DNA of 64,000 nucleotides, taken from Oceanimonas sp. GK1 (GTDB taxonomy: Bacteria > Pseudomonadota > Gammaproteobacteria > Enterobacterales > Aeromonadaceae). The stretch spans positions 1,877,001 through 1,941,000 of the forward strand of contig NC_016745.1 in the NCBI RefSeq assembly GCF_000243075.1. Reading direction: 5' to 3'. The translations under genes were made by a program, and so were the position numbers. The notes under the pieces were generated by a model. It worked only from the letters and a program-made list of their open reading frames with translations, was not told the DNA's origin and ran no database searches. Below are positions 1-64,000 of the stretch, piece after piece (within the stretch, counting starts at the first letter, position 1; each line of letters begins with the position of its first letter).

Positions 1-2082
1 ATAACGGCGGTTCACCATTTGGGTGGCGGCCGGAATGGTGACGTTGCTGCCATCCTGGTAGGCCCGGGTCACGGTTTGGGTGGCGGGCACCACCTCGGCG
101 GGCAAGGGGGCCAGGTTGCGCTCAACGTTCTGGGTTACCTGGGGAACGTCGGCCGGCAGCGGGGCCATGCTGCCGGCGAACTCCCGGGGCGTTGCCATCA
201 TCTCCGGTGTGGCGGTCGCTTCCCGGGGCAGTTCGCCGGCGGTACGCTCGATTTGCTGAGTCACCGGGGGGAGTTCCGGGGTTTCCGGCAGGGCCATGTC
301 CACCCCGCCTAGGTCAATATCAATGCCGGGGATCTTGTTCAGCCCTTCCAGCAACCACTGCACCAGCTGGCCAGCCACGCGCAACGGGAAAGTGATTGCC
401 CGAAAAATGGTGCCAAATACATCCCCGATGGTCCGGCCCGCTTCGGCCACGCTGTCCAGTTGCTCAGTCGTGCTTTTTACCGGTGAGATCAGCTCCATAA
501 ACCAGCCGAACAGGTCTGCCACCAGGCCGCCAATCAAGCCCAGCAAGCCGGCAAATACGCGGAACAGGTTCACAAAGGGGGCGAACAGCTCGCCGAGCCC
601 GGCCGCCTCAATAAATCCTGCTATAAACCCGCTGACAAAGGCCTTGATGGGCTCCCAGTATTTATATACCGCCAGCGCTACGGCACCGATCAGCGCGATA
701 ACGGCAACGATGCCGGCACCGGCCAGCAGCACGCCCGCCAGATTGACTTTTATCATCATGAGCAAACCAAGCAGCGGCGTTCGCAGTGCCAACATTGCCG
801 TTTTGATCAAGCCCAACGGGCTGAGCAGTAGCTTCAACCCGCCAGCAAAAAACACGGCTATACCGGTGCCAATGGCACTGATCAGCGTCCAGCTGGCGGC
901 TACGGCGGTGAGGCTGGCCAGGCCAATGACCGCCCAAGTCACCACCTCGGTGAGGTGCGGGAACATATCGGTCCAGGTCACCAGCACCGCCATGGCATCC
1001 ACGATGGAGCCGACAATGCCGTTGATGGTGGGCAGCACGCTGGCCCCGGCGCCGGCGCGCAGGGCAAACCACACCTGCTCCAGCCGCTCCCACTGGTCGG
1101 TCATGGCGCCGGCCATTTGGGTGGCCTTGTCCATGCCGGTTTGCTGGCCCACGTTGTCAATGCTGGCGGCCAGGCCGTCCACGTCGGGGATCATCTGCTT
1201 GATCAGCGCCACGGCCTCGTCGGAGCCGAAGGCCTTTTTCAGGGCGTCCGACTCGGCCACGGTGAAGGTGTCACCGAACTTGTCTTTCAGCTTTTGCAGG
1301 ATCTGCACCATGCCCAGCATGTTGCCGTTGCCATCCACAAAGCTCATGTTGAGCTTGTCCTGGGCGCCGGCGATGCCGGCCAGAAACGCCTTGTACTTGG
1401 TACCGGCCTCGGATCCCGACATGGTAGCCTGCAGGGTGCCGAGCACCGCCATTTGCTCGTGCATGGCAATGCCGGCGGCGGTACCGGCGGCACCGATGCT
1501 GCCAAAGGCGGCGCTCATTTCGGCGCCGGTGGTTTTGAACGATTCCACTGCCTGGGCGGTCTGGCCGGCCACCATGGCGGCGAAGTTGTCCCGGCCCATG
1601 GCGTCGGCCTGTTTCTTGAACACGCCGTACATGGTGCCCATGTAGGCGGTCACGGTGGCGGTGTCTGCCTTGGTGGCGGCGGCCAGCACGGCGGACGACT
1701 TGGTGATGCCGGCCAGCTCGTCGCCGGTGAGATCGCCCATGGCGGATTTGATGTCGTAGGCGGCGCCCACGAACTCGGTGGCCGACTTGCCGAATTCAAT
1801 GGAGAACTCGGTGGCGGTCTGGCTGAGCTTATCGAGATCCTGCTGTACCACGCCCAGGGACTTTACTTCACCCAAGGCGCGGTCCATTTCAATGGCGGGC
1901 ATCAGCGCCTGATACAACGCCACGCCGGACGCAGCCAGGCCGGCGGCACCGCCGATCAGGTTGTCCATGCTTTGGCGGCCCAGCTCTCCGGTGTCCCTGA
2001 TCTGCTGGTTGATGCCCTGAATCGGCCGGGTGACTTTGTCGACCAGGCTGACCGTGAGCATCAGTTGTTCCAGGTGCTTCAT
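1..2082 (-). CDS. Phage tail tape measure protein (C-terminus outside window)
   Basis: This minus-strand frame is open from the ATG at 2082 to the window edge (694 codons, no stop), so the product is truncated only by the window. It sets tail length and is threaded through the tail tube. The N-terminal third resembles TP901-type tape measure proteins (PhageMin_Tail). A long hydrophobic region at roughly residues 380-480 is typical of tape measures that insert into the host membrane. The last ~100 visible residues hold imperfect repeats around a VTQxVxR-like core. The ATG overlaps the stop of the frameshifted chaperone extension (ATGA), implying coupled translation. Length and position after the tail chaperone fit the family. 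Confidence 0.93.
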   Translation of the reverse strand, partial: MKHLEQLMLTVSLVDKVTRPIQGINQQIRDTGELGRQSMDNLIGGAAGLAASGVALYQALMPAIEMDRALGEVKSLGVVQQDLDKLSQTATEFSIEFGKSATEFVGAAYDIKSAMGDLTGDELAGITKSSAVLAAATKADTATVTAYMGTMYGVFKKQADAMGRDNFAAMVAGQTAQAVESFKTTGAEMSAAFGSIGAAGTAAGIAMHEQMAVLGTLQATMSGSEAGTKYKAFLAGIAGAQDKLNMSFVDGNGNMLGMVQILQKLKDKFGDTFTVAESDALKKAFGSDEAVALIKQMIPDVDGLAASIDNVGQQTGMDKATQMAGAMTDQWERLEQVWFALRAGAGASVLPTINGIVGSIVDAMAVLVTWTDMFPHLTEVVTWAVIGLASLTAVAASWTLISAIGTGIAVFFAGGLKLLLSPLGLIKTAMLALRTPLLGLLMMIKVNLAGVLLAGAGIVAVIALIGAVALAVYKYWEPIKAFVSGFIAGFIEAAGLGELFAPFVNLFRVFAGLLGLIGGLVADLFGWFMELISPVKSTTEQLDSVAEAGRTIGDVFGTIFRAITFPLRVAGQLVQWLLEGLNKIPGIDIDLGGVDMALPETPELPPVTQQIERTAGELPREATATPEMMATPREFAGSMAPLPADVPQVTQNVERNLAPLPAEVVPATQTVTRAYQDGSNVTIPAATQMVNRRY

Positions 2083-2270
2083 GTGCCGTTAAATGCCTTT
2101 GCTATGCCCGCCGCGATGGCTTTGCTGGTGTTTTCCTGGTGTTGCTTGTCGAGCCAGATGGCCCGGGCCAGGGCTTCTTCGTCGTCGGGTTCATGGGGCA
2201 GGTAGTGGCGGCGCAGTGCCAGTACCTGCTCCAGTTGGTTGCCCTCTATCGCGGCAACCCGACGGCTCAG
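2079..2270 (-). CDS. -1 frameshift extension of the tail assembly chaperone (DUF6890-like)
   Basis: This 63-codon frame starts within the end of the chaperone gene and ends in a TGA that overlaps the tape-measure ATG. It has no ATG, GTG or TTG codon, so it is best explained as the C-terminal part of a fusion made by -1 frameshifting at 2270-2276. The residues include LRRHYLPHEPDDEEALARA and IWLDKQH, which I recall as typical of the small DUF6890 proteins next to the tape measure in K139-like phages. In other long-tailed phages (lambda G/GT, P2 E/E') the extended form binds the tape measure and recruits tail tube subunits. The fusion would be about 150 residues. Confidence 0.85.
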   Translation of the reverse strand: MSRRVAAIEGNQLEQVLALRRHYLPHEPDDEEALARAIWLDKQHQENTSKAIAAGIAKAFNGT

Positions 2271-2276
2271 TTTTTT
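2237..2276 (-). promoter_or_regulatory. Programmed -1 ribosomal frameshift signal (slippery heptamer plus hairpin)
   Basis: Read on the minus strand, 2276-2270 is the heptamer A AAA AAC in the zero frame of the chaperone, directly followed by its TGA stop. Ten bases further a 7-bp stem (GGTTGCC at 2259-2253 with GGCAACC at 2243-2237) closes a 9-base loop. A slippery heptamer, a spacer and a downstream hairpin make up the known layout of phage tail chaperone frameshift sites. Frameshift efficiency cannot be judged from sequence. Confidence 0.85.
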
Positions 2277-2530
2277 ATGCTGATCTCAAGCTCGGGCACG
2301 AACGCCTCGTTCACCTTGGCGGCGAGCTTGAGGCCGGCGCCGGTGAGGGCCAGCACCTTGGCCAGAGCGTCTTTGCTGTCGGCGGCCACGATGCGGTTCA
2401 GGTAGTTGTGGGCCGGGGCGACCTTGTCGTCCATGCTCAGCTCGTTGATGTACTTGTTGTACGCCTGGGTGGTGGGTTCAAACACCAGATCGGTGCCGTT
2501 TACGGTCAGGGTGATGGTTTGTTTGCTCAT
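2267..2530 (-). CDS. Phage tail assembly chaperone (short form)
   Basis: An 87-residue protein of the putative phage tail assembly chaperone family (PF10963-like), starting MSKQTITLTVNGTDLVFEPT. It should coat the tape measure during tail assembly. It sits directly upstream of the tape measure, where such chaperones are encoded in almost all long-tailed phages. Its ATG overlaps the stop of the preceding gene (ATGA). The last codons before the stop are part of a slippery heptamer, so a fraction of ribosomes should produce a longer fusion (see 2079-2270). Confidence 0.9.
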   Translation of the reverse strand: MSKQTITLTVNGTDLVFEPTTQAYNKYINELSMDDKVAPAHNYLNRIVAADSKDALAKVLALTGAGLKLAAKVNEAFVPELEISIKN

Positions 2531-2781
2531 TTCTGTAGTCTCTCCAGTTTTTCATCCAGGCGGGTAAAGCCGCCGTCTATGCGTTGCTCCAGCCGGTTAA
2601 AGCCTTCGCTCAGTTCGGTTTTGGTGGCGTAGTTCTCGGCCACATGGGCCCGGTGGTTCGCCATGTCCACCTGCTGGCGGCTGAGCCGGCCAAACAGGCT
2701 GGTGAGCACCGGGCTAAGCACGCCGATCAGCAGGCCCACCGCTGCGATGGCCAGGCCCAGCCATTCCGCTACTTGTGCCAA
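2527..2781 (-). CDS. Small phage membrane protein with C-terminal coiled coil, lysis region
   Basis: About 84 residues with one N-terminal membrane segment (VAEWLGLAIAAVGLLIGVLS) followed by a charged, probably coiled-coil tail. I chose the TTG at 2781 because a GGGAGG ribosome site lies six bases upstream; a GTG at 2787 is too close to that site. The gene overlaps the end of the holin gene by 68 bases in another frame, and its stop overlaps the chaperone start. Topology and neighbourhood suggest a lysis accessory protein (second holin, antiholin or i-spanin-like), but no family is recognised. Confidence 0.7.
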   Translation of the reverse strand: MAQVAEWLGLAIAAVGLLIGVLSPVLTSLFGRLSRQQVDMANHRAHVAENYATKTELSEGFNRLEQRIDGGFTRLDEKLERLQK

Positions 2782-3319
2782 GGGCACCTCCCGTGAGTTG
2801 GTCGAGTTTTCGTTGCTTCTCCGCGCTGCCCCGGGAGCTGCCCAGCCAGTAGGTGACGGCGGCCAGAAAGGCGGTCACGATTTGCCCGGCGATGTAGAAC
2901 ACCACCTCTTTCGAGCCGTCCGGCACCGGCATGGCCATCAGCCCCACGGTGAGGGCCACCACCATGACCGCCAGTGCCCGGGTCAGGCGTTCCGGCATGG
3001 GGTTGTCCTGGTGTTGCTGGCGGGCATGTTGCACGTCGGCCAGCAACACCTTTTCCCGCTCCAGGTCGAGCTGCTGCAGGCTCAGGTGTGCCTGGCGGAT
3101 CTGCTCCCGTTCCTGGTGGGCCCACTGCTGCAGCTTGAGCGCCGCCTCGGGGTTCTGCTCCAGCTCCCGCTGCACGGCGGCGGGCTGGTTGTCGGTACCG
3201 AGCACCCCGGCAATCTGGGCGCCAATGCTGGCGGCCACGCCCACCGGGCCGGTGAGCAGCGGCGCCACACTGTCGGCAATGCGGCCGACGGTGGTGGCAA
3301 TGTCTTTCCAGTCGCTCAT
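2714..3319 (-). CDS. Holin-like protein (3TM/GTA-holin type)
   Basis: A 201-residue protein. The N-terminal part (IADSVAPLLTGPVGVAASIGAQIAGVLG) is glycine/alanine rich and hydrophobic, a long amphipathic coiled stretch follows, and two membrane segments lie near residues 115-160 (ALAVMVVALTVGLMAM and YIAGQIVTAFLAAVTYWLG). This matches the 3-TM holins linked to gene transfer agents and K139-like phages, which permeabilise the inner membrane to release endolysin. The start at MSDWKDIATT is backed by a GAGG site; the longer upstream frame overlaps the endolysin gene. It lies 10 bases after the endolysin gene in the same transcript. Confidence 0.8.
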   Translation of the reverse strand: MSDWKDIATTVGRIADSVAPLLTGPVGVAASIGAQIAGVLGTDNQPAAVQRELEQNPEAALKLQQWAHQEREQIRQAHLSLQQLDLEREKVLLADVQHARQQHQDNPMPERLTRALAVMVVALTVGLMAMPVPDGSKEVVFYIAGQIVTAFLAAVTYWLGSSRGSAEKQRKLDQLTGGALGTSSGMAGPGHRSGGPADRRA

Positions 3320-3329
3320 GGCGGGCACC

Positions 3330-3701
3330 TCAGTTCTTGCCCCAGCGGGCCGGGGCCGGGCGCACGTCGATATGGGTAAAGGTGGCGTAGCGGCCAATGC
3401 CGTAACGGTCGGGATAGGTGCGTTCCAGGTAGTCGGCCACCTGGGCCGGCAGCAGGCCCTTCACCCGAATATCCGCGGCCTTGCCCTGCTTGTGCACGCT
3501 GTGGCGGGCACCGCCCACTTTGCGGTTATGGGGCTCGCAGCGGCAGGCGCTGGTAATGCTCACCGGCCGGTTGCCCAGGTCCTGGCGCAGCTGCTCCAGC
3601 ACGCCCAGCAGCTCAATGTCGACGGCATCAAAGCCGCAGCCGCATTTGCAGGCGAATTCCCGGCGGGCGAAATGCAGGCCTTCAAAGGGGGATTTGTTCA
3701 T
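3330..3701 (-). CDS. Endolysin, M15-family peptidase
   Basis: A 123-residue protein of the peptidase M15_3 type, zinc D,D- or L,D-peptidases that cut peptide cross-links of murein. The zinc-ligand pattern is visible: SVHKQGKAADIRV supplies the His and Asp, and FTHIDVRP supplies the last His. The ATG at 3701 has a GGAGAAAAG ribosome site and overlaps the stop of the zinc-finger gene (ATGA); the in-frame extension upstream is not needed. No signal peptide is visible, which fits holin-dependent export. It sits upstream of the holin gene, forming the lysis cassette inside the tail operon as in K139-like phages. Confidence 0.9.
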   Translation of the reverse strand: MNKSPFEGLHFARREFACKCGCGFDAVDIELLGVLEQLRQDLGNRPVSITSACRCEPHNRKVGGARHSVHKQGKAADIRVKGLLPAQVADYLERTYPDRYGIGRYATFTHIDVRPAPARWGKN

Positions 3702-3901
3702 CGTCTTTTCTCCAGCAGGGTCTGGCAGTTCACACACAGGGTCACGCCGGGCAGGGCCACGCGGCGGGCCTCGGGAATAGGGTCGTCGCATTCTTCGCAC
3801 TGGTGGCGGCTGGGTGCTGCGCTGCGGTGGCCGGTCTGGGCGGCCAGCTGCTTTTCCAGCAGCCAGGCGTTCAGGTTATTGGCGTGGTCAATCACATCCA
3901 T
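3698..3901 (-). CDS. TraR/DksA-family C4 zinc-finger protein
   Basis: A 67-residue protein with a CxxC-(N)-CxxC zinc finger (CEECDDPIPEARRVALPGVTLC and following CxxC) at about residues 35-57, typical of the short TraR/DksA proteins found in the late operons of P2-like phages and on plasmids. TraR binds the RNA polymerase secondary channel and mimics DksA plus ppGpp; that function is inferred here from the family only. It is placed between the tail tube and endolysin genes, with a 5-base gap to the tube gene and an ATGA overlap with the endolysin start. Confidence 0.88.
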   Translation of the reverse strand: MDVIDHANNLNAWLLEKQLAAQTGHRSAAPSRHQCEECDDPIPEARRVALPGVTLCVNCQTLLEKRR

Positions 3902-3906
3902 GGCGG

Positions 3907-4362
3907 TTAACCGATCAGGTGCCGGGTGTCGTCGGCGGAGAGGTAGGGCACGCCGTTGATGCGCACGAACTCGGGATCGGTCACGAAGCCCTTAATCTTG
4001 TGCACGTTCTTGGCTCCGCCCTTGCCGTCGATGTCGAGCAGGTCGGAGATCTGCAGCTTGATGCCGAAGGCTTCAACGCGGAACTCTTCGCCGCCGGTGT
4101 TGGCGTAGAACAGGGCGTCGTGCACGTCGATGCCCCGCCAGCTGCCGGCCCGGCGGGCGGCGTCGCTCAGCAGGTTGAAGTTCTTGGTGTCCAGCTCGTA
4201 TTCCACGTCGGCGGTAACGTCGCCGTCCACATAGCCGTCGGTGATCCCCCGGGTCTGGGTTACGGCGGTGCTGTCGTTGATGGTGAGGGTGGCTTTTTCA
4301 ACGTGGAGCATGACGCCCAGGATCTCTACGTCGAAGTTCATGCCGGAAATGCGGCGGCTCAT
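3907..4362 (-). CDS. Phage tail tube protein (DUF2597-like)
   Basis: A 151-residue protein directly after the sheath gene, with an ATGA overlap. The sequence (MSRRISGMNFDVEILGVMLHVEKATLTI and so on, ending in INGVPYLSADDTRHLIG) is that of the DUF2597 family found after DUF2586 sheath proteins in K139/phiO18P-like phages. It takes the position of P2 FII, the inner tube of the contractile tail. The assignment to tube function is by gene order plus the beta-rich composition. Confidence 0.85.
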   Translation of the reverse strand: MSRRISGMNFDVEILGVMLHVEKATLTINDSTAVTQTRGITDGYVDGDVTADVEYELDTKNFNLLSDAARRAGSWRGIDVHDALFYANTGGEEFRVEAFGIKLQISDLLDIDGKGGAKNVHKIKGFVTDPEFVRINGVPYLSADDTRHLIG

Positions 4363-5483
4363 TGGCGTTCTCCGGGGTTGCTCAGGTCAAGGATGATGTT
4401 GATGCCGATTTTCTTGGGGCAGTCGTAGGGCCGGGCCAGGGCATAGATGGCCACTTCGTATTTGCTCAGCCATTCAATGGCGATGTCGCCGTCGTCGGGG
4501 GGCGTGATCTCGCCGGGGAAGGTGATGCCGGCAATGGTCACCGACTTGCTCATCACCCGCAGGTCGCGCATGAAGTAGAGCTTGGCGGCGGCAATGCTGC
4601 CCGGGGTGCTGTTGAGCTGGCGATCACCAATGCGGGCAATGCCGCGAATGCGCAGCTTGCGGGCCACCTTGTCGGCAACCCGGCGGTTTTCCACCACCTG
4701 ATAGTCGCCGCCTTCCACGTCCAGCAGGTTGCCGTCGGCCCAGTAGACGCCGTCGAAGTCGGGGAACCACCAAGGCACGGACAGCCGGGCCGCTTCCAGG
4801 GTTTGCAGGGTGGCCAGGCTCAGCTCGGCACCGGTGCTGTCTTTCGGGGCCGGGCCCAGCCCCACCAAGGCGCCGGTTTTCACCCGCATGGGGGTGTCGG
4901 CCACGGTCACGGCGCGGTTGCACAGGCGGCCGGCCAGCACGCCGGCGTTGTTGCCGTGCAGCTGGGGCACCAGCATGACGCCGTCGGCGGCAATGCCGTT
5001 GGCGAGTGCGGTCATGTCGGTTTCATAGGCGGGCCAGTCCTGGGCGTCTACGCCGTCGGCTTTAATGCCTTCGGCGGCCAGCATCATGAACTGCCAGCGG
5101 CCCCAGGTGGCAATCAGCTGGTTGCGCAGGGCCTGGGCGGCGTTGATCTGCTCGGCGGTGGTCACTGGCTCCAGCAGCACCACCGCCTCAAAGGAGGCGA
5201 CCTGTTGCGCGGCCAGCACCGCCTCGGTCCAGTCTTCTGCCAGGGCCAGCACGTGGGCGTGGGCGCTCCAGTTCTGGCCGGCGTTCTGCATGGCGGCGAG
5301 CAGGTTGGTTTTTAACGGGCTGTCTTCGGTGCCCAGCAGATCGTCGAGGTTCGACTGGGTGTTAATGGAGAGCAGCTTGCCGCTGTTTTTGGTGGCCTGA
5401 CCCACAAACAGGAAGTGGCGTTCCACCTCGTTGGTGGGCCCCTGCATCTGGTTCAGGTTGTTGACCTGGATAGTTGGGATCAT
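4359..5483 (-). CDS. Contractile tail sheath protein (DUF2586-like)
   Basis: A 374-residue protein beginning MIPTIQVNNLNQMQGPTNEV. It belongs to the DUF2586 group that replaces the classical P2 FI sheath in K139-like phages. C-terminal sequences such as RIGDRQLNSTPGSIAAAKLYFMRD and FPGEITPPDDGDIA are typical of sheath domains that attach to the tube. Its start overlaps the stop of gene S (ATGA) and its stop overlaps the tube start. It forms the outer contractile cylinder of the tail. Confidence 0.88.
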   Translation of the reverse strand: MIPTIQVNNLNQMQGPTNEVERHFLFVGQATKNSGKLLSINTQSNLDDLLGTEDSPLKTNLLAAMQNAGQNWSAHAHVLALAEDWTEAVLAAQQVASFEAVVLLEPVTTAEQINAAQALRNQLIATWGRWQFMMLAAEGIKADGVDAQDWPAYETDMTALANGIAADGVMLVPQLHGNNAGVLAGRLCNRAVTVADTPMRVKTGALVGLGPAPKDSTGAELSLATLQTLEAARLSVPWWFPDFDGVYWADGNLLDVEGGDYQVVENRRVADKVARKLRIRGIARIGDRQLNSTPGSIAAAKLYFMRDLRVMSKSVTIAGITFPGEITPPDDGDIAIEWLSKYEVAIYALARPYDCPKKIGINIILDLSNPGERQ

Positions 5484-6175
5484 GAACTTGCCCCTTTCGT
5501 TTGTTGTTTCTTCACGTTCCAGCCGAAGCCAATGCCCTGCATTACCCGGCGGATGATTTTGGCGCGCTCGGCTTCGTTGGCTCCCATGAACTGACGTGCG
5601 GGCAGTTCAATGTCCCAGCTGCGTTTCACCGGCTCATCCTTGAGCTTTTTGATCAGCATGCCGGCCTGGCGATAGCTGAGGTTTTCCTGAATCCACTTGC
5701 TCGATGCGTTCACGTATTTGCCGCGTTTACCCCGGCGCTGGTAGCCCAACAGGCGCAGCCGCTTGGCCTGAGCCTTGGTGGCGGTGGCCGGTTCCCGCCG
5801 TGGCTTGTTGCGCGAGGCCTGCTCGGCGGTGCGGCGTTGGTTCATGCCGTTGTTGTGGGTGCCGCCAACCACACCGGCATGTACCGGCATGGAGCCCCGG
5901 CGAAAGCGCAGGGTCATGTCGATGGCGGTGTTGTCGATGGCCAGCAGCGCGGGCAGGCCGGTGAGCATCTTTTTCTTGCCACCCTTGCGGGGCTTGCGTT
6001 TGCGTGGTGCCCAGGCTTGTCCGTCCGGGGTGCGCTGCTGCCTGATGTTGCGGGCGGTGGCTTTTTTCAGCTCGTTGCCCAGGCGCCACAGAAAGCGGGT
6101 GCGCTGTTTGGCCGGCATGGTGGCGAGCTTCAGACGGTCGGTAATGGGCAATACATCAAGGTCGAACCGGATCAC
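5480..6175 (-). CDS. Phage virion morphogenesis protein (P2 gpS-like tail completion)
   Basis: A 231-residue basic protein (MIRFDLDVLPITDRLKLATM) of the phage virion morphogenesis family. The N-terminal third, with NELKKATARNIRQQRTPDGQ and the Trp-Ala-Pro-Arg-Lys-Arg stretch, is the conserved part; it is longer than P2 gpS (about 150 residues) because of a basic middle and C-terminal region. gpS takes part in tail completion and head joining. The GTG start at 6175 overlaps the stop of gene R (GTGA), and its own stop overlaps the sheath start. Confidence 0.85.
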   Translation of the reverse strand: MIRFDLDVLPITDRLKLATMPAKQRTRFLWRLGNELKKATARNIRQQRTPDGQAWAPRKRKPRKGGKKKMLTGLPALLAIDNTAIDMTLRFRRGSMPVHAGVVGGTHNNGMNQRRTAEQASRNKPRREPATATKAQAKRLRLLGYQRRGKRGKYVNASSKWIQENLSYRQAGMLIKKLKDEPVKRSWDIELPARQFMGANEAERAKIIRRVMQGIGFGWNVKKQQTKGASS

Positions 6176-6669
6176 GCTTCACCACCCAGCGGCCAGGGGC
6201 CGTTGTCGTTCACCCACAGCTTGCCGGTTTCGGCCACCCACACCTCATAGGGAGCCAGGCGGTAGCGCTTGCCGCCGTAGTGCACCGGGCCGGTGTCGTC
6301 GGGCTGCAAATACAGCGGCTCGGAGAACTGCACGCTGATGGTGAGATCGGCGCTGTGCTCGTCGATGGGCTCCACGTCGTAATCCGGGTCGGGCAGTTCC
6401 AGCCGGTCGCGGTCGGCATCAAAGTCCTGCAGCCAGGCGGCCACGGTGGCCAGCACCACCGCCGGGTCCAGCTCCCGGAACGGCAGGTCTTCCACCATGA
6501 ACACCGCCTGGTAGTTGAGCCGGGCCAGCTGCACGCCGTTGCCGCCATCGGCCGGGGTAAGCTGCAGGCTGCCGTTCTGCATCCAGGCGTCGAAGTCCTT
6601 GTGGCACTTGGCCGGCAGCACGGCCTTGATGGCGGTGCTCAGCTGGTGCAGGTAGTAGCCCTGGCTCAC
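6172..6669 (-). CDS. Phage tail protein (P2 gpR-like tail completion)
   Basis: About 165 residues, starting at a GTG (6669) that overlaps the stop of gene L in a GTGA arrangement; a TTG 18 bases upstream is possible but less coupled. The sequence (SQGYYLHQLSTAIKAVLP, then VQLARLNYQAVFMVEDLPF) fits the P2 gpR phage tail family, which is needed to complete the head-proximal end of the tail. Position between L and S is the canonical P2 tail-completion position. Confidence 0.83.
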   Translation of the reverse strand: MSQGYYLHQLSTAIKAVLPAKCHKDFDAWMQNGSLQLTPADGGNGVQLARLNYQAVFMVEDLPFRELDPAVVLATVAAWLQDFDADRDRLELPDPDYDVEPIDEHSADLTISVQFSEPLYLQPDDTGPVHYGGKRYRLAPYEVWVAETGKLWVNDNGPWPLGGEA

Positions 6670-7124
6670 AGCAATTCGATCCCGCAACGGTGGGCGCCCT
6701 TGATGGCCCGAATGTGCTGCTGGCTTTCGGCCAGCAGGGCGGCGCGCACGTCACCGCTCTGGGTGGCCTGGTTGTTGCCGGCGTCGCGCTGGCTGAGGCT
6801 GCCGGCCTCGGTGACCAGGTCCGCCTTGGCGCGGGCAAACACCGCCTGGCGGTACAGGGCGGTGAGCATGGTCTGGGTGCCCACCGTTGGGCCGGGCACG
6901 GCGGCGGCACTGGCGTGTCCCTCGGCCAGCAGCCTGGTTTTGGTGAACACCAGTTCCAGGTTGACCTGGGCCACGGCGGACAGCACCGCAGCGGCCACGG
7001 TGGCGGGCTGCAGGTCGGCGGGCATGGCGCGGTCGCGCTCGAACTCGCCCACCTCAATGTCTGGCCAGAAGCCGTCGTTGGTGACGGTGGCCTGCTGATA
7101 ATCGGTGCTGTTTCCGCTGAACAT
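6666..7124 (-). CDS. Head completion/stabilisation protein (P2 gpL-like)
   Basis: A 152-residue protein with the gpL pattern: NDGFWPDIEVGEFERDRAMP near the N-terminus and RAALLAESQQHIRAIKGAHR near the C-terminus. gpL acts at head completion and stabilises DNA-filled heads. It follows the terminase endonuclease gene after a 106-base gap that contains a strong GC hairpin on the minus strand. Its stop overlaps the start of gene R. Confidence 0.87.
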   Translation of the reverse strand: MFSGNSTDYQQATVTNDGFWPDIEVGEFERDRAMPADLQPATVAAAVLSAVAQVNLELVFTKTRLLAEGHASAAAVPGPTVGTQTMLTALYRQAVFARAKADLVTEAGSLSQRDAGNNQATQSGDVRAALLAESQQHIRAIKGAHRCGIELL

Positions 7125-7230
7125 GGCAGCCCTCTCGGTTAATAGGTGCCCCCCTGGCCACGGTGTTGGGCAACAGCGTTAAGGCATTGCCTTGGCTGTT
7201 CCCGCACCGCCGGGGGGCGGCGGCGTGGAG

Positions 7231-7944
7231 CTAGTCCTGCTCAAGCGCCCGCAGGCGCATGGCAATCCGGTTGCGGTGGGTTTTTACCTGGGCACCCACT
7301 GGATCCCATTCGTGGGCCTTCGCCAGCAGGGCGTCGGCCTTATCGAGCACATCCGGGTCGTTCACGGCGGCGGCTCTGGGCTCGCCGGTGGCGTCGCGCA
7401 ACAGCAGCAGCCCGGCGAACTTGAAGTATTTGGCGGTAAGCTTTTCATTCAGCCGCCAGTGGTTGGCCACATGGGTAAACACCCGGCTGAAATAGGGCTC
7501 CACCGCCTGGCCCTCGGCGGCCTGCTGCTCGGCCCACTCCAGCACTGTGTCCGCCACAAAGTGGGGAAAGTCGCGCTTCATGCGGGTGGGCGTACGCTGC
7601 CCTTGCGCAATGGCCAGCTCGGCCCAGTCCAGCGCCTGCTCGAACTCGCACAGGTCGAACAGCCAGACGATCAGCGTGGCGAACAGCGGGTTCTGGTGGC
7701 TTTTTTCTGTGGCCAGATACTGCTCCACATAGGGGCGGTACTTGGGCAGCAGCTCACGCTTGAGGGCCACCTTGTCGCTGATGCGGTCCAGCGCCTTCAG
7801 CCGCTGCTCGTCCTGCTCTAGGGCAAGCAGCTGCAGGTGCAGGCTGTGGGCAATGTCGCCGGTGGCCTGGCCGGTGGCGGCGGCGCTTTCTGCCGCCTGC
7901 CGGGCGCGGTGCCGGTCACGATGCCGCTGGGCCGGGGTGCTCAT
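7231..7944 (-). CDS. Terminase endonuclease subunit (P2 gpM-like, small subunit)
   Basis: A 237-residue protein starting MSTPAQRHRDRHRARQAAES, of the phage small terminase/P2 gpM family. It recognises and cuts the cos site together with the ATPase subunit gpP. Charged N-terminus, the helical core around LKALDRISDKVALKRELLPK, and the region NPLFATLIVWLFDLCEFEQA match the family. It follows the capsid gene by 3 bases within the O-N-M-L operon. Confidence 0.9.
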   Translation of the reverse strand: MSTPAQRHRDRHRARQAAESAAATGQATGDIAHSLHLQLLALEQDEQRLKALDRISDKVALKRELLPKYRPYVEQYLATEKSHQNPLFATLIVWLFDLCEFEQALDWAELAIAQGQRTPTRMKRDFPHFVADTVLEWAEQQAAEGQAVEPYFSRVFTHVANHWRLNEKLTAKYFKFAGLLLLRDATGEPRAAAVNDPDVLDKADALLAKAHEWDPVGAQVKTHRNRIAMRLRALEQD

Positions 7945-7947
7945 CAG

Positions 7948-8991
7948 TTACGGCGCCGGTGCCGGGGTGGGGGCGATTTCCACGCCCGACTCGTCGAAGG
8001 AGGCATAGGCGCGGTATTCGCCCACGGCGTAGCCTTCCATGCGCCAGTACTGGCTCTCGAAGCCCTTGCGGTCCTGGTTGTGGGCCGCGCTGCGCTGGCG
8101 GGTGCCGCGCTGGGTGTAGAGGTGCAGGTTGGCCGGAATGGTCACCACCATGCGCTTGCCCGGGAAGAAGGGCGGGGTAATGGCACGGCGGCCGGCAACG
8201 CTGGTGGCCAGCTGCTGAGCGGCGATCTGCTCGGTGGGCTTGTCGGCCTGTTGATACAACCGGCCCTGGGCGGCAGCCACCAGATCGGCACCCACCATCA
8301 CGGTCAGGCGCGGGTCGTTGCGAAACGCCGGGTCAATGGTGCTGTTGATGAGGTCGGAGGCCATGGCGTCCAGGGTGTTGTAATCGCCGTTACCGTCGGG
8401 GTCGAAATACACCTTGCTCTGGGCCGAGCCGATGATCTGGGAGCCACCGTTCCACTCGCGCACCAGCTGCTGCCAGCCCTTGTTCACGTCCTGGCCCAAG
8501 GGGTTGGCTTCCGGATCGGTGTTGGTGGCAATGGAGGTACCGTTGAAGCCCACGCGGATCATGTCCAGCGCAAAGCTGCGGTTGATGAACTCGTTCACCA
8601 GGCGCAGAAACTCGCCTTCGTTGCCGGCGTTGGCCCATACCGCCAGAGTGGCCCAGGACAGCAGGGCGCCGGAGTCGGTTTCGGTCAGCTCGTAGTTGTG
8701 GCCACCCACACCCACTGCCTTGATGAAGCGGCCCGAGGCCTTGCGCCCCGAGTGGATGCTGCCAATGCCCACGTCCACCACCTGGCCCTTGATCTGGTCC
8801 ACGTCGGCCAGGGTGATCATGCGCAGGAAGTCGGCGGACTCCAGCAGGGCGGCGCGCAGGCGGGTTTCCTGCGGGCCGGTGACGGAGAACTGCTGCTCCA
8901 GCTTGCTGGTATCAATGCCATAGGCCTGAGCCAGTCTGGCACTGTATTTGTCCAGCAAGGCGGCGGCTTGAGGGGTGAGGATCATGCTCAT
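7948..8991 (-). CDS. Major capsid protein (P2 gpN family)
   Basis: A 347-residue protein with P2-family capsid signatures: LTPQAAALLDKYSARLAQAYG at the N-terminus, VDVGIGSIHSGRKASGRF, and FPGKRMVVTIPANLHLYTQR. It assembles the T=7-type procapsid with the O protein. The ATG at 8991 has a GGAGCCGAC ribosome site; an in-frame ATG two codons later is an alternative. It follows the scaffold gene by 9 bases. Length matches the family (about 340-360). Confidence 0.93.
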   Translation of the reverse strand: MSMILTPQAAALLDKYSARLAQAYGIDTSKLEQQFSVTGPQETRLRAALLESADFLRMITLADVDQIKGQVVDVGIGSIHSGRKASGRFIKAVGVGGHNYELTETDSGALLSWATLAVWANAGNEGEFLRLVNEFINRSFALDMIRVGFNGTSIATNTDPEANPLGQDVNKGWQQLVREWNGGSQIIGSAQSKVYFDPDGNGDYNTLDAMASDLINSTIDPAFRNDPRLTVMVGADLVAAAQGRLYQQADKPTEQIAAQQLATSVAGRRAITPPFFPGKRMVVTIPANLHLYTQRGTRQRSAAHNQDRKGFESQYWRMEGYAVGEYRAYASFDESGVEIAPTPAPAP

Positions 8992-9000
8992 GTCGGCTCC

Positions 9001-9885
9001 TTACACCACGTGATAGTTGTCGCCGCCGGCGGGAGCGCCGGAGGGAATCTGGCCGGGCTGCTCTTTCAGCAGGCTGGAGAATTGGGTTTCCAGCTCGCCC
9101 TGCTTGGCTGCCACGCCTTTAACGGCGGTCAGCAGCTCGCTGAATTGCTCAGCGGTCACGCCGGTGGCGGCGGGCTCGGTCTTGGTCGGCTCGGGCTCGT
9201 TGGCCGGGGCGGACTCTTCTTTTTTGCTGAAGGTTTCGAGCTTGCCTTCAAGCTCGGTCTGCTTGTCGGCAATGCCGCCAATCAGGCCTTTCAGCTCGTT
9301 GAACTGTTTTTCGTCCATTGCTGGATCCTCGGGGGTGGTTGCGTGAGGGGCTGGGGGCTCTTCCTGGGTTTTGAACCAGGCCATGAACTTCTTGAACATG
9401 CCTTCTTCCCGGCCTTGTTCGGCAAAAGCATTCAGGTTCAGGTCTTCGCTCTGGCCAATAAAACGGGGTTCATCCGGCTTCTTGGCACTGAATTGCATCT
9501 GGGTGGTACCGGTGCTGGCCGGGCGGTCGGTCACGCCCAGGCCGCCCAGGTAGAACTTGCCGCTCTCTGCAAAGTCGGCTTTGGGTTCGATGCTGCAGAA
9601 CTGGTACTGGCCAATCTGATTCCAGTAGATGAGATCCCGAGTCGGACGCAGCACGGCGAACAGCTTCATCTTGCCGTCCACTGCTTCGGCCTTGAGCGCT
9701 TCAACGGTGCCGGCGTTATTGCCGTAGTGGTTGTGGTCGGGCCAAATCAGGGCGCAGTAATGTTCCGGGTCATAGGACTCGGCCATCTCGGTCAATATCT
9801 CGCGGGAGATATAGCGCCCGTCAATGCTGTTGCCTTCGGTGGCAATGCAAATCCAGCCTGTGCGTAACCGTGAATCGGGTTTCAT
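9001..9885 (-). CDS. Capsid scaffolding protein with serine protease (P2 gpO)
   Basis: A 294-residue GPO-family protein: an N-terminal autoprotease that processes capsid, portal and scaffold, and a C-terminal helical scaffolding part (from residue ~190, glutamate/lysine rich). Likely catalytic residues are Asp22, His51 (WPDHNHYG) and Ser98 (QFCSIEP), by analogy with the P2 triad. I chose the start at MKPDSRLRTGWICIATEGN (9885), which is the family N-terminus; an in-frame ATG at 9990 would add 35 unrelated residues and run into the palindrome of the divergent promoter region. It is the first gene of the leftward head operon. Confidence 0.92.
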   Translation of the reverse strand: MKPDSRLRTGWICIATEGNSIDGRYISREILTEMAESYDPEHYCALIWPDHNHYGNNAGTVEALKAEAVDGKMKLFAVLRPTRDLIYWNQIGQYQFCSIEPKADFAESGKFYLGGLGVTDRPASTGTTQMQFSAKKPDEPRFIGQSEDLNLNAFAEQGREEGMFKKFMAWFKTQEEPPAPHATTPEDPAMDEKQFNELKGLIGGIADKQTELEGKLETFSKKEESAPANEPEPTKTEPAATGVTAEQFSELLTAVKGVAAKQGELETQFSSLLKEQPGQIPSGAPAGGDNYHVV

Positions 9886-9960
9886 GTGCCTGCTCGTGTT
9901 CTGTGATGGCGACAGGCTAGGGCTTGGCGAGGGCAATTTCATCCAGTGACGTTCCGCCCG

Positions 9961-9985
9961 ATTCCGATTTTCAGAAAATCGGAAT
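9961..9985. promoter_or_regulatory. 25-bp near-perfect palindrome between divergent O and P operons
   Basis: Two 12-base arms (ATTCCGATTTTC and its complement) flank a single A at 9973. The downstream half GGAATTTC is repeated at 9991-9998. The site lies in the 176-base gap between the leftward O operon and the rightward P-Q operon. A possible -10 (TATGAT, 10027-10032) lacks a recognisable -35, as expected for an activator-dependent late promoter; the palindrome centre would be near -65. A binding site for the Ogr-like activator (12956-13210) or another regulator is likely but unproven. Confidence 0.6.
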
Positions 9986-10061
9986 TTCACGGAATTTCAA
10001 CGGGATAGCCGACGTTTTTGGGTGGGTATGATGGCCGCATTGATCACTACCACGGAATGCC

Positions 10062-11885
10062 ATGGCCTACACCGAAGAAATCCGCAACGCTGCCAAGGGG
10101 CTGTATTTAAAGCGCTGGCTGCCCCGGGAAATTGCCCAGGAGCTGGGCCTGAACTCGGCGCGGGTGGTCTATCAGTGGGTGGAGAAATACGCCTGGGATT
10201 CGCTGCTGTCGGAAATTCAGCTGGAAGACGCCATTGCCTTGCGGGTGCAGCTGCTGCTGAACCGGGAGAAAAAGAGCCAGGCCGAGCTGGACGAACTCGA
10301 TCGGCTGATCAGCCAGCATGTGCGGCTGAAGAAAGAGCTGCTGCAGCTGCGCGAAAAGGAAGTGGGGCTGAAGGAGCGGGAAGCGGCCATTGAGGCCGGG
10401 GTACCCGCCGACGAACTGCCGGAGCCACGGCGCGGCCGCAAGGGCGGCGGCCAGGCCAGGGGCGGCAAGGGCAAGAAGGGAAAGGCGCCCAAGAACAACG
10501 TGGGCGAGTTGTTGCCGGAAGACTTTCAGCCGTTCCTGGATACGCTGTTCGGCTATCAGCTGCGCTGCCGCGAGGCCATGCACGACCCGGAGGTGCCGCG
10601 CACCCGCAACATATTAAAGTCGCGCCAGATTGGCATGACCTACTATTTCGCCGGCGAAGCGCTGGAAGACGCGGCCCTGACCGGCGGCAACCAGATATTC
10701 CTGTCGGCCACCCGGGCCCAGGCAGAGGTGTTCCGCTCCTACATCATCAAGATCGCCCAGGAGTTCCTGGGCGTGGAGCTGTCGGGCAACCCGATAATCT
10801 TAAGCAACGGTGCCGAGCTGCACTTTCTCTCCACCAACTCCAACAGCGCCCAGTCGCGCAGCGGCAACGTCTACATCGACGAATATTTCTGGATCCCGGG
10901 GTTTACCAAGCTCTCCAACGTGGCCTCGGCCATGGCCACCCAAAGCCGGTGGCGTAAAACCTATTTCTCCACGCCCTCGGCCAAGTCGCACCCGGGCTAC
11001 GGCTTCTGGACCGGCGACACCTGGAAAGACGGCAAGGACAGTCGCAAGGACGTGGAATTCCCCTCCTTCGACGATTACCGCGACGGCGGCCGGGTGTGCC
11101 CGGACCGGCAGTGGCGCTATGCCATTACCGTGGAAGACGCGGTGGCCAGCGGCTGCAACCTGATCAACGTGATTGAGCTGCGGGACGAATACGCCGACGA
11201 GGTGTTTCGCAATCTGTTCATGTGCGAGTTCGTGGACGACGAAGCCAGCGTGTTCAAGTTTGGCCAGCTGGAAGGCTGCGGGGTGGACACCGAACTGTGG
11301 GAAGACTTCGACCCACGCGCGGCCCGGCCGTTCGGCACCCGGGAAGTGTGGCTGGGCTATGACCCCAGCCGCACCCGCGACAACGCCACCCTGGTGGTGC
11401 TGGCCCCGCCGCTGGTCGCCGGCGAGCCGTTTCGGGTGCTGGAAAAGCACCACTGGCGGGGGCTGAACTTTCAGCACCATGTGGCGGAGATCGCCAAGCT
11501 GTTCAAGCGCTACCGGGTAACCTACATCGGCGTGGACATTACCGGCATTGGCGCCGGGGTGTTCGACCTGCTCAAAACCAAGTACCCCCGCGAAGCCCAC
11601 GCCATTCACTACTCGGTGGAAAGCAAAAACCGCCTGGTGCTGAAGATGATCGACGTGGTGGAGGCGGGGCGCATCAGCTGGGACCGGGAGCACAAAGACA
11701 TTCCGCTGGCCTTTATGGCCATCAAGCGCACCACCACCGGCAGCGGCAACGCCATGACCTTCAAGGCCGGGCGGGACGCCACCACCGGCCACGCCGACGC
11801 CTTTTTTGCCATTTCCCACGCGGTGATCAACGAGCCGCTGGATCACTCCAATCAACGCACTTCAACCTGGGCCATTCAAGCATGA
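10062..11885 (+). CDS. Terminase ATPase subunit (P2 gpP, large subunit)
   Basis: A 607-residue protein. An N-terminal helix-turn-helix-like section ([20 protein letters not shown], gpP DNA-binding) is followed by a basic linker, an ATPase part around [19 protein letters not shown] (residues ~185-203), and a nuclease-like C-terminal part with acidic motifs [20 protein letters not shown] and [17 protein letters not shown]. It pumps DNA into procapsids at the portal. Transcribed divergently from gene O, as in P2. Its end overlaps the portal gene start by four bases (ATGA). Confidence 0.93.
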
Positions 11886-12871
11886 GCGCACCCAACCCAT
11901 CCAAAGACCTGGTCGCCTTCAGCTTCGGCGAGCCGGAGGCCATAGAGCCCAACCGCTGGCTGACCGATTACGCCGAGCTGTTTTACGACCATTACGCCGA
12001 CTACTGGAGCACGCCCATCAGCCGCCAGGGCCTGGCCCAGATCGCCAACACCAACGCCCACCACGGGGCGCTGATTTACGCCCGCCGCAACATGGTGGCC
12101 GGCCGCTTCAAGGGCGGCGCCGGCCTCAAGCGCCGGCAGATGCAGGCCTTTGTGCACGACCTTATTCAGTTCGGCGACGCCGCCTTTTTGAAGGTGCGCA
12201 ACGGCCTGGGCCGGGTGGTGCGGTTGCACCCGCTGCCGTCCATGTATCTGCGCCGGCACCAGAGCGGCGACTTTCGGCTGCTGCGGGCCAACAACGAGCA
12301 ACTGCACTACCGGCAGGAGGACGTGATCTACCTGTCTCAGTACGACCCGCGGCAGCAGATTTACGGCCTGCCGGATTACCTGGGCGGCATTCAGTCGGCG
12401 CTGCTGAACCGGGACGCCACCCTGTTCAGGCGCAGGTACTACCAGAACGGGGCCCACATGGGCTTTATCTTCTACGCCACGGACCCCAACCTGAGCGAGA
12501 GTCAGGAGGAAGAGCTGAAGGCCAAAATCCAGAGCTCCAAGGGGGTGGGGAATTTCCGCAGCCTGTTTATCAACATACCCAACGGCAACCCGGACGGGGT
12601 GAAGCTGATCCCGGTGGGGGACATTGCCACCAAGGACGACTTTGACCGCATCAAGAACATCAGCGCCCAGGACGTGCTCACGGCGCACCGTTTCCCGCCG
12701 GGGCAGGCGGGCATCATTCCCAGCAACGCCGCCGGCCTGGGAGACCCGGAAAAGACCGACATTGTGTATACCCGCAACGAGGTGTTGCCGCTGTGCGAGC
12801 TGATCGCCGACGAGGTGAACTCGGACCCGGACATTCCGGCCCGGCTGGCCCTGGATTTTGCGCTGGAATGA
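11882..12871 (+). CDS. Phage portal protein (P2 gpQ, PBSX type)
   Basis: A 329-residue portal protein of the P2/PBSX type. Recognisable stretches are [20 protein letters not shown] near residue 41, [38 protein letters not shown] and [12 protein letters not shown]. Portals form the dodecameric vertex channel for DNA entry and tail attachment. The gene overlaps the terminase gene (ATGA), mirroring the P-Q order of P2. Confidence 0.93.
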
Positions 12872-12955
12872 CTGGATGAAAATACAGTGGTTTGGGTGCC
12901 ATGCGCGGCCGGATGATTTATCATGGGTGCATGTTTAATCGGGGGGAATTTACAG

Positions 12956-13210
12956 ATGCGCGTTTACTGCAGAGAGTGCGGCAGCAAGGGCCGGATCACA
13001 AAAACCAACCGCCTGAGCCGGGACTACACCGAACTGTATTGCCAGTGCAATGAGGCCGAGTGTGGCCACACCTGGGTGGCCAGTGTGGGTTACCGGCACA
13101 CGCTGAACCCCAGCGCCAAAACCACCAGCCAGATGGCATTTCACCTGGTAAGGGCGCTGCCGCCGGGGGCACAAAAAGACTTACTGAGGGAGCTGGAAGG
13201 GGCGCGCTAA
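12956..13210 (+). CDS. Ogr/Delta-like zinc-finger late transcription activator
   Basis: An 84-residue protein with the Ogr/Delta zinc-finger pattern: MRVYCRECGSKGRITKTNRL, then CQCNEAECGHTW, giving the paired cysteines around residues 5, 8, 30 and 35. Ogr proteins bind upstream of P2-type late promoters and contact the alpha subunit of RNA polymerase. The start at 12956 has a GGGGGGAAT ribosome site; an ATG 33 bases upstream is less likely. It is downstream of P and Q and is followed at once by a terminator. Probable target sites include the palindrome at 9961-9985. Confidence 0.88.
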   Translation: MRVYCRECGSKGRITKTNRLSRDYTELYCQCNEAECGHTWVASVGYRHTLNPSAKTTSQMAFHLVRALPPGAQKDLLRELEGAR

Positions 13211-13222
13211 GCGCCCTTTTTT
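13200..13222 (+). terminator. Rho-independent terminator after the Ogr-like gene
   Basis: A 6-bp GC stem (GGGCGC / GCGCCC) with a GCTAA loop is followed by six T residues. The stem includes the stop codon of the Ogr-like gene. It insulates the phage late genes from the AT-rich cargo block that begins immediately after it. Confidence 0.9.
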
Positions 13223-13229
13223 ATTGAAT

Positions 13230-14300
13230 TCAATTCTTCGTACTATAGGTAATTTCACCAATCACTTGTGATTTAGGAAGACTCACGATTGAGTTATCAT
13301 TTGTCTTTATAATAAAGTTTTCATTCGTTGGTACTATCACGCTTTTATAACTTATCGTGAAGAGACTGGATGGCTTGTATTCTTCTGACACTGAAGATAA
13401 TGATAGCTCATCTCGTATTTTTTTTGAGATGATTATTTTTTTGTTCTCATTGATCATTAGTGCATCTCTAAATACCTTGTCATTATCGTCAAAGTGAATT
13501 TTTCCCACCATCATTGAAATTAATAATGAAACTGTTACATATGCAGTGACTTTTTTATTGGAGATTATATATATGTAGTTAACTGCATATATGATGATAG
13601 TTATTACTAAGATGGCAAGAATGAAATAGTACCCACCCAGGACGCTTTCAACTTTTTCCGATTTTGGTACGTAGGCTATTAATAAGAAAATTGAGAATAC
13701 ATTTACTGAAATCAAAAAAAAGAATAAGGCGTGTGTCCACCAGTTTTTTATAAGAGGACCACTAAATGAAAAGTAAGAGTTAAGGTATTTACTAAAGGGT
13801 ATTCTTTTGTTCTTTTCAAAAACCCAAAGGCTTATGATTGAACTTGCAATGGATATTGTAATTAACGCTACAGTTATAATTGCCTTTCCATATTCAACTC
13901 TGAATAGTGGTGTCATGGCGATAGCTACAACTAAAAGGGATGAATAAAAGAAATTTAAAATTTTGACTTCTAATTTGTTTCCGTTTTCGTGGTGGTGTTT
14001 TAGATGTTCATAAAGGCTTTTCTTGCCTATTTTAAACTCCTGTTTAAATATAAAGTTACAAGAGAATATAACGCCAGATAAAAGCATTAATATACCTATG
14101 TATATAGAGGAGGCTATTAGCATGCTAGGTGTGGATATTACTTCAATAAAATATGTATTTACATTATTTTTTGAAAGGTAAACATACATAAGTAAACTGC
14201 CAAGAACTATTGATATAGGAGTGGCAGCCCCAAAGAATACACCTATATTTTTCAAAGGTTCTATAGGGTTGTTGTTTTTTTCATCCGTGCTCATAATCAT
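13230..14300 (-). CDS. Unrecognised 7-TM membrane protein, prophage cargo
   Basis: A 356-residue protein with about seven membrane segments: residues ~20-40, 58-82, 112-132, 140-160, 195-217, 230-255 and 260-278. A soluble C-terminal domain of about 75 residues follows, rich in charged and beta-prone residues. No family is recognised. The gene is strongly AT-rich, unlike the phage backbone. It starts 8 bases after the RES toxin gene on the same strand, so it is probably the third gene of the Xre-RES operon. A second ATG lies two codons downstream of the chosen start. A defence or immunity-related role is plausible from the location only. Confidence 0.75.
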   Translation of the reverse strand: MIMSTDEKNNNPIEPLKNIGVFFGAATPISIVLGSLLMYVYLSKNNVNTYFIEVISTPSMLIASSIYIGILMLLSGVIFSCNFIFKQEFKIGKKSLYEHLKHHHENGNKLEVKILNFFYSSLLVVAIAMTPLFRVEYGKAIITVALITISIASSIISLWVFEKNKRIPFSKYLNSYFSFSGPLIKNWWTHALFFFLISVNVFSIFLLIAYVPKSEKVESVLGGYYFILAILVITIIIYAVNYIYIISNKKVTAYVTVSLLISMMVGKIHFDDNDKVFRDALMINENKKIIISKKIRDELSLSSVSEEYKPSSLFTISYKSVIVPTNENFIIKTNDNSIVSLPKSQVIGEITYSTKN

Positions 14301-14308
14301 CTCTATTT

Positions 14309-14998
14309 TTATTTGTGTAATTTTACTTCAAGTACGTTTGTTATTGCATTGCCATTCCAACAGTATTCAAAGTGCTTGGCCTGGCAGATTTCCGTGATCA
14401 GCCTGGGTCTGAACAGCACGAAGCAATCATGGCCGGCATGCCTGACCGAACGATACATCAATCCATCTTTACCATTACTACGTTGCTCGCTGGCGAAGGC
14501 CTGGCTGTGGCTGTAGTCGGTGGGATGATAGAGGTTGGATGAAAGGTGCTGTTGGTCGGTAATGTCTACCAGATCCGCAGTGAAGCGGGCGAACAGTGAG
14601 CGCATTTGAATGCGCTGTGCGGGCTCTTTGGTGTAACTGTAAAGCCGTTCCTGGTGGTAGATGGTTTCTTTTATTGCCGTGTCCAGGGAAGGGGCGCAGT
14701 AATAACCACCAAAGTCTCCGGTAGTGAAACGCGCTCCCTCCGGATTGATATGGGTGAACGCGGCCATGGCGTAACTGGCGTGGGGGACTCCCACCAGCCA
14801 ATCTTCCTTGGGCACCAGGTTCAGATCACCAGCCTGCTCCAGCAGTCGCGGGTTGGTCATGGCCTCCACGGCGTACACGGCTTCCAGTTCGTCGACCGAG
14901 GCCACGTCTTCGTACAGGTCGATGGGCGGATACTTGCTCGGGATCAGCCGGTAGCACTCTTGCCCCTGCAATTTGGTAATCTCAAGCTCTTCGCTCAC
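14309..14998 (-). CDS. RES-domain toxin of a Xre-RES toxin-antitoxin pair
   Basis: A 229-residue RES-domain protein. RES toxins degrade NAD+ (phosphorolysis or hydrolysis) and arrest growth. Typical stretches are ECYRLIPSKYPPIDLYEDV at the N-terminus (Arg), FGGYYCAPSLDTAIKETIYH (the Tyr and Glu of the active site region) and the later Ser near SSNLYHPTDYSHSQAFASEQ. The ATG overlaps the antitoxin stop (ATGA), the usual arrangement for antitoxin-first type II pairs. Length is normal for the family. Confidence 0.87.
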   Translation of the reverse strand: MSEELEITKLQGQECYRLIPSKYPPIDLYEDVASVDELEAVYAVEAMTNPRLLEQAGDLNLVPKEDWLVGVPHASYAMAAFTHINPEGARFTTGDFGGYYCAPSLDTAIKETIYHQERLYSYTKEPAQRIQMRSLFARFTADLVDITDQQHLSSNLYHPTDYSHSQAFASEQRSNGKDGLMYRSVRHAGHDCFVLFRPRLITEICQAKHFEYCWNGNAITNVLEVKLHK

Positions 14999-15399
14999 GC
15001 CGTTCCTCCGCGCCAGGCACTCAGCCGTTTGGATACCTCGTACAGATCCGCCACCTTGCCACCCATCATCACGTCCATGGCGCTTCTGCCTGCGAAGAAG
15101 GGATGCTGGTTGGGTTTGCGCACCCAGCCATACACGCTGTCTTCGGCAGTGAACAGAATGCGCAGGCTCTTGTGGATGTTAAGGATGTAGCTCATCCGCT
15201 CCAGGGTGTCCGGGCTTAGACGAAGTCCGCCATGTGCCGCCTTGTACTTGTTCAATGTTGAACGTGAGTTAATGCCCAGCAGGGCCAACTGCTCTTTGGT
15301 GTCACAGTCCCATTTATCCAGGATCCGGAACACGACCGGGAGCGCCTTGCTGTGGTCAACGCCATGATTTCCTTGGGCCGGTAACGCTTGAGACATCAT
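14995..15399 (-). CDS. Xre/MbcA/ParS-type antitoxin of the RES pair
   Basis: A 134-residue protein with an N-terminal helix-turn-helix part (VFRILDKWDCDTKEQLALLG, then STLNKYKAAHGGLRLSPDTL) and a C-terminal toxin-binding domain of the MbcA/ParS/Xre type (PNQHPFFAGRSAMDVMMGGK, ending in the Ser-Ala-Trp-Arg-Gly-Gly motif). It should neutralise the RES toxin and repress the operon. The start at 15399 has a perfect AGGAGG site seven bases upstream; the longer in-frame extension lacks one. A 14-bp palindrome lies upstream. Confidence 0.85.
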   Translation of the reverse strand: MMSQALPAQGNHGVDHSKALPVVFRILDKWDCDTKEQLALLGINSRSTLNKYKAAHGGLRLSPDTLERMSYILNIHKSLRILFTAEDSVYGWVRKPNQHPFFAGRSAMDVMMGGKVADLYEVSKRLSAWRGGTA

Positions 15400-15465
15400 A
15401 CCACCCTCCTGTATGCGTAGCGCCCTGGGAGGATCCCGGGGCGCTGTGGTGTTGGTCAATTTAGG

Positions 15466-15479
15466 TTTACTTTAGTAAA
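15466..15479 (-). promoter_or_regulatory. Palindromic operator in the Xre-RES promoter
   Basis: A perfect 14-bp palindrome (TTTACT-TT-AGTAAA) sits about 70 bases upstream of the antitoxin start. On the minus strand a -35-like TGGACA and a -10-like TAAATT with an 18-base spacer bracket it, so binding would block the promoter. It is the natural candidate for antitoxin autorepression. Confidence 0.6.
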
Positions 15480-15649
15480 TTTGTCCATAAATGAACAGTC
15501 TTGTTTTGCTGTGACATATCACGATTCTGGAGGGCACTTGCTGCATTACTGGCTACTTATTACGGTATATTGGCACTAAACATGGGTTTGCATTAAGATT
15601 GACTCAATGGTTTCTATAACCATAAGTTGCTGATTTTTATAGGTGAAAA

Positions 15650-15829
15650 ATGCTTAAGACCCACAAGGCCCGTGTGAGGTGCTTCAAGACCCCGCTGCAG
15701 CGGAAGGCCGAGCGTACACCTGAGCTTGTCTCCCAGGTACCTGAGTACGTTCTCGACACTCTTGCCGAGCAGTCCATGAAGGAGGTCCGAAACGGCAGCA
15801 AAGGGCCTTCTATTTTTGTTGAAATCTAA
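15650..15829 (+). CDS. Small basic protein of unknown function
   Basis: A 59-residue protein (MLKTHKARVRCFKTPLQRKA at the start, GPSIFVEI at the end). A fair ribosome site (AGGTGAAAA) precedes the ATG. The N-terminus is basic, the middle (VPEYVLDTLAEQSMKEV) is likely helical. It points opposite to the neighbouring TA operon and zinc-ribbon gene. No family is recognised; it is called a gene because of its ribosome site and balanced codon use, both weak evidence. Confidence 0.5.
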   Translation: MLKTHKARVRCFKTPLQRKAERTPELVSQVPEYVLDTLAEQSMKEVRNGSKGPSIFVEI

Positions 15830-15918
15830 AGCAAACCAATTCGCTGAGCATAATTGATTTGGTCATCTCATGCCTTTAGGCAATGGTGAAAAGGGCGCCT
15901 GGTGCGCCCCTGAAATGG

Positions 15919-16161
15919 TCAGCAGATGTCGGCTGGCTCTGAGTGTGGTTTGGTTTTGGATCTGCAGCCTGGGCACCAAGACTGCACTATGGTGCTGCCA
16001 TCTTCCATGGTCCTCATGCCAAAAGAGTCATAAGCATAAAAAACATGCTTGCCTTCATTGCTCGAACACTGAGGGCAACTCTTAACTTTTCCAGAAGGGT
16101 GATTTTCTATGGTGATGGAGTCATTCAATGGACGCTGACAACTCCCACAAGTACCTGACAT
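15919..16161 (-). CDS. Small double zinc-ribbon protein, unknown function
   Basis: An 80-residue protein with three CxxC pairs: CGSCQ near residue 4, CPQC near 34 and CPGC near 63. Such a pattern suggests two zinc-binding knuckles. No family is recognised. It is in the AT-richer cargo block between the TA pair and the orphan methyltransferase, on the same strand as the latter and 68 bases downstream of it. Confidence 0.6.
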   Translation of the reverse strand: MSGTCGSCQRPLNDSITIENHPSGKVKSCPQCSSNEGKHVFYAYDSFGMRTMEDGSTIVQSWCPGCRSKTKPHSEPADIC

Positions 16162-16229
16162 ATATTTATCTCCGTGTTAGTAGTTGTGAGAGGTCATGAT
16201 TAAACAGGTACAGTTTAATTTTTGTGCGA

Positions 16230-16757
16230 TTAATCACATAACAGGTGGCTCAGACCTTTGTCTATATTAAACCGGTTTCCTCTATCCCATATAAACCAGG
16301 CGTATTCGCAGCTATCTGAATTTCCGCCAACGAACCTTGGTCTGGGTACGATAATGGGTGATTTATCGGGAAACCCTACCTTTTGCCAGAATGGCACTCT
16401 CTTCTTACTACCCAGAAAGTTCACTCGCTGCAGGTAAGCCATGGTTCCGTTATCACTGAGCTCAGAAAGCGACTTCTCAATGAATGCTTCCGTCAAAGAA
16501 AAAGGCGGGTTGGTGATGATAATGTCCATCTTGCGTTGGAAAGACGTCGTCAAATAATCACGCCCCATTTCTATTTCTGCCCAGTGCTTCTGTGGCTCTG
16601 GCAACGCGATATGACTCCAGATAGCGTCAGTTCCCCGGCAAGGTTCAAGGAAGTGGTCGTTGTCTCTCACTTCAAGGCGAGAGAGCAGTGCTGATACAAC
16701 GGATTGCGGTGTTGGGTAAGACTCTCGTGGCAAAACATTGCCGTTGGTACTGCTCAT
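16230..16757 (-). CDS. Orphan DNA adenine methyltransferase-like protein
   Basis: A 175-residue class I methyltransferase. Motif I (FLEPCRGTDAI, residues 36-46) should bind S-adenosylmethionine and the catalytic motif IV is NPPF (83-86), as in N6-adenine enzymes. It is short and lacks an obvious target-recognition domain. No restriction enzyme gene is adjacent, so it is an orphan, as often found in phages (protection from host restriction or regulation). The cysteine and arginine in motif I (CRG instead of the common AGxG) make activity less certain. Confidence 0.75.
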   Translation of the reverse strand: MSSTNGNVLPRESYPTPQSVVSALLSRLEVRDNDHFLEPCRGTDAIWSHIALPEPQKHWAEIEMGRDYLTTSFQRKMDIIITNPPFSLTEAFIEKSLSELSDNGTMAYLQRVNFLGSKKRVPFWQKVGFPDKSPIIVPRPRFVGGNSDSCEYAWFIWDRGNRFNIDKGLSHLLCD

Positions 16758-16801
16758 AGCTATCTCCTTTTCGGGCAGGGATACTAAAACAAATCATGGG
16801 C

Positions 16802-17044
16802 TTATGCACCCAACTGAAAACACGTCACGATCACCGCGCCGGCGGCGACGAAGGCGAAGCCGTCCTGGGTGAGCAGCAGGCGCTGGCCACTGCGGGGCCA
16901 GCGGCCAATCTTGCGCAGGCGGCCCTTGGTGGCCGGCCGGGCCCGGCTCAGATCCGCGGGCATGTAGAGCGGATGCCGGCACCGGCGCTGGCGGTAGCGT
17001 TGGGCAGCGTGCTGGGTAATGCGGTATTGCTGGGTTTTGCTCAT
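16802..17044 (-). CDS. Small conserved-looking phage protein, unknown function
   Basis: An 80-residue basic protein (MSKTQQYRITQHAAQRYRQR). The layout, an N-terminal HAAQRYRQR helix and a C-terminal beta segment ending VAAGAVIVTCFQL, vaguely recalls DUF4258/BrnT-like folds, but this is only a shape impression. It is the last gene of the leftward early operon, 32 bases after the replication endonuclease. Confidence 0.6.
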   Translation of the reverse strand: MSKTQQYRITQHAAQRYRQRRCRHPLYMPADLSRARPATKGRLRKIGRWPRSGQRLLLTQDGFAFVAAGAVIVTCFQLGA

Positions 17045-17076
17045 TGCTGGTCACTCCCGTGGCAAAGCTCAAACAT

Positions 17077-19359
17077 TCAGTCTTCAAAATCGTCTTCGTG
17101 GTACATGGGTTCGGCACGCTGCGTGCGGCGGGCTTCTCGTTCAATCTTGTCCAGCAGGGCGTCGGCCTGTTCCAGGGCAAGCGGCAGGTGCTGCTCGGGA
17201 ATGCCGGCCATCCAGTCTTTAAGGCTGCCGCCGTCATCCAGTAGCTGAGCAACCTGCAGCCGGTATTGAGCGGCCAGTTCCCGGGTGCGTTCGTGCTCCA
17301 GTTCGGCGAACTCGTTGGCCTCCGCTATGGCAACGGGGTCTTCCGGTCGCCAAAGCCCTGGGCGCTGGCGGCTGGTGTTCAGGCTGCCGTTGCGAATGCT
17401 GATGAATAAACCGTCAATTTCGATAACTGCACCGGTCAGCAGCCGTTCTTTGTCCTGCTCGTCCAGGCCGAGCATGGCCAGCTCGCGGCTGAGCGGATCG
17501 TTTCCTGCCGGTTTTTGATCCTCCGTACAGTTATTGTCAGAACTCCAAGGGGCGCGGCTGCCGCCGCTTGAGGGCAGCTCGCTGCGCTCGCCCAACCCCG
17601 TCCGCGACAACGTCCACCCCTGGTGCCGGGTTTGGATCTCGGACACCCCCACCATTACCCCTGTGGTGATGCCGTTTACGCTCACGGTGATGTCGGCGGT
17701 GCGCAGGCCAAACAGCCGGGCCACGTCTTCGCCGTATTTACTGGCGGCGGGCTGAATGATGTGGGCAAGCTTGATCAAGTGGTCTTTGCGCTGGGCATCA
17801 ATGCCGCCCATGGCGGTGACGAACTCGGCCCAGCGGGCCCGGTCGGCGGCCTGGCGGGCCGGCTCCATAATGGGGTTTTGGGTGGCACTGCGCAGCCGGC
17901 GCAGCTGTCGCCACACCTCCACGCTGGGGCCGCCAATTTGCTGAAACTGGCGAATGTTCCAGAGGCTGGCCCAGGCGCCCACGGCGGTGGCCGAGGTGGC
18001 GGCGTCTTCCTGGGATTCTTCGTCCCAGTCCATTTTGAAGCCGTCTATGTTCTTGCTGATGTACTTGGCAATGTAGCCGGTGGCGCTGCCCAGCTCGCTT
18101 TTGATTTCCTTCCAGTCGAAGCGGGCGCGGTAGCCCTTTTTGCCCAGCTCCTCGCGGTCGTGCTCAATGGCGTATTGCCGCAGCACCGAGCGCAGCAGCC
18201 GGCGCTGGCTGGGGTGCACAAAAACAAGCAGGTGCCAGTGCGGGGTGCCGTCGTGGTGCGGTTCTACCACCCGAAAACCAAAGCGACGCACGCCCAGCCG
18301 GTCGAGCTTGGCGCGGGCCTTGTTCCACTGGGCGGAGAGATAGGCCTGGGTTTCGCGCGGGGTGTAGCCCTGGTATTTGCTGTTGGAAATGGTCTTTACC
18401 CAGTTCTCCAGCTTCTCGCCGTTCTTGGCCTTTTTGCGGTTATCCACCACCGTCCAGGCGTGGTATTTGCTGGGCGCGGTCCAGGTGTAAAACTCGCCCA
18501 CCAGACCCTGCTCTTCGGCCAGGTCTTCAAAGCCGCGCATGCGCACCATCAGCTCCATGCGGCGGATCTCGGGGTTGGACACGCTGGACTTCACCGCCTC
18601 GGCCAGGGGAATTTCCAGCTCCAGCTCTTCGTTAATGGCATACATGGTTTGCAGCCAGGCGGCACCGGCGCGTTTGCGCTCCTGGTGATCCTGCAGGGCG
18701 CGGCGCGACACATAGGCGCTCACGCCCCGGCGCACCTTGCCCACCAGAATGGCCACGTGTTCGGTGTAGCGCCGCCAGGCCTTGGTGATTTGGCGTTTCC
18801 ACCACTCCGGATCCTGCAGGCGGGCGAGGGCACTGGCGGCCATGTCCAGCTGGGCGTCGGTGGCCTCGCTGCCCTTGAACACCGGCAGCACCGGAGAAAT
18901 GCCCCAGCGGTTGGCCGGCTCCATGGCGGCTTTTAGCAACTCCCGGGCCGACACCTGCTGGGTAAAGTTGAGGGTGTGCTCCTGAATGATGGCGGTGACG
19001 GCATCGGCCCACTGCCGGGCAATGCTGGCCCGGTTCAGCTCGTTGGCGATCATGCGTAGGGGCAGGGGAAAGCGGGCGGCGTGCTCGTTGATTTTGGCCA
19101 CGGCATGGCGCAGCCAGGTGTTCACGCCCGAGGGCTTGTGGCCCTTTTTCAGGCGGTATTGGTAATGCGTAAACAGCGCGCCGGCGGCGTAGTCTTCCAC
19201 CTGGCTGAGATAGCTTTCAACCCACTTCAGGTTGGCTTGCTGAAAGTGCTCCCGGTAAAGGGAGCTGTCTACATCAACGCCGGCCACCCGGCTGGCGTTT
19301 GAGGTAGGCGCAAAAAAGGCGGCCACATCGGCCGCATGGTTATCAAACGCAAAGGTCAT
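17077..19359 (-). CDS. Replication initiation endonuclease (P2 gpA family, HUH)
   Basis: A 760-residue rolling-circle replication endonuclease. The HUH metal motif is visible in TPHWHLLVFVHPSQ, and the paired catalytic tyrosines in YIAKYISKNIDG (YxxxY), characteristic of P2 gpA which nicks the phage origin and joins the ends. The start at MTFAFDNHAADVAAFF (19359) overlaps the stop of the upstream gene (TAATG); an upstream in-frame ATG adds 16 residues and is less likely. The nicking origin probably lies inside this gene as in P2, but I could not locate it. Confidence 0.93.
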   Translation of the reverse strand: MTFAFDNHAADVAAFFAPTSNASRVAGVDVDSSLYREHFQQANLKWVESYLSQVEDYAAGALFTHYQYRLKKGHKPSGVNTWLRHAVAKINEHAARFPLPLRMIANELNRASIARQWADAVTAIIQEHTLNFTQQVSARELLKAAMEPANRWGISPVLPVFKGSEATDAQLDMAASALARLQDPEWWKRQITKAWRRYTEHVAILVGKVRRGVSAYVSRRALQDHQERKRAGAAWLQTMYAINEELELEIPLAEAVKSSVSNPEIRRMELMVRMRGFEDLAEEQGLVGEFYTWTAPSKYHAWTVVDNRKKAKNGEKLENWVKTISNSKYQGYTPRETQAYLSAQWNKARAKLDRLGVRRFGFRVVEPHHDGTPHWHLLVFVHPSQRRLLRSVLRQYAIEHDREELGKKGYRARFDWKEIKSELGSATGYIAKYISKNIDGFKMDWDEESQEDAATSATAVGAWASLWNIRQFQQIGGPSVEVWRQLRRLRSATQNPIMEPARQAADRARWAEFVTAMGGIDAQRKDHLIKLAHIIQPAASKYGEDVARLFGLRTADITVSVNGITTGVMVGVSEIQTRHQGWTLSRTGLGERSELPSSGGSRAPWSSDNNCTEDQKPAGNDPLSRELAMLGLDEQDKERLLTGAVIEIDGLFISIRNGSLNTSRQRPGLWRPEDPVAIAEANEFAELEHERTRELAAQYRLQVAQLLDDGGSLKDWMAGIPEQHLPLALEQADALLDKIEREARRTQRAEPMYHEDDFED

Positions 19360-19610
19360 TAGATTACGGTGTTGCCCAGTTGGTGAACGGGAGCGGTTTT
19401 GCGCCACCAGGCGCCAATGGCACGGGCCACCGGCAAAATGCCCTGACCCAGTGCCTGCCAGTAGAGACTGCGAATAGTGCCCAGATCCAGCAGCAGGCGC
19501 TCGCGGTCTGCACCCTGTTCAAAGCAGGCTTCCCAGTGCCGCCAGAAGTCGGCCTTGGCCTGCCACCAGTGCCGGCGCAGATGGGCGCGGGGGTTGAGAA
19601 TATCGCTCAT
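19359..19610 (-). CDS. Early phage protein, unknown function
   Basis: An 83-residue tryptophan-rich protein (MSDILNPRAHLRRHWWQAKA). The ATG overlaps the stop of the upstream gene and its stop overlaps the start of gpA, so it is translated as part of the early operon. The composition suggests a helical protein. No family is recognised. The start at 19610 was chosen for the ATGA overlap; an upstream in-frame extension of 41 residues has no support. Confidence 0.7.
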   Translation of the reverse strand: MSDILNPRAHLRRHWWQAKADFWRHWEACFEQGADRERLLLDLGTIRSLYWQALGQGILPVARAIGAWWRKTAPVHQLGNTVI

Positions 19611-19873
19611 GCAAGCCCCCGGGTAACGCGGCCAAAGGTGTGCACGGAAAGCTGAATGGCCACACTCTGCTTGCTGGGTTCGCGCATGGGCAGCCACGTG
19701 TTCATGCGGGCATTGAGGGCGGCAGCGCGGCACTGCAAAACGGCGGCAGGGCTGAACCCGCTGTCTACGGCGTCTTCGGTAATGACGTGGCGCAGCTCTA
19801 TGTCTGCAATGCCGGTTTGCTCATCCAGACGAGCAGCGCGATAAAAGCGGCGGAACAGTTCGCGGTTAGTCAT
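19607..19873 (-). CDS. Early phage protein, unknown function
   Basis: An 88-residue protein (MTNRELFRRFYRAARLDEQT). It overlaps both neighbours by a few bases in the early operon. Mixed helix and strand composition; it resembles nothing I can name. Its gene location upstream of gpA in K139-like phages suggests a replication or regulatory accessory. Confidence 0.7.
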   Translation of the reverse strand: MTNRELFRRFYRAARLDEQTGIADIELRHVITEDAVDSGFSPAAVLQCRAAALNARMNTWLPMREPSKQSVAIQLSVHTFGRVTRGLA

Positions 19874-20108
19874 GGCAGGCCTCCATCAAACGGGCTGTGA
19901 TGTCGTTAATGTGTTGCTGCCACTTTTCAGCTTCCAGCTGCCACAGGGCGGCTTTGCCCTGTTCGACCTTGTTTTGGTCAAGCAGCCCGCAGCGGCGGCT
20001 TTCGTCAGCACGGCGCTGCCAGAACTGGGCGTCTTTAATGGCAGCCTGACGCTGAGCCTCGTAAAACAGCAGCTGGGTAAGCAGGCCCTCCATTTCTGTG
20101 CGGTTCAT
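19866..20108 (-). CDS. Early phage protein, coiled-coil, unknown function
   Basis: An 80-residue, mainly helical protein (MNRTEMEGLLTQLLFYEAQR). Heptad-like spacing of Leu/Ala and many Gln/Glu/Lys residues suggest a coiled coil across nearly the whole length. ATGA overlaps link it to both neighbours. No family is recognised. Confidence 0.7.
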   Translation of the reverse strand: MNRTEMEGLLTQLLFYEAQRQAAIKDAQFWQRRADESRRCGLLDQNKVEQGKAALWQLEAEKWQQHINDITARLMEACHD

Positions 20109-20344
20109 GCCTCACCTCCGGCAGTAATGGAGGCCATGGGGGCATGCAGCCATAGAGCATTTTTGCGCTCTGCAATTTCTTCATACAGGGCGTCATATCC
20201 GCAGCGGTGCGCCACTTCGGCCAGCGCTTCCAGTGCGCATTCGGTTTGCAGTTCCATGCCGGCGGCCTGGTTCTGACGGGCCAAGCGGTTGAATTCGTTC
20301 AGGTAGCCGTTGGCTACCTGGCTAATGGCATTAAGCTGTGTCAT
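20105..20344 (-). CDS. Early phage protein, unknown function
   Basis: A 79-residue protein (MTQLNAISQVANGYLNEFNR). It is helical and soluble, with no metal-binding pattern. The stop overlaps the next start. The 54-base gap upstream (20345-20398) contains no further gene. No family is recognised. Confidence 0.68.
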   Translation of the reverse strand: MTQLNAISQVANGYLNEFNRLARQNQAAGMELQTECALEALAEVAHRCGYDALYEEIAERKNALWLHAPMASITAGGEA

Positions 20345-20398
20345 AGTTACTCCGTGTTATTCATTGGCGTGGATACACACCTTTAAAGGCCGCTTCAG

Positions 20399-20821
20399 TT
20401 ACCGCTGGGCGGCCTTTGCTATTTCTGCAGCCCGCTGCTCAATCATCCGCGCCTGCTGGTGCAGGGCTTCCCGCCGTTCGGCTTCCTGCTTTGCTTCCAT
20501 CTTTTGTTCGTCGCTGTCCGGGCGTTTGTAGTCCGCCACATGCAGCCATTCGCCCCGGTCGGTGGCGGTAAAGCCGGCAAGGGCGTCTTTCAGGGCCACC
20601 ACGGCGCGGCGTATGGCTTCGCGCTCGGTGTCGTTCATGGTTTCCAGCGGCTTGTTCCAATACGCCGCGGGCTTCAGCGCTGCGGCGCGGCATAACCCTT
20701 CCCGCACTTCCCGGGGCTGGCGGCTCCACCAACTGGCAATGCGGCAGCGCTTTAACAAATGGCGCATGTGGTGAATGGCCAGCTCGCCGGCGGGCTGGGT
20801 GATGGGGTGATAGGCGGTCAT
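20399..20821 (-). CDS. Early phage protein, unknown function
   Basis: A 140-residue protein. The N-terminal half (LAIHHMRHLLKRCRIASWWS, then PREVREGLCRAAALKPAAYW) and an acidic-basic coiled C-terminus (QKMEAKQEAERREALHQQAR) are visible. The ATG overlaps the stop of the upstream gene. Comparable small proteins precede gpA in K139-like phages, without known function. Confidence 0.7.
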   Translation of the reverse strand: MTAYHPITQPAGELAIHHMRHLLKRCRIASWWSRQPREVREGLCRAAALKPAAYWNKPLETMNDTEREAIRRAVVALKDALAGFTATDRGEWLHVADYKRPDSDEQKMEAKQEAERREALHQQARMIEQRAAEIAKAAQR

Positions 20822-21057
20822 GCGGCACCTCCGGCGGTGGCCTCACTGCCCAGCACCTGCTTTATCCAGTCCCACAGGCGACGACGGCGGTTAATGCGCC
20901 GCTTGCTGTTGTGCTGAACGGGCAGGCAAATCCAGCTTCCGTCTTGCCGCTCAATAAAGCCGGGGCGGGCGTGATGGATAACAACCTCCGGGCGCAGTGC
21001 CGGGGTGCAAACGGGGGCGGGTACCCGCAGCAGGCGGGCGGTGTTAATCATGCTCAT
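20818..21057 (-). CDS. Small basic early phage protein, unknown function
   Basis: A 79-residue protein with a very basic centre (NSKRRINRRRRLWDWIKQVL). A GAGGAG ribosome site lies eight bases before the ATG at 21057, so the longer in-frame extension (57 residues) is discarded; an ATG two codons downstream is also possible. Basic charge suggests nucleic-acid binding. Follows the CII-family gene by 11 bases. Confidence 0.66.
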   Translation of the reverse strand: MSMINTARLLRVPAPVCTPALRPEVVIHHARPGFIERQDGSWICLPVQHNSKRRINRRRRLWDWIKQVLGSEATAGGAA

Positions 21058-21068
21058 GGCGTGGCTCC

Positions 21069-21605
21069 TCAAGAAATTCCGGGTACGGCGCTGGTGGTGA
21101 GGGTGTCGAAGGCAACGGTCATGCCGGGTATGGCGTGAAAGCGGCTTTCCACGTTGTGCACAAACAGGGCGAGGGCGCCCATCATGGCAGTGGCCTTGCT
21201 CACCGCGTTGTCGCGGCGTTGCTGGCATACCCGGCCGGCTTGCTGAGCGCTGATGGCATCCCGGGCCAGCTCGCCGGCGGTGGCGGTGATCTCCAGCGCC
21301 TGGCTGGTGAGCGGCTGCTCGTCGCCCTGGTGGTTGCTCTTGGGCAGGGCAATGCCGGCCATATCCAGCTCCAGTAGCAGGCCGTGCACCAGGGTGCAGT
21401 CGCCGGTTACGCGGGCGGCGGCAATCACGTTTTTAACGGTGGGCTCGCCGCTCTGCTCGGGGGAGAGCTTGTTAATCCACAGTTGCGGTTGTGTGCCTAT
21501 GCTGCGGGCGACTTCACTTTGATTGTGCGCGGCCTTGAAGCGGGCCACGGCCGACTCCCAGTGCGGGAACTCGGTGCCGTATTTATCCAAATGAGGCTTA
21601 AACAT
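21069..21605 (-). CDS. CII-family phage regulatory protein (CP76-like)
   Basis: A 178-residue protein of the phage regulatory CII family (Phage_CP76). The N-terminal DNA-binding part includes FKAAHNQSEVARSIGTQPQL and LWINKLSPEQSGEPTVKNVI, in which a helix-turn-helix can be drawn, and the C-terminal part (LTSQALEITATAGELARDAI) is helical. These proteins sit after Cox in K139/186-like phages and influence the lysogeny decision. The second gene of the leftward early operon. Confidence 0.87.
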   Translation of the reverse strand: MFKPHLDKYGTEFPHWESAVARFKAAHNQSEVARSIGTQPQLWINKLSPEQSGEPTVKNVIAAARVTGDCTLVHGLLLELDMAGIALPKSNHQGDEQPLTSQALEITATAGELARDAISAQQAGRVCQQRRDNAVSKATAMMGALALFVHNVESRFHAIPGMTVAFDTLTTSAVPGIS

Positions 21606-21644
21606 TCGTTGGCATCCTTGGCGTGGTTGAATAAGCGTGAGGGG

Positions 21645-21896
21645 TTAAGCCCGGGGGCGGCGCGACTTGGGGCCCGGCTTGCGCGGGGCGACGTGCTCCT
21701 TGAAGTGCTCGGCACCCAGCATGGCCAGGGCCATAAGGTTGACCATGACCACCTCCCGTTTGCCCTGCTTGGGCATAACCGGAATGCGGCCTTCTTCAAT
21801 GCGGCGTTGCACCGTGGCCTTGGTCATGCCCGAAAGCTCACAAAAGCGGTCAACACTGACCACGGGTGTGTCGAAATGGATAGCTATTTGAGTCAT
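21645..21896 (-). CDS. Cox-like regulator/excisionase
   Basis: An 83-residue protein with a winged-helix/MerR-like N-terminus (VVSVDRFCELSGMTKATVQR, RRIEEGRIPVMPKQGKREVV), the pattern of P2/186 Cox and Apl. Cox represses the lysogenic promoter and directs excision with integrase. It is the first gene of the leftward early operon and is divergent from cI. I prefer the ATG at 21896 with a TAGGTG ribosome site; a GTG at 21905 is the alternative. Confidence 0.85.
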   Translation of the reverse strand: MTQIAIHFDTPVVSVDRFCELSGMTKATVQRRIEEGRIPVMPKQGKREVVMVNLMALAMLGAEHFKEHVAPRKPGPKSRRPRA

Positions 21897-21917
21897 AATT
21901 GACACCTATTGCTTGTT

Positions 21918-22023
21918 ATTGCGCTTTGTTGGTCTTGTTTGAACCGATTTTCAGGTCCATTCGTTTGTGTGAAGTGATTATTAGATCATTTGGTTTAATC
22001 ATCAAGACCATTTAAAACGCAAT
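21918..22023. promoter_or_regulatory. Immunity region: split inverted repeats between cox and cI
   Basis: Between the divergent cox and cI genes, ATTGCG (21918-21923) and TGGTCTTG (21930-21937) on the left are mirrored by CAAGACCA (22003-22010) and CGCAAT (22018-22023) on the right. The two arms are therefore two-part inverted copies about 65 bases apart. They probably are operators for CI and/or Cox that control the early and lysogenic promoters. Which protein binds which half cannot be read from sequence. Confidence 0.6.
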
Positions 22024-22052
22024 AGTCACCAAAAAGGCGCTAAGTGTGATCT

Positions 22053-22760
22053 ATGTCAAACTTTGAGGGTTCAAAAGAGGCGGCTGCAGGCGTGGACTCG
22101 TTCGATCTGAAGGGTTTTACAGAACGAATGGAACTGATCCTGGGGGATGAGTCGGCTCGTTCGTTTGGAGCCAGATGTGGTTTGAGCGATACGGCCATCA
22201 AAAAGTACCGTTCAGGAGCATCAACTCCGAACGTGGAACGGCTGATCGCTATCGCAAATGCCGCCGGCGTAGATGTGAAGTGGCTGGCTACTGGCCAAGG
22301 TAGTCGTTCTGCAGATAGCAGCGTTGCCGAGTCACAATCAAAAGTGCTCTGGGTTGATAGCTACGACGTCTTTGTCTCCGCCGGCAACGGGGCCCACAAC
22401 GAATGGGATCACCTGGAAGCCCGAGTGCCGTTCTCCACCGCCTGGCTTGAAGACCACGGCCTGCTCGGCAAACGCCTGGCCGTGCTCAAAGTGCACGGCG
22501 ACTCCATGAGCCCGACCCTGGAACACGGCGACACCCCGCTGGTGGAAATGCTGCCCGAAGACGCAGTAGAGAATCTGCCCGACAGCGTGTACGTGCTCCG
22601 CCTCAACGGCCAGCTACTGATCAAACGCCTGCAGTCCGACCTGATGGGCGGCCTCTACATCAAAAGCGACAACCCGGCCTACCGGGAGATCCACCTCACG
22701 CAAAGCAACAAACCCGACGACATACGCATCATCGCCAGGTGGACTGGGAAGAAGATTTAA
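22053..22760 (+). CDS. CI-like repressor with S24 autoprotease domain
   Basis: A 235-residue prophage repressor. Residues ~20-80 form an XRE-type helix-turn-helix (RSFGARCGLSDTAIKKYRSG), and the C-terminus is a LexA-type S24 peptidase with Ser151 (VHGDSMSPTLEHGD) and Lys191 (LLIKRLQ). An Ala110-Gly111 pair is in the position of the autocleavage site, so the repressor should be RecA-inducible. It keeps the prophage silent by repressing the leftward early promoter. It is the only rightward gene of the immunity region. Confidence 0.93.
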   Translation: MSNFEGSKEAAAGVDSFDLKGFTERMELILGDESARSFGARCGLSDTAIKKYRSGASTPNVERLIAIANAAGVDVKWLATGQGSRSADSSVAESQSKVLWVDSYDVFVSAGNGAHNEWDHLEARVPFSTAWLEDHGLLGKRLAVLKVHGDSMSPTLEHGDTPLVEMLPEDAVENLPDSVYVLRLNGQLLIKRLQSDLMGGLYIKSDNPAYREIHLTQSNKPDDIRIIARWTGKKI

Positions 22761-22830
22761 ATTTATATGCGCATGCGCACTATTAAAGTGTTACGGAAAA
22801 CACAGTGGCATCAGTGAGTTATGAACTGAT

Positions 22831-22888
22831 GGTATCACTGATATGGTGAAGGAAGGCTTGGTGGCCTGTAACACTCGGGCGGTAGCGT
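22831..22888 (+). repeat. 58-bp repeat, copy A, left edge of cargo block 2
   Basis: This 58-bp segment, starting GGTATCACTGATATGG and ending CGGGCGGTAGCGT, recurs at 24643-24700 with 10 mismatches (about 83% identity). Upstream, ATCAGT/ACTGAT inverted motifs are present in both copies, and GTGTTAC (about 22792) pairs with GTAACAC inside copy A. It is between cI and the first cargo gene and is followed by a T-run. It could be a small structured RNA, a terminator-like unit or a recombination site for cargo exchange. Confidence 0.7.
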
Positions 22889-22927
22889 CTCTTTTTTTAT
22901 AATTTTAATTATTTAGGGGGGAGTTGG

Positions 22928-23587
22928 ATGAGCTGCTACTTTCAAGGATGCACTGGCAAAGGAACGACCAAAGAGCACATACCACCACGTTCATTTTTTC
23001 CCGACGGAGAGAAAGAACAGCTTCTGACGGTTAAATCTTGTGAAAAACATAACAATGCAAAGTCTACTGACGATTTGTATGTACTTGCACATATATGCAT
23101 GAATGCTTCCCCAAGCAATCGAGCAAGAGAGGTTTTCGAGGAGAAGGTTGTTCGACAATTAGAGTACAACAATGGAGCCCTTCGGAAGAAGCTGGCCTTG
23201 GGTGCCATTCCGTTGGCGAATGGGGCTGTTAAGTACAAAGTTGACGAGGCACGTTTCAATGATTTCTTCACAGCTCTTTCGTGCGGCATCGTTTTTAAAG
23301 CATGCAAAGCCCCTCTACCCAAAAACTACAAGATTAGCCACATATATCACAATTTTGTTGGTCAAACTGATCCACAAGTTAAGTTAATAGAGTCTGAAAT
23401 AGATAATTTCTATTCAGGGCAGCCTATAGATGTTATGGCATTTGGCGAGCCAGGCACAAAGAATGAACGAATATATACGGCCACTATTTTCGGAGTGCCT
23501 CACTATCAATCCAGTATTACAGTTGTTCATGTTTTCTTCGGGAAATTCAAAGTAACGTCTATGCTTACTCGCAAGCTGATGGCGTGA
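22928..23587 (+). CDS. HNH-like nuclease domain protein, prophage cargo
   Basis: A 219-residue protein with an N-terminal treble-clef/HNH pattern: CYFQGC near residue 3, KEHIPPRSFF (the His of the first strand) and KSCEKHNN (Cys-x-x-His-Asn), as in HNH endonucleases. The remaining 150 residues are unrecognised, apart from a beta-rich C-terminus. The gene has a GGGGGG ribosome site and is AT-rich, unlike the phage backbone. Position in the cI-int variable region of a temperate phage suggests an accessory (defence-like) nuclease. Confidence 0.7.
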   Translation: MSCYFQGCTGKGTTKEHIPPRSFFPDGEKEQLLTVKSCEKHNNAKSTDDLYVLAHICMNASPSNRAREVFEEKVVRQLEYNNGALRKKLALGAIPLANGAVKYKVDEARFNDFFTALSCGIVFKACKAPLPKNYKISHIYHNFVGQTDPQVKLIESEIDNFYSGQPIDVMAFGEPGTKNERIYTATIFGVPHYQSSITVVHVFFGKFKVTSMLTRKLMA

Positions 23588-23658
23588 GCAGTTGATAAAT
23601 TATTAAAGGACGGTGTGACATTTTCCTTTAATTTCAGATTGGATTAGAAGGGGGCTAA

Positions 23659-23937
23659 GTGGAAAAACAGTATTTTGATTTTTTAGAACTTGCGGATGGT
23701 TATATCTGGGCTGTTGATGTTGAATCAGGTTCAAAGACGCCAGTAGACACTGGTTGTACCGGATACAGTGTTAGTTCGTGTAATAAGATTGAACTTGTGA
23801 TTCAGCAGTCTTCTGGTGGGTGGTGGTATCGAAGAGAAAAATTCGAACTCGAAAAAGATGTTAAAGAGTATATATCCTACATACATAAAATGATGGGAAT
23901 ACTCGAAGATAGTAAATGGAGTATTAGTGCTGACTAA
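23659..23937 (+). CDS. Small unknown protein after the HNH-like gene
   Basis: A 92-residue soluble protein with a GTG start preceded by AGAAGGGGG. The N-terminal half is beta-prone (YIWAVDVESGSKTPVDTGC) and the C-terminal half helical (EKDVKEYISYIHKMMGILED). No family is recognised. It is 71 bases downstream of the HNH-like gene on the same strand, so the two may be an operon (for example effector and partner), which is only inference. Confidence 0.6.
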   Translation: MEKQYFDFLELADGYIWAVDVESGSKTPVDTGCTGYSVSSCNKIELVIQQSSGGWWYRREKFELEKDVKEYISYIHKMMGILEDSKWSISAD

Positions 23938-23940
23938 TAA

Positions 23941-24260
23941 AGTGGGCGATTCAAACGATTACCTATAACATCAGTGGCCCTAATGCTCGTGTAAACCACC
24001 ATTCTACAGATAATTCTACGAATATTGTTAACACTAATCAAATATGGCTAAGCATCTGGCAATGCTTTGACAGGAAATAGAAAGGCTAGTTGACACTGAA
24101 GATGAGAGAAAATGCACTAGAGATGGTCGATGCCATCCAATTTCAGTTTGAGCCAAACTCTCCAAGCAAATCTGTTATTAGAACACTAGTATCTGCGCTG
24201 CCAAATGCTGGAGCTATCGCCTCTATAGGCTCGTTTTTACTCTCAGCAATTGCCGGTTAA
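23941..24260 (+). pseudogene. Decayed C-terminal part of an AbiTii-like abortive-infection gene
   Basis: Three short reading frames line up as one broken protein. The first frame reads NISGPNARVNHHSTDNSTNI, a motif I associate with the linker of AbiTii-domain proteins. A shifted frame reads QEIERLVDTEDER, and another frame reads ENALEMVDAIQFQFEPN followed by SALPNAGAIASIGSFLLSAI and a stop at 24258. The N-terminal AbiTii domain itself is absent. The last frame alone could give a 52-residue peptide (ATG 24102), but with no good ribosome site. Family assignment rests on the NSTN-type linker, so it is moderate. Confidence 0.55.
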
Positions 24261-24358
24261 AGGAATTAGTTGATCGATTAACAACGTTTCACTGATGCTG
24301 CAGGTAAAAAGTTGCAGCTGTCCATTGAAATGTTCGTTACTAAAACAAGGAGAAAGGA

Positions 24359-24550
24359 ATGTCAGAAATAAAATTAAGTGTAGAAGAAAGCGTCTATCTT
24401 GCTTACAGAGATGGGGGTGGGGAGTCGATTCTTCATTCACACTGTAATGAGTTAGGTATCACTATTGATGATGCAAAGCAAATGATCCGCCGTCAGTATG
24501 CGCTTAGAAAAGAAAGTGGAAAACTCGAACCGTATGATAGATCTATATAA
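24359..24550 (+). CDS. Small unknown protein, prophage cargo
   Basis: A 63-residue acidic-then-basic protein (MSEIKLSVEESVYLAYRDGG). A strong AAGGAGAAAGGA ribosome site lies directly upstream. It is predicted helical with a C-terminal IDDAKQMIRRQYALRKESGK segment. No family is recognised. It lies between the AbiTii remnant and repeat copy B. Confidence 0.6.
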   Translation: MSEIKLSVEESVYLAYRDGGGESILHSHCNELGITIDDAKQMIRRQYALRKESGKLEPYDRSI

Positions 24551-24642
24551 CTGTTAGTGTTCTACGAGCAGGGTTAAAAATAGGCTCGTGAGGCTTACTA
24601 GGTGTCTAGTTTAGCTTTATCAGTTGATTAAGTTGCATTAGC

Positions 24643-24700
24643 GGCATTACTGATACGGTTATGGAAGAATTGGTGGCCTGTAACGCCCGGTCGGTAGCGT
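24643..24700 (+). repeat. 58-bp repeat, copy B
   Basis: This is the second copy of the element at 22831-22888. It lies in the 308-base gap between 24551 and 24858, which holds no gene. It is flanked upstream by TATCAGT and contains ACTGATA, a 7-bp inverted pair. The run TTGGTGGCCTGTAAC is identical in both copies. Downstream sequence differs, so the copies share only the 58-bp core. Together the copies bracket the HNH-like gene, its neighbour and the AbiTii remnant. Confidence 0.7.
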
Positions 24701-24858
24701 GCCTTCTTCCAAGTCCGTGTTTGTGTATAAGAAACCAGAACTAATAATAGTAGCTTTTTTCGCTCGCTATGGGAGTGCCAGATGATAACGAGCAGGTATC
24801 CGTTTCTGATGATGACTTGTGCATAACCATTATTATAATTCAATGAGTAACTAGTTGA

Positions 24859-25461
24859 ATGGAATCATTAATCAAATACGCTGAAAATGTTTTTCAGATA
24901 CCTCAAGTTTCTATATTTTCAATGTTGCTTTTTCTCTTCTCTATTAAGGTGGCGAAAAAATACTTTGATTCAAAAATTGAAGAAGTTAGTTCCAAGAAAC
25001 GTTTTGTTGTTGAAGAGTTAAAGACTCTCGATAAAAGTAATGCTTACCTTGTGGAGCAAGTATTTAGTGAACGTTACGGTTACTTAATGAACTATAAGGA
25101 GATTGTGTATTTTTTAAGGACCTCTCGCCCGTCTTTAAATATTCACTTGTACCAAAGTGCAGCACCCTATTTTGTTTTTAATAAAACTGATTCTCAGCTC
25201 AAACTTCATAGTAAAAACACAGTGAGAGCATTAAGGCTTAAAGGCTTTTTTTTTATGATTGGCTACTATGCATTTTCAATGCTTGGTTTGAGTCTTCTGA
25301 ATATAATCCATGAGCTAAAGTCCGGAAATGACTCTTCATTCCTTACTAGTCTATTTTTAATAGTTAGTCTTTTGTTTTTTTCGGCCATGTGTGCAACTGC
25401 ACAAATTAAAACAGAGCAAGCAAGAAAGTTATTGATTAGCATTGAGTTTGATAAATCATAA
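24859..25461 (+). CDS. Unrecognised membrane protein, prophage cargo
   Basis: A 200-residue protein with one N-terminal membrane segment (VSIFSMLLFLFSIKVAKKYF), a charged cytoplasmic middle of about 100 residues, and two C-terminal segments (FFFMIGYYAFSMLGLSLLNI and SLFLIVSLLFFSAMCATAQI). It is AT-rich. No obvious ribosome site is seen, and the ATG at 24877 is only one option. The protein is 115 bases upstream of the two-gene operon below and may be part of it. Confidence 0.62.
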   Translation: MESLIKYAENVFQIPQVSIFSMLLFLFSIKVAKKYFDSKIEEVSSKKRFVVEELKTLDKSNAYLVEQVFSERYGYLMNYKEIVYFLRTSRPSLNIHLYQSAAPYFVFNKTDSQLKLHSKNTVRALRLKGFFFMIGYYAFSMLGLSLLNIIHELKSGNDSSFLTSLFLIVSLLFFSAMCATAQIKTEQARKLLISIEFDKS

Positions 25462-25576
25462 CGAGAGTTTCAAAGTTGGGGGGGCGAAATGCTCTAATGT
25501 TTATAAAAGTTAACTTTTAACCTATTCAATTGGAAATTGTTTTTTTTGATTTATAACGTTAATTAAGGATTATTCT

Positions 25577-26500
25577 GTGCACGCTGTAACTGCCTATTCA
25601 ATTCGCTGTCATAACTCAGATGCTGGTCGTAAAAATAAAGGTGAAAACTCGTATCACTACTTAAATAAAATAGGGGGTTATGATCTTTTTAATTTACTGA
25701 ATAGCTTTATTGGTGGCGCTAAAGAATATGTGACAATAAAGGAAACCAAACAGGTTTATAAGTTTGAGCCAAAGATTTCGGATGCAAAGAAACGAATTGT
25801 ATCAGGTTGGTTAGAGTACGGGCATTATGGTATAGAGTCGGACATTATCAACATCAGAAATAATGAGACGGAATTTGAAAAGAAAACAGATAATGCTGAT
25901 ATGACAAAGTATTTTTACTTGTTCTGGGTTCCTGCTAATTCGAGAGATGGAGTTGCACTGTTTCACACTGTAAGAAGCGATGGAACCAAATCCGTGTTTC
26001 AGAAACAATTTAGACCTTATCTGGAACGGTATACTCGACGTTCATTGCAATTGAATCCACTTAGTTTTGACTCCATTCTGCAAGAGTGGGCTAATGCTGA
26101 AACTAAAGAAATTGTAGCAATGAGGTTGAAAACGCCAAATGATATAGCAGATATTCCTTTTCTATCAGGTGATATACACACGAACTTTACAATAAAACCT
26201 CACAAAAATAAAAGCTTAGGGCCTTTTAGAAATCTATTAAAGCCAGGGACGCCCGAAGCCAAATTGGTTGAAGAGCTTGATGAGATTGGGGATGATGTCA
26301 AAGTATTATTGCAGCTGGGTGATAGACAACGCTCTTTTAGAATTGGAAAGAAAAGCAGGCGTGGTAACACTGAGGTTGTTGTACCAGACACTGTGGAGTT
26401 GATAGGTGGTGTACCGGAGTTCAATTCAATGTATAATTGGACTGTGTCTGTTTTAGATGATTTCAGGACTAGGCTATACCCTAACGTGGAGGGGTTATGA
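25577..26500 (+). CDS. Unrecognised soluble protein, first gene of a two-gene cargo operon
   Basis: A 307-residue soluble protein with a GTG start behind an AAGGA site. The N-terminus (HAVTAYSIRCHNSDAGRKNK) is beta-prone, and the C-terminal third holds a basic RQRSFRIGKKSRRGNTEVVV stretch and WTVSVLDDFRTRLYP. I see no Walker, HNH, PD-(D/E)xK or nucleotidyltransferase motif. The stop overlaps the start of the following membrane gene (ATGA), so the two are almost certainly translated together. Gene pairing, AT-rich composition and phage location recall two-gene anti-phage systems (for example Kiwa, a 4-TM protein plus a ~310-residue protein), but no sequence match is claimed. Confidence 0.72.
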   Translation: MHAVTAYSIRCHNSDAGRKNKGENSYHYLNKIGGYDLFNLLNSFIGGAKEYVTIKETKQVYKFEPKISDAKKRIVSGWLEYGHYGIESDIINIRNNETEFEKKTDNADMTKYFYLFWVPANSRDGVALFHTVRSDGTKSVFQKQFRPYLERYTRRSLQLNPLSFDSILQEWANAETKEIVAMRLKTPNDIADIPFLSGDIHTNFTIKPHKNKSLGPFRNLLKPGTPEAKLVEELDEIGDDVKVLLQLGDRQRSFRIGKKSRRGNTEVVVPDTVELIGGVPEFNSMYNWTVSVLDDFRTRLYPNVEGL

Positions 26501-27060
26501 GCTCCAAAATAAATGTTTTTCACATTGTTAGAGGACACTTTAAATCCTTGCATGAAGGGCAAGGGATAGCTGGCATTCTTGCAGACTATTCTACATTTTT
26601 ACTTGTGCCTTTTTCATTTTCGCTCTTTGGTTATTTTCTTGATCTGAAGGCTGATAATAATATTATATCCTTGTCGGTTAACTTTGGTGCTATTTTTACC
26701 GCTCTTCTAATGAGTGTTCTTGTGCTGGTTTACGATCAAGAAAGCAAGCTGAAAGAAAAGATGTGTGAGGGTGGAGATGATTATTCTACATATCACTCCC
26801 CTATGTCAGGTGTTAGGTTAAAATTGATGTCTCAACTTTATTTGAATATATCATATTGTATCGTTGTCTCAATCTCACTGGTTGCTGTTTCTGCTCTCTC
26901 CTTACTTTATACATCTGTGCCTGAGCCTATCAAGGGTAAGATATCTTTTGATCTTTTAGAGATTTTATTTACACCGATTATGGTATTCATTCTGTCACAT
27001 CTGATTTTTACTATTCTGATGGTTGTAAAAAGAATATATGCACTTTTGGTATCAAATTAG
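26497..27060 (+). CDS. Unrecognised 4-TM protein, second gene of the cargo operon
   Basis: A 187-residue membrane protein with four predicted segments: near residues 34-50, 60-80 (SVNFGAIFTALLMSVLVLVY), 120-145 and 158-180 (IMVFILSHLIFTILMVVKRI). The loop between segments two and three is charged and includes CEGGDDYSTYHSP. It overlaps the preceding soluble protein gene by four bases and is followed by a clear terminator. The pair might be a defence unit with a membrane effector; this is inferred from architecture alone. Confidence 0.72.
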   Translation: MSSKINVFHIVRGHFKSLHEGQGIAGILADYSTFLLVPFSFSLFGYFLDLKADNNIISLSVNFGAIFTALLMSVLVLVYDQESKLKEKMCEGGDDYSTYHSPMSGVRLKLMSQLYLNISYCIVVSISLVAVSALSLLYTSVPEPIKGKISFDLLEILFTPIMVFILSHLIFTILMVVKRIYALLVSN

Positions 27061-27090
27061 ATTTTTGTTATTTATTCATCATTTATAAAG

Positions 27091-27113
27091 AGCCGTCAGA
27101 AGACGGCTTTTTT
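27091..27113 (+). terminator. Terminator after the two-gene cargo operon
   Basis: A 7-bp stem (AGCCGTC / GACGGCT) with an AGAA loop and a run of T residues directly follows the 4-TM gene. It separates the cargo operon from the integrase gene. Confidence 0.88.
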
Positions 27114-27231
27114 ATGCCTTCCTACAACAGCTTTTCATGGAGTTACTGTATAACCTTGCTGTTCTTATATATGTACTTACACACTTTGAGCTGTATATAA
27201 TTACAGTAATTTGCAATAACCCGCACATGAT

Positions 27232-28233
27232 ATGGCAGTTAAAAAGTTACCCTCTGGCAAGTGGCAGGCTCAGGTGTTCCCGGAAGGGCGGGACGGTCGG
27301 CGGATCCGCCGGCTGTTCACCACCAAGGGCGAGGCCATGGCCTTTGAACGGCACCTGCTCTCGGCAGACAAGCCCTGGCAGAACGAGGCCGACGAGCAGG
27401 AAGAACGGCGGCTGAGTGATCTAGTGGACCGTTGGTATGGCCTGCACGGCCAGAGCCTGACCGATGGCACCAGTCGCCTGTCCAAGCTCAATCATCTGGT
27501 GAATGCCCTGGATAATCCGGTGGCCACCGAATTTACCGCGAAAGACTTCGCCAGCTACCGGGAGCGCCGGCTGGCCGGCGACGAAAACACCCGGCCGGTT
27601 ACGCCCACCACGGTGAACCGGGAGCACGCCTATCTGCGGGCGGTGTTCAACGAGCTGAAGCGGCTGGGGGAGTGGGACGGCGCCAACCCGCTGGACGGCA
27701 TTCGCACCTACAAGGTGAGCGAGTCGGAGCTGGCGTTCCTGTACCAGGAAGAGATTGTCCGGCTGCTGGATGCCTGCAAGGAGAGCCAGAACCCGGACCT
27801 TTACCATGTGGTGCGCATTTGCCTGGCCACCGGCGCCCGCTGGTCGGAGGCGGAAACGCTCACCCAGTCGCAGCTCTCGCCCTACCGGGTGTCGTTTATC
27901 AAGACCAAGGGCAAGCGCAACCGCACCATTCCCATTTCCCCCGAGCTGTTCGCCTCGCTGCCCCGGCGGCGGGGCAGGTTGTTCAAGGATTGCTACGAGG
28001 CATTCCGTGATGCTGTGACCCGTGCAAAACTGGAGCTGCCGGAAGGGCAGTGCTCCCATGTGTTGCGACACACCTTTGCCAGCCACTTCATGATGAACGG
28101 CGGCAATATTCTGGTGCTGCAGCGCATACTTGGGCACTCCACCATCACCATGACTATGCGTTATGCCCACTTCGCGCCAAATCACCTGGAAGACGCGGTA
28201 AAGCTCAATCCGCTCACCCTGCACCAGCTTTGA
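27232..28233 (+). CDS. Tyrosine site-specific integrase
   Basis: A 333-residue phage integrase. The N-terminal residues (MAVKKLPSGKWQAQVFPEGR) form the arm-binding part, followed by a core-binding domain and the catalytic domain with Arg203 (GARWSEAETL), His276 and Arg279 (HVLRHTFASH), His302 (LGHS) and nucleophile Tyr311. It integrates the phage into the 3' end of tRNA-Leu. It reads towards attR, with a hairpin terminator between. The ribosome site is weak. Confidence 0.95.
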   Translation: MAVKKLPSGKWQAQVFPEGRDGRRIRRLFTTKGEAMAFERHLLSADKPWQNEADEQEERRLSDLVDRWYGLHGQSLTDGTSRLSKLNHLVNALDNPVATEFTAKDFASYRERRLAGDENTRPVTPTTVNREHAYLRAVFNELKRLGEWDGANPLDGIRTYKVSESELAFLYQEEIVRLLDACKESQNPDLYHVVRICLATGARWSEAETLTQSQLSPYRVSFIKTKGKRNRTIPISPELFASLPRRRGRLFKDCYEAFRDAVTRAKLELPEGQCSHVLRHTFASHFMMNGGNILVLQRILGHSTITMTMRYAHFAPNHLEDAVKLNPLTLHQL

Positions 28234-28245
28234 AAAGTGGCAGCA

Positions 28246-28283
28246 AAATGGCAGCAAATTTTTAGTTTGCTGCCATTTTTTGT
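28246..28283 (+). terminator. Integrase terminator in the att region
   Basis: A 13-bp perfect stem (AAATGGCAGCAAA with its complement at 28266-28278) and a 7-base loop, followed by a T-run. The left arm is part of a tandem TGGCAGCAAA repeat (28238 onwards) that could also serve as an integrase arm site. Confidence 0.8.
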
Positions 28284-28346
28284 GTCTTGCTGAAATATTA
28301 AGTCGTTGATTTTATTGTAAGTACTTGATTTTAAATGAGGCTGAAA

Positions 28347-28404
28347 GGATTTAAAATCCCTCGCTCGCAAGGGCGTGCGGGTTCAAGTCCCGCTCCGGGC
28401 ACCA
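28347..28404 (+). other. attR: 3' half of a tRNA-Leu(UAA) gene
   Basis: The segment from GGATTTAAAATCCC through the variable arm and T-arm (GTGCGGGTTCAAGTCCCGC) to the CCA end at 28402-28404 is the 3' part of a tRNA-Leu with TAA anticodon context. No 5' half (D-arm, acceptor) precedes it, so it is not a functional tRNA but the attachment remnant left by integration. The intact tRNA is expected at the left prophage end, outside the window. The tRNA reads rightwards. Confidence 0.88.
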
Positions 28405-28961
28405 TGTAAATCAATGATTTCCGCTTCGTCACCCTCAATACACCTGTCCAGCTCCTGGAACAGCCGTTGCAGCCGCTGATAGACCTGCTGGGTTTCCGTG
28501 CCTGAGGGGGACAGGGGAGCGTAGTCGTGGCTGTTTATGCCCAGGGGGTCATGGCGGGCCGATTCAATTCGGCGAAAGCCATAGGTGGTGCCCGAGACCT
28601 TGGCCAGCAGGGTCAGCTCAAAGCGAATGCGGTCCTGTACCGGCAACAGGGTGTAAACCCTGGCCCGGTTGTCTACCAGGCCGTCGGCACTGAGCATGTC
28701 GCGGCCACGGTAGCGTATGACTTTTTCCTCCCCGGCCTGCGCCATCAGCAGCTTTTCGGTGCAGGCGGCGGCCCGGGCTTCGTTAAACGCCGTGGTGGCA
28801 AAAAAGGTGAGGGCAGCCAGGCGTGGCGGCGCGTCTTGAGTCACGGTCACACCGGGGCTGCGCTCGTTAATGACGGGGGGAGCATTCCGGGTGACAGGGG
28901 GAAAAACCTGGGCGCAACCTGCCAGCAGCAGGACGGGCCACAGCCGTAAAGCCGGAAACAT
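28383..28961 (-). CDS. Host lipoprotein of unknown function, end overlaps attR
   Basis: A 192-residue predicted lipoprotein: the signal peptide ends in the lipobox LLLAGC (Cys16). The mature part has no recognised domain. A GGAGG site precedes the ATG. Its last eight codons and stop lie within the tRNA-Leu 3' end (28383-28404), antisense to it. Since the tRNA sequence is preserved on integration, the gene product is probably unchanged in the lysogen. It is the first host gene after the prophage. Confidence 0.75.
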   Translation of the reverse strand: MFPALRLWPVLLLAGCAQVFPPVTRNAPPVINERSPGVTVTQDAPPRLAALTFFATTAFNEARAAACTEKLLMAQAGEEKVIRYRGRDMLSADGLVDNRARVYTLLPVQDRIRFELTLLAKVSGTTYGFRRIESARHDPLGINSHDYAPLSPSGTETQQVYQRLQRLFQELDRCIEGDEAEIIDLHGARSGT

Positions 28962-29136
28962 GGTGAACCTCCAAATGTTCTGGGTCGGGCGATGGCGCCC
29001 TTGTCCTGCTATCAGTGTGGGCGCCCCGGGCTCTCAGGACAAACCAAACGACGTTATTTGCGTGCCAAGTGGTTACAACCATCCTTGCGCCGGGCTATCA
29101 TTGAAGCAGGATGTCTATAAGAGTTAACTGGTATTT

Positions 29137-29841
29137 ATGCGCTTTCTGTCCGCTTTTGTCGCGCCAACCCTTTTTTTAACGACTCTGCTTATGTCGAACG
29201 CCGCTTTCAGCTATGTCCACGGCTCTGTGGAAAATGTGGTTGCCGCCTATGGGCCGCTGGCGGAAATTCGCATGAAACCCTATTTCATGCGCGCCGAGGT
29301 GGACTACCCGCCCAGAGACATAGTGCTGCTGGCCACCAAGGAAGAAAAAGCCCTGGAGCTGTGGGCCCGCAACGATAACGGTGATTTCCGCTTTATCCGC
29401 AGCTACCCGGTACGCAAAGCCAGCGGCGGGCCCGGACCCAAGCTCAGGGAAGGGGACAAGCAGGTACCCGAGGGTATCTACCGCATTACCCACCTGAATC
29501 CCGACAGCCGCTTTCATCTGTCGATGCGGCTTAACTATCCCAATTCCTACGATCTGATGCGGGCGGCCAAGGAAGGGCGGACCGATCCGGGCGGCGATAT
29601 CTACATTCATGGCAAGGCCGAGTCCGTCGGCTGCCTGGCCATCGGCGACATCGCCATTGAGGAGCTGTTTGTGCTGGTCAGCCATATCGGTGTCGGCAAT
29701 ACCTCGGTGATCATCGCCCCCCGAGATCCCCGCCGGGAGCCGCTCGACGGCTTTGCCGCCAATCTGCCGCGCTGGGCGGTGGAGCTCTATGCCGATATTT
29801 CCCGGGAGTTTGCCAAATACCCGCGCAACGAGGAGATCTGA
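29137..29841 (+). CDS. Periplasmic L,D-transpeptidase (YkuD domain, YafK-like)
   Basis: A 234-residue protein with an N-terminal signal peptide (to about residue 25) and a YkuD catalytic domain. The active-site motif IYIHGKAESVGCLAIGD provides the His and the nucleophilic Cys. Such enzymes attach Braun lipoprotein or form (or cut) 3-3 murein cross-links; the YafK subgroup is closest in layout. It is a single gene, divergent from the lipoprotein at 28383-28961. Confidence 0.88.
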   Translation: MRFLSAFVAPTLFLTTLLMSNAAFSYVHGSVENVVAAYGPLAEIRMKPYFMRAEVDYPPRDIVLLATKEEKALELWARNDNGDFRFIRSYPVRKASGGPGPKLREGDKQVPEGIYRITHLNPDSRFHLSMRLNYPNSYDLMRAAKEGRTDPGGDIYIHGKAESVGCLAIGDIAIEELFVLVSHIGVGNTSVIIAPRDPRREPLDGFAANLPRWAVELYADISREFAKYPRNEEI

Positions 29842-29969
29842 GCCGACAGCCTTTGCTTTCCGGCCCGCATCACAACCCGTAAAAAAAGGACCATTCCGCT
29901 ACCGTCACCCCTTGTCGCATCCTTCGCGGTATTGCTTAATAAGCCCATATCAGGGACTCAGGAGAAGGC

Positions 29970-31058
29970 ATGTTCGCGTCAAAAACAAAAAAGCGGGTGG
30001 AAGAGCTGGAGCAGCAACTGGCGGCACAGGTGGCCGACTATGAAACCCGCATTGCGGCCAGGGAAAGCGAGCTGAGCGGGCTGCGTGAGGAGCTGGCGCA
30101 GATTCGGGACGAGCAGCGCAGTTGCCGGGGTCTGACCCAGGTGGTATTGCGCGGCAGCGACATGCTGCAGGCCATTCGTGCCGGCATGGTGAACAACGCA
30201 GAGAGCCTGCTGGCCGAGCGGGAAAAACTGGTGGAAATGGAAGGGGTGTTCGAGCAAACCTACCAGGCCACCGAGGTGCTCAAGCAGCGGTCATCGGTGA
30301 TCAACGCCGAAGTCTCCCGCAGCGCCGACAGTGCCGCCGTGCTGACGGAAACCGCCGGAAAAATCAGCAACTTCGTGTCGGTCATTCAGGAAATCTCCGA
30401 GCAGACCAACCTGTTGGCACTCAACGCCGCCATTGAGGCGGCCCGGGCCGGTGAGCAGGGTCGGGGATTTGCGGTGGTGGCGGACGAGGTGCGCAACCTG
30501 GCTGGCAAGGCCCATGAAGCCAGCGGCAACATCAACAACCTGGTGCAGCAGGTGCTGGAGCAGAGCCGGGCCATTCACGCCACCGTCAACGAATCCGTGC
30601 TCAGCACCAATGAAATCGCCTCTTCCGCCCAGCAGATCGACGAAGTCACCCGGGAAGTGGTGACCCAGGCCGAGGCCATGCGCCGGGTGATCCAGTGCAA
30701 CGCCGCCGTGGCCTTTCTGGAAGCGGTCAAGCTCGATCACGCCGTTTGGAAAAGTGATATCTACCAGCGCATTGAACAGCAGAGTTTTGAGCAGCCGGTC
30801 ACCACCCATACCGAATGTCGCCTGGGCCGGTGGTATTACGAGGGGCGAGGAGCCCGTCTTTATAGCCACCTGACCTCCTACCGCAACCTCGAAGGTGGCC
30901 ATAAGCGGGTCCACGAGCAGGGCGCCCTGGCATTGCAGGCCTTTGCCGCCGGCCGGGGGGAGGAAGGCCTGCGCTGCCTGCAGGCCATGGAGGCCGCCAG
31001 CCTTGACGTCACCCGCCAGCTGGAGGCACTGGAAACCGAGGTTAACCGCGTTTCCTGA
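29970..31058 (+). CDS. Soluble chemoreceptor with C-terminal zinc-binding CZB domain
   Basis: A 362-residue cytoplasmic methyl-accepting chemotaxis protein without membrane segments. A coiled N-terminus leads to the signalling hairpin ([34 protein letters not shown]), the hallmark that binds CheA/CheW. The C-terminus ([14 protein letters not shown], then [13 protein letters not shown]) is a CZB domain, which senses zinc or hypochlorous acid. A GGAGAAGGC ribosome site precedes the ATG. The end overlaps the convergent sigma-54 activator by 17 bases. Confidence 0.92.
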
Positions 31059-32736
31059 GCCGGGCATACAGGGTGGTGCGGCTGATCCCCAGGCGCCGCG
31101 CCGCCTCGCTCACATTGCCCCCGCAGGCTGCCAACACTTGCCTGATTTGCCGCTCGGCTGAGGACTTCAGATCCTGTGCCGGCCTTTTTCCGGACGGGGC
31201 GGGCAGTTCGGGCAGGTGATGCGCCTCAATCACACCACCGTCGGCGAGAATGCCGGCCACTTCCAGCACCTGTCTGAGCTGGCGAATATTGCCCGGCCAG
31301 GAACAGGTGTGCAGGCTGTCCATCAACCCGGTGGCCAGCCGGGCCCGTTCACCGTGTAGCTCCTGCAGTAATTGCTCTACCAGGGCGTCAAACGCCGGCC
31401 GCGCAAACTCGCGCAGGGGCGGCAGGGTGAGCCGGTAGCCGTTCAGGCGAAAATACAGATCCTGCCGAAACCGGCCTTCCGCCACCATGGTCTCCAGATC
31501 CCGGTGGCTGGCGGCCACCACGCAAAAGTCCACCGGCTCGGGCTCATGGCAGCCCAGGGGTACCACCGTTTTTTCCTGCAATACCCTGAGCAGCCGGGTC
31601 TGGGCGGCCAGCGGCAGCTCGCCGATTTCATCCAGAAACAAAATGCCCCGATGGGCGGCGCGCACATAACCGGTGCGCCCGGCCTTGTGACCGCCGGTAA
31701 AGGCGCCGGGGGCGTGGCCAAAGAGCTCCGCCTCAATCAGCTCGCTGGGCAGGGCCCCGCAGTTCACCGCCACCAGCGGCCCTTGCGCGCGCCGGCTTTG
31801 CTGGTGCAGCCGGCGTACCAGGTGATCCTTGCCGGTGCCGGTCTCTCCCTGCAGCAGCAGGGGCACGCCGTGTTCCAGCAGTTTCAGGGCGGCGGTGTCG
31901 GGGGAGTGTTCCGCCACCGGACGAGGGCGCGCCGCCGCCGGCTTTCGGCTCAGCAGGGCCATGCCCTGACCCCAGGGGGTGAGCTCCCCCTGGCGCAGCT
32001 GGCGTAACAGGGCGGCGGGATCCAGTGCCGGCAGCCACTGGCGGGCCCGGCGGTTGGCGCCCAGCAGGCGGCCGTCTTCGCGCAGAGCGATCAGGGCCGA
32101 CCAGGGCTGCTGCAGACCGGCGGCGTCGCTGGCCAGACTCAGCAGCCAGCAGGCGTCCTGCTGTTCGCTGACCAGGGCATTTTCCATGGTCAGCGCCATC
32201 AGCCGGGCGGTCAGCAGCATGTCGGCGCTGTGCTCGCCGGCCTCACTGGAGATGTCGATCACCCCCAGCAGCTCGGCGGTGGGGGAAAACACCGGGCTGG
32301 CGCTGCAACTGATGGCGCCATTGGCATGCATGTAGTGTTGTTCACCCAGTACCGAGACCTCCTGCTGCTCCAGGATGGCGGTGCCAATGGCGTTGGTGCC
32401 CATGGTCTGTTCGTGCCAGCGGGCGCCGGTGGCCAGGGCCAGGCGCCGGGCCCGATCGCCAAAGCGGCTGTCGCCGGCGCTGAGCAAAATGGTGCCGTCG
32501 GCATCGGCAAACAGCAGCCGGCAGTCACGCCCCCGTTGCCATTGTTCAAACAGCGGCATGGCGGTTTGCAGCAGGCTCAGCAGGTGGCGGTGGCGCTGCT
32601 GGCGCCGGCGCAGCGCGGCCGGACTCAGGCAGCAGGGATCGGCGGCGTGGTTGCGTTGCAGGCCAAAGGTCTGGCTGCGTTGCCAGGAGCGGGTCAGCAG
32701 CTCGCCGGGCTGCGGGGTTGGAGCGGGATAGGTCAT
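31042..32736 (-). CDS. Sigma-54-dependent activator, AcoR-like (GAF-AAA-Fis)
   Basis: A 564-residue bacterial enhancer-binding protein. An N-terminal GAF-type sensor region (residues ~70-190, including [20 protein letters not shown]) is followed by the AAA+ domain with Walker A GETGTGKD (297-304), the sigma-54 contact loop as GAFTGG (344-349) and Walker B GILFLDE (364-370), and ends in a Fis-type helix-turn-helix ([20 protein letters not shown]). The loop normally reads GAFTGA, so its last residue is unusual. It is divergent from the aldehyde dehydrogenase gene and most likely activates that sigma-54 promoter. Confidence 0.93.
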
Positions 32737-32755
32737 GATCTTCGCCTGTGCGGAA

Positions 32756-32783
32756 ACTGAACACTTGTACTGAACACCCGTAC
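32756..32783. promoter_or_regulatory. Tandem upstream activator repeats for the sigma-54 promoter
   Basis: Two adjacent near-identical 13-base repeats (ACTGAACACTTGT at 32756 and ACTGAACACCCGT at 32769) lie directly before the activator gene and about 125 bases upstream of the -24/-12 promoter. Distance and repetition fit binding sites for the activator at 31042-32736. Confidence 0.65.
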
Positions 32784-32893
32784 ACTCGCGCTACAGCTCA
32801 CCGGTTTTTGCCGGCGAGCAATGTGCTCCAGTGTAGCCCGCAATGCCTTGCAGAATAAGACCCCGGCAGCAGTTTGTTATGTAAATGTAAATC

Positions 32894-32909
32894 TGGCATT
32901 GCCCTTGCA
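32894..32909 (+). promoter_or_regulatory. Sigma-54 (-24/-12) promoter of the aldehyde dehydrogenase gene
   Basis: The sequence TGGCATTGCCCTTGCA has the required GG (32895-32896) and GC (32907-32908) spaced by ten bases, close to the TGGCAC-N5-TTGC consensus. Transcription would start near 32920, about 30 bases before the gene. Paired with the divergent activator and its tandem repeats. Confidence 0.82.
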
Positions 32910-32951
32910 CTGATCAGCCCGTTACTGAACCCACTCAGCAAGGAGAGCAGC

Positions 32952-34469
32952 ATGATCTATCAGCAACCCGGACAACCCGGTGCCGTTGTCAACTTCAAGG
33001 CCCGTTACCAGAACTACATTGGCGGTGAATGGACGGCGCCGGTGCATGGCCGTTATATGGAAAACACCTCACCGGTGAACGGGGCCGTCTTTTGCGAAGT
33101 GCCCCGCTCCGACGCCGCCGATGTCGATCTGGCCGTCAAGGCAGCCACCCAGGCCTTTGCCAGCTGGGGCAGCACCCCGGTGGCCGAACGGGCCAACCTG
33201 ATGTTGCGCATTGCCGATCGCATCGAGCAGAGCAGAGAAATGCTGGCGGTGGCCGAAACCTGGGACAACGGCAAGGCGGTGCGGGAAACCCTGGCCGCCG
33301 ACATTCCCCTGGTGGTGGATCACTTCCGTTATTTTGCCGGGGCCATTCGGGCCCAGGAAGGCAGCGCCGCCGAACTGGATGGCAGCACCGCCGTCTACCA
33401 CTTCCGTGAGCCGGTGGGGGTAGTGGGTCAGATTATTCCCTGGAACTTTCCGCTGCTGATGGCGGCCTGGAAGCTGGCCCCGGTGCTGGCCGCGGGGTGC
33501 TGTACCGTGCTCAAGCCCGCCGAGCAGACCCCGGCGTCCATTCTGGTGCTGATGGAGCTGATTGGCGATCTGCTGCCGCCGGGGGTGATCAACGTGGTCA
33601 ACGGCCTGGGCCCGGAGGCGGGCGAGGCGATTCTGCGCCACCCCGGCATTGCCAAGCTGGCCTTTACCGGCTCCACCCCGGTGGGCCAACACATCCTCAA
33701 GGCCGCCGCCGAGCGCCTGATCCCCTCCACCGTGGAGCTGGGCGGTAAATCACCCAACATTTTCTTTGAAGACGTGCTGCGCTTTGAGCCCGAGTTCGTG
33801 GACAAGTGCATCGAGGGCATGCTGCTCACCTTCTTTAACCAGGGTGAGGTCTGTACCTGTCCGTCCCGGGCTCTGGTGCAGGAAAGCATCTTTGATGACT
33901 TTATGGAGCGGGTGCTGGTTCGGGGCCGGGAAATCAAGCAGGGCAATCCGCTGGACACCGAGACCCAGGTGGGTGCCCAGGCTTCCCGGGAGCAGTTCGA
34001 CAAAATTCTCGGCTACATGGAAATTGGCCGCGCCGAAGGGGCCCAGATGCTGCTGGGCGGCCAGGCCAACTCCATCAGCGGACTGGAAAACGGCTTCTAC
34101 ATTCAGCCCACCATCTTTCAGGGTCGCAACAACATGCGGGTGTTTCAGGAAGAGATCTTCGGTCCGGCGGTGGGGGTCACCACCTTCAAGGACGAAGCCG
34201 AGGCCCTGGCCATTGCCAACGACACCGAGTTCGGCCTGGGGGCCGGGGTCTGGACCCGGGACGTGAACCGCGCCTACCGCATGGCCCGGGGCATTCAGGC
34301 CGGCCGAGTGTGGATGAACTGCTATCACGCCTATCCCGCCCATGCCGCCTTTGGCGGTTACAAGAAATCGGGCATCGGCCGAGAAACCCACAAGATGATG
34401 CTGGATCACTACCAGCTCACCAAATGCATGCTGGTCAGCTACAGCAGCAACCCCCTTGGGTTTTTCTGA
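32952..34469 (+). CDS. NAD-dependent aldehyde dehydrogenase (ExaC/AldB-like)
   Basis: A 505-residue aldehyde dehydrogenase starting [20 protein letters not shown] after an AAGGAGAG site; the longer in-frame extension is not needed. The catalytic Glu motif VELGGKSPN and the Cys motif [13 protein letters not shown] are visible, as are the NAD-binding parts ([29 protein letters not shown]). ExaC-type enzymes oxidise acetaldehyde and other short aldehydes to acids. It is followed by an iron-dependent alcohol dehydrogenase, implying stepwise alcohol oxidation. The paralog choice (exaC, aldB, acoD) is not resolved. Confidence 0.92.
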
Positions 34470-34490
34470 ATGACTTTTTCTAATCAAAGC

Positions 34491-34515
34491 GGCGCCGCTC
34501 ATGCGGCGCCATTTT
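34491..34515 (+). terminator. GC hairpin between aldehyde and alcohol dehydrogenase genes
   Basis: An 8-bp perfect stem (GGCGCCGC / GCGGCGCC) with a TCAT loop and the short run ATTTT. The weak T-run suggests partial termination or an mRNA-stabilising element, lowering expression of the second gene. Confidence 0.6.
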
Positions 34516-34567
34516 CCTGAATCACCAACAACAACAGAGGCGCAGGCCTCAACAAGGGAGCCAATCC

Positions 34568-35719
34568 ATGAGCACAGCCACCTTTTTTATGCCCGCCGTC
34601 AACCTGATCGGCGACGGTGCCCTGAGCCAGGCGGTGAACCAGATCAGTGAGTCCGGTTTTCGTCATGCCCTGATCGTGACCGACAAGCCCCTGGTGGAGC
34701 TGGGTTACGCCGGCCAGCTGCAACAGGCCCTGGCGGACAAGGACATTCAGACCAGTGTGTTTGACGGCGTGCAGGCCAACCCCACCACCGGCAACGTAAC
34801 CGCGGGGCTGGCGATGCTGAAGCAGAATCAGTGTGACTTTGTGATTTCCCTGGGCGGCGGTTCGCCCCACGACTGCGCCAAGGCCATCGCCCTGGTGGCC
34901 AGCAACGGCGGCGACATTCGTGACTATGAAGGGGTCGACCAGTCCGCCAAGCCCCAACTGCCGCTGGTGGCCATCAACACCACCGCCGGCACCGCCTCGG
35001 AGATCACTCGTTTCTGCATCATTACCGACGAAAACACCCATATCAAGATGGCCATCGTCGACAAACACGTTACCCCGGTGCTGTCGGTGAACGATCCCGG
35101 CCTGATGAAAAACATGCCGGCCTCGCTCACCGCCGCCACCGGCATGGATGCGCTCACCCACGCGGTAGAGGCCTATGTGTCCACCGCCGCCAACCCCATT
35201 ACCGATGCCTGCGCCATTCAGGCCATTACCCTGATAAGCAACAACCTGGCCAATGCCGTGGCCAACGGCGCCGACATGGCTGCCCGCAACAACATGGCCT
35301 ATGCCCAGTTGCTGGCGGGCATGGCCTTTAACAATGCCTCCCTGGGTTATGTGCACGCCATGGCCCATCAGCTGGGCGGGTTCTACGATCTGCCCCACGG
35401 CGTGTGCAATGCCTTGCTGCTGCCCCATGTGCAGCGCTTTAACAGCCGGGTAGCGGCGCAGCGCCTTACCGAGGTGGCCGCCGCCCTGGGCGAACCGGTG
35501 CAGGGGCTGGCCCCGGAGCAGGGCGCGGAGCGCTGCATTGCGGCCATTGAGGGGCTGGCGCGGCAGGTGGGCATTCCCGCCGGCCTGCGCGAGCTCAAGG
35601 TGAAGGAAGAAGACTTTGCCGAGCTGGCGCACAACGCCATGAAGGACGCCTGCGGCCTGACCAACCCGGTGCAGCCCACTCACGATGAGGTGGTGGGGAT
35701 CTTCAAGGCCGCGTTCTGA
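34568..35719 (+). CDS. Iron-containing alcohol dehydrogenase
   Basis: A 383-residue class III alcohol dehydrogenase. The NAD motif [12 protein letters not shown] (96-107) and the metal ligands Asp194, His198, His263 and His277 are all present, matching the spacing in FucO/AdhB-type enzymes. It probably oxidises primary alcohols such as ethanol together with the upstream aldehyde dehydrogenase, although the enzymes can also work as aldehyde reductases. It shares the sigma-54 transcript through a weak intergenic hairpin and ends at a strong terminator. Confidence 0.92.
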
Positions 35720-35722
35720 ACT

Positions 35723-35750
35723 ATGCCGGGCTTTTAGCCCGGCATTTTTT
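35723..35750 (+). terminator. Terminator after the alcohol dehydrogenase gene
   Basis: A 9-bp stem (ATGCCGGGC / GCCCGGCAT) with a TTTTA loop and five T residues directly after the stop codon. Confidence 0.92.
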
Positions 35751-35860
35751 CGCTCCCGTCTTTTGTCTCACTTCATACGTCCCACTTGAGTGGGTTGCAA
35801 AGTCGCCGGTGTCGGCCAGACTGAATAACAGCGCAAATGTGTCAACACAAGGAGCCCACC

Positions 35861-36148
35861 ATGGCGAACGAAGGTTATCACGAGCCCATTGACGAGCTCA
35901 GCGACGATACCCGAGACATGCACAGGGCCATCACCTCGCTGATGGAAGAGCTGGAAGCGGTCGACTGGTACAATCAGCGCGTGGATGCCTGCAAGGATCC
36001 CGAGCTCAAGGCCATTCTCAAACACAACCGGGACGAAGAAAAAGAGCACGCCGCCATGGTGCTGGAATGGATTCGCCGTCGTGATCCCACCTTTGACAAG
36101 GAGCTCAAGGACTACCTCTTTACCAGCGGCCCGCTCGGCCACCACTGA
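35861..36148 (+). CDS. Encapsulated-ferritin-like protein (EncFtn family), stand-alone
   Basis: A 95-residue helical protein resembling EncFtn of Rhodospirillum rubrum: MEELEAVDWYNQRVDA and HNRDEEKEHAAMVLEW. Ferroxidase ligands are conserved in position: Glu30, Glu60 and His63, with Glu29, Glu32 and Tyr37 in the entry area. EncFtn normally oxidises iron inside an encapsulin shell and carries a C-terminal targeting peptide. Here the protein ends at PLGHH, soon after the second helix, without that peptide, and no encapsulin gene is next to it. The start at MANEGYH has an AAGGAG site. It may be an iron or stress protein that acts outside a shell. Confidence 0.85.
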   Translation: MANEGYHEPIDELSDDTRDMHRAITSLMEELEAVDWYNQRVDACKDPELKAILKHNRDEEKEHAAMVLEWIRRRDPTFDKELKDYLFTSGPLGHH

Positions 36149-36170
36149 GCCAGCAGGCATGCTCCTCTCG

Positions 36171-36201
36171 GGCCATGGCGGTCAACGCCCTGGCCTTTTT
36201 T
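36171..36201 (+). terminator. Terminator after the EncFtn-like gene
   Basis: A stem of GGCCA-GGCG with CGCC-TGGCC (one mismatch pair) and a GTCAA loop, followed by six T residues. The T-run touches the stop of the convergent EAL-GGDEF gene. Confidence 0.75.
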
Positions 36202-37957
36202 ATGGCTTTCGGCGTGGCCCGCGCTCGGTGCTGAAACAGCAGCAACTGCGTTCGTGCTGCTTGGCATCGTGCTTGGCGGCGCTGGCCAGCAGGGCCACGT
36301 CTTCGTGAGAATGACAGCGCTGGGCATCCGGATGGACCACACCGATGGCAATGCCCAGCAATGAATAGTGCTGCAGTTCACCGTTGCGGGCAGGGGCCAC
36401 CATGCCCCGGCGCAGCCGGTCTTCGGTCCGGTAAAAGCCGATAATTTCCTCGTCAAAGCGCTGAATCACCTCGTTGCACAGGCGCTGCCAGTTGCAGCTG
36501 GCGTCAAACACCGCCACAAAATCGTCTCCGCCCACATGCCCCAGAAACTGGCCGGCACCGCCGATGAGCTGCTGCATCAGTTGCGCGACCCACAGCAGTA
36601 CCTTGTCCCCCTGGGCGTAACCGTAGACGTCGTTGTAGGGCTTGAAATGGTTGAGATCAAAATAGGCTACGTAAAAATCCCGCTGCTGGTGCAGGGCCTC
36701 GTCGATCTCCCGGTAGATGGGCACGTTGCCCGGCAACTGGGTCAGGGGGTTGGCGTGGCGGGCATGCTGCAGCCGCTGTTCGGTGATGGTGCGCAGCAGG
36801 CCGCGTACCGAGCCCAGGCCATGGTAGCGGCCGTTGTGGGTAATGATGAAATGCTGGCGGGCGGTGACGTTGTCGTCGTCGGTGATAAGCTGGCTGGCCC
36901 GGTCCAGGGAGGTGTGCCGCTCCACGATCACCGGCTGAGTGTCCATGGCCCGGGACAGGGGCTTGTTGGCGTACAGGGCGCGGCCAAAGGGGGTGGAAAA
37001 CAGCTCCATCACCCGTGAACGGTGCAGCATGCCCACCGGCATGCCCCCCGCCAGCACCGGAATGGAATGCAGCCGGCTGTCGGCCAGCAGGTGTTCAAAG
37101 GCGTCCGTCAGCCGAGCGTTCACGTCCATGGCCTGGGCGGTCTGGGCCAGGCTCTCTACCGTATCCTGCTGGCGGCGGGCCAGGTGGCGTTCACCGGTGG
37201 GCACAAAGGCCGGCACCGAGCTGAGGGGGCTGGCCTCGGGACGGCCCAGCCAGTAGCCCTGGCAGTAGTGAATGCCCATCTCCTGCAACTGCTCCAGCTC
37301 GGCCCGGGTTTCAATGCCTTCGGCCACCACCGCCGAGTCCATGCTGCGGGCCAGGGCGGCAATGCTGCGCACAAACTCCCGCTTCACCGGATCCTGGTCG
37401 AGGTGCTGAATGAAGTGACGGTCAATTTTGACGAAATCGGGTTGCAGCTCCGACCACAGCTTGAGTCCGGAATAGCCGGCGCCGAGATCGTCAATGGCGA
37501 TGCGAAAGCCCAGCTCCCGGTAGCGTTTGAGCGCCTGTTTCAGGCCTTCGGCATCCTGCACCGCATCCTGCTCCGACAGCTCAATCACGATGTGCTCGGG
37601 CGCAATGCCCAGCTCTTCCGCCAGCCGGCGGGTGCAGCCCCTGGGGTGGTGGCGGTCGAGCAGCACATTGGGATTGACGTTGACAAACAGGCTGCCGTTC
37701 ATGCCGAGCTCATGGTAGCGGTGCAAGGCCGCCTGGCGGCAGGCCAGATCGAGCTCCGACAGCAGGCCGAGCTCGCGGGCCTCGCCAAACAGCGCCGCCG
37801 GAAACTCCAGCCGGTGGCCCTGAGGGCCGCGGATCAAGGCCTCATGGCCCAGAATACGTCCGGCCCGAATATCGATGATGGGCTGAAACAGCGGCCGCAG
37901 CCGGCCCTCGGCAAGCAGGCCGGTCAGATCGTTGCTGACACAAGAAAGTGGAATCAT
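36200..37957 (-). CDS. EAL-CBS-GGDEF cyclic-di-GMP protein (cytoplasmic)
   Basis: A 585-residue soluble protein. The N-terminal EAL domain keeps the signature EAL (39-41), NVNPNVL, DDLG (156-159, the second Asp pair), KID and EGIE, so it is probably an active phosphodiesterase. A middle CBS-like pair (residues ~270-395) should bind nucleotides. The C-terminal GGDEF domain reads GGDDF (near residue 475), a conservative change that makes cyclase activity uncertain. The order EAL-CBS-GGDEF is the reverse of the usual GGDEF-EAL. No membrane segment is seen. Confidence 0.9.
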   Translation of the reverse strand: MIPLSCVSNDLTGLLAEGRLRPLFQPIIDIRAGRILGHEALIRGPQGHRLEFPAALFGEARELGLLSELDLACRQAALHRYHELGMNGSLFVNVNPNVLLDRHHPRGCTRRLAEELGIAPEHIVIELSEQDAVQDAEGLKQALKRYRELGFRIAIDDLGAGYSGLKLWSELQPDFVKIDRHFIQHLDQDPVKREFVRSIAALARSMDSAVVAEGIETRAELEQLQEMGIHYCQGYWLGRPEASPLSSVPAFVPTGERHLARRQQDTVESLAQTAQAMDVNARLTDAFEHLLADSRLHSIPVLAGGMPVGMLHRSRVMELFSTPFGRALYANKPLSRAMDTQPVIVERHTSLDRASQLITDDDNVTARQHFIITHNGRYHGLGSVRGLLRTITEQRLQHARHANPLTQLPGNVPIYREIDEALHQQRDFYVAYFDLNHFKPYNDVYGYAQGDKVLLWVAQLMQQLIGGAGQFLGHVGGDDFVAVFDASCNWQRLCNEVIQRFDEEIIGFYRTEDRLRRGMVAPARNGELQHYSLLGIAIGVVHPDAQRCHSHEDVALLASAAKHDAKQHERSCCCFSTERGPRRKP

Positions 37958-38026
37958 CTGAAGCTCAATGGTAACGGCTAATGCGGCTACTCTATGGCAG
38001 GGCCGTGAACCAAATATGACAGTCGC

Positions 38027-38896
38027 TTATTCTTTTGAGGCCGCTGATGCCAGCAGCCGGCTCAGGGAGTGCTGGCTGCGAAACAGCTGGGGGGCGGTGC
38101 CTTCCCGGGAAAAATACAGGTGGCCGTCGGTACCCAGGGCAATGGCCTCGAACTGGCCGGTTTCGCTCAGCCGGTAGCGTTGCCCGGCGCTTTCCACCAC
38201 CCGGTGGTTGCGCACCGGATACAGCCAGGCAAAGGCGCGCCGGTCCAGCAGGCCGCGGCTGTAGCCCACCAGCAACAGGGTCTGGCTGGCGGCATCAAAG
38301 TCGGCCCCGGTCACCAGCATATGGGTATGCAGCCGCTGCCACTCCGCCAGCGGGGCCGGCTCGGCGTCGGGCCGCAGCCGGTAGATGGCGCTGTGCTGAT
38401 CGAGCCAGCGCTTGGTCAGCAGCCAGAGTTCGCCGTTGACCCAGGCCAGGGCTTCGGCATCAAAGTTGTGCTGGTGGCGGGGCGGCTGAAAGTTGCGTTG
38501 CTCCCGGTAGCTCACCGGCAGCAGCCCGGGCTCGGCCAGGCCCTCGCCACTGAGGGTCAGGGTCACAATGCGCAGATCCTGGCGCCGGCCGCCGTTGTTG
38601 CCGGTGTCGGCCAGGTAGAGGGTGTTGCCATGGCGTGTGATGTCCTCCCAGTCCCGGTTGGGGACGGGCACCGGTACACGCTGCACCAGGGCTCCGCGGC
38701 GGTCGAGCACAAACAGCTCGGCGGCCTTGCCGCTGTCGTTGTGGCTGACAAAGCCACCGGCCTGAGCGACGAGCCCGGAGCTTTCCGACAAGGCCGCGGG
38801 AAAGCTGCCCGCCGGCGCCAGCACCAGGCGCCGATCGCCGGCCCCGGCACAGGCGGTCAGCATCAGCAGCAAGAGGGCACAGAGGGGATGAGGCAT
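38027..38896 (-). CDS. Lipoprotein, beta-propeller-like, unknown function
   Basis: A 289-residue predicted lipoprotein: lipobox LMLTAC (Cys16). The mature protein has repeated beta segments (LVAQAGGFVSHNDSGKAAEL, NTLYLADTGNNGGRRQDLRI, GELWLLTKRWLDQHSAIYRL), which suggests a propeller like that in esterase-like or phytase-like lipoproteins. No catalytic motif is obvious. It stands alone between the EAL-GGDEF gene and rarD. Confidence 0.75.
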   Translation of the reverse strand: MPHPLCALLLLMLTACAGAGDRRLVLAPAGSFPAALSESSGLVAQAGGFVSHNDSGKAAELFVLDRRGALVQRVPVPVPNRDWEDITRHGNTLYLADTGNNGGRRQDLRIVTLTLSGEGLAEPGLLPVSYREQRNFQPPRHQHNFDAEALAWVNGELWLLTKRWLDQHSAIYRLRPDAEPAPLAEWQRLHTHMLVTGADFDAASQTLLLVGYSRGLLDRRAFAWLYPVRNHRVVESAGQRYRLSETGQFEAIALGTDGHLYFSREGTAPQLFRSQHSLSRLLASAASKE

Positions 38897-39087
38897 GGCA
38901 GCAGGCTCCGTTGTTGTTATGTCATTCAGTTATAGCGTTTTGAACCAAGTCCGGTACAGGAATAATAACGTGACCAACCCCAAACAAAGGTTATTTTTAA
39001 TTATGGCTGTAAACGAAGTGTGAACTGGTGATGTTTGCTGTTAATGCCGGTGATAAGCCATCGATATGGCTGTTTTTATTTTTCAAA

Positions 39088-39142
39088 TCAGGTCAATATT
39101 TCACCTTGAAACTGGTAAGCTGCGCGCGGAATGTTGACCTGA
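39088..39142. promoter_or_regulatory. 9-bp inverted repeat upstream of rarD
   Basis: TCAGGTCAA (39088-39096) is mirrored by TTGACCTGA (39134-39142) 37 bases on, just before the rarD ribosome site. The larger gap 38897-39164 holds no gene. The arms may form an operator or an mRNA leader hairpin; no match to a known regulator is claimed. Confidence 0.4.
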
Positions 39143-39164
39143 ATATCAAAAAGGAGCAAAGCGA

Positions 39165-40070
39165 GTGGCCAAAGGGGTTGCGTTGTCGGTGTTTTCGTCG
39201 GTGTTGTTTGCGCTGCTGTATTACTACGCCAGTCTGATGACGCCGATGAACGGCGAGGTGGTGTTTGGCTGGCGCATGTTGCTGACCATGCCCTGCCTGG
39301 GCCTGTTTCTGCTGTACAGCGGCGACTGGCGACTGGTGGCCACCCTGCTTTCGCAACTGAAACGCCGCCCGGTGCTGTGGCTGGGCCTGCCGCTGTCGTC
39401 TGCCCTGGTGGCGGTGCAACTGTGGATCTTCATGTGGGCGCCCATCAATGGCCGGGGCCTGGCGGTCTCGCTCGGTTATTTCATGATGCCCCTGGTACTG
39501 GTACTGGTGGGCCGCTTTCTTTATCACGAACGGCCCACCCGGTTGCAGTGGCTGGCAGTGGCCTGTGCCGCCGTGGGGGTGGCCAACGAGCTATGGCACG
39601 CCGGCGGCCTGTCCTGGGAGACCCTGGTGGTGGCCATTGGCTACCCGCTGTATTTCGTGTGGCGGCGCTGGCTGGGTAACGACAACCTGGGCGGCCTGTG
39701 GTGCGACATGCTGCTGATGCTGCCGGCGGCGGCCTGGCTGGCGTTTGCCGCCGGCTCGCCCATGGCGGTGTTTGCCGAACGGCCGCTGCTCTATCCGCTG
39801 GTGCTGGGCCTGGGGGTGATCAGCGCCCTGGCCCTGGCCTGCTACATTCTCGCCAGCCGCCGCCTGCCCTTCAGCCTGTTCGGCCTGCTCGGCTATGTGG
39901 AGCCGGTGCTGTTGGTGCTGGTGTCACTGGTGCTGGGGGAAACCATCTCTGCCGAGGAGTGGCCCACCTATATCGCCATCTGGACGGCGGTGGCGCTGCT
40001 GGTACTGGAAGGAGTGCGTAAAATGCTGGCGTTCCGCCGTTATCCCTTCAGCCAGAACGCCGCCCACTGA
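39165..40070 (+). CDS. rarD: RarD-type EamA permease
   Basis: A 301-residue drug/metabolite transporter with ten predicted membrane segments. The N-terminal part (KGVALSVFSSVLFALLYYYA) and the INGRGLAVSLGYFMMPLVLV region match RarD proteins. The substrate is unknown; RarD is named for chloramphenicol sensitivity in Pseudomonas. The GTG start at 39165 has an AAGGAG site eight bases upstream. It is convergent with a second EamA-type gene. Confidence 0.87.
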   Translation: MAKGVALSVFSSVLFALLYYYASLMTPMNGEVVFGWRMLLTMPCLGLFLLYSGDWRLVATLLSQLKRRPVLWLGLPLSSALVAVQLWIFMWAPINGRGLAVSLGYFMMPLVLVLVGRFLYHERPTRLQWLAVACAAVGVANELWHAGGLSWETLVVAIGYPLYFVWRRWLGNDNLGGLWCDMLLMLPAAAWLAFAAGSPMAVFAERPLLYPLVLGLGVISALALACYILASRRLPFSLFGLLGYVEPVLLVLVSLVLGETISAEEWPTYIAIWTAVALLVLEGVRKMLAFRRYPFSQNAAH

Positions 40071-40080
40071 GGGGCAGCAC

Positions 40081-40965
40081 TCAGGCCCACATCACGCAGA
40101 CGGCGGCGAGCACGATCAGCACCAGGCCGCCGTGATCCCGCCGGCCGAGCCGTTCCCGAAAATACCAGGCCGAGATCATCAGGGTAAACAGCACTTCCAC
40201 CTGGCCCAGGGTTTTTACCAGGGCCACGCTTTCCAGGCTCATGGCACTGAACCAGCCAATGGAGCCGAGGCAGCTGGTGAGGCTGACCAGGGCGGTGAGC
40301 CCGGGCCGCTGCCAGAGTGAGCCCAGCGCCTGCGGATTGCGCAGGCCCAGCCAGGCCAGCAGCAGCCCGGTCTGCAGCCCGATCACCAGCAGCAGCACCC
40401 AGGCGGCGCCAAAGGGAAAGGGCAGGGCCAGCAGCAGGCTGGCTTCCCGCACCCACAGCGAGGTGAGGGCAAAGGCCAGGCCGCTGCCCAGGCCGGTGAG
40501 CAGGGTGCTTACCGGTACGCCCTGGCCTGCCGCCCGGCGCAGGCCGCTCAGCAGCCATACCGCCACCCCGCCAAGCATCACCCCCAGCCAGCCCAGGAGC
40601 GTGAGCGGCGCGCTGAAAAAGAACACCCCCAATGCCGCCGCCAGTATCGCCTCGCTCTTGGCCAGGCCCACCCCCACCGCGTAGTTGCGCAGCTGGAACA
40701 ACCGCACCATCAGCGCCGTGGCCAGGATCTGGCTGACCGCCGCCGCCAGGATCAGCGCCGCAAACACCGGCGTAAAGGCGGGCAGGGGCTGGGCCGGCTG
40801 CCAGCGATACAACAGCCACAGGTACAGCCCCGCCAGCGGCCAGGCCAGCACAAAACGCGCCAGGGTCACGGCGGTGGCGCCGGCGTTCTGGCTCAGGCGC
40901 TTCTGAAAGGCGTTGCGCCAGGCCTGCATCAGGGCGGCAAAGAGGGTAAAGGGGATCCACAGCAT
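40081..40965 (-). CDS. EamA/DMT-family transporter
   Basis: A 294-residue protein with ten membrane segments in two five-helix halves (for example TALMVRLFQLRNYAVGVGLA and VALVKTLGQVEVLFTLMISA, the second typical of EamA transporters). I chose the start MLWIPFTLFAALMQAWRNAF at 40965, which begins with the first membrane helix; the 45-residue upstream extension is proline- and alanine-rich and unlikely. Substrate unknown. Confidence 0.87.
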   Translation of the reverse strand: MLWIPFTLFAALMQAWRNAFQKRLSQNAGATAVTLARFVLAWPLAGLYLWLLYRWQPAQPLPAFTPVFAALILAAAVSQILATALMVRLFQLRNYAVGVGLAKSEAILAAALGVFFFSAPLTLLGWLGVMLGGVAVWLLSGLRRAAGQGVPVSTLLTGLGSGLAFALTSLWVREASLLLALPFPFGAAWVLLLVIGLQTGLLLAWLGLRNPQALGSLWQRPGLTALVSLTSCLGSIGWFSAMSLESVALVKTLGQVEVLFTLMISAWYFRERLGRRDHGGLVLIVLAAVCVMWA

Positions 40966-41093
40966 GGCGGTGTCCTTGGGCGAAAGAGAAGAGTGGGCGG
41001 CGGCCATCTTACCAGAGTGCGCGGCAGCCGGTGACGACGGCGGGGGGATCTGATAGAAAGGAAGGCGGTTCCCATCGACACGAGGCATTTTCC

Positions 41094-41705
41094 ATGGCAT
41101 TTGACACCTGGCTGGTTTATCTGGCGGCCTGCATCGGCCTGTCGCTGACCCCCGGCCCCAACAGCCTGCTGGCGCTGACCCACGGCGCCCTCTACGGCCC
41201 GGGACGCACCCTGGCCACCATTGCCGGCGGGGCGGTTGGCTTTATCGGTGTGGTGGGGTTGTCGATGTTTGGCATCGCCTCGCTGCTGACCCTGGCAAGC
41301 GAGCTGCTGCTGGTGATGAAGGTGCTGGGCGGCATCTATCTTATCTGGCTGGGCATTCAGGTGTGGCGCTCGCCGGCACCGGGAGGCGGCGTGGGCACCA
41401 TCCGCGGCCGCGCCGGGGTCTGGACCATGGCCCGGCAAGGGCTGCTGTCGGCCTTTGCCAATCCCAAGGCCATGCTGTTTTTTGCTGCCTTTCTGCCCCA
41501 GTTTATCGATCCCGCCGCCAGCCTGTGGCGGCAGTTTGTGGTGATGGCATTGACCTTTGCGGTGGTGGAAGCCCTGACCGAAGGCTTTATCGCCGGCTTT
41601 GCCGGCCGGGTCTCGGGCTGGCTCACCCGTTGCGGCCGGGGCTTTAACCGCACCTGTGGCGGCCTGTTTATGCTGATTGGCGGCTGGTTGCCGTTAAGCC
41701 GTTAA
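41094..41705 (+). CDS. LysE/RhtB-family amino acid exporter
   Basis: A 203-residue protein with six predicted membrane segments. The N-terminal signature LSLTPGPNSLLALTHGALYG and the middle GLLSAFANPKAMLFFAAFLP are those of the LysE/RhtB family, which exports amino acids such as homoserine, threonine or lysine. The start at 41094 is the family start; the longer reading frame overlaps the divergent EamA promoter. Confidence 0.9.
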   Translation: MAFDTWLVYLAACIGLSLTPGPNSLLALTHGALYGPGRTLATIAGGAVGFIGVVGLSMFGIASLLTLASELLLVMKVLGGIYLIWLGIQVWRSPAPGGGVGTIRGRAGVWTMARQGLLSAFANPKAMLFFAAFLPQFIDPAASLWRQFVVMALTFAVVEALTEGFIAGFAGRVSGWLTRCGRGFNRTCGGLFMLIGGWLPLSR

Positions 41706-41732
41706 GCCACCGCCGGGCTCCGCTGGCCGGCG

Positions 41733-42980
41733 TTATCGCAGGCGTTCCAGCAGGCTGGCGCTGGCATAGCCGTCGGCCACCAGTCCCTCGGCCTGCTGCC
41801 AGGCGCGAATGGCGGCCATGGTGTTGGGGCCAATGACGCCGTCGGCTCCTTGCGTGTCGAACCCCTGCTCGGTCAGGCGCTGTTGCAGCTCCTGTTTTTC
41901 GGTACGGCTCAGGGCCCGTTCATGACGCGGCCAGGCCTGGTAAAAATCCCGGCCGCCAGCGATTTTATCGGCCAGGTGTCCCACGCCCAGGGCGTAGGCG
42001 GTGGCGTTGTTGTAGCGCTTGATCACATAAAAGTTGTTGAACACCACAAAGGCCGGCCCCTGGGCGCCTGCCGGCACCAGAATGGCGGCGGTGCCGAAGT
42101 CGGGCAGGGGCTGGCCGTTGGCCTGGGTGATGCCCAGGCCGCGCCAGTGCGCCACCGGCTCGCGCCGGCTCTGATCCGCCCGGGCGTAATCAAAGTGGCT
42201 GGGCAGGCGCACTTCCAGCCCCCAGGGAGCCCCGGGCTGCCAGCCAAAGCGGGACAGATAATAGGCGGTGGAGGCCAGGGCATCGGTGGGGTCTTCCCCC
42301 CAGATGTTGCGCTTGCCGTCGCCGTTGAAGTCCTGGGCATATTCCAGATAGCTGGTAGGCATGAACTGGGTATGGCCCATGGCCCCGGCCCAGGAGCCAC
42401 GCATGTCGTTCACGCTCACGTCGCCCGCCTGCAGAATGCGCAGGGCGGCGAGCAGCTGTTGTTCGGCAAACTGGCGGCGGCGGCCCTCAAAGGCGAGGGT
42501 GGCCAGACCCTCGATGGTGGGGGTGTTGCCCCGGTAGCCGCCGTAGTTGGTTTCCATGCCCCAGACCGCCAGCAGCACCTCGGCTTGAACGCCGTAATGT
42601 TGCTCCATCCGCTCGAGGGTGTCGGCCAGGGCCCGGCGTTTTTCCCGGCCGGTGCCGACCCGGGGGGCGGACACGGCACTGTCCAGATATTCCCAGATCT
42701 GGCGGGTAAACTCCGCCTGGGTGCGATCCAGCTTCACTACGCCGGGATTCAGGTCGATATCCTTAAAGGCGGCGTCAAACACCGCAGGCGCAATGCCTTC
42801 GGCCAGGGCATGGCGGCGAAAACGGTCGCGCCAGGCGGCAAAGTCCTGGTGCGGGGCGCCGGCCGCCGGCGCCGGGCTGGCCGCGGTAGTGTTAGCCTGG
42901 GGGGAGGAGCTGGCCTGGCTGGTGCAGCCGCCGGTCAGGGCGCCGGCGATCAGGCAGGCCACAAGGGAGCGTCTGAGCAT
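41733..42980 (-). CDS. Membrane-bound lytic murein transglycosylase B-like lipoprotein
   Basis: A 415-residue lipoprotein (lipobox near GALTGGC) of the MltB/SLT_2 type. The catalytic Glu lies in VWGMETNYGGYRG and the substrate groove in MRGSWAGAMGHTQFMPTSYL. The last ~65 residues (VIGPNTMAAIRAWQQAEGLV) are a peptidoglycan-binding domain. It cleaves murein glycan strands to 1,6-anhydro-muropeptides. It is convergent with the LysE gene. Confidence 0.92.
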   Translation of the reverse strand: MLRRSLVACLIAGALTGGCTSQASSSPQANTTAASPAPAAGAPHQDFAAWRDRFRRHALAEGIAPAVFDAAFKDIDLNPGVVKLDRTQAEFTRQIWEYLDSAVSAPRVGTGREKRRALADTLERMEQHYGVQAEVLLAVWGMETNYGGYRGNTPTIEGLATLAFEGRRRQFAEQQLLAALRILQAGDVSVNDMRGSWAGAMGHTQFMPTSYLEYAQDFNGDGKRNIWGEDPTDALASTAYYLSRFGWQPGAPWGLEVRLPSHFDYARADQSRREPVAHWRGLGITQANGQPLPDFGTAAILVPAGAQGPAFVVFNNFYVIKRYNNATAYALGVGHLADKIAGGRDFYQAWPRHERALSRTEKQELQQRLTEQGFDTQGADGVIGPNTMAAIRAWQQAEGLVADGYASASLLERLR

Positions 42981-43244
42981 GAAGGTATTCCGGGTTGACT
43001 GATGAGCGACAGCTTATCCGATTGCTGAATAAATGAAAGTGGCAAGGCGGCGGGCCGGCCCGCCGATGCCACCATAAAATGACGCAAATGCTGCCTGCCG
43101 GCGCAGATCCCCCGGCGCGGCTTTGTTATCATGGCGCCTGCCGTTGGCGTGAACGGAATTAAGTGAAAAAACGGACGTGATGTGTCTGGGCGAGCCACAC
43201 TCCTGAACAGGATGCTGGCGCATGGGTTTGTATTTGGAGTTGTC

Positions 43245-43715
43245 ATGTACTCGAGCAGAAACTACCAGGAAACCGATATCAGCAGCCTGGAGCTGATTTA
43301 TCATGATGCGGTCATGGGCCAGGGGCGACGGGGCTACAGCGACGAGCAGGTGCAGGTGTGGGCCGCCTTTCCCTACCTGTACCGGGACGATTTCAGCCGC
43401 CTGGTGCGCACCGGCTACACCCGGGTGATGACCCTGCACAACATTCCGGTGGCCTTTGCCACCCTGAACCCGGACCATTACCTGGCCCTGGTCTATGTGC
43501 TGGCGGAGCACTCCGGGCGTGGCCTGGCCGGACGGCTGTGTGAGGAAATGGAGCAGGAGGCGCGCCGGCGCGGTGTGCACTGCCTGACCACCGACGCCAG
43601 CGTGCTGTCGCGGCCGATGTTTGAACAGCGGGGCTTTCATCTGGTGGATCAGCAGCAGGTGCACAAGGCGGGGCAGAGTTTCAGCCGCTTTATCATGGAA
43701 AAAAAGCTGGACTGA
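43245..43715 (+). CDS. GNAT-family acetyltransferase
   Basis: A 156-residue N-acetyltransferase. The acetyl-CoA binding segment VYVLAEHSGRGLAGRLCEEM and the following FEQRGFHLV motif are clear. The start at 43245 (MYSSRNYQETDIS) has a TTGGAG site; the longer frame adds 21 residues and is less likely. The substrate is unknown. Stand-alone gene. Confidence 0.85.
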   Translation: MYSSRNYQETDISSLELIYHDAVMGQGRRGYSDEQVQVWAAFPYLYRDDFSRLVRTGYTRVMTLHNIPVAFATLNPDHYLALVYVLAEHSGRGLAGRLCEEMEQEARRRGVHCLTTDASVLSRPMFEQRGFHLVDQQQVHKAGQSFSRFIMEKKLD

Positions 43716-43807
43716 GGCCCTGCCCGCCGGCTGGCGTTCATTCCGGCTTTGCCGCACAATAGCGCCGCCGCCGAGCGGCGTGTTATTCAGACATCGGGAG
43801 AACGGCC

Positions 43808-44677
43808 GTGGCCATGCCAAAAGACACCTATTATCTGACCGCCCATTGTCCGGGCAGCCTGGGCACCGTGGACGTGGTGACCCGCTACCTGCGCGAGCAG
43901 GGCTGCTATGTGGTGGAAATGCAGACCTTTGACGACGTGCTGAGCCGCCACTTTTTTATTCGCGTCGAATTCCGGCCGCCGGCGGCGCCAAGCTTTGACG
44001 AAGCGGCCTTTCGCCAGGGCTTTGCCCCCCGGGCCGAGGGGTTTGCCATGGACTGGCAGCTGACCGCCAGCCACCACAGGCCCAATGTGGTGATCATGGT
44101 GTCCCGCCTGGATCACTGCCTGAATGATTTGCTCTACCGCTACCGCACCGGCCAGCTGGCCATCGAGATCCCGGCCATCATTTCCAACCACCCGGATCTG
44201 CAGCGGCTGGCCGACTGGCACCATATTCCCTATTACCATCTGCCGGTGGATGACCACAACCGCGCCGAGCAGGAGGCCCAGGTGCTCGCCATCATCAATG
44301 AATGCGAGGCAGATCTGGTGGTGCTGGCGCGCTACATGCAAGTGCTGAGCCCTGAGCTGTGCGCCCGGCTGAACGGCCGGGCCATTAATATTCATCATTC
44401 CCTGCTGCCCGGTTTCAAGGGGGCCAAGCCCTATCACCAGGCCTATGACAAGGGCGTCAAGCTGGTGGGGGCGACGGCTCACTACATTAACAACGATCTG
44501 GATGAGGGCCCCATCATCACCCAGGGGGTGGAAGTGGTGGATCACAGCCATTATCCCGAGCAGCTGATCGCCAAGGGCAAAGACATTGAATGCATCACCC
44601 TGTCCCGGGCGGTGCAATACCATATTGAACAAAGGGTGTTCCTGCACAACGGCAAGACAGTGGTCTTTACCAGCTAA
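43808..44677 (+). CDS. purU: Formyltetrahydrofolate deformylase
   Basis: A 289-residue PurU, which hydrolyses 10-formyl-THF to formate and THF, supplying formate to purine synthesis and balancing one-carbon pools. An N-terminal ACT domain (residues ~5-85) precedes the formyltransferase fold, where NIHHSLLPGFKGAKPY and HYINNDLDEGPII carry the catalytic Asn, His and Asp. The GTG at 43808 has a GGGAGAA site; an ATG two codons downstream is an alternative. Length matches the family. Confidence 0.95.
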   Translation: MAMPKDTYYLTAHCPGSLGTVDVVTRYLREQGCYVVEMQTFDDVLSRHFFIRVEFRPPAAPSFDEAAFRQGFAPRAEGFAMDWQLTASHHRPNVVIMVSRLDHCLNDLLYRYRTGQLAIEIPAIISNHPDLQRLADWHHIPYYHLPVDDHNRAEQEAQVLAIINECEADLVVLARYMQVLSPELCARLNGRAINIHHSLLPGFKGAKPYHQAYDKGVKLVGATAHYINNDLDEGPIITQGVEVVDHSHYPEQLIAKGKDIECITLSRAVQYHIEQRVFLHNGKTVVFTS

Positions 44678-44716
44678 GGCCCTTTTCCGGTTTCACGCGA
44701 TGGAGTTCGTATAGTC

Positions 44717-46657
44717 ATGAAAAAAATCCTGGTGGCCGGCGCCCTGGCGCTGGCCCTGTCCGGCTGCGCCAGTCAGCAGCCCGAGGCGCCCTTTACCCTG
44801 ACCCTGGCGCACATCAACGACACCCATTCCCATTTTGACCCCAGCGATGTGCCGCTGACCCTGGACGGCCGGCGGGTCTATACCCGGCTGGGGGGCTTTC
44901 CGCGCCTGCTGAGCCAGGCCAATAGCCTGCGTGAGCAGGCGACACTGGCCGATCAGCCGCTGCTGTTTGTGCACGGGGGGGGCGCCTGGCAGGGCAGCGG
45001 CTATTTCCAGCTCAATCAGGGAGCCATGAACGCCGATCTGCTGGGCCGTCTCGGCCTCGACGCCATGGTGCTGGGTGATCCCGAGTTTGCCCTCGACAAC
45101 CGGCGGTTGGCGGTCTTTATCGACAGTGTCGGGGTGCCGGTGCTGGCCGCCAACCTCAACACCGAGCGGGAGCCGGTCCTGCAAGGGGCGGCCAACCTTT
45201 ATCCCTACGTGCTCTATGCCTTTGACGGCAACGACAAGGAGCGGCTGGCCAGCATGGAGGACGCCGGCCGGGATCCGGTGGTGGCGGTGTTCGGCCTGGT
45301 GCCGGAAGCGCTGGGTGAGCTCGGTGCCAACACCGGCGGACTGCGCTTTGAGCACGAAGTGGAAACCGCCCAGCGCACCGTCGATGCCCTGCGTGCCCAG
45401 GGCGTGAAGCACATCGTGGCCCTTACCCATCTGGGCCTGGAGCGGGACCAGCGGCTGGCGTCCCGGGTGAACGGGATCGATCTTATCGTGGGCGGACGCT
45501 CCGAAAGCCTGCTGGGGGACTTTGCCAGTCTGGGCCTGGGCAAGCAGCCGCCCTACGCCCAGCAGGTTACCAACCCCGACGGCCGCGCCAAAACCTGCGT
45601 GGTGCAGGCCGGCCATTTCGGACAGGCCATGGGCCGGGTGAGCGTGACCTTCAGCCGCGACGGCCGAGTGACCCGCTGTGAAGGGGGCAACACCCTGCTC
45701 GCCGACGGCGAGTTTTACCGTGATGTGCGCCGGGCCGACTCCCATCGCCTGAGCGCGGCCGAGCAGCAGCGCCTGAATGAGGTGGTGGCCGCCGACCCGC
45801 GTATTACCGTCGTGGCGGAAGACGCCGAGTTGCGCCGCCATATCGATGAGCAGTACCAGCCCGCGCTGAACGCCGCCTATGGCACCGTCATCGGCCATGT
45901 GCCGGCCACCTTGTCGCACGGCCTGCCGGAGCGGGACGGCAGTCAGTCCGAGCTGGCGCCGCTGGTGGCCGCCAGCCAGCTGTACTGGGTCAATACCCCC
46001 GAGGTGCGGGCCGTGACCGGTCGCCGGGCCGATCTGGCCCTGGTGGCGGCCAGTGCCGTGGGCACCGCACTGGAGCCGGGTGAACTGAAGCAGGGCAAGG
46101 TTCGCCAGGAGTTGCTGCCCGGCGCCACGCCGCTCAGCCTGGTGTCCGTCACCGGCCGGGATCTGGCCGGGCTGTTGCTGGAAACCATCAATGGCGCCCT
46201 GGCCGACGACCTGCGCGCGGCGGCGTTTCCCTACACGGCGGGGCTGCGCTATCAGTTTGACGAAACCCGCAAGGGTGCCGGCTTTTTGCGCACCCTGGAG
46301 GTGCGCCAGGGTGCGCAGTGGGTCAGGGTGGATCCGAACGCCAGCTACACCGTGGTGATGAACGCCGACCAAGCCTCGGGCAAGGACGGCTGGCATACCC
46401 TGTACCAAACTCAGCAGGTGCTGACCGACCGCATCGATCTGGCCCGGGTCAATGGCCGGCTGACCGCCTTTCCGGTGGCGCGGCTGAGCAAGGGACAGGA
46501 CGGGACCCAGGTGCACTACATCAACCAGCCGCTGAACTGCGGGGCCGGCGGGGTGCGCTGTGATACCGAGGTCGAGGCCTTTATCGACTATGTGCAGGAG
46601 CGCCGCCCGCTGCTCAGCCCCCTTGCCGATACCGGCATCACGCTGAACCGGTGGTAA
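44717..46657 (+). CDS. 5'-nucleotidase/metallophosphatase lipoprotein
   Basis: A 646-residue lipoprotein (lipobox LALSGC, Cys17). The N-terminal metallophosphatase part has AHINDTHSHFDPSD (metal ligands), with the Asn/Asp and His later in GLDAMVLGDPEFALDNRRLA and IVALTHLGLERDQRL; the C-terminal 5'-nucleotidase domain runs from about residue 385 (VIGHVPATLSHGLPERDGSQ). The usual GNHE of UshA-type enzymes reads GDPE here, which is unusual for the bimetal site. It would dephosphorylate extracellular nucleotides or similar esters. It ends at a terminator. Confidence 0.87.
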   Translation: MKKILVAGALALALSGCASQQPEAPFTLTLAHINDTHSHFDPSDVPLTLDGRRVYTRLGGFPRLLSQANSLREQATLADQPLLFVHGGGAWQGSGYFQLNQGAMNADLLGRLGLDAMVLGDPEFALDNRRLAVFIDSVGVPVLAANLNTEREPVLQGAANLYPYVLYAFDGNDKERLASMEDAGRDPVVAVFGLVPEALGELGANTGGLRFEHEVETAQRTVDALRAQGVKHIVALTHLGLERDQRLASRVNGIDLIVGGRSESLLGDFASLGLGKQPPYAQQVTNPDGRAKTCVVQAGHFGQAMGRVSVTFSRDGRVTRCEGGNTLLADGEFYRDVRRADSHRLSAAEQQRLNEVVAADPRITVVAEDAELRRHIDEQYQPALNAAYGTVIGHVPATLSHGLPERDGSQSELAPLVAASQLYWVNTPEVRAVTGRRADLALVAASAVGTALEPGELKQGKVRQELLPGATPLSLVSVTGRDLAGLLLETINGALADDLRAAAFPYTAGLRYQFDETRKGAGFLRTLEVRQGAQWVRVDPNASYTVVMNADQASGKDGWHTLYQTQQVLTDRIDLARVNGRLTAFPVARLSKGQDGTQVHYINQPLNCGAGGVRCDTEVEAFIDYVQERRPLLSPLADTGITLNRW

Positions 46658-46681
46658 GCCGATGGCTTCGTGATCTGCACC

Positions 46682-46708
46682 ATGCCGGGCCAGTCCCGGC
46701 ATTTTTTT
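46682..46708 (+). terminator. Terminator after the nucleotidase gene
   Basis: An 8-bp stem (ATGCCGGG / CCCGGCAT) with a CCAGT loop and seven T residues. Confidence 0.92.
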
Positions 46709-46959
46709 GCGCGGTGAACAGCCGCAAGGGAGTGATGGCGCAGGGGCGGTGGCCGCAGCCGCGAGGCGCCGTCGCGGCCAGACCTGGATTCGAACGCGTC
46801 AGCTACTGACGCTAAATAAGGCATTTGGCACGGGTTCTGGCCGCGGTGTCTCGACTTGGTTTTTTCACTGATTTACTCTTGTCGGCCCACCGAAGATATG
46901 AAGCAAGCAAGAGGCGGACTATACTCTTTTGAGTCTGCGATTGTTCAAGGGAATCTACA
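46709..46959. other. Gene-free stretch with a possible promoter
   Basis: No gene is seen here. A short CGTCAG/CTGACG hairpin lies at about 46797-46812 and a possible -10 (TATACT, 46920-46925) precedes the molybdopterin-domain gene without a good -35. A TTCGAA-containing piece near 46790 recalls a tRNA T-loop but does not fold as one. Confidence 0.5.
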
Positions 46960-47496
46960 ATGCACATGACCACCGGTTTTGCCTCGGTCCGCTTTGCCGC
47001 CTGGCCCGGACTGCTGGGCCTGCTGCTGTTGCTGACAGGCATGGCGGCCACCGCCAGCGAGTTGCCGGCTCCCACCGGCCGGGTGATACTGTCGGTGAGC
47101 GGCAACATTGAGAAAACCAATGGCGGCGAGCGGGCCCGCTTCGATCTCGCCATGCTGGAGCAGTTTCCCCAGCAGGAATTTACCACCGGCACTCCCTGGA
47201 CCGATGGCCCGCATCATTTCCGCGGGGTGGAGCTGCGCACCCTGCTGCAATCCCTGGGCGCCACCGGCGAGCGGGTGCGGCTGGTGGCGCTGAACGACTA
47301 CCATCACGACATCGACATGGCGCTGGTGAACGACACCCCCTTTATTCTGGCCACCCACCTGGACGGCAATACCATCAAGGTGCGCGACAAGGGCCCGGTC
47401 TGGCTGATGCTGCCCTTGTCCGGTAACAGTCAGTACAACACCAAGCGTTTTCATGAAATGCTGGTGTGGCAACTCAAATCCCTGGATATTCAGTGA
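46960..47496 (+). CDS. Periplasmic molybdopterin-binding-fold protein (oxidoreductase-like)
   Basis: A 178-residue exported protein with a signal peptide ending near residue 33 (ATASE). The mature part (GRVILSVSGNIEKTN, FRGVELRTLLQSLGATGERV, LVALNDYHHDIDMAL, DKGPVWLMLPLSGN) resembles the small molybdopterin/SUOX-fold sensor proteins of the oxidoreductase-molybdopterin-binding family. It lacks a clear cofactor Cys, so it is probably a sensor or binding protein. Its stop overlaps a GTG start of a GGDEF-EAL gene, a pairing I recall in other gammaproteobacteria. Confidence 0.75.
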   Translation: MHMTTGFASVRFAAWPGLLGLLLLLTGMAATASELPAPTGRVILSVSGNIEKTNGGERARFDLAMLEQFPQQEFTTGTPWTDGPHHFRGVELRTLLQSLGATGERVRLVALNDYHHDIDMALVNDTPFILATHLDGNTIKVRDKGPVWLMLPLSGNSQYNTKRFHEMLVWQLKSLDIQ

Positions 47497-49400
47497 CGGT
47501 GCTCAAAACCTTCAAGCTGGTGATCCTCACCATCGCCGCCCTGCTGTTCAGCGCCAGCTCGCTGTACAGCTATAACCGCGACCTGGAAGTGGTGCGCTAC
47601 GTCTCGGCCACCATCAAGGCGGTGGGCTGGGCCAGCTCCGAGCTGGAGTCCGAAGTGCTCAAGTTTGACCATGCCCTGACCGCGCTGGCGGCGGGTATTC
47701 GCAGCGAGGATCATGTGCAGCTGCGCTTTGAGCTGCTGTGGAGCCGCATCGACACCCTGCTGGAAGGCGAGGAAAGCCGCCCCATGCGCGAGCAGCCGGG
47801 GGTGCGCAACACGCTGCTGGCCTTTCGCCAGCAACTGGCGGACTGGGAGCCCCGGGTATATGAGCTGAGCGCCGGCGATCGCGAGGGAATACTGGCGCTG
47901 AAACGGGAACTGGCGCCTTACCGGAACCTGGCGCGGGAAATCAATGTCGACAGTTTTTCCGGGGCCAGCGTCTGGCAACAGCTGGACATCATCGGCGACA
48001 TTCGTTTGCGCTCCACCCTTTACCTCGGCGGCCTGCTGCTCAGCGGCGGCCTGATGTTGTGGCTGCTGCTCAGGGAAAACCGGCGCAACCGCTACCTGGC
48101 CTACCACGACATGCTCACCGGCCTGCCCAACCGCATGCACTTCTATCAGCTGATGGAGCAGTCCCTGAACCGGGCCGAGCGTGAACAGCGCAGCCTGGCA
48201 ATACACATGGTGGATCTCAACGGCTTCAAGGCCATCAACGACAGCCTGGGGCACGAGGTGGGCGACCGGGTACTCAAGGTGGTGGCTTCCCGGCTGAGGG
48301 TGATGCTGAAAGGCCAGGGGTATGTCGCCCGGCTGGGCGGTGACGAGTTTGTGGTGATCCAGCCCTTTGACCATCGGGTAAAGGCCGAGCGGCTGAGCGA
48401 GCAACTGCTGCACGCGCTGTCGGCGGAAATTCGCCTGCCCGATGGCTGCCTGTCGCCTCAGGCCAGCATTGGCACCAGCCTGTATCCGGAGCATGGTGCC
48501 ACCATGGCCGAGCTGCTCAGCCATGCCGACACCGCCATGTATTACGCCAAGCATGATCCCAAGTTTGCTTCCCGGGTGTTTGAGGTGGGCATGGACGAGC
48601 GCCGGCTGCGCAGCCAGAAACTGGCGGTGGCGTTGCAGCTGGCCATTGAAAACGATGAGCTGAGCCTGGTCTACCAGCCGATTTTTCGCCTTGATGGCGG
48701 CAATATTGAATCCCTAGAGGCGCTGCTGCGCTGGCACTCCGCCGAGCACGGTCATATCGGCCCGCTGGAGATCATCGCCGTGGCCGAGCATCATGGTCTG
48801 GCCCATCAGCTGAACCAGTGGGTGCTGCTCACCGCTTGCCGTCAGCTGAAAGGCTGGCACCAGCAGGGATACAACTGGCTTAAGGTCAACGTGAACATCA
48901 GTCCCGATATCTTCATGAGCGGCGAGCTGGGCAGCACCGTGGGCGCGGTATTGCAGCGCACCGGACTGAGCGCGGCCTCGCTGGTGCTGGAGATCACCGA
49001 AGACACCAGCCTGTGGGATACCGCCGGCTCCCTCGAGAACCTGGCCGGGCTGCGCCGGCTGGGGGTCGAGATTGCCCTCGACGACTTCGGCACCGGTTAT
49101 TCCTCGTTTAGTCATCTGCGCCAGCTGCCGGTGAACAAGCTCAAGATCGACAAGTCCTTTGTCTCGGATCTGACCACGGATCAGCGCGCCGCCGATCTGG
49201 TGCACACCATTATTCGGCTGGCGGAAAGCCTCGACATGGAAGTGACCGCCGAGGGCATTGAGTTGCCCGAACAGCGGCAACGGCTGCAGCAGCTGGGCTG
49301 CCAGCTGGGCCAGGGCTACCTGCTGGCCCGGCCGCTGCCCGCCGAGCAGGTGGCCGACTGGCTGCAGCAGCATCCGACGCGCTATACCCCCGCCGGTTAA
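47493..49400 (+). CDS. Membrane GGDEF-EAL cyclic-di-GMP regulator
   Basis: A 635-residue inner-membrane protein. Two membrane segments (TFKLVILTIAALLFSASSLY and the one around residue 185, LYLGGLLLSGGLMLWLLLRE) flank a periplasmic helical sensor. The GGDEF domain keeps ARLGGDEFVVI, and the EAL domain keeps EALLRW, DDFGTGYSS, EGIE and QGYLLARPLP, so both activities look possible. The GTG at 47493 overlaps the previous stop (GTGA); an ATG at 47466 inside the upstream gene is the alternative. Coupling suggests that the upstream periplasmic protein is its sensory partner. Confidence 0.9.
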   Translation: MTVLKTFKLVILTIAALLFSASSLYSYNRDLEVVRYVSATIKAVGWASSELESEVLKFDHALTALAAGIRSEDHVQLRFELLWSRIDTLLEGEESRPMREQPGVRNTLLAFRQQLADWEPRVYELSAGDREGILALKRELAPYRNLAREINVDSFSGASVWQQLDIIGDIRLRSTLYLGGLLLSGGLMLWLLLRENRRNRYLAYHDMLTGLPNRMHFYQLMEQSLNRAEREQRSLAIHMVDLNGFKAINDSLGHEVGDRVLKVVASRLRVMLKGQGYVARLGGDEFVVIQPFDHRVKAERLSEQLLHALSAEIRLPDGCLSPQASIGTSLYPEHGATMAELLSHADTAMYYAKHDPKFASRVFEVGMDERRLRSQKLAVALQLAIENDELSLVYQPIFRLDGGNIESLEALLRWHSAEHGHIGPLEIIAVAEHHGLAHQLNQWVLLTACRQLKGWHQQGYNWLKVNVNISPDIFMSGELGSTVGAVLQRTGLSAASLVLEITEDTSLWDTAGSLENLAGLRRLGVEIALDDFGTGYSSFSHLRQLPVNKLKIDKSFVSDLTTDQRAADLVHTIIRLAESLDMEVTAEGIELPEQRQRLQQLGCQLGQGYLLARPLPAEQVADWLQQHPTRYTPAG

Positions 49401-49430
49401 CCCCCTTCGTCACCCCTTGAGTATTTGGCC

Positions 49431-49451
49431 GGCGCCGTTGTCGTCGGCGCC
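49431..49451 (+). terminator. Weak hairpin terminator after the GGDEF-EAL gene
   Basis: A 7-bp stem (GGCGCCG / CGGCGCC) with a 7-base loop, followed by TTCCTT instead of a clean T-run. Confidence 0.45.
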
Positions 49452-49567
49452 TTCCTTACGACAGCCACGGCTTCATCCCCTTATTTGTCGCCCTGGCCCC
49501 CATGGCCGGGCAAAACACCTGCTAGTGTTGAGTTAATCCCTGTCAGGGTCTGCAAAGGAGAAACGCC

Positions 49568-50680
49568 ATGACCAACGCCGCAGGACTGCGTGGCCAGACT
49601 GCCGGCCAGACCGCCCTCTGTACCGTGGGCAAAACCGGCTCCGGCCTGACTTACCGGGGGTATGACATTGAGGATTTGGCGGCCCACGCCGAGTTTGAGG
49701 AAGTCGCCTTTTTACTGCTGAAAGGCAGCCTGCCCAACCGGGGCGAGCTGGCTGCCTTCAAGGCCCGGCTGCGGGCCAACCGGGGCCTGCCGGCGGCGCT
49801 GCGCACCGTGCTGGAGCACATCCCGGCTTCGGCCCATCCCATGGATGTGCTGCGCACCGGCTGCTCCCTGCTCGGTAATCTGGAAACCGAGCACAGCTTC
49901 AGCGAGCAGCAGGCGGCGGCGGAGCGGTTGCTGGCGCTGTTGCCGTCCATGCTCTGTTACTGGTATCGCTACACCCATGACGGCGAGCGCATCGATACCG
50001 CCCTGGACGACGACAGCCTGGGCGGTCACTTTCTGCACATGCTGCGGGGCCAGGCGCCGCCGGCGCTGGATGTCAAGGTGATGCACTGCTCGCTGGTGCT
50101 CTATGCGGAGCACGAATTCAATGCCTCCACCTTTGCCGCTCGGGTGTGCGCCTCTACCCTGACCGATCTGCATTCGGCGGTAACCGCCGCCATCGGCACC
50201 CTGCGCGGCCCCTTGCATGGCGGCGCCAACGAGGCGGCCATGGCCATGCTGGCGCAGTGGAGCCATCCCGACGACGCCGAGGCGGCCTTGCTGGCCATGC
50301 TGGCCCGCAAGGAAAAAGTCATGGGCTTTGGCCATGCCGTGTACACCACCAAAGACCCCCGCAACGCCATTATCAAGCAGTGGGCCAAAAAGCTGGCTGA
50401 AGCGGTGGGGGACCGGGTGCTCTATCCGGTGTCGGAGCGGGTGGAAGCCGTGATGGCGCGGGAGAAAAAGCTGTTTGCCAACGCCGACTTCTATCATGCC
50501 AGCGCCTATCACTTTATGGGCATTCCCACCCGTCTGTTTACCCCCATCTTTGTGCTGAGCCGGGTCACCGGCTGGAGCGCCCACATCATGGAGCAGCGGG
50601 CCCACAACCGCATTATTCGCCCCGGCGCCGACTATGTGGGCCCCGGCCACAGGGACTTGCTGCCGATAGACAAGCGGTGA
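49568..50680 (+). CDS. prpC: 2-methylcitrate synthase
   Basis: A 370-residue citrate synthase-family protein of the PrpC type, condensing propionyl-CoA and oxaloacetate. Catalytic regions are GPLHGGANEAAMAMLAQW (His) and MGFGHAVYTTKDPRNAII (His), with the Asp in the C-terminal part. Length (about 370) is that of PrpC and not of GltA (about 430). An AAGGAGAAA site precedes the ATG. It is followed by prpD 44 bases on. No prpB, acnD/prpF or prpR gene is adjacent. Confidence 0.93.
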   Translation: MTNAAGLRGQTAGQTALCTVGKTGSGLTYRGYDIEDLAAHAEFEEVAFLLLKGSLPNRGELAAFKARLRANRGLPAALRTVLEHIPASAHPMDVLRTGCSLLGNLETEHSFSEQQAAAERLLALLPSMLCYWYRYTHDGERIDTALDDDSLGGHFLHMLRGQAPPALDVKVMHCSLVLYAEHEFNASTFAARVCASTLTDLHSAVTAAIGTLRGPLHGGANEAAMAMLAQWSHPDDAEAALLAMLARKEKVMGFGHAVYTTKDPRNAIIKQWAKKLAEAVGDRVLYPVSERVEAVMAREKKLFANADFYHASAYHFMGIPTRLFTPIFVLSRVTGWSAHIMEQRAHNRIIRPGADYVGPGHRDLLPIDKR

Positions 50681-50724
50681 TTATGTCAGGGACTGGGGAA
50701 TAGGGATTTGAGAATGGGGGGATC

Positions 50725-52176
50725 ATGAGCAGCAATGGAAATATCAACCGGCGCCCTGAGCCCGATGGACTGCTGGTGCAGATCGCCGACTATGTGGCCG
50801 GCAGCCACACCGGCAGCCCGGAGGCGCGCCGCACCGCCCGCCACTGCCTGATGGACAGTCTGGGCTGCGGCCTGCTGGCACTGCGGTTTCCCGAGTGCAC
50901 CAAGCACCTCGGTCCGCTGGTGCCGGGCACCACAGTGCGCCACGGGGCTCGGGTGCCGGGCACCTCCCACGAGCTGGATCCGGTGACCGCCGCCTTTAAT
51001 ATCGGCTGCTGCATTCGCTGGCTCGACTTCAACGATACCTGGCTGGCGGCCGAATGGGGCCACCCGTCCGACAATCTGGGCGCCATTCTGGCCACCGCCG
51101 ATTACCTCAGCCGGGTGGCGGTGGCCGAGGGCCGTGCCCCGGTCACCATGGGGGAGATACTCACCGCCATGATCAAGGCCCATGAAATTCAGGGGGTTCT
51201 GGCGCTGAACAACAGCTTTAACCGGGTGGGGCTGGATCATGTGTTGCTGGTGCGGGCGGCCTCCACCGCCGTGGTGACGCAGATGCTGGGGGGCGGTCGG
51301 GCCCAGATGGTGGATGCCCTGTCCCAGGCCTGGGCCGACGGCGGCGCCCTGCGCGTTTACCGTCATGCCCCCAATGCGGGATCGCGCAAGTCCTGGGCCG
51401 CCGGCGACGCCACCGCCCGGGCGGTACGGCTTGCCATGATCACCCTGAAGGGGGAGATGGGACTGCCCTCGGTGCTGAGCACGCCCCAGTGGGGCTTTCA
51501 GGATGTGCTGTTCAGGGGCAGGCCAGTGACCCTAAGCCAGCCGCTGGGCAGCTATGTCATGGAAAACGTGCTGTTCAAGCTGAGCTATCCCGCCGAGTTT
51601 CATGCCCAGACCGCGGTGGAATGCGCGGTGCGGCTGCACCCCGAGGTGAGGGCGCGCCTTGAGGAGATTGACCGTATCGTGCTGCATACCCATGAATCGG
51701 CCCTTCGTATCATTGCCAAGGGGGGCGAGCTTACCAATCCCGCCGACCGGGATCACTGCCTGCAATACATGGTGGCGGTGCCGCTGCTGTACGGCACCCT
51801 TGCCGCCGAGCACTACGAGGACGCCTTTCACCAGGGCGATCCGCGTATTGATGCGATGCGGGAAAAAATGGAAGTGGTGGAAGACCCTCGCTACAGCGCC
51901 GACTACCTGGAGCCCGACAAGCGCGCCATTGCCAACGCCATTCAGGTGTTTTTCAAGGACGGCAGTCACACCGGCAAGGTGGAGGTGGAATACCCCATCG
52001 GCCATCGCCGCCGCCGCCACGATGGCATTCCGGTGCTGGAGCAAAAGTTTCTGCACAACCTGCAGACCCGTTTTCCTCCCGCCCGCAGCCGGCAGATTTT
52101 TGAATTGTGTCAGGATCAGGGCCGGATGGAAGCCATGCCGGTGAACGAGTTTATGGATCTGTTTGTGATCAACTGA
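50725..52176 (+). CDS. prpD: 2-methylcitrate dehydratase
   Basis: A 483-residue MmgE/PrpD-family protein. It dehydrates 2-methylcitrate to 2-methylaconitate in the methylcitrate cycle. Typical stretches are [20 protein letters not shown] near residue 32, [20 protein letters not shown] and [20 protein letters not shown]. It follows prpC with a GGGGGGATC ribosome site and ends before a terminator. The rest of the pathway must be encoded elsewhere. Confidence 0.93.
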
Positions 52177-52205
52177 ACGGGCGTGCCGCCCTTGCTCTTT
52201 GTCAT

Positions 52206-52230
52206 GCCGGCCCTGCGCCGGCCTTTTTTT
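52206..52230 (+). terminator. Terminator after prpD
   Basis: A 6-bp stem (GCCGGC with GCCGGC, loop CCTGC) and a run of seven T residues. Confidence 0.88.
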
Positions 52231-52262
52231 GACCGAATTAAGCGGGCGGCCATGGTAGGAAG

Positions 52263-52278
52263 TGTGATTAACATCACA
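52263..52278. promoter_or_regulatory. Perfect CRP-type site upstream of the NCS1 permease
   Basis: TGTGATTAACATCACA matches the CRP core TGTGA-N6-TCACA exactly. The centre lies 146 bases before the permease start. A weak -10 (TATCAA, 52320-52325) would put the site near -61.5, a class I arrangement. The promoter itself is not certain. Confidence 0.7.
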
Positions 52279-52308
52279 TTAACCAGTCGTAAAACAAATA
52301 GCTGTTTT

Positions 52309-52320
52309 ATTGTTAACAAT
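52309..52320. promoter_or_regulatory. 12-bp palindrome in the permease promoter region
   Basis: ATTGTTAACAAT is a perfect palindrome between the CRP-type site and the permease gene, overlapping the likely promoter. It may be a repressor operator; no factor is identified. The rest of the 240-base gap holds no gene. Confidence 0.4.
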
Positions 52321-52416
52321 ATCAATGTTAATTTGTTCACCTGAATCCGGGTTTATCATTTACATTTTTTCGGATTATGCAACATCCTTTATTAAGCAGT
52401 TAACAGGGAGAGGCCA

Positions 52417-53772
52417 ATGGCTGTACATGAAATGAACAACCCCGAGTTGATGCCGTCCACCGACAAGGACAGGGACATCAACATCTGGGACTTCACCATG
52501 CTCTGGGCGGGCATGACCATCAACATGGGGGCCTTTACCATGGGCGCCCAGCTTTATCCGGGCCTGTCACCCTGGACCATTATCGGCGCCATCCTGGCGG
52601 CCTACGCCATTGTGACCACCATACTGATCATGGCCGGTGACATCGGCATTCGTTACGGCATTCCCTTTACCGTCTACATTCGTGGCTGTTTTGGCTACAA
52701 GGGGGCCAAGATCCCGGCCGCTTTCCGTGCCATTCCCGCCTGTTTCTGGTTTGGCTTTCAGACCTGGGTGGCGGCGGTGGCCATCGGCAAGGTGCTGGAG
52801 ATGTGGGTGGGGTACACCAATACCACCATTCTTATCCTGATATTCGGGGCGTTGCAGGTGGTGAATGCCATTTACGGCATGAAGGCCATGGCCAAGTTCG
52901 ACTGGGTGGCCATTCCGGCGCTGACCATTCTGATTGGTCTGGTGACCTTCTGGTTGCTGGAAACCAATAACGCCACCATCGGTGACGTGCTGGCGGCCCC
53001 GTCACTGGACAACGGCTCCTTTGTGTTCGCGGTCATGGCCATTGCCGGCATCTGGATCACCATGGGCCTGAACAGCCCGGATCTGACCCGTAAGCTGGAG
53101 CGCTCCCGGGATCACAGCAGCAAGAACTTCTTTGTGCGCAACCGCAAGCCGTTTGCCGCTCAGCTGGCTGGCCTTATCATCATTGGCTCCGGCATTCTGA
53201 TGGTGGGCATGATAGGTGGCATTCTCACCGGCACCTGGGATCCGATTGAAATCGTGCTCAATTCCATGAGCTCGCCCATCGTGCTGATCCTGAGCATGCT
53301 GACCATCGCCTTTGCCCAGTGGTCCACCAATACCGTGGCCAACCTGATGCCGTCGGCGCTGATCCTGATGAACGTGTTCCCGCGCCTCAGCTTTGCCAAG
53401 GGGGTGATCATTTCCGGTGTGATTGGCCTGCTGATGATGCCCTGGCTGTTTGCCGACAACCTGCTGTGGTTCAGCGTGGTCACCTCCGGCCTGCTGGGTC
53501 CGGTGGCGGGCATCATGCTGGCCGACTTCTACCTGCTGCGCCGTGGCCGCATTCGGGTGGAAGACTTCTATGACCCCAAAGGCCCCTTCGTGTACCAGAA
53601 CAATTACAACCTGCGGGCCTTCCTGGTGTACGGCGTCTCCTTTGTGTGCAGCCTCATTTTCATGGACATGGCCTTCTTCGTGGGCCTGGTGATCAGCGTG
53701 GTGGGTTATACCCTGCTGATGAAACCCATCGCCAAGCCGGCCGAGCTGCCTGAGGTGGCCGCCGAGTCCTGA
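52417..53772 (+). CDS. NCS1-family permease (cytosine/purine/hydantoin type)
   Basis: A 451-residue membrane protein with twelve predicted segments, of the nucleobase:cation symporter-1 family: DFTMLWAGMTINMGAFTMGA near residue 25 and QWSTNTVANLMPSALILMNV near residue 300. It likely imports a nucleobase, hydantoin, allantoin or a related compound; which one is not visible. A CodB label would be only a guess. A GGGAGAGG site precedes the ATG and a CRP-type site lies upstream. Confidence 0.85.
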   Translation: MAVHEMNNPELMPSTDKDRDINIWDFTMLWAGMTINMGAFTMGAQLYPGLSPWTIIGAILAAYAIVTTILIMAGDIGIRYGIPFTVYIRGCFGYKGAKIPAAFRAIPACFWFGFQTWVAAVAIGKVLEMWVGYTNTTILILIFGALQVVNAIYGMKAMAKFDWVAIPALTILIGLVTFWLLETNNATIGDVLAAPSLDNGSFVFAVMAIAGIWITMGLNSPDLTRKLERSRDHSSKNFFVRNRKPFAAQLAGLIIIGSGILMVGMIGGILTGTWDPIEIVLNSMSSPIVLILSMLTIAFAQWSTNTVANLMPSALILMNVFPRLSFAKGVIISGVIGLLMMPWLFADNLLWFSVVTSGLLGPVAGIMLADFYLLRRGRIRVEDFYDPKGPFVYQNNYNLRAFLVYGVSFVCSLIFMDMAFFVGLVISVVGYTLLMKPIAKPAELPEVAAES

Positions 53773-53799
53773 GGATCCCGCTGTTAATCGTGTGCTTTT

Positions 53800-53824
53800 G
53801 ACCCCGCATTGCGGGGTCTTTTTT
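53800..53824. terminator. Bidirectional-looking terminator between the permease and torD
   Basis: An 8-bp stem (GACCCCGC / GCGGGGTC) with an ATT loop, T-run on the plus strand. The convergent torD ends 15 bases on, so it may serve both. Confidence 0.9.
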
Positions 53825-53838
53825 ATTGGCGCGCGCCC

Positions 53839-54510
53839 TTAACCGGCCTCCAGCAGCCGTTGTTGGCAAAAGCCGGTGATAAGGGCCGCCAGGGCTGGGT
53901 AGAAAGGGCTGGTGGTGGCAGCATGCCGGCAGCGGTGGCGAAAGGTCGGCAGCCAGTTGCACAGCTCTTCACGCAGAAACTGGGCCAGGCCGGCCAGCAC
54001 CGGGGCCTGCGCCGGGCCGTTCAGCTCCGCCAGCTGGCGATAGCCGCCGGCGAGGTAGTCGAGCATCACCGCCAGGTGATCGGCGGGCTCTTTGAAATCA
54101 TCGGGCAGGGTGACGCCGGCATCCGCCAGTCGCGCCGCCATGCGCTGGGTGGGCTCCGCCATAAAGCCGCCCCGCTCGCTGAGGTAACAGGAGGCGTAGG
54201 GCGCGGCGCTGTGGCGGGCATCGCTCAAGAACAGGGTGGCGAAGTCCGCCGCCAGCTCCAGGCGCGGGTGTGCAAGCAGAGACAGCCCATTAATGGCCGT
54301 GTCCAGGGCACCGGCTTCGGCCGTCAGGCCGTCCTCACTCAGCCAGGCCAGCAGGGGTGCGGCGTCTCCGGCCTGGTAGGCGGCCAGGGTTGCGTCGTCC
54401 AGCTCCTGGCTCATCAGGGTGGCCAGCCACTGGCACAGCAGTGCCTGCCGTTGCCAGTGCTCCCTTGAAAACGAGGGCAGGGCGGTGCCTGCCGGAAGGG
54501 ATTGGGTCAT
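53839..54510 (-). CDS. torD: TMAO reductase chaperone
   Basis: A 223-residue TorD-family protein, the dedicated cytoplasmic chaperone that binds the TorA Tat signal and helps molybdenum cofactor insertion. The all-helical sequence includes FATLFLSDARHSAAPYASCY and the TorD signature SERGGFMAEPTQRMAARLAD. The ATG overlaps the torA stop (ATGA). It is the last gene of the torECAD operon. Confidence 0.93.
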   Translation of the reverse strand: MTQSLPAGTALPSFSREHWQRQALLCQWLATLMSQELDDATLAAYQAGDAAPLLAWLSEDGLTAEAGALDTAINGLSLLAHPRLELAADFATLFLSDARHSAAPYASCYLSERGGFMAEPTQRMAARLADAGVTLPDDFKEPADHLAVMLDYLAGGYRQLAELNGPAQAPVLAGLAQFLREELCNWLPTFRHRCRHAATTSPFYPALAALITGFCQQRLLEAG

Positions 54511-56978
54511 CAGATCTCCACCAGTTGCGGGCCACCAAAGGAAGTGACCGCCGGCACGTCGCCGGTAAATTTTTCGATCTCCACCAGGCAGGTGTTGGCG
54601 CTGGGCGCCTGGGCCAGCTTGGAGGTACCCACGTCCAGGGTCAGGGTGTTGGGGTCGCCATAGGTATCCAGCGCCCCAATGCTGGCATCAACAGGGCCAT
54701 ACCAGGCGCCTTCGTGAATGCGTACCACCCCCGGCGGGTAATGATCCGAGAGGCGGGCGCCGGCCAGCAGCTGGCCCCGGTCGTTGAAGACCCGTACCAG
54801 ATCGCCGTCGGCGATGTTCCGGGCGGCAGCGTCACCGGGGTTGATGTAAATGGGCTCCCGGCCTTGTACCGCATAGGTGGCACGGTATTCATCCGACTCG
54901 CACATTTGCGAATGCAGGCGTTGATCCGGGTGTACCGACTGCAGCCACAGCGGGTGCTTGTCGGAGCCCGGGCCGCCGTGGGAACGCTCGGCCTTTTCCA
55001 TCCACACCGGGTGAGACTTGCAGTCGTCGTAGCCGTAGCTGCCAATCTTGCGGCTGCTGATCTCGATAAAGCCCGAGGGGGTGCCCACGGCATTGACTTC
55101 CGGGTCTTCCCGAAAGTCCGCATGGCGCACCCAGTTTTCGCCCTCGCCAAAGTCCACGTAGCCGGCTTCCCAAAACTGGTCGAAGTCGGGCATGGGGTAG
55201 CTGCCTTCGTTGGCGGCCTTGCACTCGTTGTAAAGCTGCTCCAGCCACTGGCGTTCGTCCTTGCCCTGAGTGTATTCCTCATGGCGGCCAAAGCGGCGGC
55301 ACAACTCGGTGAAAATGTCGAAGTCACTGCGGGAGTGGAACAGCGGATCCACCAGCTTGTGCATGGCCAGCAGGCCGCGCTTGACGTAGGAGCCGTAAAT
55401 GTCGATGTCGTTGCGTTCAAACTGGGTACAGGCGGGCAGCACCAGATCCGAGAAGCGGCAGGTGGCGTTCCAGGAGTAATCAATGGTCACCACGGTTTCC
55501 AGCTTGCGAAACGCCTGCTTCATGCGGTTGTGATCCTGGTGGTGATGCCAGGGGTTACAGCCGCTGAATACACACATTTTGATGTCGGGGTAGGTGACGT
55601 CACTGCCGTTGTACTGAATCTTGCCGCCCGGCTCCAGCAGACAGTCAATCCAGCGGGCCACCGGAATAATGCGGCTGGCGCCCTTGAAGTCTTCACTGTC
55701 GTGCACCGGTTTTTTACCCGGATCCAGGTTGCGGGGAAAACCGCCCGGGGCACTGGCACTGGTGCCGGGCACGCCGATGGAGCTGTAGTGATGGGCATAG
55801 CTGATGCCGCCACCGGGCAGGCCAATCTGGCCCAGCATGGCGGCCAGCACGGCGCCGGCCCAGTAGGGCTGCTCGCCGTGTTGCTGGCGCTGAATGGCCC
55901 AGCCAAACATCAGCTGGGTGCGGTTTGATGCCATCAGGCGGGCAAAGTCGCGAATGGCGTCGGCCTCAATGCCGCAGATGGCGGCGGCCCATTCTGGGGT
56001 TTTCTCCACCTGGTCTTCGGTCTTGCCCAGCACGTAGTCCATAAAGGGCTGAAAACCCAGGGTATAGGTGCCCAGGAATTGTTCGTCGTGCAGCTTTTCG
56101 CTGTACAGGGTGTGGGCCAGGGCGAGCATAAAGGCCACGTCGGTTTGCGGGTGAATATACTGGTGTTCGCATTCCAGGTAGCGCTGGGTTTTGGAGCGCA
56201 CCGGATCCACGCAGATAACGCGCATATCGCCGCTGGCGACCTTGTCTTTCAGTTGCGCCAGATAGCCGTAAGCCTGGTGGGTTTCACAGTTCCAGCCCAC
56301 CTGCAGGTTTTTGAACGGATCGTTGGCCCACAAGATCAGCGTCTTGGTGTTTTCCAGGATCAGCGGCCAGGAAGTGCCCTGGTCGTAGACCTCGGTGGAG
56401 CCCAGCACATAGGGCATGATCACCTGGCCGGCGCCGGTGGAGTAGTCGCCCACCTTGCTGACGAAGTTGCCGTGCAGGTTTACGCCCCGCTGCATATGGC
56501 TGCCGCAGCTGTGGAACTGACCGGTCTGGCGCCAGCCGGTGGCGCCAGCATACAACGCCGAGGGGCCGTACTGGGTTTGTATGCGTTCCAGCTCTTCATG
56601 GAACAGGTCCAGGGCTTCGTCCCAGGTCACGCGCACAAAGCGGTTGTCGCCGCGCTGGGCGGTGTCGCTGTTGTGGCGGTTTTTCAGCCAGTCGAGCCGC
56701 ACCATGGGGTAGCGAATGCGCGACGGATTGTAGATAAGTCCCTGAATGCCGTTGAGCATGTCGGTAGGGTGCTGATCGAGCTCAAAGGGTTTGACCTCGG
56801 CCACCACGCCGCCCTTGACCAGCGCCTTGAACGCGCCCCAATGAGAGCCGGCCATTTTCCAGCTGCCCTCGGCGGTGACCGCCGCCTCGGCGGAGCGCAC
56901 CAGCAGGCCGGGACCAATCAGGGCCGCGGCCGAGCCCGCCGCCAGCCCCTGAAGAAAACGTCTTCTCGAAATTGCCAT
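54510..56978 (-). CDS. torA: Trimethylamine-N-oxide reductase, catalytic subunit
   Basis: An 822-residue periplasmic molybdoenzyme. A twin-arginine signal ([19 protein letters not shown]) is at the N-terminus. Landmarks of the DMSO/TMAO reductase family are [40 protein letters not shown] (the conserved Ser region), [14 protein letters not shown]-like and [17 protein letters not shown]-type sequences. It reduces TMAO to trimethylamine for anaerobic respiration, taking electrons from TorC. The start is 12 bases after the torC stop. Confidence 0.96.
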
Positions 56979-56990
56979 GATGTTCGCTCC

Positions 56991-58178
56991 TTAATGCGCG
57001 CCGTCGGCGTAGTCGGACGAATGTTTCTGCAGATACTTCAGCACCAGGGCCTGAGTAGCGGCATCCATATTGGTAAAGCCCACCATGCCCGCGAACATGC
57101 CCGGCCAGGTGTTGGCGTCAAAGTGCGCCTCGGCAGGCTGGGAGTGACACACGCTGCAGGCGCTGCGGTAGGTATCCCGGGCATAGCCCCAGAGATCTTC
57201 CGCTTCCGGCAGCAAGGCCCCTTGCTCGGCCCACAGGGTCACTTCCACCGGCTCCCAGGGCAGGCCGGTCAGCTCGTCTACCTTAGCCTCGTCAAGCACC
57301 TGCACCAGGCTGTCGTCCTGGGCCACTTCCTTCTCCAGCACCAGGCTGGTGATGTTCATGCCAAAGTCTTCATACAGCACGCGGCCAAAGCCCCGGGTCT
57401 TGCGCCAGGCGGGCACCTGCAGCTTGACGCTGTCGCCGCTTTCTTCCAGCAGGGTCACCGGGCTTGCCGCTTCCAGCTCGCCGGCGGGCTGAGTACGTGC
57501 CTCATCCAGATAAAGCGTGATGGCCTTGACGGTGTAATAGCGTTCGCCCTCGTCCGGGCTCAGGCCCTGGGCCCGTTGCTCCAGTTGGTCCAGGGCCGGA
57601 TCCTTGAAGGTCATCTGTTCGGGCAGGTGGTGGGCAATGCCTTTGTGGCAGTCAATGCAGCTCTGGTTACGCTCGGCGGCGGGTTTCATAAAGCGGCGCG
57701 CCTCGTCGGACATCACCTCCCAGTTCATGCTGTTGTAATCGTGGCAATTGCGGCATTCCAGCGAGCCGTTGGCAGAGAGCCGCGCCCACTCGTGCTGGGC
57801 CAGCTCCAGGCGTTTTTCCAGAAATTTTTCCCGGGTATCGATGGTGCCGAAGACCTTGCCCCAGACTTCCTTGCTGGCCTGCATCTTGCGGGCAATTTTG
57901 TCGGTCCAGTCGTGGGGCACGTGGCAGTCGGGACAGGTGGCGCGCACGCCGGAGCGGTTGGACCAGTGCACCGTGCCTTGCAGTTCCTGATAGGGGTTGT
58001 CCTGCATCTCGTGGCAGCCGATGCAAAACTGCTCGGTATTGGTGACTTCCAGCGCGGTGTTGAAGCCGCCCCAGAAGATAATGCCGGCCACAAAACTCAC
58101 CAGGGTCACGGCGCCCAGGCTGAGGTGAACGGCAGGCCGCCTGAGGGTGTTCCAGAGTTTGCAAATAAGGTTTTTCAT
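56991..58178 (-). CDS. torC: Pentaheme c-type cytochrome of TMAO respiration
   Basis: A 395-residue NapC/NirT-family quinol dehydrogenase with an N-terminal membrane anchor (VHLSLGAVTLVSFVAGIIFW). Five CxxCH heme motifs are visible: CIGCH, CPDCH, CRNCH, CIDCH and CSVCH, the last in the C-terminal extension that distinguishes TorC from four-heme NapC. It passes electrons from menaquinol to TorA. It is preceded by torE in the same operon. Confidence 0.95.
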   Translation of the reverse strand: MKNLICKLWNTLRRPAVHLSLGAVTLVSFVAGIIFWGGFNTALEVTNTEQFCIGCHEMQDNPYQELQGTVHWSNRSGVRATCPDCHVPHDWTDKIARKMQASKEVWGKVFGTIDTREKFLEKRLELAQHEWARLSANGSLECRNCHDYNSMNWEVMSDEARRFMKPAAERNQSCIDCHKGIAHHLPEQMTFKDPALDQLEQRAQGLSPDEGERYYTVKAITLYLDEARTQPAGELEAASPVTLLEESGDSVKLQVPAWRKTRGFGRVLYEDFGMNITSLVLEKEVAQDDSLVQVLDEAKVDELTGLPWEPVEVTLWAEQGALLPEAEDLWGYARDTYRSACSVCHSQPAEAHFDANTWPGMFAGMVGFTNMDAATQALVLKYLQKHSSDYADGAH

Positions 58179-58223
58179 GATGCAGCTCGCTTGACAGAGT
58201 CGTGATTAAACAGGCAGGGCGGT

Positions 58224-58391
58224 TCAACCATGGCCGGGGGGGCCAAAGATGAGCTGCAGCATCCATACGGCAAAGCCATAACCGCCAACGCAGATAATGC
58301 TGAGTACGGGAAAGAACACCAGAGTAATAAAGAGCAGCGACAGCCACTCTCGCCCTTTGGTGGATGCACGGCCGGAGGAGTTGTTGTTCAT
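58224..58391 (-). CDS. torE: Small TorE-like membrane protein
   Basis: A 55-residue protein (MNNNSSGRASTKGREWLSLL) with one membrane segment (FFPVLSIICVGGYGFAVWML) and a C-terminal GPPGHG. Small TorE/NapE-like proteins precede torC in several marine gammaproteobacteria. The ATG at 58391 has a GGTACC-type region rather than a strong ribosome site; the upstream in-frame ATG adds 16 residues. Function is unclear, probably with TorC. Confidence 0.8.
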   Translation of the reverse strand: MNNNSSGRASTKGREWLSLLFITLVFFPVLSIICVGGYGFAVWMLQLIFGPPGHG

Positions 58392-58747
58392 GGTGGGTAC
58401 CTTTTTGTTTGCAGGGGTGCACCGACAGATCCCTGCCAAAGCCTGGAATGAGTATAGGCGCTGCGCTGCAAGGCTTAGTTGATCCCCGTCAATCCATCAA
58501 GACCCTGCAGATTGCATGGTTGTTTTTCAGCCGGCAGGGGTTGCGACTTCAAGACCTGGACTGCACCAGGCTGGTGCTTTGGTTCCGAACGCTGTGCCAA
58601 CCTGGTGAGCGGGATTCAATTGAAATGAACTCTGACCGGCTAATGAACGACATGAATTTTTTAACTCATTGTATTTACGTTGTTTTTATATTTTGGCGCG
58701 GTTAATGCATTCAGTGCTGTCAGTCTGTTTATGTTCCGAGCCACCCT
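58392..58747. other. Divergent intergenic region of torE and ureD
   Basis: The 356 bases hold no gene. The tor side has a TATACT -10 (minus strand, 58456-58451) and an FNR-type box. The urease side has no clear promoter; AT-rich sequence near 58655-58690 is the most likely region. Confidence 0.7.
58451..58492 (-). promoter_or_regulatory. torECAD promoter with FNR-type box
   Basis: On the minus strand TTGACGGGGATCAA (58492-58479) matches the FNR consensus TTGAT-N4-ATCAA at nine of ten positions. A TATACT -10 hexamer (58456-58451) follows, predicting a start near 58444 and placing the box centre at -41.5, the class II activator position. This fits anaerobic induction of TMAO respiration. TorR boxes were not recognised. 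Confidence 0.75.
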
Positions 58748-59614
58748 ATGCATCTGTGTCATACCGCCTCGCGCTCCTCATCTGCCGGTTACGGCCCGGG
58801 CCGTCAGTGGTCGGCGCAACTGAGCCTGCAGTTGGTCAGCGGCCTGAACTGCACCCAGGTAAAGCGCATGACCTTCAGTGGTCCGTTGCGTATTCAGCGA
58901 CCGTTTTATCCGGAAGGCCAGCCCTGCCATCTTTACCTGTTGCACCCGCCCGGCGGCCTGGTGTCCGGGGATCGTTTACGCATAGAGGTGCAGGCACAGC
59001 CGGGCAGCCAGGGGCTGCTGACCACCCCCTCGGCGGGCAAGGTGTACCGCCAGGACAGCGCCGGCGTGGCCCAGGGGCAGCGCGTACGGTTGCGGCTCGA
59101 GGAAAACGCCGAGCTGGAATGGCTGCCCCAGGAAACCATCCTTTACCGGGGCGCCAACGCCGGCCTCGACCTGCATATCGAGCTGGCCGAAAACGCCCGT
59201 TTTATCGGCTGGGAGCTGGTGTGCCTGGGCCGTCCCGCCGGTGAACACTGGTTTGATGAAGGCAGCCTGAGCCAGCGGCTGCAGCTGTGGCGAGCAGGCC
59301 GGTTGCTGTTGAACGAGCGCCTGCAGTTGCAGGCGGGAGACGGGGTGCACCGGGGCCGGGCTGGCCTCAACGGCCGTTGCGTGTTCGGCACCTTGTTGGC
59401 GGTGGGCCCGGGGCTGGATGATGAGCTGATCACTGCCCTGCGCCAGGCGCTGCCCGAGGGCTTCAGCGTGACCGAGCGCCTGGGCGTGCTGCTGGTGCGC
59501 TACCTCGGGAACGATATGAATGCCTGCCGCGCCGGCATGTGGCAAGCCTGGGAGCTTATTCGCCCCGCCATGCTGGAGCGTCCGGCCTGTTTCCCCCGCA
59601 TCTGGTTTACCTGA
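58748..59614 (+). CDS. ureD: Urease accessory protein UreD
   Basis: A 288-residue UreD/UreH-family protein. It binds the apo-urease and recruits UreF and UreG for nickel insertion. Signatures are RPFYPEGQPCHLYLLHPPGG, TTPSAGKVYRQDSAGVAQGQ and LEWLPQETILYRGANAGLDL. First gene of the urease operon; no strong ribosome site is seen at the ATG. Confidence 0.93.
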   Translation: MHLCHTASRSSSAGYGPGRQWSAQLSLQLVSGLNCTQVKRMTFSGPLRIQRPFYPEGQPCHLYLLHPPGGLVSGDRLRIEVQAQPGSQGLLTTPSAGKVYRQDSAGVAQGQRVRLRLEENAELEWLPQETILYRGANAGLDLHIELAENARFIGWELVCLGRPAGEHWFDEGSLSQRLQLWRAGRLLLNERLQLQAGDGVHRGRAGLNGRCVFGTLLAVGPGLDDELITALRQALPEGFSVTERLGVLLVRYLGNDMNACRAGMWQAWELIRPAMLERPACFPRIWFT

Positions 59615-59638
59615 TTTTTTATTACTGGAGTCGTCACC

Positions 59639-59941
59639 ATGGAGCTCAGCCCAAGAGAAAAAGACAAGCTGCTGCTGTTTACCGCCGCCCTGCTGGCCGA
59701 GCGCCGGCTGGCCCGGGGCCTGCGGCTCAACTACCCCGAGACGGTGGCCTACCTGTCGGCGGCGGTAATGGAAGGGGCCCGGGACGGGCGCACCGTGGCC
59801 GAGCTGATGGGCGAGGGCCGCACCTGGCTGACCCGGGAGCAGGTGATGGACGGCGTGCCGGCCCTGGTGCGGGAGGTGCAGGTAGAAGCCACCTTTCCCG
59901 ACGGCACCAAGCTGGTCACCCTGCATGATCCGATTCAGTAA
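59639..59941 (+). CDS. ureA: Urease gamma subunit
   Basis: A 100-residue UreA ([40 protein letters not shown]). Gamma and beta subunits are separate genes here, as in Klebsiella, rather than fused. The gene is 24 bases after ureD. Gamma joins beta and alpha in the (alpha-beta-gamma)3 urease. Confidence 0.96.
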
Positions 59942-59950
59942 GGAGACCTC

Positions 59951-60271
59951 ATGATCCCCGGAGAACTGCAACTGGCCGCCGGCGACATTGAGCTGAATGC
60001 TGGCCGTGAGCGGCGCACCATCACCGTGGCCAACACCGGCGACCGGCCCATTCAGGTGGGCTCCCATTATCACTTTGCCGAGGTCAACCCGGCACTGCTG
60101 CTGGATCGCGAACAGGCCCATGGCTTTCGCCTCGACATTGCCGCCGGCACCGCGGTGCGCTTTGAGCCGGGCCAGCACCGCACCGTGACCTTGGTGGCCA
60201 TGGGTGGTCGCGGCCATGTATATGGATTTCGCGGCAAGGTCATGGGCCCGCTGCAAGGAGAACAGCCATGA
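59951..60271 (+). CDS. ureB: Urease beta subunit
   Basis: A 106-residue UreB ([40 protein letters not shown]). An AAGGAGACC ribosome site precedes the ATG. The stop overlaps the ureC start (ATGA). Confidence 0.96.
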
Positions 60272-61974
60272 GCAAGATCAGCCGTGCGGCCTATGCCGAC
60301 ATGTTTGGCCCCACCACCGGCGATCGGGTGCGCCTGGCCGATACCGAGCTGTGGATTGAGGTGGAAAAAGATCTCACCCTCTACGGCGAAGAGGTCAAGT
60401 TCGGTGGCGGCAAGGTGATCCGCGACGGCATGGGGCAGAGTCAGGCGGTGCGCGCCGACAGCGTGGATACCGTCATCACCAATGCGCTGATCGTGGATCA
60501 CTGGGGCATCGTCAAGGCCGACGTGGCGCTGAAGGCCGGCCGCATTCACGCCATTGGCAAGGCCGGCAACCCCGACATTCAGGACGGTGTCACCATCAAT
60601 GTGGGGCCGGGCACTGAGGTGATTGCCGGCGAAGGGCATATTCTCACCGCCGGCGGCGTGGACACCCACATTCACTACATCTGTCCCCAGCAGGCGGAAG
60701 AGGCCCTGTGCGCGGGCATGACCACCATGATTGGCGGCGGCACGGGTCCTGCCACCGGCTCCAAGGCCACCACCTGCACCCCGGGTGCCTGGCACATTGC
60801 CCGCATGCTGCAGGCCACCGACGGCCTGCCCATGAACTTTGGTTTTCTCGGCAAGGGCTGTGCCAGCCGGCCCGAGGCCCTGCGCGAGCAGCTGGAGGCG
60901 GGGGCCATGGGGCTCAAAATCCACGAGGACTGGGGCGCCACCCCGGCGGCCATCGACTGCTGCCTGTCGGTGGCGGACGAGTACGACGTGCAGATTGCCA
61001 TTCATTCCGACACTCTCAACGAGTCGGGCTTTGTGGAAGACACCTTGGGTGCCTTCAAGGGCCGTACCATTCACACCTTTCATACCGAAGGGGCCGGCGG
61101 CGGTCATGCCCCCGATATTCTGACCGCCTGCAGCCTGCCCAACGTGCTGCCGTCGTCCACCAACCCGACCCGGCCCTACACCATCAATACCGTGGACGAA
61201 CACCTCGACATGCTGATGGTGTGCCACCATCTGGATCCGGCCATTCCCGAAGACGTGGCCTTTGCCGACTCGCGCATTCGCAAGGAAACCATCGCCGCCG
61301 AAGACATTTTGCAGGATCTGGGGGTGATTTCGATGATGTCCTCCGACAGCCAGGCCATGGGCCGGGTGGGTGAGGTGGTCTGCCGCACCTGGCAGACCGC
61401 CCACAAAATGAAGGTGCAGCGCGGCCCGTTGCCACAAGAGCCCATTGCCGGCGCCGACAACTACCGGGTGAAACGCTATATCGCCAAATACACCATCAAC
61501 CCGGCCATCGCCCACGGGGTGGGGCACGAGGTGGGCTCGGTGGAAACCGGCAAGCTGGCGGATCTGGTGCTGTGGAGCCCGGCCTTTTTCGGCATCAAGC
61601 CTGCCTTAATCATCAAGGGCGGCACCATTGCCTGGGCCCCGATGGGGGACGTGAACGGCTCCATTCCCACGCCCCAGCCGGTGCACTACCGCCCCATGTT
61701 CGGCGCCTTTGGCCATGCGGCCGCCGCCAGCAGCCTGACTTTTGTCAGCAAGGCAGCGCTGGCCCGTGATCTGCCCGGCAAGCTGGGCCTCAAACGCCGG
61801 CTGGTGGCCTGCGAGCATACCCGCGACATTACCAAGGCGGACATGATCCACAACGGCGCCACGCCCCACATCGAGGTGGACGCCCAGACCTACGAGGTGC
61901 TGTGCGACGGCGAGCTGCTGACCTGCGAGCCCGCCACCGTACTGCCCCTGGCCCAGCTGTATTCCCTGTTTTAA
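60268..61974 (+). CDS. ureC: Urease alpha subunit, catalytic
   Basis: A 568-residue UreC, which hydrolyses urea to ammonia and carbamate at a dinickel site. Metal-binding landmarks are [14 protein letters not shown], the carbamylated Lys in [10 protein letters not shown], and the flap region [20 protein letters not shown] with its His. Length is as usual (about 567). It overlaps ureB by four bases. A 125-base gap with a REP-like palindrome separates it from ureE. Confidence 0.97.
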
Positions 61975-62014
61975 GAGGAGTGATAAGGAACGTCGTTCCC
62001 GCGTTCTCTTCGTC

Positions 62015-62034
62015 ATTCCCGCGAAGGCGGGAAT
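62015..62034. repeat. REP-like palindrome between ureC and ureE
   Basis: An 8-bp palindrome (ATTCCCGC / GCGGGAAT, loop GAAG) flanked by GTC and CCAG, the pattern of a widely spread short interspersed repeat (CGTCATTCCCGC-type). An imperfect partner (GTTCCCGCG) lies just upstream. It may stabilise or attenuate the urease mRNA. Confidence 0.7.
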
Positions 62035-62099
62035 CCAGGGCTGGTGGCAAGGTGAAGCAGGCAAATGCGACAAGAATGACTGATATGCGGAGGAAACAA

Positions 62100-62552
62100 A
62101 TGTTGAGAATCACCCAAAACCTGGGCCAGACCGATGCACCGGCCGACGATACCCTGACCCTGCCCTTTGAGCTGCGTCGAAAGGGGCGGCTGCGTGCCAT
62201 CAGTGATGGCGGTACCGAGCTTGGGCTGTTTCTGGAGCGGGGCCGGGTGCTGATGGATGGAGACAAGCTGGTGAGCGAGGTCGGCCGGGTATTTGAGGTG
62301 CGCGCCGGGGCCGAGCCGGTGATCACCGCCCATGCCCCCGACTGGCCCACTTTTACCCGCGCCTGTTATCACCTGGGCAACCGCCACGTCACCCTGGAGA
62401 TTGGCGAATGCTGGCTGCGCTTTGCTTACGATCATGTGCTGGAGCACCTGGCCGAACACCTGGGGCTCAGGCTGGAACGGGACCATGTGCCGTTTCATCC
62501 CGAGTCCGGGGCCTACCATGGCCTGGGTGGTCATCATCACCATGACCACTGA
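62100..62552 (+). CDS. ureE: Urease nickel chaperone UreE
   Basis: A 150-residue UreE. The N-terminal part (TLTLPFELRRKGRLRAISDG) and the metal-binding domain with GNRHVTLEIG and HVPFHPESG are clear. The C-terminus GGHHHHDH is a histidine-rich nickel tail. A GGAGGAAAC ribosome site precedes the ATG at 62100, so the longer reading frame that starts within ureC is discarded. The end overlaps ureF by 11 bases. Confidence 0.95.
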   Translation: MLRITQNLGQTDAPADDTLTLPFELRRKGRLRAISDGGTELGLFLERGRVLMDGDKLVSEVGRVFEVRAGAEPVITAHAPDWPTFTRACYHLGNRHVTLEIGECWLRFAYDHVLEHLAEHLGLRLERDHVPFHPESGAYHGLGGHHHHDH

Positions 62553-63204
62553 CAACGAACTGCTCGGGCTGCTGCACCTGGCCAGCCCGTCCTTGCCCAT
62601 TGGTGGCTTTGCCTGGTCCGCCGGACTGGAGTCGGCCATTGAACTGGGCTGGGTGAACGATGAAACCCGGCTGCAGGCCTGGCTCGCCGTTGCCTTGCAG
62701 AGCCTGGCCCACCTCGATCTGCCGGTACTGTTGCGTCTGTACGAGGCCCTGGCGGCGGAGCAGGAGCAGACGATGGTCTACTGGAACGACTTTCTTCGTG
62801 CCAGCCGGGAAACCCGCGAGCTGCTGTTTGAAGACAAACAGCAGGCCCTGGCCCTGGTGCGGCTGCTGAAAGGGCAGGGGGTGGAGGTGGCCATGCTGCC
62901 CGCGCCTCCGGCGCTGATGAGCGCCTGGGCGCTGGCGGCACGAAGCTGGGACCTGAGTGCCCGCACCGCCGCCCTGGGGTTTGCCTGGAGCTGGCTGGAA
63001 AACCAGCTGGCGGTGGCCGCCAAGACTCTGCCTTTGGGGCAGACCTCGGTGCAGCGGCTGCTGCTGGCGCTGAAGCCCGGGCTCATTCACGCGCTGAACG
63101 TGGCCGAGAGGCTTGACGATAACCAATTGGGGTTGGGCCTGCCCGGTCAGGTGCAGGCCAGTGCCCTGCATGAAACCCAATATTCCCGTTTATTCCGGAG
63201 TTGA
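62542..63204 (+). CDS. ureF: Urease accessory protein UreF
   Basis: A 220-residue helical Ure[21 protein letters not shown] near residue 9 is the UreF signature (SPSLPIGGF). It acts with UreD and UreG as a fidelity factor in nickel insertion. The ATG at 62542 is inside the ureE end, giving an 11-base overlap; longer in-frame starts do not fit the family. Confidence 0.94.
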
Positions 63205-63208
63205 AACC

Positions 63209-63856
63209 ATGAGTACACACTGTTTGCGCGTTGGCGTGGGAGGGCCGGTGGGCTCGGGCAAGACGGCACTGCTGCGCCAGCTGTGCGCGGCCCTGCGCCG
63301 TCACTACAGCCTGGCGGTGGTCACCAACGACATTTACACCAGGGAAGACGCCGAATTTCTGCTGCGCCATCAAGCCCTGGAAGAAGACCGTATTCTCGGC
63401 GTGGAAACCGGCGGCTGCCCGCACACCGCCATTCGGGAAGACGCCTCCATGAACCTGGCGGCCATCGACACCCTGCAACAGCGCCATCCCGGCCTGGAGC
63501 TGGTGCTGGTGGAAAGCGGCGGCGACAACCTCTCCGCCACCTTCAGCCCGGAGCTGTCGGATCTTACCCTGTATGTCATCGACGTCTGTGCCGGTGACAA
63601 AATCCCCCGCAAGGGCGGCCCCGGTATCACCAAGTCGGATTTGCTGATCATCAACAAGACCGATCTGGCGCCCATGGTGAATGCCTCGCTGGAGGTGATG
63701 GACAGAGACGCCAGGCGCATGCGCGGCGCGCGGCCCTTTGTGTTTACCAACCTGATACGCGGCGACGGCCTGTTTGAAATCATTCGCTTTATTCAGCAAG
63801 CGGGCATGTTGCGACCGCTGCCCGACGATTTTGCCATTAACGGAGAGCCTGCATGA
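63209..63856 (+). CDS. ureG: Urease accessory GTPase UreG
   Basis: A 215-residue UreG (SIMIBI GTPase). P-loop [12 protein letters not shown], the Cys-Pro-His metal motif in [13 protein letters not shown] and the guanine specificity motif NKTDLAP are visible. It powers nickel insertion into urease by GTP hydrolysis. It is four bases after ureF, and its stop overlaps ureJ (ATGA). Confidence 0.97.
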
Positions 63857-64000
63857 ACAAAACCCTCGTTACTCTGGCGGCGCTGTTGCCCGCCGCCGCT
63901 TTTGCCCACCCCGGTCACGGTGAGGGCAGCCTTGCCGCCGGCCTGCTGCACCCCGTCATGGGCTGGGATCACCTGCTGGCCATGGTGGCGGTGGGCATGC
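63853..64000 (+). CDS. ureJ: HupE/UreJ-type nickel permease, truncated by the window
   Basis: The first 49 codons of a HupE/UreJ-family protein: signal-like [18 protein letters not shown], then the histidine motif HPGHGEGS and the first membrane part with [14 protein letters not shown], in which the HxxxxDH-type pattern GWDHLLAM is typical. It should import nickel for urease. The C-terminus is outside the window. Confidence 0.87.

Follow-up and report, generated by a model that had tools for sequence, protein, structure and literature searches.

How is the 63-codon frame translated that lies between the tail assembly chaperone gene and the tape-measure gene in a prophage of Oceanimonas sp. 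GK1? The prophage was analyzed in the window, which is the whole 64,000-nucleotide stretch of DNA under study, and the coordinates of its features are collected in Table 1. On the minus strand, the 3′ end of the chaperone ORF (2530-2267) reads ATA AAA AAC TGA. The heptamer and the UGA that follows it had been reported at the chaperone end in an earlier note on this DNA, and their coordinates and phase were confirmed in the sequence. Because the −1 frame opens only after the TGA at 2288-2286, six −1 codons (2285-2268) are open ahead of the end of the zero-frame stop, and the only in-phase X XXY YYZ motif in this stretch is the A_AAA_AAC heptamer. The −1 frame comprises 63 codons from CTG at 2270 to TGA at 2081-2079; this stop shares bases with the ATG of the tape-measure gene (2082-2080). 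ATG, GTG, and TTG are all absent from this frame in the prophage; it contains six CTG codons, the first of which overlaps the stop, two ATC codons, and two ATA codons. The earlier description of a start-less frame overlapping the tape-measure ATG was correct in lengths and positions.

Judged from the sequence, the locus is very probably best explained by −1 programmed frameshifting of the kind found in lambda G/GT and P2 E/E+E′. Most ribosomes would terminate at the UGA and release the 87-residue chaperone. A minority would slip from A AAA AAC to AAA AAA and continue for 63 codons, yielding a fusion with a predicted length of 150 residues and a tail formed by the helical DUF6890 domain. We infer the occurrence of the shift, its rate, and the roles of both products.

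Table 1. Features of the chaperone locus and its surroundings in the window
Feature	Position	Strand	Evidence or remark
Tape-measure gene, PF10145	1..2082	-	Pfam E 6.5e-29; runs off window; ATG overlaps −1-frame stop
−1 frame, C-terminal extension of fusion	2079..2270	-	63 codons + TGA
DUF6890 domain within −1 frame	2085..2216	-	PF21830 E 3.1e-23; phrog_7050 E 5.7e-25 (PHROG)
Second, longer hairpin	2194..2233	-	Starts 37 nt past heptamer; conserved in clade
7-bp hairpin, 9-nt loop	2237..2259	-	10 nt past heptamer; intact in this prophage, not conserved
Zero-frame ORF, tail assembly chaperone, short product	2267..2530	-	87 aa; Pfam PF10963 Phage_TAC_10, phrog_1214
Zero-frame UGA stop, abutting heptamer	2267..2269	-	Sequence
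Slippery heptamer A_AAA_AAC, zero-frame phase	2270..2276	-	Sequence
Last upstream −1-frame stop, TGA	2286..2288	-	Sequence; bounds possible shift region
Tail protein, PF10772 Phage_HP1_Orf24	3907..4362	-	E 1.1e-71; phrog_1182 tail protein
Tail sheath protein, PF10758 DUF2586	4359..5483	-	Pfam; phrog_907 tail sheath
Phage integrase, PF00589	27232-28233	+	Probably near prophage right end

Relatives of the locus were collected from phage records, IMG/VR, GTDB genomes, and whole-genome searches. When 50,697 phage records were searched with the fusion by tblastn, 73 matched, and in 42 of these the match spanned at least 80% of the query. Aeromonas phage phiO18P was the best-scoring named phage in this search (61.7% identity) and thus outscores K139 (47.4%), the phage named in the earlier note. 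Two of the searches contributed the best 80 of 516 and the best 80 of 465 loci. The final set contained 289 distinct records including the window, with the same place sometimes fetched twice, and 222 unique sequences; 80 of the 289 were retrieved by querying with the chaperone alone. Because the loci returned were the closest matches, the set is biased toward near relatives, and the counts derived from it are not independent, since the sequences are related. DUF6890 and the upstream chaperone were detected with profiles built in this analysis. The DUF6890 frame was located downstream of the chaperone on the same strand in 289 of 289 sequences.

The −1 relation between DUF6890 and chaperone was found in 219 of the 222 unique sequences, and 217 carry an in-phase A AAA AAN motif where the two frames meet. 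It ends in C in 197, in A in 17, and in G in 3 of these 217, and the zero-frame stop lies directly against the heptamer in 212 of them (UGA in 109, UAA in 83, and UAG in 20). Clustering at 65% identity gave 29 clusters, 25 of which have the heptamer. By this recurrence, both the heptamer and the −1 relation exceed chance. The earlier note had named loss of the heptamer in homologues that keep both frames as a point against a shift; the heptamer was retained together with both frames in the 217 sequences, and two of the others have A_AAG. Together with the recurrent −1 relation, these results support its main reading of a −1 shift leading to a chaperone fusion. Two Pseudomonas phages (L018 and L019) and one further genome (L050) have A AAA AAG instead of A AAA AAC plus stop, and their zero-frame stops are located 21, 21, and 36 nt further downstream, respectively.

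Codon usage at the site was compared with the rest of the gene. With no selection of sequences for the heptamer, the codon before the site always has A as its last base (222 of 222 unique sequences), whether it encodes V, I, L, or A, and AAA is the site lysine codon in 220 of 222. Among the 44 loci with a G+C content of at least 58%, the site lysine is AAA in 44 of 44, compared with 52 of 232 lysines elsewhere in the gene, and the site valine is GTA in 38 of 38, compared with 9 of 194 elsewhere (both background counts from 42 of these loci). In the 107 loci with a G+C content below 45%, the site asparagine is AAC in 98 of 98, compared with 226 of 662 elsewhere in the gene (106 of these loci). 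The bases of the shift site are thus kept against composition, which supports −1 frameshifting.

Five of the 222 sequences lie outside the heptamer count (L104, L146, L147, L217, and L233). In the isolate L104 and the metagenome-assembled genome L146, one A of the run is changed to G, so that A_AAG replaces the heptamer and no run of more than three A remains at the site. The downstream RNA structure of these two sequences was not significant (p 0.054 to 0.216). In the accessible text of PMC4066793, A_AAG is the top-ranked shift tetramer in E. coli, and the fact that two heptamer-less relatives keep this shiftiest tetramer argues for ribosomal slippage. L217 has a shortened A run at the site, and in L147 and L233 the run is retained and the frame relation is interrupted nearby. 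All three appear to have single-base indels at the shift site or close to it, which may stem from sequencing error or from decay.

The conserved A run could also be read as a site of transcriptional slippage, at which RNA polymerase would add one A within the A6 or A7 run and thereby bring the fusion into one frame. At least six A are located exactly at the junction in 217 of the 222 unique sequences, and slippage of a plant potyvirus polymerase at GAAAAAA is described in the part of PMC5009743 that was accessible. For bacterial polymerase, however, the same part of that source gives high-efficiency slippage at runs of 9, and a homopolymer of about 9 or more is not kept here, the run being A6 or A7 in the 217 sequences. 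The longest A run at the site in L104 and L146 is at most 3. In addition, the excess of RNA structure described below lies downstream of the run, whereas a nascent hairpin aiding slippage would, judging from PMC5009743 as far as accessible, sit upstream. Because of the A_AAG relatives without a long A run, the run length below 9, and the downstream structure, the ribosome is favored over the polymerase, and we consider transcriptional slippage very unlikely.

Translation of DUF6890 as a separate product would require re-initiation at a CUG overlapping the stop (cUGA) or an internal start. The first −1 codon, CTG, overlaps the UGA in this prophage. Of the 212 loci in which a stop abuts the heptamer, 109 share this arrangement, but 103 have CUA or AUA in place of CUG at the overlap. 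ATG, GTG, or TTG occurs upstream of −1-frame codon 17 in 81 of 217 loci, 10 of them with ATG, when the open stretch 5′ of the heptamer is counted; none of the three is present there in 136 loci, and 20 of the 217 have none anywhere in the −1 frame. The possible starts in the 81 loci speak for a separate product, and the absence of all three codons from the 20 speaks against it. The frame of this prophage, described earlier as start-less, is among those with none.

Database annotation was inspected in 20 of the 73 phage records, including HP1, HP2, K139, PV94, and phiO18P. The frames were joined in none of them. The second ORF was annotated as a separate gene in 7 and was absent from 13, one of which also lacked the chaperone, as had been anticipated for phages of this type (two separate genes or the second one missing). 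These internal starts set by annotators, which agree with separate translation, are located at extension residues 16-19 in six records and at residue 5 in one. The nearly invariant residues L1 and R4 of the extension, however, lie upstream of the annotated start in all 7 records with such a gene, and the same is true of I8, N11, and Q15 in 6 of the 7. We therefore regard a separate start as highly improbable. The Pfam DUF6890 model begins at residue 19 of 63, downstream of L1, R4, I8, N11, and Q15. The presence of conserved residues ahead of the model points to truncated gene calls as the basis of the family models. In addition, 36 of 5,426 E. coli genomes contain a near match to a relative. 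The one E. coli RefSeq record that was opened contains a 27-residue DUF6890 piece (84 bases with stop), which brings the count of joined frames to 0 of 21 opened records (20 phage and one E. coli).

A decayed or mis-sequenced gene, in which the frame break would be a mutation or error and the short product alone would matter, is hardly credible, since apparent single-base indels affect L217, L233, and L147 but the identical −1 break recurs at the same position across 219 of 222 unique sequences, which come from many genera and several collections, and −1-frame substitutions are biased to codon position 3 against nine of nine relatives compared.

The RNA downstream of the heptamer was investigated by folding tests on 88 representatives with less than 90% identity, chosen from the 217 sequences, using synonymous shuffles that kept the −1-frame protein. 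This prophage had been merged with a close relative among the representatives and was hence tested separately. In the region 5-65 nt past the heptamer, the mean z was −1.50 (Wilcoxon p about 1e-11, n = 88), compared with −0.27 (p 0.07, n = 88) at 65-125 nt. In a sliding profile the excess of structure peaked at +4 to +54 and was near zero past about +90, with smaller dips at −65 to −20 (z −0.38) and at +74 to +119 (z −0.44). Many single sequences showed no excess, z being below −1 in 39% and 43% of the sequences in the two best windows. An upstream Shine-Dalgarno-like stimulator was unsupported among the 88 representatives (mean z 0.04). A consensus fold of all clades was weak, with a mean pair probability of at most 0.18 (83 sequences), and the structure is therefore described as clade-specific folds. 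RNA structure is thus in excess 4-54 nt past the heptamer across the family, in clade-specific forms.

In the Oceanimonas prophage, a stretch of 78 nt that begins with the final base of the stop has a folding energy of −36 kcal/mol (z −3.06 against dinucleotide shuffles). The hairpin proposed earlier was confirmed in its position, its 7 bp (arms GGUUGCC/GGCAACC at 2259-2253/2243-2237), its 9-nt loop, and its 10-nt distance. With synonymous shuffles, z was −2.23 (p 0.012) in a 30-nt window and −0.94 (p 0.168) in a 50-nt window. The comparison across relatives suggested in the earlier note, however, did not bear out its conservation. On an alignment of 56 Aeromonadaceae-type sequences, only 45.9% of the cells of this helix are paired. 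The aligned locus of O. smirnovii and O. baumannii lacks two of the seven pairs; prediction gives a different fold for both, and their 30-nt windows fold no better than the shuffled sequences (z 0.05 and 0.45). The pairing level and the break in the two congeners rule out the 7-bp hairpin as a conserved stimulator, and it is not a defining part of the signal.

Much of the −36 kcal/mol fold is due to a second hairpin (2233-2194) that the earlier note had not named. Here 96.8% of cells are paired in the 56 sequences, and 3 pairs are changed on both sides. Both helices together have 6 pairs and 17 cells changed on both sides, compared with at most 4 and 10 in a control in which the partners were slid by 1-3 columns. 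RNAalifold drew only 10 pairs on the 56-sequence alignment, and the second hairpin also encodes a conserved protein stretch. Its start, 37 nt past the heptamer, is distant for an element that stimulates ribosomal shifting, so it is doubtful whether this hairpin acts on the shift directly.

Among known systems, lambda gpG/gpGT follows the same logic of a short chaperone plus a fusion and differs in shift site, sequence, and phage morphology. In lambda the short chaperone is accompanied by a rarer fusion, the extension of which contacts the tail tube protein (PMC5009743, accessible part). For P2, the accessible text of PMC3091744 gives products of 91 and 142 aa for gene E and E+E′, made from one start with a −1 shift at T TTT TTG. 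As far as that text goes, P2 resembles the present locus in belonging to a related phage group, in the chaperone adjoining the tape-measure gene, and in the −1 shift. The P2 heptamer T TTT TTG is absent here, where A AAA AAC is found instead; PF10963 is the only Pfam family above cut-off for the chaperone; and lysis-type genes separate the probable tail tube and the chaperone, unlike in P2. The same portion of PMC3091744 reports no predicted downstream hairpin for P2 and three Burkholderia relatives, in contrast to the excess of structure observed here. The A AAA AAC heptamer is shared with IS1, where the product is a transposase and not a phage chaperone. The proven A_AAA_AAC insertion-sequence cluster of PMC4066793, which on our own reading of the accessible text is IS1, is listed there with no established stimulator. 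In pea enation mosaic virus, a eukaryotic RNA virus, the stop is located 3 nt past the shift site; the likeness is a stop close to the slip site, which here abuts the heptamer and has a putative role.

According to the accessible part of PMC4066793, A AAA AAC shifts with low efficiency in E. coli, yet insertion sequences very likely use it. The low efficiency counts against a shift at this locus, but it would fit a need for little fusion. On the model of lambda gpG/gpGT, the short form would serve to coat the tape-measure protein, and the extension would bring in the tail tube subunit. The start of the tape-measure gene was assigned by a crude pattern in 96 of 217 loci, the remaining 121 being left out, and it overlaps the DUF6890 stop in 87 of these 96, in 71 as ATGA. 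Because the −1-frame stop often overlaps this start, coupling between the shift and tape-measure translation is possible. A more specific proposal, which we put forward tentatively and consider rather unlikely, is that the abutting stop works in the signal. Weak heptamer, stop, and clade-specific fold would then form a termination-coupled −1 shift, and shifted ribosomes would reach the tape-measure start, so that the amounts of fusion and tape-measure protein would be set together.

The gene order around the chaperone was also considered. The chaperone (2530-2267) lies between the tail protein and sheath genes (3907-5483) and the tape-measure gene (from 2082), with lysis-type genes intervening. 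The tail protein at 3907..4362 is probably the tail tube, judged from its position. The predicted chaperone fold was counted in favor of −1 frameshifting. The chaperone model yielded no Foldseek match at E ≤0.001 in PDB or BFVD, and several proteins named as tail assembly chaperones are among the BFVD matches with E 0.03 to 0.5. HK97 gp13 (2OB9), grouped with 3FGX in the accessible part of one paper, was absent among the best 50 Foldseek matches and the 8 VIA rows. All 63 residues of the extension were modeled as three helices with a pLDDT of 96.4. No solved structure matched the DUF6890 model (best E 6.4), no sequence relative of the fusion was found in PDB (best E 0.58), and NCBIfam gave nothing meaningful.

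Frameshifted tail chaperones are known from lambda and P2; what is added here is the family-wide evidence, a likely role for DUF6890, the heptamer-abutting stop, and the correction of the hairpin. A frameshift in HP1/K139-type chaperones was not found in the titles and abstract openings of the literature searched; Xu 2004, with 28 phages, may already cover the group. No frameshift was found in the accessible parts of the PV94, Smhb1, phiA051, and ACA papers, and DUF6890, PF21830, PF10963, and Phage_TAC_10 were named in none of the literature searched. DUF6890, a family of unknown function, gains a likely role as the part of the HP1/K139-type tail chaperone that only frameshifting adds. Such a role suggests why databases hold DUF6890 truncated or not at all, and annotators of this phage group gain a simple rule. 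With its stop against the heptamer, its low-efficiency motif, and the tape-measure overlap, the locus offers a compact case in which the setting of tail protein ratios can be tested.

Further observations were made elsewhere in the window. A match to the Rfam 5′ ureB sRNA (RF02514, 108 bits) at 60418-60702 on the minus strand is antisense to an ORF at 60268-61974 on the plus strand, named by eye as urease alpha-subunit-like; the match may reflect only conserved urease coding sequence and not an RNA gene. Terminase and portal genes (10062-12871, plus strand) diverge from the tail and lysis genes, an arrangement which we take to be the HP1/K139-like layout. Within the prophage, at 14309-15459 on the minus strand, an Xre/MbcA-like antitoxin (PF20432, PF09722) is immediately followed by a RES-domain protein (PF08808, E 1.5e-32). 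The two constitute a toxin-antitoxin pair of the RES-Xre type and lie ∼1.4 kb from the portal gene.
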